A DNA stretch of 25,256 bases, taken from a virus. The stretch lies in IMG/VR virus record IMGVR_UViG_3300030419_007104, positions 3,067 to 28,322 of that record, one strand, 5' to 3'. Shown here piece after piece: positions 1 to 25,256 of this stretch. Position numbers and translations under genes: made by a program. Position 1 is the stretch's first letter, and each line of letters starts with the position of its first letter. Under the pieces are notes generated by a model. That model did no database searches. It was not told where the DNA came from and was given only the letters and a program-made list of their open reading frames with translations.

Positions 1-1811
1 ATATGCTCTCCAGTATTAGCGATCATAGTTCCGCGAACTCCACCGCCAAAAGCAAAATTAGGAATAGCTACAGGTTTGGCAGAACGACTAACCCCTCCTA
101 CTCCGCGCGCTATATCATGAGCTTCTCCAGCCATACCGGGTATAAATCCGCTAGCTCCTCGTCCTGCACCTTTACCTCCTCCTGCTGCTAACACAGTAGT
201 TTGAGTGCCTTTAGGCATGCGCATTAACGTGGCCGCAATATTACGTATTGACTTTTCTTGAGCGTCTAAATCTTGTTTCGCTGCTTCAGCATGCGCCGCA
301 AATATGCCGGCTTGTCTTGCAGCATTGCCTTCTTCTGCTGCTATCATGTCAGCCAACCCAGCCTCAGATCTCATTGCAGTTTCAATAATTTGTTCTAACT
401 GAGCTCTTTTTTGGGTTTCAGTTGTAATACCAGCTAAGGCAGGTAAAGATTTTAACAAATATGAAGTAGTATTAATGAAAACTTTACCAATGAGTCCCAC
501 GATAGCCACAAAGCCGGGGCCACCGATAACATTTTTAATTCCTTTTAAAAGTCCATTGGCTATTTCGCTGCCCGCTCCTTCACCATCTATAATATCATTC
601 AACCCTTTCATCATACTCGACAGAGGGTCTAGTAAAGCTTTAGCTATCGGTTCAAATGTAGCTCTACCAATATTTTCTTGAAGTCTTTTAAATTCTAAAC
701 CAGTTTGAGTTGTTAAAGCAGATAAAGTTTTATTTAATTGGGCGGTAGCTTGATCAGCCTCATTGGTAGCATTTACAGATACTTTTAATGCTTGGCTAAA
801 TGTAGATTGCTGCTTATTTAAATCTCTTAATATTGCAGATAAAATGTTAGCTTGGAAAACACCGGCTACCTGCTCACGTAGATAAGCTTGGTTTTGATCA
901 GCTAGACCTTTGTAAGATTTGGCGAAATTATCTAAAATTCGTATTGCGGGTAATGTTGCGCCTTCTACATCCTTTACAGCTACACCATAAGCTTCTAATG
1001 CTTCTAAAGTACTTTGACGTTGCAAACGCGTAAAAATAGTTTTCATGGCGTTACCAATAACAGCACCGCCTCGACCCGTGGTTTGCTGAACAGCAGTGAC
1101 CATAGCATTTAATTCATCAAAACCTACTTTAGCATCTTTAGCTGAAGACCCCACTCGACCAATCGCCTCTACTAGATCTCGAGCGCCAACAGCAAATTTT
1201 GTTTCTACAGCTACAAACTTATTTACTGAACTGGTGGTAGTCACCATCGCATTATCAAAAGCGTTGACTGTGGCAGTTAAAGAACTCACCGCTTTATCTG
1301 CATTAATACCCGTCAAACGAACTAACGTTAAAGCATCAGAAGTTCTTTTGAGGGTTTCTTCTGTTTTTAAACCTTGACGAGCAAACTCTAGAGCGGCTTT
1401 AGTTGTATCTTGAAATGCAGTAGCGTTTTTCTTACCAATCTCAAAAAGATCATTTCCAAATTTGGATAAATCTTTGTTTGACATTTGAAGAATACGATTG
1501 ATATCTGCAAAAGCTTTTCCTACTTCAACTGTAGTTTTAGCCAGTTCTTTAAACGCTTTAGAAATTCCTCCTATAACGGCTGTAGATGCACCGAACGCAA
1601 TAACACGAGCATTAGAAGCTGCTAACGCTGAGTCAAATTGTTTTAAGTCTCCAGTAATACGACCCAAAGGTTGACGAAACCCTTTTTCATTAACTTTAAG
1701 CTTGAGTTCTGCACCAGACTTATTAAGCGCTTGTTGCGCCATTTTTCTTCCACGCTCAACTTCACGCAGCCAGTGCTTTTGATCAATACCTACTTTTAGA
1801 TCTACAGACAT
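1..1811 (-). CDS. Phage tail tape measure protein, partial (open at left edge)
   Basis: This reading frame runs unbroken from an ATG at 1811 through the left edge, giving 603 whole codons of the N-terminal part. Tape measure proteins set tail length and line the tail tube. The conserved core of the TP901-1-type minor tail/tape measure family is visible around residues 100-270, including the stretch GRGGAVIGNAMKTIFTRLQR near residue 245. The N-terminus (MSVDLKVGIDQ) is a usual opening. A hydrophobic segment lies near residues 430-460 and a glycine-rich stretch (GGGKGAGRGASG) near residue 540. It follows two chaperone-position genes and has its own promoter-like motif in the 28-base gap before it. 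The family call is firm; total length and any C-terminal enzymatic domain are unknown because the gene is cut. Confidence 0.9.
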   Translation of the reverse strand, partial: MSVDLKVGIDQKHWLREVERGRKMAQQALNKSGAELKLKVNEKGFRQPLGRITGDLKQFDSALAASNARVIAFGASTAVIGGISKAFKELAKTTVEVGKAFADINRILQMSNKDLSKFGNDLFEIGKKNATAFQDTTKAALEFARQGLKTEETLKRTSDALTLVRLTGINADKAVSSLTATVNAFDNAMVTTTSSVNKFVAVETKFAVGARDLVEAIGRVGSSAKDAKVGFDELNAMVTAVQQTTGRGGAVIGNAMKTIFTRLQRQSTLEALEAYGVAVKDVEGATLPAIRILDNFAKSYKGLADQNQAYLREQVAGVFQANILSAILRDLNKQQSTFSQALKVSVNATNEADQATAQLNKTLSALTTQTGLEFKRLQENIGRATFEPIAKALLDPLSSMMKGLNDIIDGEGAGSEIANGLLKGIKNVIGGPGFVAIVGLIGKVFINTTSYLLKSLPALAGITTETQKRAQLEQIIETAMRSEAGLADMIAAEEGNAARQAGIFAAHAEAAKQDLDAQEKSIRNIAATLMRMPKGTQTTVLAAGGGKGAGRGASGFIPGMAGEAHDIARGVGGVSRSAKPVAIPNFAFGGGVRGTMIANTGEH

Positions 1812-1820
1812 AATTCTAAT

Positions 1821-1840
1821 CTAATTTATACACTTTTTTT
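1821..1840 (-). promoter_or_regulatory. Promoter-like motif before tape measure gene
   Basis: On the minus strand an A-tract is followed by GTGTATAAATTAG, with 22 bases from the first G to the ATG. It matches the motif repeated before many genes in this window and fills the short gap after the preceding stop codon. No Shine-Dalgarno sequence is seen. Confidence 0.6.
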
Positions 1841-2832
1841 TAGCCCTTTAATACCTTCATTAGATCTTTCATGTCCATTTTACCACCTTTTTCTTTTAAT
1901 TTTGCGGAGAGGCTATCTCCTTCTGAACCTTTTATGCCTAAATAATCATAATCTTCTTTTTTGGCCCCTACTATGGTGGAAGCCCCATCTTTATCCATAT
2001 TCTTTAATTTATCTTTTGCTTTTTCTTGGGCATTCACATAATCTAAGATTTTTTCAGGATTAGTTCGTATTCTATCGGGAATTTTAGTATAGTTTTCAAA
2101 AATATTTTTAAACATTCTCGCATAGATTATTAATTTAACTTGATTAATAGAAAGCTCAAAAAGAGGCGCGGAAAACATATTATTTACATTTTCACAAAAA
2201 GGCATATAAGGTTGAAAAAAATCTTGAAGTACAATTTTTTGTATATTTAAATCATCAAATACTCCATAAGAAGAATTATAAAGCCGAACAATTTCAGCCA
2301 TTTCACTTCGAGTCATTTCATCTACTTGTTTTTGATTATAGTAAGTTTTAAGTAATTTTGAATCTTGATATAACGAACGGACAATATAGTGATCGGAAAC
2401 TCTACTATCAGCATATTTTTCACAAGTTTGACCGATTAATTCGTCTTTTTTGCTTTCATAAAAACTTATCTTTTTTTGTGCTTCTAGTATTTCTTCATTA
2501 ACTCGATCAATTTCTGCTTTTAGATAAAGTTCTTTTTTAGTAGTTTGAACTTGGGAAAGGTATTTCTCCTGCTCTGTAATTTTGGCTTCATCAGAAGGTA
2601 GCCACAGTTCTTCTTCTTTTAGTCGATTTAACGCTTCAGCTTTAGTGGGAAGGCCTCTTGTTTTTGCTTTTTCATAAAAAGCATTACGCACCTCTTCAAT
2701 ATCTACCTGATCAAAAACAGATAAATGTTTTAAATAAGCGGGGGATTTTCTATAATTAATTGCAGACCAACCAAATACTATGTCTTTAAATAAATGTCGA
2801 AAATTAACATTAGCTTGGGTTGTCGATATCAT
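1840..2832 (-). CDS. Unknown protein in tail-chaperone position, second of two
   Basis: A 330-residue soluble protein with no signal peptide or membrane segment. Residues about 75-130 are charged and probably coiled coil (many K, E, Q). The C-terminus is rich in Lys, Asp and Gly and ends KGGKMDMKDLMKVLKG. It lies directly upstream of the tape measure gene and overlaps the end of the gene before it by 23 bases. That is where tail assembly chaperones sit in long-tailed phages, so a chaperone or other tape-measure-associated role is inferred from position only. The ATG at 2832 is preceded immediately by an in-frame TAA, so translation must start here or enter by frameshift inside the overlap. 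I see no recognisable family motif. Confidence 0.85.
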   Translation of the reverse strand: MISTTQANVNFRHLFKDIVFGWSAINYRKSPAYLKHLSVFDQVDIEEVRNAFYEKAKTRGLPTKAEALNRLKEEELWLPSDEAKITEQEKYLSQVQTTKKELYLKAEIDRVNEEILEAQKKISFYESKKDELIGQTCEKYADSRVSDHYIVRSLYQDSKLLKTYYNQKQVDEMTRSEMAEIVRLYNSSYGVFDDLNIQKIVLQDFFQPYMPFCENVNNMFSAPLFELSINQVKLIIYARMFKNIFENYTKIPDRIRTNPEKILDYVNAQEKAKDKLKNMDKDGASTIVGAKKEDYDYLGIKGSEGDSLSAKLKEKGGKMDMKDLMKVLKG

Positions 2833-3586
2833 TTATAATTTTATCGAAATCTTGTTTGGTAGTCTCATTGCTAAAATACCAGTAACTTAGTAAAGCCGCC
2901 AACTTACCCGACACTAATTCGAATAACGAATCTTGTTTCTCATCTTTTTCATAGTAGGAGTCGACTTTTGCCTCAAATGTATCTCCTTTAAATAAAGGCT
3001 CCCACTCGGCCTCTTGATCGTCGCTTTTCTTTAAATAGCTTAAATGAGTTACATACCACATAACTATTCTATTTTGAGCTTTTGTGTCAGCCGTGTGATT
3101 AAATAGACTTTGATAAGAAGATTCTAATTGTACAATGTCGCGACGACAGATACCTACCCTTGCGCTTAATTTATCTAGCTCTTTTTGAACTTTTTCATTT
3201 AGACGCTTAACATTTTTATTTTGAAGGGTGCGCCTTGTGTATTCAGCTTCAGCATCAGCTAATTCCGCGTAAAGATCTACGAGTTTATTGGCATCGGCTT
3301 CCGCCAATAAACCTCCAGTATCTGAATATTTTTTGGCAAGCATAGCTTTGGTTAAAATTCCCTTTTTAATACAATTACTCATTTCAATAGAAAATTCCAT
3401 ATCGGCCTCTTCGAGTTCACGACGAGTAGGTTCTTTAATGCCAATGGTAAAAGGTACTTTTTTTTCTACTTTTTTAGTAATTTCTACTTCTTCTTCGACA
3501 CCTTTATCATTTTTACGCTTTTCCTTAGTCTTTTCTTGGACTTCACGCACATCTTCCACTGTAAAAGAGTATATTTCCTTGAACAT
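2810..3586 (-). CDS. Putative tail assembly chaperone, first of two
   Basis: A 258-residue, highly charged protein and the first gene of the minus-strand tail transcript. An N-terminal segment with KVPFTIGIKEPTRRELEEAD is followed by a helical region (residues about 60-175) and a second acidic helical part. Length, position upstream of the tape measure gene and the charged helical make-up fit a tail assembly chaperone, but the sequence alone does not prove it. It is followed by an overlapping gene in another frame, as in the classic G/GT arrangement, though no convincing slippery site is seen. A promoter-like sequence lies upstream, divergent from the promoter of the plus-strand gene at 3657. 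Confidence 0.85.
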   Translation of the reverse strand: MFKEIYSFTVEDVREVQEKTKEKRKNDKGVEEEVEITKKVEKKVPFTIGIKEPTRRELEEADMEFSIEMSNCIKKGILTKAMLAKKYSDTGGLLAEADANKLVDLYAELADAEAEYTRRTLQNKNVKRLNEKVQKELDKLSARVGICRRDIVQLESSYQSLFNHTADTKAQNRIVMWYVTHLSYLKKSDDQEAEWEPLFKGDTFEAKVDSYYEKDEKQDSLFELVSGKLAALLSYWYFSNETTKQDFDKIINDIDNPS

Positions 3587-3604
3587 AAATCAGTAAAAAT
3601 AATA

Positions 3605-3621
3605 TTCTATATATACTTTTT
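3605..3621 (-). promoter_or_regulatory. Weak promoter-like motif, divergent
   Basis: On the minus strand an A-tract followed by GTATATATAGAA lies about 20 bases before the ATG at 3586. It resembles the repeated GTGTA motif but has an A where the second G should be, so it is a weaker match. Only 15 bases separate it from the plus-strand motif, so this gap is a divergent promoter region. Confidence 0.4.
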
Positions 3622-3636
3622 TTCTAAAGGTTTTTT

Positions 3637-3654
3637 AAAAAGTGTATAATATAA
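3637..3654 (+). promoter_or_regulatory. Promoter-like motif, near-consensus
   Basis: The sequence AAAAAGTGTATAATATAA lies with 15 bases from its first GTG to the ATG at 3657. If TATAAT here acts as a -10 element, transcription would start at or next to the ATG. It is almost identical to the motif at 7132-7147. Confidence 0.7.
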
Positions 3655-3656
3655 AC

Positions 3657-4109
3657 ATGGCCAGTTTAATCTCTGATAGCGAAAAAGCCACACTTCATAG
3701 TGTAATGGACGACCAAGCGGATACGTTTTCACGTGCCGTTACCATAGTTAAGGACCCTATAGTTACTGTTCCCACCCCTAGTTCTTCTTTTAATTCTATC
3801 TACGGTAACGCTGGAGCTACGACGCCCATAACCTATACTGAACAAAGCACCACTATTCAAGCTCGAATTCAATATGGGGCACAAATGGATGAAGATTACT
3901 TTACGGCATCTAAGTCGCCAAACCAAATTAAAGTAGATATTCCTGAAGGATTAGTAAGAATGAAAATAAAAGCTTCAGATTATGCGACAGTTTCTGAAGC
4001 CAAAAGGGTAGAGTTTGATGACCAAAAATTTTCTATTTATAGCGACTTTAGAGGGCATGGACTATTCGATACTAAATTTTATACTGTAATGTTAAAGAAA
4101 ATTACCTAA
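3657..4109 (+). CDS. Small virion neck/tail-completion-type protein, unassigned
   Basis: A 150-residue soluble protein. I chose the ATG at 3657 (MASLISDSEKATLHSVMDDQ) over an in-frame GTG at 3642 because that GTG lies inside the promoter-like motif. The middle and end look beta-rich, with ARIQYGAQMDEDYF and a C-terminus KFYTVMLKKIT. It starts a plus-strand run whose next two genes follow with 1- and 4-base overlaps and which leads into the tail tube genes. Head-closure, stopper or tail-completion roles are typical for small proteins in this place, but I do not recognise the family. Confidence 0.85.
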   Translation: MASLISDSEKATLHSVMDDQADTFSRAVTIVKDPIVTVPTPSSSFNSIYGNAGATTPITYTEQSTTIQARIQYGAQMDEDYFTASKSPNQIKVDIPEGLVRMKIKASDYATVSEAKRVEFDDQKFSIYSDFRGHGLFDTKFYTVMLKKIT

Positions 4110-4711
4110 TGGCACTTTTATCAAATAGGGATCTGCAAAACGTAACGCAGCAGATAGTTAAAGAAGACTCGTTTAAGCAAGAAGCTAAACAACTTGTCAA
4201 AAAAGAAATAGAAGCTATTCATAAACAATTTTTAAAAAGCTTCGACTCTCACCCCGTCACACTAGAAATTGAAGGTGGCGCGATGGCCACAAATATTAGC
4301 AAAACATTAGGAGGAATTGGAAATTTATTTACTTATATTGGCTTTGAAGCAGGCAGTAATCCAATCGCACCTTTACGCAGGTTATTAGAATTTTACCAAA
4401 TTCATTTTCATCCTCGAAAAAACTATATGTCTGTTAGAATTGAGGTTCCAACTAAAGAAGAAGTTTTTGCAGCTACCCCGATGCCATGGGCAACAGGGCG
4501 CAGTTGGGCACGAGGAATAGAAAGAGGTATATCAGGATTAGGCCAATATCTTGTTAAAAGTAGTAGAATAGCAAAATCTAAGTCTGGTTTTGCAATCCAA
4601 ACTGACGCGCCCGTAAGAGGCGGTAGATTTTCAAATACCTCTTATATGTCGGCTTTACTTAACGCATATTATAAAGAAATAGAAAAATTAGAGAAAAAAA
4701 CTTTTTCATGA
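4109..4711 (+). CDS. Putative neck/tail-completion protein
   Basis: A 200-residue protein whose ATG overlaps the previous stop as TAATG, implying translational coupling. The N-terminal 45 residues are helical and charged. They are followed by a Gly-rich region (GGAMATNISKTLGGIGNLF) and beta-type segments such as NYMSVRIEVPTKEEVF, and the C-terminus is a Lys-rich helix. Size, position and this helix-then-beta order resemble tail-completion proteins of the HK97 gp10 type, which join head and tail. This is a position and look-alike argument, not a firm family match. Confidence 0.85.
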   Translation: MALLSNRDLQNVTQQIVKEDSFKQEAKQLVKKEIEAIHKQFLKSFDSHPVTLEIEGGAMATNISKTLGGIGNLFTYIGFEAGSNPIAPLRRLLEFYQIHFHPRKNYMSVRIEVPTKEEVFAATPMPWATGRSWARGIERGISGLGQYLVKSSRIAKSKSGFAIQTDAPVRGGRFSNTSYMSALLNAYYKEIEKLEKKTFS

Positions 4712-5556
4712 AAACAGTATATCAACATGAACTTTTAAATAGCTTTTACTTATGGTTTGATAATTTTCTTACCAAAAAAGGAGATGCTTATAATACTTAT
4801 AGTACAGATTTTTATTATTACTCGGACGAGCGAATTCAAAATAAAGTAGTGTTCGGCTCACCTTATAAACAATGGGTATATGATAAAAATATCACTAACG
4901 CGCATATTAACCCGACCATAAGCGGTGACTCAGGGGCGATTGCGGCTGGCACAAGCGGGCTTAAATTTGATTTTGATAATGGCAGAATACTCTTTGACTC
5001 TGATTTTGCGACTGGCACAAATATAAGCGGCACATACAGTGTTAAAGATTTTAATGTTTATATCGCTAATCAAACCGAAGAATCAATGATTACAGCTACA
5101 AAATATAAAAGCAATAGCCGTTATGGACGTACTTTAACTTATGTAGCTCCTTATGATCAAGCTACACCAGCCGCTTTTCTTTCTTTGGGCGCTACCACCA
5201 ATGAACCATTTGCATTAGGAGGGACGGATAATACTATTACAGATGTAACTGCCGTCGTATTTGCTGAAAATATATATCAATTAGATGGGGCTCTTTCTGT
5301 AATGGCTGATTCTGCACATTCAGTTTTCGGCAATATTCCTTTTACTGGCTCACCTTTAGATGAATATGGAGATGTAAAGTCTGCCTATTCTACTGGGTAC
5401 GATTATACTAACGTTGCAGCGGATGGAGATTTCTATATGATTAATAGCGTTAATGTTTCAAAAATATCTGATAGCGCAAATAAAGTAATACCTGTTGATC
5501 TTTTTGTAGGGTTTATGGATTTTGAAGTCTACAAATACAGGAACCCTCGAAGTTAA
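4708..5556 (+). CDS. Unknown virion-associated protein in tail operon
   Basis: A 282-residue protein, joined to the preceding gene by an ATGA overlap. It is rich in Tyr, Asp, Ser, Thr and Asn, with few Lys clusters and no signal peptide or membrane segment, which suits a beta-structured virion protein. It is the last gene before the two tail-tube-like proteins, and there is no terminator between it and the first of them. A tail terminator or neck role is possible from position. No family motif is recognised. Confidence 0.85.
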   Translation: MKTVYQHELLNSFYLWFDNFLTKKGDAYNTYSTDFYYYSDERIQNKVVFGSPYKQWVYDKNITNAHINPTISGDSGAIAAGTSGLKFDFDNGRILFDSDFATGTNISGTYSVKDFNVYIANQTEESMITATKYKSNSRYGRTLTYVAPYDQATPAAFLSLGATTNEPFALGGTDNTITDVTAVVFAENIYQLDGALSVMADSAHSVFGNIPFTGSPLDEYGDVKSAYSTGYDYTNVAADGDFYMINSVNVSKISDSANKVIPVDLFVGFMDFEVYKYRNPRS

Positions 5557-5579
5557 ATGTTCTCAAATTCGAAAAAAAG

Positions 5580-5603
5580 TTGTAAATTATTTTAAATTTA
5601 CAA
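5580..5603. promoter_or_regulatory. Perfect inverted repeat before first tail-tube gene
   Basis: TTGTAAATT (5580-5588) and AATTTACAA (5595-5603) are exact inverted 9-mers with a 6-base spacer, ending 9 bases before the ATG at 5613. The left arm, preceded by an A-tract, also reads as a variant of the repeated promoter motif (AAAGTTGTAAATTA). It could be an operator, a paired promoter element or an AU-rich hairpin at the mRNA start. Confidence 0.55.
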
Positions 5604-5612
5604 TATACTATT

Positions 5613-7064
5613 ATGGCTAGAAACAGAGTAATTTATCAGAGTCAGGCTCTCTTCATGAGCCCTACATCCACTGGTTACCATCAGCAAACAGGCAATAAAT
5701 TTTGCTCTGTTGACGCTCCCGGTAATACCAATTGGACAGGAGTTACGGGTGTCAGTTTACCAGACGGTTCAATACCGGTTGGTGGTGGCGCAGCCGTTGT
5801 TTTAAATAGATCCCTAGTTGAGCCCCTTCACCGTGTTCAGTCTGCGAACTTTAATTTCACAATTAATCGCCAAGATATCAATGAATTCGGCAAACTGGCC
5901 AGATTAGATTCTATTGTGATGGAATCGCCCACCGTTGGTTTAGATTTTAATTATTATCTTACTGATGGCGGAAACGAACGTAAAATGGGTTTCAATATTC
6001 CTACTAATGGATCTGGAAGCGCTGCTAATCACGGCTCCCGACCTAATGCAAACACTGTAGCATGGACAGGAGATGGCTGTATATCTGGCTTTTCTGCTCT
6101 TTCTGGTTTGATCGAAGACACTCAAGGAAATAACTATTTTATTGTTACTTCTAAGGAAGGTACTGATGTTCAGGGAGATACAGTAGTAAATAATAATACT
6201 GATTTTGATGTTATTGGAATTGGTAATGGTTTCATTAGTGATTATTCTATTGATGCATCTGTAGGCGCTATTCCTACCGCAAGTGTTACAGTTGAAGCTT
6301 TTAATATTAAGGCAGATAACTACATTTCGGGAACTAGCAGCGATAACCAATCTGGAGTTATAATTCCGGGTGTTAATGACACAGATGGCCAGTTAGTAGA
6401 CGTTGGTTTCAATTTCCGTGGCGGCACTATTTCTACCACAGGAGATTATGTATCTGGAAGTCTTGTCGCAGATAATACAATTACTGCATTACGTCCCGGC
6501 GACATTCTGTTAGAATTCATTGATCCAGCTCCAGATGGTTCATTTAATACTGACGGTTTCGCTGTATTAAGCGGTGATGGATCAGCTCATATTCAAAGTT
6601 TTGGCGTTACTGTTCCAATGAGTCGTACGATTTTGGGCAGATTAGGTAATACATTTGGATATGCTCGTGTGATTGATCTTCCAATGAATATCGACATTAG
6701 TGTTTCTGCAATTCTTTCAGAATTAAGGTCAAATAACTTATTTGAAAGACTTGCAAGTACCGATAAGCATGACTTCCGTTTGACTATGCGCCGTTCTGCT
6801 GGCACAGGCAAACCGGGTGCTGATGCTATAATTATTGATGTTAAGGGAGCTCGACTTGAGGGTGAAAGTTATAGTAACGCTATCGGAGATAACGAAACTG
6901 TAGATATCACCTTCTCTACACAAGTAGGTGGCTCCAATGACACCGATAACGGTATCTTCATGAGGGGATCGTATGCCAGATGGCCTTCTATTCCGTACTG
7001 GGTATTAGGAGATCAAAAATCTCAAAAAGGTGGCTTAGCTAACGAAGTGTTAGTCCCATCCTAA
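5613..7064 (+). CDS. Tail tube-like major tail protein, copy 1
   Basis: A 483-residue virion protein. It is a clear paralogue of the next gene. Both begin MARNR[VI]IYQS and share a block around residues 85-130 (RQDINEFGKLARLDSIVMES) and a long C-terminal block with GNTFGY, RVIDLPMN, the AIGDN region and a final MRGSY/MEGSY. Repeated beta strands, the conserved C-terminal half and the position near the tape measure and neck genes fit a long tail tube protein. I see no sheath gene in the window. The middle (about residues 230-300) is not conserved between copies. A promoter-like inverted repeat lies upstream and a perfect terminator follows. No ribosome binding site is evident. A different tail structural role cannot be excluded. 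Confidence 0.85.
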   Translation: MARNRVIYQSQALFMSPTSTGYHQQTGNKFCSVDAPGNTNWTGVTGVSLPDGSIPVGGGAAVVLNRSLVEPLHRVQSANFNFTINRQDINEFGKLARLDSIVMESPTVGLDFNYYLTDGGNERKMGFNIPTNGSGSAANHGSRPNANTVAWTGDGCISGFSALSGLIEDTQGNNYFIVTSKEGTDVQGDTVVNNNTDFDVIGIGNGFISDYSIDASVGAIPTASVTVEAFNIKADNYISGTSSDNQSGVIIPGVNDTDGQLVDVGFNFRGGTISTTGDYVSGSLVADNTITALRPGDILLEFIDPAPDGSFNTDGFAVLSGDGSAHIQSFGVTVPMSRTILGRLGNTFGYARVIDLPMNIDISVSAILSELRSNNLFERLASTDKHDFRLTMRRSAGTGKPGADAIIIDVKGARLEGESYSNAIGDNETVDITFSTQVGGSNDTDNGIFMRGSYARWPSIPYWVLGDQKSQKGGLANEVLVPS

Positions 7065-7084
7065 TATCTTCAGAATATTAATTC

Positions 7085-7112
7085 AAAACCCCGCCTTCGG
7101 GCGGGGTTTTTT
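7085..7112 (+). terminator. Rho-independent terminator between the two tail-tube genes
   Basis: An 11-bp perfect stem (7085-7095 with 7100-7110), seven of its pairs G-C, is closed by a stable TTCG tetraloop. The T-run starts at 7107. An A-run on the 5' side means it may also work in reverse. It ends the transcript of copy 1 just before the promoter of copy 2. Confidence 0.93.
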
Positions 7113-7131
7113 ATTGTGAAATACTATAAAT

Positions 7132-7147
7132 AAAGTGTATAATATAA
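7132..7147 (+). promoter_or_regulatory. Promoter-like motif, near-consensus
   Basis: AAAGTGTATAATATAA directly follows the terminator, with 14 bases from its first GTG to the GTG start codon at 7149. It is nearly identical to the motif at 3637-3654. Being sandwiched between a terminator and a start codon is strong support that it is a promoter. Confidence 0.72.
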
Positions 7148-7148
7148 C

Positions 7149-8708
7149 GTGGCTAGAAATAGAATAATTTACCAAAGTGAGGCTCTTTACATTTCTCCAG
7201 CCTCAACAGGCTATCATCTTCAGTCAGGACAAGGAAGGGTTAGCTTGGTTAGTGGCGCGGGCCAATGGGACTATAACGCAAATTTATCTCAAGACTCTGC
7301 GGCCCAAACGGGCTCATTAAGGTGGAGTGGCATCAACGATCCAGCAACCGGAAGAGCTCCAAGCGACTGGGCTCCTAGTGGGCCATACGGTCCTAGTGGC
7401 AGCATTTATCGCACCCTTGTAGAGCCATTACACCGTGTGCAAAGTATCAATTTTGACTTTAATATCAATAGGCAAGACATTAATGAGTTTGGTAAATTAG
7501 CTCGTTTAGATTCGATTGTAATGGAATCCCCTACTGTTAACTTAAGTTTTGACTATTATTTAACAGACGGAGAAAATGAAAGAAAGATGGGTTTTAATAT
7601 TCCCACAAGCAATGGGGATGGAGGTTTTCGACCAGTCAGTGCAAACTATTGGACAGGCGATCTGGCTGTATCTGGACATAGTGCATTGTCAGGCCTTATA
7701 GATGATACTATTGGTAATAATTATTTTATTTTAGTTGGTAAAGAAGGAAAAGATTTAGATGGAGAGGCTATTACTAGTTATGTTTCAGACTCCACAAATT
7801 TTGATGTTATTAGTGTTGGCAACGGATTTATAAGTGATTACAGTGTTTCTGCAGCCGTAGGATCAGTTCCTACTGCCTCAGTATCTGTGGAAGCATTTAA
7901 TATAAAAACAGATAATAATGCGTCTGGTAATACTACTACTCATGGATTTATAAATGCCACAAACAATCCTCTTTCTTCTGGCAATGGCTTAAATTTTCCA
8001 TCTATCCCAGCTGTAGATCAAAACAATGGCACAAGTGGAATTCAGTTGAGTGATACTGCTAATTTTGGTGATAGTTCATGGGCTAGTGTTACCAGATTTG
8101 CACGGTTTAGCGTACCTTCTTATAATACTGGTACAGCCGATGTAGCAGCTTTAAGACCGGGAGATATACTCTTCTCTATGAGTAATTCGGGAGATTACAA
8201 AGGATTTACCGATATGAATGGAGCGGGTGAAGCTCATCTTCAGAGCATGACAATTAATGTGCCGATGAGTCGTACAATTTTGCAACGACTTGGTAATACT
8301 TTTGGTTATAGTAGAGTAATTGATCTTCCAATGAATGTAGATGTAAGTTTATCCGCTGTTCTATCGGAGCTTAATGAAAATAATTTATTTGAAACTTTAG
8401 CGTCTAACCAAACTCATGATTTTACGTTGACAATGAGAGAGCCTAATGCTTTAACAGGTGAACCGGGTGATACTGCATTAGTATTTAAAGTTAAAAACGC
8501 TCGCTTAGACAGTGAAAGTTTCAGCAGCGCGATAGGAGATAACCAAACAGTGGATATAGTTTTTACTACCCAAATTGGAGGCGCTAATGATACTGATAAT
8601 GGCTTATTTATGGAAGGAAGTTATTCCAGATTTTCAACTTTAAATTACTTCCCGTTAGGATCTAAAAAGACATTAGATGCAGCTTACAAGGGTGATGGGG
8701 GACAATAA
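7149..8708 (+). CDS. Tail tube-like major tail protein, copy 2
   Basis: A 519-residue paralogue of the preceding gene, starting at GTG (MARNRIIYQSEALYISPAST). It shares the RQDINEFGKLARLDSIVMES block, the YYLTDG.NERKMGFNIPT segment, a GNGFISDYS segment and the C-terminal IGDNQTVDI.FTTQIGG region. It has about 35 extra residues near the N-terminus (around residues 35-75) and an enlarged, Ser/Asn/Gly-rich middle (about 255-320). It has its own promoter, separated from copy 1 by a terminator, so the two can be expressed at different levels. Copy 2 may be a minor tube subunit, a tube-end protein or a decorated form. Its stop codon abuts the stop of the convergent gene with no gap. Confidence 0.85.
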   Translation: MARNRIIYQSEALYISPASTGYHLQSGQGRVSLVSGAGQWDYNANLSQDSAAQTGSLRWSGINDPATGRAPSDWAPSGPYGPSGSIYRTLVEPLHRVQSINFDFNINRQDINEFGKLARLDSIVMESPTVNLSFDYYLTDGENERKMGFNIPTSNGDGGFRPVSANYWTGDLAVSGHSALSGLIDDTIGNNYFILVGKEGKDLDGEAITSYVSDSTNFDVISVGNGFISDYSVSAAVGSVPTASVSVEAFNIKTDNNASGNTTTHGFINATNNPLSSGNGLNFPSIPAVDQNNGTSGIQLSDTANFGDSSWASVTRFARFSVPSYNTGTADVAALRPGDILFSMSNSGDYKGFTDMNGAGEAHLQSMTINVPMSRTILQRLGNTFGYSRVIDLPMNVDVSLSAVLSELNENNLFETLASNQTHDFTLTMREPNALTGEPGDTALVFKVKNARLDSESFSSAIGDNQTVDIVFTTQIGGANDTDNGLFMEGSYSRFSTLNYFPLGSKKTLDAAYKGDGGQ

Positions 8709-8726
8709 TTAGTACCCTACTCGCCC
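8690..8726. repeat. Imperfect hairpin spanning two convergent stop codons
   Basis: GGGTGATGGGG before and CCCTACTCGCCC after can pair imperfectly (about 12 pairs including wobbles, one small internal loop and one bulge) around a loop holding both TAA stops. There is no T-run. It could end or stabilise the two converging transcripts, but it could also be chance within coding sequence. Confidence 0.3.
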
Positions 8727-9263
8727 ACGATAATCATAAGCAGAATAGATATCCCCGCTAGCGTCCACAGAAGCGTCTGTACCAGCGACTTGGACCGGCT
8801 CCGCATCATATATATTATATTTAGCTACAAGCGTTTCTAGGCGCTCCTGAGCGTCTTTAGCGAAGCCTCGATAAGTCTTTGCGATTTCGTTTTTATTGGT
8901 TCGCGTAATCATTGAATCTCCTTCACGCAAAGAAATAAAATCTACTGAACTATCTATACCTTTTAAAACAGCTCTTGCTTTTTTTGTATAATAATTATTG
9001 AGATAAATCTGCTTATAGATATCTGCTTCTTCGAAGCGAAAATTGCCCGACGGCATAAGGACCGTATCATCAGGATAGTCCGTAGTACTTCCTGAGCCCG
9101 AAAAAGCCCTATAAATGATAGTATTTAACAGCCCGACATTATTAGCAAGCCACCCTGAAATTGAAGCCAATGTGGAGTATCCTGTATCTGAGTCAAACTC
9201 ATCATTATAAATACCCGTAGCAATAGTGCTAACCAAGTATGGCGTTTTAGATCGGTCCGGCAT
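8709..9263 (-). CDS. Putative head-tail connector (adaptor) protein
   Basis: A 184-residue protein with an acidic N-terminus (IYNDEFDSDTGYS), a helical first part, a KQIYLNNYYTKKARAVLKG segment and a helical middle. The C-terminus is a short Ala/Asp/Tyr tail. It closes the minus-strand head gene run, directly after the capsid region and facing the tail genes. Size, helical content and position suggest a connector that sits under the portal, like gp6/gp15-type adaptors. This is inference; no diagnostic motif is seen. It has its own promoter-like motif, and its stop abuts the stop of the plus-strand tail gene. Confidence 0.82.
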   Translation of the reverse strand: MPDRSKTPYLVSTIATGIYNDEFDSDTGYSTLASISGWLANNVGLLNTIIYRAFSGSGSTTDYPDDTVLMPSGNFRFEEADIYKQIYLNNYYTKKARAVLKGIDSSVDFISLREGDSMITRTNKNEIAKTYRGFAKDAQERLETLVAKYNIYDAEPVQVAGTDASVDASGDIYSAYDYRGRVGY

Positions 9264-9279
9264 ATAATATATTTACACT
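9264..9279 (-). promoter_or_regulatory. Promoter-like motif before connector-like gene
   Basis: On the minus strand AGTGTAAATATATTAT runs directly into the ATG at 9263, with 15 bases from the first GTG to the start codon. The gap between the two genes is only 21 bases and is filled by this motif. Confidence 0.6.
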
Positions 9280-9284
9280 AAAAA

Positions 9285-9713
9285 CTAGAAACCTTCGCTC
9301 ATTAATTTCTTTGCTTTTTCATGGTTTGGATGACTAGGGTCATGAATCGGCAAAGGGTCTTCCATACTAATTGTACGAGCACCTCGAGTTACTCTCTGAA
9401 ATTCTGCCCGCAACTTATCTCGAAGTCTTGCTAAACTACCATCAGGAAAAACTCCTACCTTCATTGCTATATTTTGTAAATCGCTCAGATTAGAATCTTT
9501 CAATTGATTTTCAAAAATATTTGGGTCGTTAGTTCCAAATGGATTTACTGTTTTAATCCCTAACACTTCTTCTAATTTTTTAACCTTTTCAACTGCATCA
9601 TCATCCATTTTACCCGTAGCAAAATTTTGTAAATCTTCTAGCTCGGGTTTCTTTTTAGAAGCCTTAGAAACTGTCTTTTCCGTCTTTTTAGCGGTTTTCT
9701 TTTTCGCTGCCAT
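9285..9713 (-). CDS. Small virion-region protein with Lys/Ala-rich N-terminus
   Basis: A 142-residue protein. Residues 1-23 are almost all Lys, Ala, Thr and Ser (MAAKKKTAKKTEKTVSKASK), like a histone-type or DNA-binding tail. The rest is a soluble helical domain with an ELEDLQNFATGKMDDDAVEK segment and an Arg-rich stretch near residues 107-120. It lies between the capsid gene and the connector-like gene. A terminator separates it from the capsid gene and it has its own promoter-like motif. It could be a DNA-contacting internal head protein or an assembly factor. I do not recognise the family. Confidence 0.82.
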   Translation of the reverse strand: MAAKKKTAKKTEKTVSKASKKKPELEDLQNFATGKMDDDAVEKVKKLEEVLGIKTVNPFGTNDPNIFENQLKDSNLSDLQNIAMKVGVFPDGSLARLRDKLRAEFQRVTRGARTISMEDPLPIHDPSHPNHEKAKKLMSEGF

Positions 9714-9714
9714 G

Positions 9715-9730
9715 TTAATATATTACAACT
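9715..9730 (-). promoter_or_regulatory. Promoter-like motif, TTGTAA variant
   Basis: On the minus strand AGTTGTAATATATTAA lies with 15 bases from TTG to the ATG at 9713. It sits just downstream of the capsid terminator, so a new promoter is expected here. Confidence 0.55.
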
Positions 9731-9746
9731 AAAATTGGGTTTTTCC

Positions 9747-9780
9747 AAAAAAAAACTCCGCTCCCGGAGGGGAGCGGAGT
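9747..9780 (-). terminator. Rho-independent terminator after major capsid gene
   Basis: On the minus strand an 11-bp perfect stem (9780-9770 with 9765-9755; arm ACTCCGCTCCC) with a 4-base loop is followed by a run of nine T. It starts 17 bases after the capsid stop codon and would end the strong capsid transcript. Confidence 0.93.
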
Positions 9781-9797
9781 TATCAGGATTACACTGA

Positions 9798-10949
9798 TTA
9801 CATAATTAAGCCCACTAAGGCTCTGTTGTCCAAGACCATACGTCCCTCTTCCAAAGCGCCGTAATAACCGATTCTCTGCTGTCTAGCGGAGAACTGATCA
9901 TCAGCCACCAAGTTAAATTCGGAACCAGTTTCGGAATCTACAGCAATAGCGCGAACCATCGCGTCACGACTGCGATCAAGACCAACAATGATTTCTTCAG
10001 TAGCACCATTAAAGACGCTAGAAGCACTAGTAGAACCGTTATCAAGATAATCGGTACTACCTGCAACTGTATCGAAGACATCATTGAATCTCTTGCCAAC
10101 ACCAAGCTCGAGGACCTCTGTGATAGCTACACCGAAGAACTCAGTCAAGCCGCTTTGGCTAAATACTGCATTTCTCACAGCGTCAGTAGCTGGAATACCA
10201 GTACTGTCTTTATCCATCGTTCCTGTTGGAGCTGCGGTGTTCATCGGGTTATAAGCCATAGCACGAATCTGCTCTACAACTTCAGGTGAAACCAGAAGAT
10301 CAGTTAAAGCCTTACGAGCGCCAGCAGGTGTACCACCGGACCATGAAGCGTTAACTCTCTTCATCTTCGTGAATAACTTATTCAAGTCATCCATGATGAA
10401 ACGGTTAGCATTCTGAGTTCTGAACACGTTACGGTTTTTAGCTGTGAAAGAAGCATTACCGCTGGTCGCATTCGCCAGAGCTGTCATCAAGAGGTTGGCA
10501 GAAGTTCTTTCCTGCTTGAGGAGAACTTCCTGTGCAACGCGAGTAAAAGTTTTACCAATCACATCTAATCTAGAACGTGAAGCATACTTTCTATCGAAAG
10601 ATACAGCACTATCTAAGTTGTAAGTGGCAAACTTCAGCTCGGAAGCTGTCGGCTGCACATAGTTTGTCGGAAGACCGCCTGCCACAGACTGGCTGTAGAC
10701 TCGGATGTAATCTTCGTCAAAAACATCATAGTATAAATCTAACGGAATCGAAGGATTGTCGTCAGCATTATACTGTAACGGAGTAAATAAATTACTAATA
10801 GTCGGAGCGTTATTGATAACTTCGGCCAAAACCGGACCAATAAACTCAGCTAAAGCAATTTGAGCCGCGTAGGCAGTCTCGCGATTGCGAGAGCCCATTG
10901 CTTTGATTAATTCGACCTGCTCATCGGTTCTTTTTAATGTAATTTTCAT
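9798..10949 (-). CDS. Major capsid protein (HK97 fold)
   Basis: A 383-residue protein, the usual size for an HK97-fold shell subunit. It opens with a helical N-arm (residues about 1-60), then a DNPSIPLDLYYDV segment and TYNLDSAVSFDRKYASRSRL, which looks like an E-loop/P-domain region. A long spine-type helix with VAQEVLLKQERTSANLLMTA follows, then DLLVSPEVVEQIRAM and the closing LVADDQFSARQQRIGYYGAL. The pattern resembles capsid proteins I recall from uncultured aquatic phages; that is memory, not a search. It has the clearest ribosome binding site among the head genes and a strong terminator, and a sampled line was about 43% GC, all consistent with very high expression. It follows the decoration-like and scaffold genes as expected. 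Confidence 0.9.
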   Translation of the reverse strand: MKITLKRTDEQVELIKAMGSRNRETAYAAQIALAEFIGPVLAEVINNAPTISNLFTPLQYNADDNPSIPLDLYYDVFDEDYIRVYSQSVAGGLPTNYVQPTASELKFATYNLDSAVSFDRKYASRSRLDVIGKTFTRVAQEVLLKQERTSANLLMTALANATSGNASFTAKNRNVFRTQNANRFIMDDLNKLFTKMKRVNASWSGGTPAGARKALTDLLVSPEVVEQIRAMAYNPMNTAAPTGTMDKDSTGIPATDAVRNAVFSQSGLTEFFGVAITEVLELGVGKRFNDVFDTVAGSTDYLDNGSTSASSVFNGATEEIIVGLDRSRDAMVRAIAVDSETGSEFNLVADDQFSARQQRIGYYGALEEGRMVLDNRALVGLIM

Positions 10950-10960
10950 TTTATAAATAA

Positions 10961-10969
10961 TTCCTTTCT
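10961..10969 (-). promoter_or_regulatory. Shine-Dalgarno site of the capsid gene
   Basis: On the minus strand AGAAAGGAA lies about 11 bases before the ATG at 10949. It stands out because most genes here lack such a site. The capsid gene has no own GTGTA motif, so it is probably translated from a longer message. Confidence 0.6.
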
Positions 10970-10980
10970 CTAGTTAATTA

Positions 10981-11643
10981 TTATGCAACATCCAATGAAG
11001 CTGTTGAATCGAATGCGACCAACGCATATTGCGCGGTTCCTGTTCCTGCGAAAATGTCAGACTGACCATTCTGCGAAGTTCTATTACCAGTAGCCACAAT
11101 GTGACCACAAAGAGCTGCGTCAAGATCAACTAAACGTTCGCGGTTATAACCTGTTAATTTGCCCGCATTTGCAGAGACACCAACTACGTTACCGGGAACG
11201 AAATTGCTATCTTTTTCATATGCGTTTTCATCAAAAGTGAACAAGCCCTTCGTAGCAACAGGGCAAGCCTGACCGCTAAGAACTGCTTGAAGTTCATCTT
11301 TCTTGATTGGGTTATAAAGGAGTTTTTCTCCATTCTCGTCATTCTTCAACGTTTGATTGAGGGTGACGCCTAATACCGGAGCTCCAGTAGTTGCAGGTTG
11401 GAAACGTAAAGGTACAGTTGGGTACTTGTCAGCGCCCAAGAACGGATAATCAGTTTTGCCCAAGTAATCACTGCCGATAAGATCGAAAGTATCTTGATTC
11501 AGATTACCGCTCAATACCTTGACTATTACTCCTGCACTACCATTGCCATTGGTCGTTGGATTATCATCAACTATTTGGTTCGCAAACAGATTGATGACAT
11601 CAGTTTCGTTATATTGCCTAAATGGGTATAATCTAAGTGCCAT
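10981..11643 (-). CDS. Putative capsid decoration/stabilisation protein
   Basis: A 220-residue, Gly/Thr/Val-rich protein without signal peptide or membrane segment, starting MALRLYPFRQYNETDVINLF. It looks mainly beta (AGVIVKVLSGNLNQDTFDLIG, NFVPGNVVGVSANAGKLTGY). It lies between the scaffold part of the preceding gene and the capsid gene, 31 bases from the latter, and has capsid-like codon choice. Small beta proteins made in large amounts next to the capsid gene are usually decoration or cement proteins. The role is inferred from position and composition. Confidence 0.85.
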   Translation of the reverse strand: MALRLYPFRQYNETDVINLFANQIVDDNPTTNGNGSAGVIVKVLSGNLNQDTFDLIGSDYLGKTDYPFLGADKYPTVPLRFQPATTGAPVLGVTLNQTLKNDENGEKLLYNPIKKDELQAVLSGQACPVATKGLFTFDENAYEKDSNFVPGNVVGVSANAGKLTGYNRERLVDLDAALCGHIVATGNRTSQNGQSDIFAGTGTAQYALVAFDSTASLDVA

Positions 11644-11657
11644 AATGTTTTAATATT

Positions 11658-12383
11658 TTAGTAGGTTATTGAAATATTTTCGGTATTAAAAGCCCGTCTG
11701 AATTGATCTGACAGGGACTCTTCCGTGGAAGAAGCTTCGTTATTATTAGCGATGCTTGAATGCGGAACTTCAACGTTTTCCACAACTTCCTCTACAGTTT
11801 CTTCAGTCTCAGAAGAAGCCTCAGTAGCGATTGCAACGCCCTCTTGCGAAGTAGTAGCTAAACGCTTTTCAAGCTCTTCCTGAACTTTAGCCTCAAATTG
11901 TTTTTCCTGCTCAACTTTAAAAGCCTTGCTCTTATGTTGTAGAAGGGAAGCCAATTTGCCCTGATAACTTTCAAAAGCATCATCAGAAGCTTCAAGAGTC
12001 TTCACTTCATTCGCCAAAACCGTACGGTCTTGATCGGAAAGGTCGTAAAGCTCATCGATTGCTTCCATGCGACTATTGAATAGCTGTTCTGCCGCGGCAG
12101 CGCTGATGGAAGTTTCTAATGAGTTAATTTTTTCATTAGCCTCTTCCAACTTCTTATGAAGATCTTCAATCGAAGCTTTAGCTTCACTTGCATCTTTCTC
12201 AGCTTGAGCCTTCTCAGCCTCAATAGCTTCTCTTTCAGCTGTAAACTGTGCATCTTTCTCACGAATCTTATCGATTACATGAGAAGCTACATTGGCTACA
12301 GCTTCTTGAGTGAATTCAGCATTGTCCGCTAACTTCGAATCGAGGACCTTCTCGAACTCGGTTTTGAACTCTGTAATATCCAT
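11658..12383 (-). CDS. Possible nested scaffold protein from internal ATG
   Basis: An in-frame ATG at 12383 (residue 285, MDITEFKTEFEKVL) would give a 241-residue scaffold identical to the C-terminal half of the fusion, as lambda Nu3 does inside C. Three things support it. The protein changes from protease to scaffold here. A variant of the repeated promoter motif (AATGTAAAAAATAC) lies just upstream. Base composition shifts too: in hand-counted sample lines GC is about 23-37% in the protease half and about 42-45% in the scaffold half, the latter like the capsid gene. A scaffold is needed in many more copies than a protease. Confidence 0.5.
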   Translation of the reverse strand: MDITEFKTEFEKVLDSKLADNAEFTQEAVANVASHVIDKIREKDAQFTAEREAIEAEKAQAEKDASEAKASIEDLHKKLEEANEKINSLETSISAAAAEQLFNSRMEAIDELYDLSDQDRTVLANEVKTLEASDDAFESYQGKLASLLQHKSKAFKVEQEKQFEAKVQEELEKRLATTSQEGVAIATEASSETEETVEEVVENVEVPHSSIANNNEASSTEESLSDQFRRAFNTENISITY

Positions 12384-13235
12384 AGTATTAGTATTTTTTA
12401 CATTATTAATTTCACTTTGGGAAATTTTTAAAATATTATTTTTAAAATTATTTTCACTTTCTGCGTCGACACGTTTATCGTTTATATCTAAATCAATGTT
12501 CTTCTGAACGATTAGTCCACTGACTTCTGCAGCAGGATTGGTTGTAAATCCAATTCCTAATGGAAATACATCTCCCACTACAAGCCTATAAATAGGAGTG
12601 CCGTCGTTTAATGCACCAGATCCTTCAAATGCTTTCAAAAAGTGTTTCATTTCACTTATATGATTAGGATCACTAATAATTTCAGCATCTTTAAGATCTT
12701 GAGATCCTACTGCTAAAACGTAGTCATTAAACCCAAGCTCCCAACTAGCAGAAATTTTATTGAAATAAGAGCTGTCTTCCTCACTGGACTGCAGAAGAAC
12801 GTCTGCGAAATCTTTATTTACAGTTTTATATACAACTGCTGCTAAAGAAATATAATAAGGATCTTTATTGCCTAGGGCAGCTCCATTGCCTATAATTTTA
12901 TCATTATTAAGATCTGTAAAACCTGCATTAACAATATGGCCTACAACTTTTTGTTTTTTATGTTCAATGTTTGTAGGCTTATTAACAAAATAATCTATAA
13001 GATCTACAGCTGTTTCAGAATTGATTCCGTCGCCATTTCTATTAAATTTATTTACAACCGCAGCATTAAAAGCCGCTCCAACTAAATCAATATTTCTCTC
13101 TAAATCAATAGACTTAGGGATAAGAGGACGTAAATTTTCTAAAGACGCTTGACTAATGTTCAGCTCGTTTTCAAGGTCATTTGTCGCATGAACAGTAAAA
13201 TCGTATCGAGTTTTGTATTTAAAATTAGTCGACAT
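11658..13235 (-). CDS. Prohead protease-scaffold fusion protein
   Basis: A 525-residue protein with two parts. Residues 1-250 look like a capsid maturation protease of the herpesvirus-assemblin/prohead protease type. A candidate catalytic His is H92 in NIEHKKQKVVGH, and a candidate Ser is S162 or S164 in KISASWELGF. Residues 285-525 are a scaffold: acidic, Lys/Glu/Ala-rich, with a long predicted coiled coil (about 325-385) and a disordered tail (EETVEEVVENVEVP). The order portal, protease-scaffold, decoration, capsid is the classic head cassette. An AT-rich linker at residues 259-284 separates the parts and holds a possible internal start. The protease assignment rests on the His/Ser context and position, not on a full motif match. 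Confidence 0.85.
   Translation of the reverse strand: MSTNFKYKTRYDFTVHATNDLENELNISQASLENLRPLIPKSIDLERNIDLVGAAFNAAVVNKFNRNGDGINSETAVDLIDYFVNKPTNIEHKKQKVVGHIVNAGFTDLNNDKIIGNGAALGNKDPYYISLAAVVYKTVNKDFADVLLQSSEEDSSYFNKISASWELGFNDYVLAVGSQDLKDAEIISDPNHISEMKHFLKAFEGSGALNDGTPIYRLVVGDVFPLGIGFTTNPAAEVSGLIVQKNIDLDINDKRVDAESENNFKNNILKISQSEINNVKNTNTMDITEFKTEFEKVLDSKLADNAEFTQEAVANVASHVIDKIREKDAQFTAEREAIEAEKAQAEKDASEAKASIEDLHKKLEEANEKINSLETSISAAAAEQLFNSRMEAIDELYDLSDQDRTVLANEVKTLEASDDAFESYQGKLASLLQHKSKAFKVEQEKQFEAKVQEELEKRLATTSQEGVAIATEASSETEETVEEVVENVEVPHSSIANNNEASSTEESLSDQFRRAFNTENISITY
12391..12404 (-). promoter_or_regulatory. Internal promoter-like motif within protease-scaffold gene
   Basis: On the minus strand AATGTAAAAAATAC lies 20 bases before the internal ATG at 12383, counted from the A of ATGTA. 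It matches the GTGTAWAW core except for A in place of the first G. It sits in coding DNA that is markedly more AT-rich than its surroundings. Confidence 0.4.
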
Positions 13236-13240
13236 ATTCG

Positions 13241-13253
13241 TATAAAGTTACAC
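13241..13253 (-). promoter_or_regulatory. Promoter-like motif before protease-scaffold gene
   Basis: On the minus strand GTGTAACTTTATA lies in the 22-base gap after the portal stop, with 18 bases from the first G to the ATG at 13235. No Shine-Dalgarno sequence is seen. Confidence 0.55.
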
Positions 13254-13257
13254 AAAA

Positions 13258-15294
13258 TTATTTATTGAGAGAATTTTTTCTACTATGATGCAAAATAGCT
13301 GCAGCGTAATCATCTAGCTCATGTTCTGAGCTGATTTTTAATATCGGCTCCATAGGCTGTAATTTTATTAGTTCTTGAGGGTCTGCAATGCATGCTTTCC
13401 CAGTTGAAAGCCAATCATTTTTATCTTTAGAAACCACTACAGATTCGCAAACTCTTTCTAGCATTTCTTTTTGATTTTTATTCAAACGCTTTTTCTTAAA
13501 AACCTTTTTAGCTTCCGTAGCTAATGAGTTGTACAAATCATTAGTCTTATCTGCAGTTTCTTTAATTGCGGTAACAGAATAACATTCTTTTGCTAAAGTT
13601 TTAGATCCTAATGGCCTTCCCGGATTAGAAGCGCTACGAGCTCTATTTTGTGGCTTGTTTAAAATTTCAGCACCCTTGGGATGCTTCATTTCTTCCACTT
13701 CCATATCCTCTTCGAGGGTCATTGGCATAGGCTGACCTCCTACAATTGGATTGTAATAACCTTTTTGACGGTCTTCTACAAATTTTTCTTGAGCGGCCTC
13801 TAACTCTTTACCTTTAGGAAATACTCCTGTTTCAATAACTTTAATCCCTTCTTCAGGGGGAAGAATTCCTAACTCCATCATGCGAGTAATAGTGCGTTGA
13901 ACTTGTGTTTGGTCTTGAAGATCAATAGTCTCAAATTTAGCCACAGGAGCGTTTTTAAAACCATAATTTTTACAAAGCTGTTTAATCTCAGGCTGTAGAA
14001 AAGTATTTAAAAATGCATCGCGCGATTCTTTAAGTCTCTGCAAAAACATTTGGGCTTTTATTTCAGTGCTGGCAAATTTTTCTTGACTTAAAATTATGTT
14101 TTGAAGGCCTTCTTTAATATCTTGATTGACTACTTCGTATTTAGCTGGACCAATTACCTTTTGAATATCGGGAATAATAAATTCTGCTTTAGTTGTATAG
14201 TCACTAACAAGAATACGCCCAACACTTTGATTTTGGAAAAGCGATTGCATTGCCCGGATATTACGAGGGTTGACGCCCCCTTTATCCGGAGTAGTTCCCA
14301 TAGTAATCATCAAAACTACATTCTCTATTGTGCGGCAAATAGATTGATCAATCTTTTTCATTTCCATTTTAAATTCTATATCATCTAAAACTGGAAAGCC
14401 AAAAGGCACAGCGAAAGGCTCGTAATCTTGCTTTTTATAAAAGGCATATCTTAGTTTTTCAGGATCTAATTCTACTTTTAAACCATTTAACGCCCATGAA
14501 TCTTTTGCAATTTTTAATTTTATATCAGGATCAAGAGATTCATACAATTCTCGATCTTCATCTGTTTTAGGATTTTTGAGGCGTTCTGCTTCGTATTCAC
14601 TTAACACTTTTGCATACAATCCTATATCAAAAGAAGTAGCTCTTTTCGCCACGATATCAAAAGGATTCAATAAGATATACCGAACAGGAAGTTTATTTGT
14701 TTTTAATGTTAACCCAAAATTTCTAACTTTTGAAAAGTCCTCTACATTAATTTTACCTTCAATGGTATATAAAAATACATTTCCACTCCTATAAAACTCT
14801 CTAAAAAATTGATCTTTTAAATTCCAAATTTTAATCTTTTTAAGCCATGCATTCACAAATGAGCGTGACTTAGCGCTACCTCCTTCTAGGTATAATGTAG
14901 AGTTGGCAAAATCTGCCATCATGTCTACAGCATTTCTGAAAACAGCAATATTAGCGTAAGCTTTCTGAGTCAACTCTATAGCGTCTCGGACATTAACCCC
15001 ATCTAATCCATATTCGTAAGGAAGCATTCCTGCGCGAATATTATTGTACTTAAACAGTTTTGGGGCAATAGCAATATTATTACGACGAGTAGTAGTACTA
15101 GACCCGGGACCTCCCGAGCGAGCATAAGCCTTTGATTCGTGATTATAGAATGATTCTCCTATCAACTCGGGTTGATAGTTACTAGCGTTGCTTGTATGCG
15201 CCAAACCTAAAGGATCTTGAAGAGATTGTTCATGCTTTTCTTTCAATTTATTCCAATAATCCGACCTTTTCGTATATTTGCGTTTTTCAGCCAT
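13258..15294 (-). CDS. Portal protein
   Basis: A 678-residue portal, the dodecameric ring through which DNA enters and leaves the head. Portal-type features run in order. They include AYANIAVFRNAVDMMADFA (113-131), the FFREFYRSGNVFLYTIEG wing segment (163-180), RYILLNPFDIVAKRA (205-219), a core with IDQSICRTIENVVLMITMG (315-333) and a long helix (400-430) leading into PEIKQLCKNYGF. The region after about 500 is an extended tail that is Pro/Gly-rich, then Lys-rich. It contains GRPLGSK (559-565), which resembles an AT-hook core, so the protein is longer than many portals. It sits between terminase and protease-scaffold, as expected, and has its own promoter-like motif. Confidence 0.9.
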   Translation of the reverse strand: MAEKRKYTKRSDYWNKLKEKHEQSLQDPLGLAHTSNASNYQPELIGESFYNHESKAYARSGGPGSSTTTRRNNIAIAPKLFKYNNIRAGMLPYEYGLDGVNVRDAIELTQKAYANIAVFRNAVDMMADFANSTLYLEGGSAKSRSFVNAWLKKIKIWNLKDQFFREFYRSGNVFLYTIEGKINVEDFSKVRNFGLTLKTNKLPVRYILLNPFDIVAKRATSFDIGLYAKVLSEYEAERLKNPKTDEDRELYESLDPDIKLKIAKDSWALNGLKVELDPEKLRYAFYKKQDYEPFAVPFGFPVLDDIEFKMEMKKIDQSICRTIENVVLMITMGTTPDKGGVNPRNIRAMQSLFQNQSVGRILVSDYTTKAEFIIPDIQKVIGPAKYEVVNQDIKEGLQNIILSQEKFASTEIKAQMFLQRLKESRDAFLNTFLQPEIKQLCKNYGFKNAPVAKFETIDLQDQTQVQRTITRMMELGILPPEEGIKVIETGVFPKGKELEAAQEKFVEDRQKGYYNPIVGGQPMPMTLEEDMEVEEMKHPKGAEILNKPQNRARSASNPGRPLGSKTLAKECYSVTAIKETADKTNDLYNSLATEAKKVFKKKRLNKNQKEMLERVCESVVVSKDKNDWLSTGKACIADPQELIKLQPMEPILKISSEHELDDYAAAILHHSRKNSLNK

Positions 15295-15295
15295 G

Positions 15296-15313
15296 TTAAA
15301 ATAGATTACACTT
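15296..15313 (-). promoter_or_regulatory. Promoter-like motif before portal gene
   Basis: On the minus strand AAGTGTAATCTATTTTAA has 17 bases from its first GTG to the ATG at 15294. The 53-base gap also carries several AAAGT/ACTTT half-sites (15324-15352), which may be regulatory or simply AT-rich repetition. Confidence 0.6.
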
Positions 15314-15347
15314 AAAGTTTTGAAAGTGACTTTTAAAGTTACTTACT

Positions 15348-17213
15348 TTACATTATAAACTCAGGAACGAATGTTTCTATAACATCTTCTTGTTGCACAT
15401 TTAAAGAATCAAAGTGGACTTTGGCCATCCAATTTGCTAAAACTAAAGCTGAATAAGAATCCTTTCGCGCTTTGTCTGGGCCAGTTTGCCGACGTAAATT
15501 AGAGGGCAAATCAAATGTTTGAGTGCCTTGTGAAGTCGTAGTGATTTGAATAAGAGCACATTCGTTTTTAGTTAAATCAATCATATCTGATTGATGCTCA
15601 ATGAAATCGATCATTTTTGCTCCAGCGGTTTGTTTGCTTTCTTCGCTCGTACGTAAAAACTTTAAGTCTTGAATAGGAATGCTTTTATTTTTTTGCCTAG
15701 TATAAGCGTCGTCTATAGCCCTGCTTGCAAAATAAATACGCCGATGGTCAAAATTAGCTTGTAATAATTCGTTAGCTTGACGAATCCAGTTGCTTGTAGG
15801 CTTACGCAAAATTACATATTTGTGCTCTTTTCGGTTATATTGATTTTTATAAGCCTGAAGATCTCGTTGATATTCCTCGGGTTTATCTAATCCGACTTCA
15901 ATAGTTTGTAGCTTTATATTTTTCTGCTTAAACAAATCACTTTCATTGCAAGCCTGCAAAAATTGAACTCCTCCATTATAATCACCGCATATTGAGATAA
16001 TGTTAAAATTCTCCAAACAAAACAAAAAATAATTAATATGATTTTTTAAAGAAGTTCCGGATAAAGCATAGCTATGCACCAAAGTACTTTTTTGTTCTTC
16101 GGGTTGTAATTTTAAAATCTGAATCGCAAAGTCATCTGAACTTTCAGTTTGCGACCACGAAGGGTCAAACGCTAAAATATATTCTGAGTCGGGATCTCCT
16201 TGAACTTCAATGCACGGAGATTCTCCATCAGGAATTGTACATAATGCCATCTTACTGGTTTTAAAATACCCTGAACTGTCATCAGTAAAAATAGCACCGA
16301 ATTCTCTTTCAAACTGAGACTGGCTCATCGTTGCTTTAGCTTGGTTTATGAGGTTCTCATCATATAGTTGTTTTGGGGCGCAATCATAACTATACTGCAT
16401 AATACAGCGAGATGCATTATCTTTTTGCTGCTCGGAGGCTATTAAAAATTCAAATTGATTATAAAGTTTATAAAGATATTCAAACTTATAAGATGCAGAT
16501 GAAAGAGCTATTAATTTGTTATTAGGCCATACATATCTTTCTTCTTCGGTCATTTGGTTTTCTTCTATAAGCCTTGATTCTAATTTAAAAAGGTCATCTC
16601 TTTGAGTAGGATTTTCTACTACCGACAAAAACGGAACAATGACCTCATTATAAATTCTTTCAGGCATTAACAAAAACTCATCAATAATAATACGATGAAA
16701 ACGAAAACCACGTAGCTTCTCACCATCACCTAATGGCAATGCCCGTATACGACTTGCACCAATTTCCATTAGCCACTCATCATTACTTTTAGAAGTTTTG
16801 GTGATACATTGACGGAAGAATCCTGCTTCTGGTTTGTTTGCAATATCTTCAATCTTTTTGAAAATCATCTTTGCTTGTCGAAAAGATTTAGAAAGAATTC
16901 CTATTTCAACCCCTTGATTCAATACTGCATCTAACGCTGCAAATATACCTGTTGTAAAAGACTTAGACATTCCACGACTCCATACTCCTAAAAAATAATC
17001 CGTTTCAAACATTGACTTAATCGCCATATGTTGAAATGGAAAAAGTTTTACTCCCATCAGTAAATCTGTAGCGAAAGTAGTATTATTGCGTAAAAATTCA
17101 TACAGGGCTAGTTTAGCTTCCCTCTCGTCCAAGAATCCATCGATTTCCAAAAGCTCTTCATTAGTCCTGAGTTTTGGGATTCTTCTTTTTTGATTTCCTT
17201 CTTGCCAGCTCAT
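15348..17213 (-). CDS. terL: Terminase large subunit
   Basis: The ATP-driven DNA packaging motor and headful/cos nuclease. I chose the ATG at 17213 (MSWQEGNQKRRIPK), which overlaps the upstream stop as ATGA, over an in-frame TTG at 17231; this gives 621 residues. The ATPase domain has a Walker A-type loop SRGMSKS (79-85), a Walker B RIIIDEF with DE at 178-179, and a coupling motif LSSAS (about 237-241). The RuvC-like nuclease domain has three acidic positions: D350 in FDPSW, D411 in CGDYNG and D585 in KDSYSALVLAN. The Walker A loop has Ser where Gly usually precedes Lys. It follows the ERCC4 nuclease gene and precedes the portal gene. Confidence 0.95.
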   Translation of the reverse strand: MSWQEGNQKRRIPKLRTNEELLEIDGFLDEREAKLALYEFLRNNTTFATDLLMGVKLFPFQHMAIKSMFETDYFLGVWSRGMSKSFTTGIFAALDAVLNQGVEIGILSKSFRQAKMIFKKIEDIANKPEAGFFRQCITKTSKSNDEWLMEIGASRIRALPLGDGEKLRGFRFHRIIIDEFLLMPERIYNEVIVPFLSVVENPTQRDDLFKLESRLIEENQMTEEERYVWPNNKLIALSSASYKFEYLYKLYNQFEFLIASEQQKDNASRCIMQYSYDCAPKQLYDENLINQAKATMSQSQFEREFGAIFTDDSSGYFKTSKMALCTIPDGESPCIEVQGDPDSEYILAFDPSWSQTESSDDFAIQILKLQPEEQKSTLVHSYALSGTSLKNHINYFLFCLENFNIISICGDYNGGVQFLQACNESDLFKQKNIKLQTIEVGLDKPEEYQRDLQAYKNQYNRKEHKYVILRKPTSNWIRQANELLQANFDHRRIYFASRAIDDAYTRQKNKSIPIQDLKFLRTSEESKQTAGAKMIDFIEHQSDMIDLTKNECALIQITTTSQGTQTFDLPSNLRRQTGPDKARKDSYSALVLANWMAKVHFDSLNVQQEDVIETFVPEFIM

Positions 17214-18157
17214 GATTTTCTTGCGTCCCAAAAATACTGCATATCAGTTTGCCAAATATTTTTTCCCGAGAGTAAAAGTCGAGGTATAATTGAAGCTGCA
17301 TTCTCTCTATTTTCTACAAAGATAAATTGACACACCCTAGGATAATCGTGGCAGATATCTTTTATCTGTCGTAATGTGTAATCGATATTTGAGCGTCGAT
17401 TAAAAATTTTATTCTCCTTAATCATTTTTTCTACGCTAGATTCAACAACAACGAACAAGTAAGCATCCATTTCTTGAGCTCTAGAAATTTCACGACGAAA
17501 TCTTTCTATATTATTTTTACCTAAAGTTCCCTGTAAGTCATTGCCAGATTTTCTATCTACAAAAGTATAGTTATAGTGATCCCCTAAAACAGTATAATCT
17601 CCAATATCCAGTTTTAAAATTTCATTATTACATTCTTTAAAATTCAAAGGTTTTTGTTCTCGGGTATCAATTGCAATAGTCAAGTCTTCAGGCAATGAAA
17701 AAGTAAAAAAATCTCTAGGTAAATTTTTATTATATAACGGTTCGCAATTTATTTCTTGGCACGCCGCATTATAACTGCCCCATAATTTCCGATAGACTGC
17801 TAAAGAAGGTAAAAAAGAATTTTTAGTCTCTAAATGAAAGGGGCCATACTTTCTTTGTTTTTTAAGATGTCGTTTTTTTAGCAACGAGAGCGCATACTCT
17901 TTTACTTCATCTGGTGAACTTTCCTTACACCATTTGGTAAGTTGTTGCTTGGTGGAGAAATCTCTTTCAAAATATTCATCATATGTTTTAAACGGAAGGG
18001 GATCACCTGTTAATTTATTTTTTCTTGGAAAATGTTTTGTGTAATAAGATGCTAAATTTAAATCATGCTGCTTAATATGTTTGTGCAAAGAGGCTCGGCT
18101 AGCAAATTCTTTTTTGCACTCTGCGCATACGAAAACCTTAGATACCGTCTCTTCCAT
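17210..18157 (-). CDS. C2H2 zinc finger-ERCC4 (XPF-type) nuclease
   Basis: A 315-residue protein with three visible parts. Residues 11-31 form an exact C2H2 zinc finger: C11-x2-C14-x12-H27-x3-H31. Residues about 112-138 (LPSLAVYRKLWGSYNAAC) resemble the repeat associated with homing endonucleases. Residues 160-300 are an ERCC4-type nuclease: IDTREQ (163-168), GDY (186-188) and VDRKSGND (200-207). That is the GD-x-ERK-xxx-D signature with Asp replacing Glu. XPF-family nucleases cut branched or flapped DNA. It lies in a coupled run (TAATG overlap upstream, ATGA overlap into terL), so a role in packaging, such as branch removal or end formation, is plausible. A domesticated homing-type nuclease is the alternative. 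Confidence 0.85.
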   Translation of the reverse strand: MEETVSKVFVCAECKKEFASRASLHKHIKQHDLNLASYYTKHFPRKNKLTGDPLPFKTYDEYFERDFSTKQQLTKWCKESSPDEVKEYALSLLKKRHLKKQRKYGPFHLETKNSFLPSLAVYRKLWGSYNAACQEINCEPLYNKNLPRDFFTFSLPEDLTIAIDTREQKPLNFKECNNEILKLDIGDYTVLGDHYNYTFVDRKSGNDLQGTLGKNNIERFRREISRAQEMDAYLFVVVESSVEKMIKENKIFNRRSNIDYTLRQIKDICHDYPRVCQFIFVENRENAASIIPRLLLSGKNIWQTDMQYFWDARKS

Positions 18158-19227
18158 TATATTGCATCTTCTTTGCTAATACCTAAAACCCGCGCTTTCC
18201 AGTCGGACATTTTTTCTATTTCGTCAGCTTCTTTTTGAACCACTTGTTTTTGCATTTGAGCCATTTTAATCATCAACTTTCTTTCTTCTTCATCTTGAAA
18301 AAGTTGCACTAAAGAAATTATTGAAGCATTTCTTTGTTGCTGATTAGCCACTCTTTTAGCCCTCTCACCATTTAGTTTGGCTAGCATTTTATCAATACGA
18401 TTAATGCATTGATTATACTCTTCCGCTTTGGTTTTCAGCATTTCTGTAAGCCGCATCGTGAGCTCATTTTGCCCTTCGGCATCATCAAACATTAAATTTA
18501 GTTTTTGCTTATGCTGTTCTATTTCTTTTAGATTAACATAATCCATACAAACATTAACATATAAATTTAATTCATCGGATGTTAAATCTGGTTTGTCCCA
18601 TGTGCTTCGAATATATTCAGATTCAAAAAGCTCTCTACTTTGTTTTGTGACATAAGAATTTATGACTTGCAAAAATCGAGGAGCGCATAAATATGTGATT
18701 AGCTTTTCGACACATTTTTTATCTTGAACATTTAATTTATTTATATCAAATTCTTTTGCTGCAACTTTATTTAATCTTTTAATTGCTGTAGTTAAGATAT
18801 GCGGAGGAGTATATTTTTCTCCGGCTGCATCATCACGGATACCAACGACTGAAGGAAATTCATTTCCAATATACTCACATAAAGCTATAAATTTTTCACT
18901 TTCAGCAAACCCTTTTTTCTTGGATTCTTCTGGCCATAACAATTGGCCAACTTCAAGTTTAGTCATTTCGGGGCCGTAATGATTTTTTATAAACGCCTTT
19001 TCGTTATCGGTCAAAAAATGCTTTACAACTCTTTTCTTAACTTTTGTACGATAGCTCAGGCCCTTTTCTACCCAATATTTTCTCAATGCTCTTCCCCGAA
19101 CCGTACTACCTTTTTCGTTAGGATCATCAAATAATTTTTTAGTGCATTCGCTTAAATCACCATCAAGCTCCTCGAAAAGTTTAAGGCTTTTTTCTTTTTC
19201 TTCTGTTGTTAAAACGTACTCCTTCAT
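18157..19227 (-). CDS. Putative terminase small subunit or DNA-binding protein
   Basis: A 356-residue charged helical protein. The N-terminal 50 residues (LSECTKKLFDD, VRGRALRKYWVEKGL) and residues about 70-95 (LTDNEKAFIKNHYGPEMTKL) look like DNA-binding helix-turn-helix segments. Residues about 230-345 are a long coiled coil rich in Lys, Glu, Gln and Met. It overlaps the sigma-like gene by ATGA and the nuclease gene by TAATG, and lies one gene upstream of the large terminase. DNA binding plus an oligomerising coil upstream of terL suggests a small terminase that recognises viral DNA. Its length is above the usual 150-250 residues for that family, so the call is tentative. Confidence 0.8.
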   Translation of the reverse strand: MKEYVLTTEEKEKSLKLFEELDGDLSECTKKLFDDPNEKGSTVRGRALRKYWVEKGLSYRTKVKKRVVKHFLTDNEKAFIKNHYGPEMTKLEVGQLLWPEESKKKGFAESEKFIALCEYIGNEFPSVVGIRDDAAGEKYTPPHILTTAIKRLNKVAAKEFDINKLNVQDKKCVEKLITYLCAPRFLQVINSYVTKQSRELFESEYIRSTWDKPDLTSDELNLYVNVCMDYVNLKEIEQHKQKLNLMFDDAEGQNELTMRLTEMLKTKAEEYNQCINRIDKMLAKLNGERAKRVANQQQRNASIISLVQLFQDEEERKLMIKMAQMQKQVVQKEADEIEKMSDWKARVLGISKEDAI

Positions 19228-19949
19228 TCGAAAAATATATCAGTTTCAAGGCATATCTTTTTAGCTATCTTTTTATAAAAATTTTTTAGATTTTTTATTT
19301 GCTTGTATCCCGCTTTTCGTCCCTTCTCATTACTTTTATAACCCAAAACTTTAGCTACCAACTCTTCGTCTATATGATCAATAAATAACATTTTATAAAT
19401 AATATAATGTCTATCATTTAAATATTGCCTCATTAATAAATGTAGTGAGTTCACCGCTGTCCCAATACTATAATGATCTTCGGGAACTGTATAACGATCA
19501 AAAGGGTTGGTTTCTAAAGATACAGGTATCTTAATGTCATAAGCCTGCTTACGAGTTTTGTACCACTTAGCAAAATCGGGACACTCATCAGATTGTAATC
19601 CGCTAGGTGTGAAAGAGCATAGGTTAGAAACTTGGCCATGCCCTTGCTCTTTAGACTGATTGTGCTTGCAACTAATACATGGTCGCGCAAAATTAGAATA
19701 GTTATTACGAAGAATATTTTTGAGCTGATTAGAGATAATCTTATTTACCCATGGCTCTATCGGGCGAGACTGGTCCCACTGCTCCCATTTATTATAAATA
19801 TGAGTGCGGATAATCTGAGATACGTCATCAAAGTCAAGCCATGCTAGCGCATGTAAATGCCACTTGTAATAGCGCTTCCTTATTTCATTATCGATTATCT
19901 CAAATTTATCTTCGTATGTTTGTTTTTTATCCTTCGCCACCGCCACCAC
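19224..19949 (-). CDS. Sigma70-like transcription factor with embedded Cys cluster
   Basis: About 241 residues. Residues 22-82 read as sigma region 2: LAWLDFDDVSQIIRTHIYNK, then PWVNKIISNQLKNILRNN, the DNA-melting and -10-binding helix pattern. Residues about 170-230 look like region 4: LNDRHYIIYKMLFIDH, then EELVAKVLGYK and a Lys-rich helix. Between them lies a Cys/His cluster (C91, C94, H96, C111, C123), probably a zinc site, unusual for a sigma factor. Such proteins redirect host RNA polymerase to phage late promoters. The gene overlaps the zinc-ribbon gene by 23 bases. There is no ATG near the start; several GTG codons (19949, 19946, 19940) are possible, so the exact start is uncertain. 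Confidence 0.75.
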   Translation of the reverse strand: MVAVAKDKKQTYEDKFEIIDNEIRKRYYKWHLHALAWLDFDDVSQIIRTHIYNKWEQWDQSRPIEPWVNKIISNQLKNILRNNYSNFARPCISCKHNQSKEQGHGQVSNLCSFTPSGLQSDECPDFAKWYKTRKQAYDIKIPVSLETNPFDRYTVPEDHYSIGTAVNSLHLLMRQYLNDRHYIIYKMLFIDHIDEELVAKVLGYKSNEKGRKAGYKQIKNLKNFYKKIAKKICLETDIFFE

Positions 19950-20328
19950 CGATATCTTTAAATTTCCCCCTAGAGGAGCTACATTCAGCTTGGGACATCT
20001 TGGCGAATTGCTCGGCAGTCATCTTTTTATAATCACTGGCATTAGCCTTACTCTTGTAATCTATTTCTTCAGGATTTAAAGGATTACTAACCAAAGTTTC
20101 AAGCGTAACTTTTGAGTTAGGCATTTCTATATCATATTGCAGTTTTGATATATTAGGAATTTCCCCGTCGTCATTCTTTCCGTTCGCTGCTGTTAGACTA
20201 GGTTTAGACACAGAAGCGTTGGTCATACCAAACGCCGCAAATGTTTCCCCACAGCTTTGGCAGAAGTTGGGTTTCTTTAACGTGTAGCTGTTTTTAGCTC
20301 CACACTCTGGACAAAATATACTAGCCAT
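19927..20328 (-). CDS. Zinc-ribbon protein with Gly-rich C-terminus
   Basis: A 133-residue protein. The N-terminus is a zinc ribbon with two knuckles, C6-x2-C9 (CPECG) and C23-x2-C26 (CQSCG). The middle is polar and probably disordered, with helical segments (SDYKKMTAEQFAKMSQAE), and the C-terminus is a run of Gly (GGGGGEG). Its last 23 bases also encode the start of the sigma-like protein in another frame. Zinc ribbons of this kind bind nucleic acid or RNA polymerase, so a transcription partner of the next gene is possible; this is inference from adjacency. It begins 10 bases after the PhoH stop. Confidence 0.82.
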   Translation of the reverse strand: MASIFCPECGAKNSYTLKKPNFCQSCGETFAAFGMTNASVSKPSLTAANGKNDDGEIPNISKLQYDIEMPNSKVTLETLVSNPLNPEEIDYKSKANASDYKKMTAEQFAKMSQAECSSSRGKFKDIGGGGGEG

Positions 20329-20338
20329 TTTTTATAAT

Positions 20339-21064
20339 TTATTTTACAGGGTTATTTTCTAGTTTATTCACTATAAATTTTAAAATTTCGCTTCGCAGAA
20401 TATCTTCTTCTGTGAAACGAAACGTATGTATACCTTTTTCTTTACACTCATTATCGTCAAAAAGCTCCATAACGGGTGCAAAACCTGTTTTACCGTTAAT
20501 ATCTGACTGCATAGGATCTCCACATATAAAATATTTTGAATTATCTCCAATACGAGTAATCAAGGTTACCAGCTCTTTTCTGGTGAAATTTTGCGATTCA
20601 TCAGCGATAATTAATTTATTATCCCAACTTGCACCGCGTAAATAATTGATAGGCGCACACTGTATTATCTTTTCCTCCATCAGCATTTTTATTTGATCTT
20701 TTGATAAAAGCTCCGTTAGTTTATCTTGAAGTGGCATCATAAAAGGGTGGAATTTTTCATCTACATCACCCGGTAAACTGCCTAAATTTCTTTCGCCGCT
20801 TTCTGCTATAGTGCGAACATAAAATAAATCTTGATTCATGTTCATATTGAATAGTTGCAAAGCAGCATAAATAGATATAAAGGTTTTTGAAGAGCCTGCT
20901 GGCCCTGAGACAAAAACAATTTTAGTGTTCTTGTCGAAAGCTATTTTTAAGAATTCGTGCTGTTTTTCAGTTAACTCAAAATTTTTTAAATAAAGTTTGT
21001 ATTTATTTTCTGCAAGAGATATTATCTTTTCCGACGCCGTGGACTTCTTCCGTCTACTCATCAT
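20339..21064 (-). CDS. phoH: PhoH-like P-loop ATPase
   Basis: A 241-residue protein covering one PhoH ATPase domain. Walker A is GPAGSSKT (54-61), the PhoH signature GSLPGD is at 95-100 within a stretch running to FHPFMMPLQD, Walker B is LIIADESQN (151-159) and FICGDPMQSD is at 179-188. PhoH genes are common in marine phages; the function is uncertain, with RNA handling or stress roles proposed. The Walker A loop has Ser before Lys, where Gly is more usual. There is an ATG at 21064 and another at 21061; a promoter-like motif (GTGTAATATTTA) abuts the first. It heads the minus-strand run leading to terminase and is divergent from the glycosyltransferase gene. Confidence 0.93.
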   Translation of the reverse strand: MMSRRKKSTASEKIISLAENKYKLYLKNFELTEKQHEFLKIAFDKNTKIVFVSGPAGSSKTFISIYAALQLFNMNMNQDLFYVRTIAESGERNLGSLPGDVDEKFHPFMMPLQDKLTELLSKDQIKMLMEEKIIQCAPINYLRGASWDNKLIIADESQNFTRKELVTLITRIGDNSKYFICGDPMQSDINGKTGFAPVMELFDDNECKEKGIHTFRFTEEDILRSEILKFIVNKLENNPVK

Positions 21065-21078
21065 TAAATATTACACTT
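21065..21078 (-). promoter_or_regulatory. Promoter-like motif before phoH
   Basis: On the minus strand AAGTGTAATATTTA runs straight into ATGATG. The first GTG is 12 bases from the first ATG and 15 from the second, and 15 is the commonest spacing in this window. Confidence 0.6.
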
Positions 21079-21104
21079 GACTTCAGGAATTGACTCTGTA
21101 TTAT
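21077..21104 (+). promoter_or_regulatory. Sigma70-like promoter for the glycosyltransferase gene
   Basis: TTGACT (21077-21082) and TATTAT (21099-21104) are spaced 16 bases apart, a good match to host sigma70 elements. The start would fall about 5 bases before the ATG at 21116. CTGTATTATTTA (21096-21107) also loosely fits the repeated phage motif. It overlaps the divergent phoH promoter by two bases. Confidence 0.5.
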
Positions 21105-21115
21105 TTAGATAAAAG

Positions 21116-22222
21116 ATGATTTTCCATGTTTTAGCAGTTCCGGTACACCCTACTCGTAAAGAAATAACTTTATGTGCTTTCACGCAAAAAGTTTATAAGT
21201 TCTGCAAAGTAATGACAGAAAGAGGTCACACCGTCTTTCATTATGGACATCCTGATTCAGAGGTTTCATGTACCAAACATTTTAATGTAGTTTCGAGCGA
21301 AACTTACGATAGAGTTTACCAAAAAAAATCATGGAAAGATTTTATTTCCCAAAATGTTCAAAATGACGTTCACAAAGAATTTAATAAAAATGCTGCGGCT
21401 TTAATTAAAGAAAACAAGCAAAGTGATGATGATTTTGTATTGGCATTTTGGGGGTTCGGTCACGCTGAATGCTGTAAAGAGTTACATCCAGACTTTACAA
21501 TTGTAGAGCCGAGTATTGGTTACGACTCTGCTTTTGCTCCTTTTAAGGTGTTTGAAAGTTACGCTCATTTGCACAAAATGCATTTTAAAATAAATGGAGA
21601 TGAGGGATGTCCCTCGTTTACTGATCATGTTATAAGGCCGGGATTCTATTTTGAAGATTTTATTTACAAAAAGGAAAAAGAAAATTATTTACTATTTTTA
21701 GGTAGGCTAATAGATAACAAAGGTGTAAGCATTGCACAAAACTTGTCTAAGGCGGCTCAAATCCCTATAAAATTTGTAGGGCCACAAAATCAATTTCAAC
21801 TCCCTAAAGATAATCCTTTAGCTGAATATATTCATACAGTAAGCTATGAAGAGCGGAAAAATCTTTTAGCTAATGCAAAAGCTTTAATAATGCCTAGTTT
21901 ATATGCAGAGCCATGCGGATGGTCAATGTTAGAAGCTTTTATTTCCGGCACGCCAGTTCTTTCGACAGATTGGGGAGGCCTAAGTGAATATAATCTGCAT
22001 GGCAAAACTGGATTCCGCTGCCGCTCTTTAAATGAATTTTATCACGCCTTGGGTGCTATTGACACCATCAAACCCGAATACTGCCGGGAGTATGCAGATA
22101 AAAATTTCACGATTAACATCGTTGCAAAAATGTATGAAAGTTACTTTATTCACTTATTAAATGTAAAAAAATATGGCTTGGGAGCTGTTTTTTCCGAATG
22201 TGATTTTCTTGTCAAAAATTGA
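21116..22222 (+). CDS. GT4-type glycosyltransferase (GT-B fold)
   Basis: A 368-residue enzyme of the family that moves sugar from a nucleotide-sugar donor. The C-terminal donor domain shows LFLGRLIDNKG (193-203), then MPSLYAEPCGWSMLEAF (259-275). The latter holds the E-x7-E pair (E265, E273) typical of retaining family 4 enzymes and leads into SGTPVLSTDWGG. The N-terminal acceptor domain is less conserved. There is no signal peptide, so it acts in the cytoplasm. Possible targets are modified phage DNA bases, a virion protein or the host surface; the sequence does not decide. It is divergent from phoH with a very short leader, and no terminator follows it. Confidence 0.92.
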   Translation: MIFHVLAVPVHPTRKEITLCAFTQKVYKFCKVMTERGHTVFHYGHPDSEVSCTKHFNVVSSETYDRVYQKKSWKDFISQNVQNDVHKEFNKNAAALIKENKQSDDDFVLAFWGFGHAECCKELHPDFTIVEPSIGYDSAFAPFKVFESYAHLHKMHFKINGDEGCPSFTDHVIRPGFYFEDFIYKKEKENYLLFLGRLIDNKGVSIAQNLSKAAQIPIKFVGPQNQFQLPKDNPLAEYIHTVSYEERKNLLANAKALIMPSLYAEPCGWSMLEAFISGTPVLSTDWGGLSEYNLHGKTGFRCRSLNEFYHALGAIDTIKPEYCREYADKNFTINIVAKMYESYFIHLLNVKKYGLGAVFSECDFLVKN

Positions 22223-22251
22223 TTTATTAAAAAAAATAAATAGTAAATTTC

Positions 22252-22270
22252 AAAAAGTGTGTATATAATA
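22252..22270 (+). promoter_or_regulatory. Promoter-like motif before membrane/coil gene
   Basis: AAAAAGTGTGTATATAATA matches the repeated motif with a GT insertion. The inner GTG is 20 bases from the ATG at 22279 and TATAAT ends 10 bases before it. Confidence 0.6.
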
Positions 22271-22278
22271 CGTACAAG

Positions 22279-22581
22279 ATGGCAGGGGAAAATAAAAACA
22301 AAATCGGATTCGGGGACTTAGACACCTTTCTTAAGATAGCGCCAATTATTGGTTTAGCTGTTTTAGCTTATTTGCAAACATTATTTCCAAGTAAAGTAGA
22401 ATTTGAAAAGTTGGAAGATCATTTAATTCAAATGGACAAAAAGATAACAGAAATTACAATACTTCAAAAAGACACTTCAAATAATACTTCATCAATTAGA
22501 GATTTAGGCTCCAGATTAAGAGAAATAGAAATTAAGTTAGCAAAACATGAGTCCGTAGATGCAAAATCAAAAAAACCATAG
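22279..22581 (+). CDS. Small one-TM coiled-coil protein (holin or inner-membrane spanin candidate)
   Basis: A 100-residue protein. After a short polar N-terminus there is one membrane segment at residues about 18-36 (LKIAPIIGLAVLAYLQTLF). A heptad-like coiled coil follows (about 40-90: FEKLEDHLIQMDKKITEI, then SIRDLGSRLREIEIKLAK) and a Lys-rich end. One N-terminal anchor plus a coil suits an inner-membrane spanin subunit or an accessory lysis protein. No endolysin gene lies next to it in this window, so the lysis role is a guess from topology. It has its own promoter-like motif. Confidence 0.8.
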   Translation: MAGENKNKIGFGDLDTFLKIAPIIGLAVLAYLQTLFPSKVEFEKLEDHLIQMDKKITEITILQKDTSNNTSSIRDLGSRLREIEIKLAKHESVDAKSKKP

Positions 22582-22611
22582 AAAAACAAATTTTAAAAAA
22601 TATTATAACAA

Positions 22612-23043
22612 ATGGCACACTTATCAGGAACATATACTTATACTTTTAGTCGGCTAGACCCGATGTACAACAACTCTCTTAAAACGGGAGTTCAATCTTT
22701 AGTAGTCGGACTTTCTTGCAACTTTAGCGGTGTTGACGAGAACGGTGTAACTGCCGTTGAAGGCGCATATATCGATGGCACAACTGGGTTCATGAATTGG
22801 ACTGACCCTATTCCTGATTATCCAGCGTCGGGCGAAAGTAATCCCTCGGGCTATTCTGTTAATTATACTCCTGACTATGTATCGGGGAATATTAGTGGTT
22901 TAGCGAATGAATATGTTTCAGGTATGGGATGGCTGCACCAATTAGAAGATCAGATTTCTGGCAAATTGCATACACCTATTTCATGGTCAGATTTTCCATT
23001 TCCTCACGACGGAATACCTCCTGTTAATCCGGAAGACGCATAA
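22612..23043 (+). CDS. Unknown soluble protein
   Basis: A 143-residue acidic protein rich in Gly, Ser, Asn, Tyr and Pro, with no signal peptide or membrane segment. It begins MAHLSGTYTYTFSRLDPMYN and ends in a Pro-rich stretch (FPFPHDGIPPVNPEDA). Composition and repeated short YVSG segments suggest a beta-structured virion protein. It follows the membrane/coil gene by 30 bases with no GTGTA motif, so it is probably on the same message, and a strong terminator follows. I do not recognise it. Confidence 0.8.
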   Translation: MAHLSGTYTYTFSRLDPMYNNSLKTGVQSLVVGLSCNFSGVDENGVTAVEGAYIDGTTGFMNWTDPIPDYPASGESNPSGYSVNYTPDYVSGNISGLANEYVSGMGWLHQLEDQISGKLHTPISWSDFPFPHDGIPPVNPEDA

Positions 23044-23061
23044 ATTATTTATATATAAAAT

Positions 23062-23091
23062 AAAAGCCCCGCAAATATGCGGGGCTTTTTT
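23062..23091. terminator. Bidirectional Rho-independent terminator
   Basis: A 12-bp perfect stem (23062-23073 with 23078-23089; GC core GCCCCGCA) has a 4-base loop, an A-run on the left and a T-run on the right. It lies between two converging transcripts and can serve both: the plus-strand gene ending at 23043 and the minus-strand cassette ending at 23111. Confidence 0.93.
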
Positions 23092-23110
23092 CTTGGGCTC
23101 TACAGGTTAT

Positions 23111-23548
23111 TTACTTGCGCGTGGGCCTCTTTCTTTTATCTCCTCCACGGCGAGGTCGCTCACCTCGCTCACGACGCGGCTTACTGCCCCTTTTAGCATC
23201 TTTGTTTTTTCGTTCCGCTAATGCTTTTTTCATAGCGGCTTGTTCTTTTTCACAAAGCTTACCATCTTTATTTTTATCAAATCGCTGAAGCGCCATCCTT
23301 TTACGAAGCGCTGTTTGTTTTTCTTTAGCTTGCTGAGGGGTAAGCTTTCCCGCTTTTACTGCATCTCTAATTTTTTTAGCTGCAGCAGCGTACCTCTTTC
23401 GAGCATCGTTTGGATTGACTTTTTTAGCTGAGGGCTTTTTAGCTTTAGCGGTGGCGACTTTATTTGTTTTGTGATGATGATCAGCTTGAACTACGCTGGT
23501 GCCTAGTAACAATGCTGCCGTAATAATGAATGTAATATATTTCTTCAT
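23111..23548 (-). CDS. Secreted EF-hand, Lys/Arg-rich protein
   Basis: A 145-residue protein from the ATG at 23548, chosen because it starts a clear signal peptide (MKKYITFIITAALLLG, cleavage likely near SVVQA-DHHH) and has a good Shine-Dalgarno site (GGGAGAA at 23556-23562). An in-frame TTG at 23578 would spoil both. Residues 91-102 (DKNKDGKLCEKE) form a canonical EF-hand calcium loop with D, N, D, G and final E in place. Before it lies a helical AGKLTPQQAKEKQ segment; the C-terminus is a basic Arg/Lys/Gly tail. Single EF-hands in short secreted proteins are familiar from Planctomycetota and Verrucomicrobiota rather than phages, so host origin is likely. The function is unknown. Confidence 0.85.
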   Translation of the reverse strand: MKKYITFIITAALLLGTSVVQADHHHKTNKVATAKAKKPSAKKVNPNDARKRYAAAAKKIRDAVKAGKLTPQQAKEKQTALRKRMALQRFDKNKDGKLCEKEQAAMKKALAERKNKDAKRGSKPRRERGERPRRGGDKRKRPTRK

Positions 23549-23552
23549 AAAA

Positions 23553-24068
23553 TTATTCTCCCGGATTGTTTCCGTCAATTACCTCGTCTCTTTTGTTTTT
23601 AAATTCATTGCGAATTTCTTTGATCCGATTTCTAACCTCTTCCCGATTGCCTTTCATACCTTCGAACCAATCTTTACGAAGTCCTTTTAGTTGCTCCCTT
23701 AAACCGTCTTTATCTTCATCAGAAGCATCTTTAAGTTGCTTATGAAGATCTTTTACTTTTGAATGATGCTCTTTAGCAGCAGCAGCAAAAGCGTCTCTCA
23801 ACTCTTTAACTTTTTCATCATCTCTAACGAGCTTCCCAAAAGCTCGTCCTTTATGATGTATCTTGTGACCCTTCTTTTTCGAATCCTTATGATGCTTTTT
23901 ACGCTTTTCAAAAGCAGCCTTCAAACGCTCTTTAATTTTTTCTCTATCAATTTTTTTCTCAGGACGCGGCTTTTCTGGCTTCTCTTTATCTTTTTGAGGG
24001 CGAGCTTCTACTGTTGTTAATGAAACTGCTAAAGCAGCCAACAACCCAACTTTGGTTAAATATTTCAT
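23553..24068 (-). CDS. Secreted Lys/Glu-rich helical protein
   Basis: A 171-residue protein from the ATG at 24068 (MKYLTKVGLLAALAVSLTTV, a signal peptide with cleavage likely after VEA). Other starts at 24074 (ATG) and 24092 (TTG) lie in or next to the promoter motif and are less likely. The mature part is strongly basic, with Lys/Pro and Lys/His stretches (KKHHKDSKKKGHKIHHKG near residues 57-74), then a long amphipathic helix or coiled coil to the end. Export as a periplasmic or secreted protein is predicted, and the His-rich stretch could bind metal. It is the first gene of a two-gene cassette; its end contains the ribosome binding site of the EF-hand gene. No family is recognised with confidence. 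Confidence 0.85.
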   Translation of the reverse strand: MKYLTKVGLLAALAVSLTTVEARPQKDKEKPEKPRPEKKIDREKIKERLKAAFEKRKKHHKDSKKKGHKIHHKGRAFGKLVRDDEKVKELRDAFAAAAKEHHSKVKDLHKQLKDASDEDKDGLREQLKGLRKDWFEGMKGNREEVRNRIKEIRNEFKNKRDEVIDGNNPGE

Positions 24069-24071
24069 GAA

Positions 24072-24086
24072 CATATTATATACACT
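24072..24086 (-). promoter_or_regulatory. Promoter-like motif of the secreted-protein cassette
   Basis: On the minus strand AGTGTATATAATATG lies with 17 bases from its GTG to the ATG at 24068. It is one of the better matches to the repeated motif, which puts this accessory cassette under the same control as virion genes. Confidence 0.62.
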
Positions 24087-24202
24087 ATGCAAGGTTCGTG
24101 CCAGAACTTTTTTTTCATTTTTCTAATGTTTTTTTCTGCAAAGCAATCAGTATGGGAGATATTCCCCTATTAAAAATAATTTTAGGTAAATAATCCCCGA
24201 TC

Positions 24203-24217
24203 AGTGTAAAACTTATT
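24203..24217 (+). promoter_or_regulatory. Promoter-like motif before lipoprotein gene
   Basis: AGTGTAAAACTTATT abuts the GTG start at 24218, 14 bases from the first GTG. The rest of the 149-base divergent gap (24069-24217) holds T-runs (24108-24134) and a weak GGGA/TCCC inverted repeat near 24154-24167. I see no gene in it. Confidence 0.55.
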
Positions 24218-24427
24218 GTGAAACAATTTTTAAAATATTTAGTTTTGATAATCCTCCTCACGGGCTGCGCAAATCTAAAAGAAGTAGATATAAGCCTTAC
24301 CGGAATCGAAATGGAATATTATCCGTCTCACCCTTCACAAGAAGAACCAAGCATTTTTGGAGGTCCGCTTCCTAAAGTCGGAGACACGCTTCCCAAATTA
24401 ATGCCAATGACAAAAAATAAAAAATAA
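24218..24427 (+). CDS. Small lipoprotein (outer-membrane spanin candidate)
   Basis: A 69-residue protein starting at GTG. The N-terminus is a lipoprotein signal peptide with a clear lipobox: LLTGC, Cys at residue 17. The mature protein of 53 residues is short, polar and Pro-rich (YYPSHPSQEEPSIFGGPLPK), like Rz1-type outer-membrane spanins, which are small proline-rich lipoproteins. Two genes downstream is a one-TM protein that could be its partner. No endolysin is seen nearby. An immunity or superinfection-exclusion lipoprotein is the alternative. The MscS-like gene begins two bases after its stop. Confidence 0.82.
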   Translation: MKQFLKYLVLIILLTGCANLKEVDISLTGIEMEYYPSHPSQEEPSIFGGPLPKVGDTLPKLMPMTKNKK

Positions 24428-24429
24428 AA

Positions 24430-24870
24430 ATGGAACCTATTAACGCAATAACCAACTTGCTCACTGATACAAACTTAGCACAGCAACTGACGGCGCTAAA
24501 ACCCAAGGAAATGGAAAATATTGCTCAGCACTTATTTTCTGAATACGGGTGGATGTTTGCCGCGGGAGTAGGTGTAATTTTGATAAAAGATGTAATGATG
24601 AATTTTGCTAAAGGTATTTTAATATTTTATGGGTCACATTTTAACAATGACGATGTGATTTATATTAGCGGGCGTCAAGCACGGATAGTCAGAGTGGGTT
24701 TAACCACTACTACGTTTTACATGACGGACCGCAAGACCAAAATGGTCGTACCGAACGAGCAGCTAAAGGAGCTTACAATTGAAAAAAGTTTACCCCTTAA
24801 TGGCGGCTCTCCATATCTACCCAAGGGCAATGACCCTGAGTTTGAAAAACCAAACTCAAGTAAAAAGTGA
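24430..24870 (+). CDS. Miniature MscS-like mechanosensitive channel protein
   Basis: A 146-residue protein, about half the length of E. coli MscS (286). Residues about 42-70 (AAGVGVILIKDVMMNFAKGI) match the pore-lining TM3 of MscS, including the Gly/Ala packing face and the amphipathic second half. Residues 72-118 match the MscS beta domain: NDDVIYISGRQARIVRVGL, TTTTFYMTDRKTKMVVPNEQL, the position of VxIPN in the family. TM1, TM2 and the C-terminal alpha-beta domain are missing; the first 40 residues are a soluble or amphipathic helix. It lies between a lipoprotein and a one-TM protein, in a tightly packed run. It may form a pore at lysis, protect against osmotic stress or alter a host channel. 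The match is by eye. Confidence 0.78.
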   Translation: MEPINAITNLLTDTNLAQQLTALKPKEMENIAQHLFSEYGWMFAAGVGVILIKDVMMNFAKGILIFYGSHFNNDDVIYISGRQARIVRVGLTTTTFYMTDRKTKMVVPNEQLKELTIEKSLPLNGGSPYLPKGNDPEFEKPNSSKK

Positions 24871-25163
24871 GTAAATCTCAACGCAAACTAAAAATGAAAA
24901 GAAGAAAAGCAGAGCTTAGGAAGCAACAAGCTGCAGATGCAGTAAGAAAAAAATCCTTTAAAAAGAAAGTAATTGTAGGAATAATTATTATTTTGATTTC
25001 AATAACATTAGCTTTTATTTTTGGGGAGAAAAAAGAAGCTATCAAGGAAAAAGTAACCCAAACCATAGTTGAGAAAACAGTAGAATCTGTCGTAGATAAA
25101 ACTGCAAACGACGTAAAAGAAAAAGCAGTTGAAAAAATAACTGACCTATTCAATAATAAATAA
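24867..25163 (+). CDS. Basic one-TM protein (possible inner-membrane lysis protein)
   Basis: A 98-residue protein starting at a GTG that overlaps the previous stop as GTGA, so it is translationally coupled to the MscS-like gene. The N-terminal 34 residues are strongly basic (KLKMKRRKAELRKQQ). One membrane segment follows (about 35-52, VIVGIIIILISITLAFIF), then an amphipathic helix of about 45 residues (EKVTQTIVEKTVESVVDK). The positive-inside rule puts the N-terminus in the cytoplasm and the helix in the periplasm. That topology fits an inner-membrane spanin or a pore accessory. No family is recognised. Confidence 0.82.
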   Translation: MSKSQRKLKMKRRKAELRKQQAADAVRKKSFKKKVIVGIIIILISITLAFIFGEKKEAIKEKVTQTIVEKTVESVVDKTANDVKEKAVEKITDLFNNK

Positions 25164-25164
25164 G

Positions 25165-25256
25165 ATGCCAGATTATAACTATCAATTCAATCGGAACGAA
25201 GAAATAACACCTACAGGTGGGATAATAGCTGAAGACGTATCTACCACAATTCGTGG
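25165..25256 (+). CDS. Unknown protein, partial (open at right edge)
   Basis: An ATG one base after the preceding stop opens a frame that runs to the window edge: 30 whole codons beginning MPDYNYQFNRNEEITPTGG. It is polar, with no signal peptide or membrane segment in the visible part. Close spacing suggests it belongs to the same operon as the lipoprotein and MscS-like genes. Too little is present to name it. Confidence 0.65.
   Translation, partial: MPDYNYQFNRNEEITPTGGIIAEDVSTTIR

Follow-up and report, generated by a model that had tools for sequence, protein, structure and literature searches.

TcMscS, a protein of 165 residues from T. cruzi, resembles E. coli MscS only in the third transmembrane helix (TM3) and the β domain, forms a tension-gated channel of 0.4 nS in E. 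coli spheroplasts and has its predicted gate at the position equivalent to L109 (PMC8282336). Among viruses, the mechanosensitive channels that a survey of viral transport proteins from 2018 covers all belong to large DNA viruses and none to phages (PMC6163359), and a 2026 study found MscL genes in Caudoviricetes contigs (PMC13288924). Pinholins are heptameric channels of ~2 nm that work together with exported SAR lysins (PMC9636201). We found no report of a phage-encoded MscS in the open-access literature. Here we analyze a phage protein, mini-MscS, which belongs to the MscS superfamily by domain and fold and is not an MscS channel by full architecture.

The mini-MscS gene and its relation to MscS

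The gene lies at the right end of a stretch of 25,256 nucleotides (the window) that represents most of a 28.3 kb virus record (IMG/VR IMGVR_UViG_3300030419_007104). The window contains the head and packaging region of a tailed phage, with a large terminase, a tape measure protein, a PhoH-like ATPase assigned by inspection and a weak match to a major head protein. The records of relatives and the gene content suggest that phages carrying mini-MscS are marine. A sequence-only reading had described an open reading frame of 146 residues between a lipoprotein and a basic protein with one transmembrane (TM) helix; we recovered the frame and both neighbors, and the gene is a tailed-phage gene set among envelope-protein genes. 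The features of this region are:

22279..22581, + strand: 100-aa protein with one TM helix and a coiled coil; spanin-like or holin-like topology, by inspection
24218..24427, + strand: small 69-aa ORF with GTG start, lipoprotein-like (lipobox LLTGC); upstream of mini-MscS, separated by 2 nt
24430..24870, + strand: mini-MscS gene, 146 aa; short N-terminal helices, one TM helix, β domain, short polar tail
24544..24633, + strand: TM3-like pore helix, mini-MscS residues 39-68 (hhalign against E. coli MscS, column counts, hydropathy)
24634..24792, + strand: β domain, mini-MscS residues 69-121 (family alignment, AlphaFold2 strands, Pfam)
24867..25163, + strand: 98-aa protein; N-terminus very basic, then one TM helix and an amphipathic helical tail (ORF call)

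The lipobox of the 69-aa ORF scored below the cutoff as a single sequence (E 0.01) and is conserved in relatives. The start of the 98-aa protein overlaps the mini-MscS stop by 4 nt. The 100-aa protein lies within the same conserved gene region as mini-MscS and had no family match in Pfam, PHROGs or NCBIfam. Promoter and terminator scans around the mini-MscS gene gave nothing informative. Further upstream, the window encodes a family-1-type glycosyltransferase (21116-22222, +; PF00534, 3.3e-15) that is conserved in close relatives. On the opposite strand it encodes two very basic proteins rich in Lys and Arg, whose N-termini resemble signal peptides (23111-23578 and 23553-24092, -) and one of which contains an EF-hand-like stretch; both are apparently exported, an odd cargo for a phage.

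Mini-MscS is almost certainly related to MscS. The match to an MscS profile came from the Pfam family MS_channel_2nd (PF00924), which covers residues 54-117 with an E-value of 1.7e-7 and 31.7 bits, above the curated cutoff of 20.2 bits. The same family was matched by 32 of 37 relatives, with no other Pfam family matched, and its cutoff was passed by four of the five T4-like members described below. The NCBIfam model for Helicobacter (H. pylori) MscS aligned with residues 44-116 (5e-5), far under that model's full-length cutoff, and H. pylori MscS was also the top phmmer match in the PDB, at a weak E-value of 0.012 (residues 45-113). PHROGs gave no useful match. In the reverse direction, a profile of the phage family retrieved full-length cellular MscS-like ORFs of 226 to 400 aa, and the alignment spans exactly TM3 and the β domain.

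In two AlphaFold2 models built from family alignments (mean pLDDT 66 and 78.6), a five-stranded β domain follows a long helix (residues 25-67). For both models, the best 50 Foldseek matches in the PDB were exclusively chains of MscS, YnaI, MSL1, MSL10, MscK and Flycatcher together with 3t9n and 3udc, which are deposited as 'a membrane protein' and are compatible with the MscS family. The best E-values were 4.2e-5 and 7.5e-5, which contain sequence similarity and are not independent of the profile matches; TM-scores normalized by query reached only 0.34-0.49. Together with a single hydrophobic segment, the Pfam and Foldseek results bear out the earlier description of an MscS relative reduced to TM3 and β domain.

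Residues kept and lost

Hydropathy analysis found one hydrophobic segment per protein in all 37 aligned members. The tension-sensing TM1-TM2 paddle is absent from all 37, in which the sequence leaves no room for it, and so is the C-terminal α/β cage, as mini-MscS ends shortly past the β domain and no member has a second Pfam domain. Because paddle and cage are absent, the canonical MscS gating machinery is missing.

The family was aligned to E. coli MscS using hhalign, which placed residues 49-112 on 108-170 in a weak match (E 0.0018, probability 15%). The register derived from it, residue 49 against 108 with an offset of 59, is as weak as this alignment. On this register, K53-D54 falls at the Q112-G113 hinge of MscS, N58 at N117 and G62 at G121, while positions 46 and 50 match the MscS gate residues L105 and L109, respectively. 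All 37 members have a large hydrophobic residue at position 50 (I19 F11 M3 V2 L2; I50 in the window protein), and position 46 is A or G in 26/37. The hinge pair K/R53-D/E54 occurs in nearly all aligned members, and Y39-W41 lies at the interface in the TM3-like helix.

The most conserved part of mini-MscS by column counts is the β domain and not the pore helix. Residues D74, D75, G81, R85, R88, T94, F96, Y97, K104, V107, N109, L115 and E118 are invariant in 41 relatives. The PN(X)9N motif, which is P166/N167/N177 in MscS and was described as important in MSL2 (PMC3386975), is kept in its first part (P108 in 36/37, N109 in 37/37), with K/R at the second Asn in every aligned member. Few Lys or Arg residues precede the TM helix and the β domain is rich in both, a charge pattern that would fit an N-out/C-in orientation, as in MscS TM3.

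Family spread and genomic settings

An IMG/VR scan with a single query identified 67 loci. The family alignment brought the number of related stretches to 158 or more, and additional queries turned up divergent members. The resulting 169 loci encode 110 distinct proteins, 101 of them complete and all of them short; the virus records are fragments and contigs of related phages are not independent. Protein lengths range from 103 to 223 aa, the long end including over-extended start codons, and members of a lineage that we call T4-like, by our reading of genome size and gene content, have 98-109 aa. The median dN/dS of 0.087 over 39 disjoint pairs demonstrates strong purifying selection. A chance or spurious ORF is ruled out by the Pfam match, the family of 110 distinct proteins and the dN/dS. 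A broken fragment of a full-length host mscS is likewise ruled out: purifying selection acts on the family, all of its members are short, and its phage records showed no full-length version.

The tblastn searches of 50,697 phage records found no relative with E-values up to 1; for the T4-like version the limit was 10, again with no match. The one match among 84,980 prokaryote genomes was in a Flavobacteriales MAG, on a binned phage contig that also encodes a terminase and a PhoH-like protein; the collection scans used short peptide patterns, by which distant relatives, cellular ones included, would be missed. In 198 genomes, full-length cellular MscS scored ~29 bits at most with the family profile, versus 222 for phage copies, and identity to cellular MscS is about 20-25%. 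Recent capture from a host is thus disfavored, there being no close cellular relative and no cellular match beyond ~29 bits. The deeper order of the lineages is uncertain because of long branches in the family tree. The best viral structural matches, three unnamed BFVD proteins (A0A1B1IQW5, A0A516LVN0 and A0A516MLU7; 104-138 aa, 27-30% identity, E 3e-7 to 7e-7), are apparently family members already deposited. Mini-MscS sequences thus appear to be present in databases without having been described, and the family is large, strongly conserved and apparently phage-specific.

We distinguish at least four genomic settings. In the window type (a), mini-MscS lies beside the PhoH-like and terminase module, often with a small lipoprotein gene. 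A lipoprotein gene adjoins mini-MscS in no fewer than 39 of 101 loci; it is upstream in 8 and downstream in 31, and in 25 the two genes overlap by 4 nt. This is a motif-based count, to which reading of the loci adds cases that the motif missed. In setting (b), an outer-membrane-barrel-like gene occupies the opposite strand, with a Pro/His-rich lipoprotein one gene on and a 2OG-oxygenase-like gene near. In setting (c), mini-MscS comes straight after virion-like structural genes and is followed by secreted and lipoprotein genes. Setting (d) is the T4-like lineage, comprising contigs L187 and L190-L193. All gene-neighbor counts depend on simple ORF calling.

The contigs hold further genes. L016 (7599-9197, -) encodes an ankyrin-repeat protein that is also seen in L042 and L044, 8 nt downstream of mini-MscS. 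Its C-terminal region carries FMDIVGYS and TGDG motifs and resembles a class III nucleotide cyclase, with a PF00211 match (E 0.0014) that stays below the cutoff; this ankyrin/cyclase-like protein is present in a number of mini-MscS phages. A very short MotA/TolQ/ExbB-like protein of 112-171 aa (L052 7107-7454, +; L018 10789-11127, -; PF01618 E 5.6e-16, TolQ 1.5e-7) is a second miniaturized membrane-channel component close to mini-MscS. A pseudopilin with a prepilin methylation motif (PF07963, 1.5e-7) stands beside a secreted, weakly GspC-like protein (TIGR01713, 9.6e-4) in L054 (4293-5273 and 5270-5962) and G001 (43087-44030), recalling type II secretion. Secreted, probably β-barrel outer-membrane proteins with a weak MipA match (L037 5250-5942, L003 8040-8765) occur near mini-MscS in two different phage settings. 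L054 also carries two mini-MscS paralogs (2289-2618 and 5977-6399), one standard and one divergent without the NDD-YISG pattern; the divergent form was found again in L134.

Possible functions and comparison with known systems

As a whole, the evidence is best explained by a phage-specific pore of the MscS type with a late, pinholin-like role in lysis, to which we assign a probability of about 0.4. Mini-MscS would be a minimal, phage-specific MscS member consisting only of the pore-lining TM3 and the β domain. By analogy to MscS it would most likely insert N-out/C-in in the host inner membrane, and through TM3 and β domain it may self-assemble to a ring, forming a small pore whose hydrophobic gate would be position 50. 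Since the TM1-TM2 paddle is missing, gating would probably depend on accumulation, membrane voltage or a phage partner, for example the coupled lipoprotein, and not on the canonical tension sensor. Late in infection the pore may make small depolarizing holes beside exported cell-wall hydrolases; a small pore would suffice because the lysins are exported. We regard it as somewhat probable that mini-MscS is a membrane oligomer that conducts. A lysis-phase role is plausible at a little below even odds. The narrower proposal, a new pinholin class in which a phage-only, one-TM ring of MscS fold acts with exported hydrolases at lysis by collapsing the membrane potential, is tentative and on the doubtful side.

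The argument for lysis comes mainly from the T4-like lineage, where three of five related contigs have a peptidoglycan hydrolase no more than 1 kb from mini-MscS, each time an unrelated one. In L187, mini-MscS starts on the last base of the stop codon of an Amidase_2 gene (PF01510 E 1.1e-10). A glucosaminidase gene (PF01832, 5.7e-18), whose product has a hydrophobic segment at its N-terminus, lies 0.4 kb downstream of mini-MscS in L190. In L191, a gene 0.7 kb downstream encodes an SLT-like protein that carries a signal peptide and narrowly misses the Pfam cutoff (PF01464, 5.8e-4). This arrangement, one gene with hydrolases of three unrelated families next to it, resembles a lysis cassette. In L192 and L193 the nearest hydrolase was found about 26 and 10 kb away. 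SLT and glucosaminidase occurred only in the T4-like lineage among mini-MscS contigs, M15_4 lysins in none of them, and the partial contigs of lineages (b) and (c) contained no hydrolase of the searched families. In six window-type records the lysin found was a SleB protein 12-17 kb from mini-MscS, with an apparent N-terminal export signal in the three that we read (G001, G006 and G008). The suggestion of the sequence-only reading that the protein acts in lysis thus gains partial support from the gene context of one divergent lineage (3/5 contigs), but not from the window type with its distant SleB. Two further points speak against a lysis pore: other small membrane proteins of these genomes could be the holin, and holins diverge quickly, so that the extreme conservation of the β domain is unusual for one.

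Mini-MscS might instead, as the sequence-only reading also proposed, protect infected cells as an osmotic relief valve, a tension-gated channel by which they survive osmotic stress or lysis is delayed during thinning of the wall by exported hydrolases. It shares its superfamily with osmotic valves, the short TcMscS is tension-gated (PMC8282336), and MscL genes in Caudoviricetes contigs increase with salinity (PMC13288924). We nevertheless consider this rather unlikely, as every family member is without the TM1-TM2 sensor, hosts generally own an MscS (PF00924 was matched in 14/14 control genomes) and E. coli mechanosensitive channels gave no protection or delay in β-lactam-induced lysis (PMC8372035). 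Mini-MscS may also have lost conduction and serve a phage envelope complex as an adaptor or as a ring anchored in the membrane. Such a complex might act in superinfection exclusion together with the coupled lipoprotein, or in assembling virions at the membrane. The adjacent lipoprotein genes, in either order and often overlapping by four bases, would fit such a scaffold, as would the position of the lineage (c) gene directly after virion-like structural genes and a β domain more conserved than the pore helix. The helix, however, keeps the hinge pattern of a pore helix and a large hydrophobic residue at gate position 50, and the lipoprotein had only lipobox-level matches and no family match to exclusion, which makes a scaffold unlikely.

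The earlier proposal that the protein joins or poisons the host heptamer fared worst; the fragment would co-assemble with host MscS and block it or lock it open. It retains the TM3-β segment that is part of the MscS oligomer, but identity to cellular MscS is low while the β domain is highly conserved across phage lineages that differ in genome type. This combination suggests self-assembly or a phage partner. The gene is also kept in divergent phage lineages, which probably have different hosts, and we consider poisoning very unlikely.

If the MscS-type pore does conduct, it would be among the smallest natural pores of its type, its single TM helix and β domain taking up about 100 residues. It would also offer a direct test of the minimal MscS channel unit and of the need for the TM1-TM2 paddle in gating. 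If it acts at lysis, a cellular pressure-relief channel would have been reduced to a lysis pore. The family appears to be widespread in uncultivated phages and absent from the searched isolate-type phage records, which suggests that infection by these phages involves a so far unstudied membrane step.

The known systems differ from the phage protein in architecture. E. coli and H. pylori MscS have 286 aa compared with roughly 98-180 aa for the phage proteins, which lack TM1, TM2, the C-terminal α/β cage and the β barrel. The hinge of the phage protein is a charged K-D as in H. pylori MscS, whereas E. coli MscS has Q-G, and the second Asn of the MscS PN(X)9N motif is replaced by K/R. The pinholin S21-68 spans the membrane with two helices and lacks a cytoplasmic β domain. 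The likeness to pinholins (phage 21 S21-68; PMC9636201) is one of role, drawn by analogy, between small phage membrane proteins making small depolarizing pores, with no sequence or fold relation claimed. MscS-like proteins are also encoded by large eukaryotic DNA viruses (PMC6163359; Aureococcus virus, Sylvanvirus), but these viruses are not phages and their proteins are longer (261 aa with three TM helices; 651 aa). TcMscS and the phage protein are both short, resemble MscS in TM3 and β domain alone and have a predicted gate at the position of L109. TcMscS differs by a second TM helix, a C-terminal segment of its own and demonstrated tension gating, whereas the phage protein has one TM helix, as read from its sequence. 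That TcMscS conducts means that an MscS protein without the full bacterial architecture can do so.
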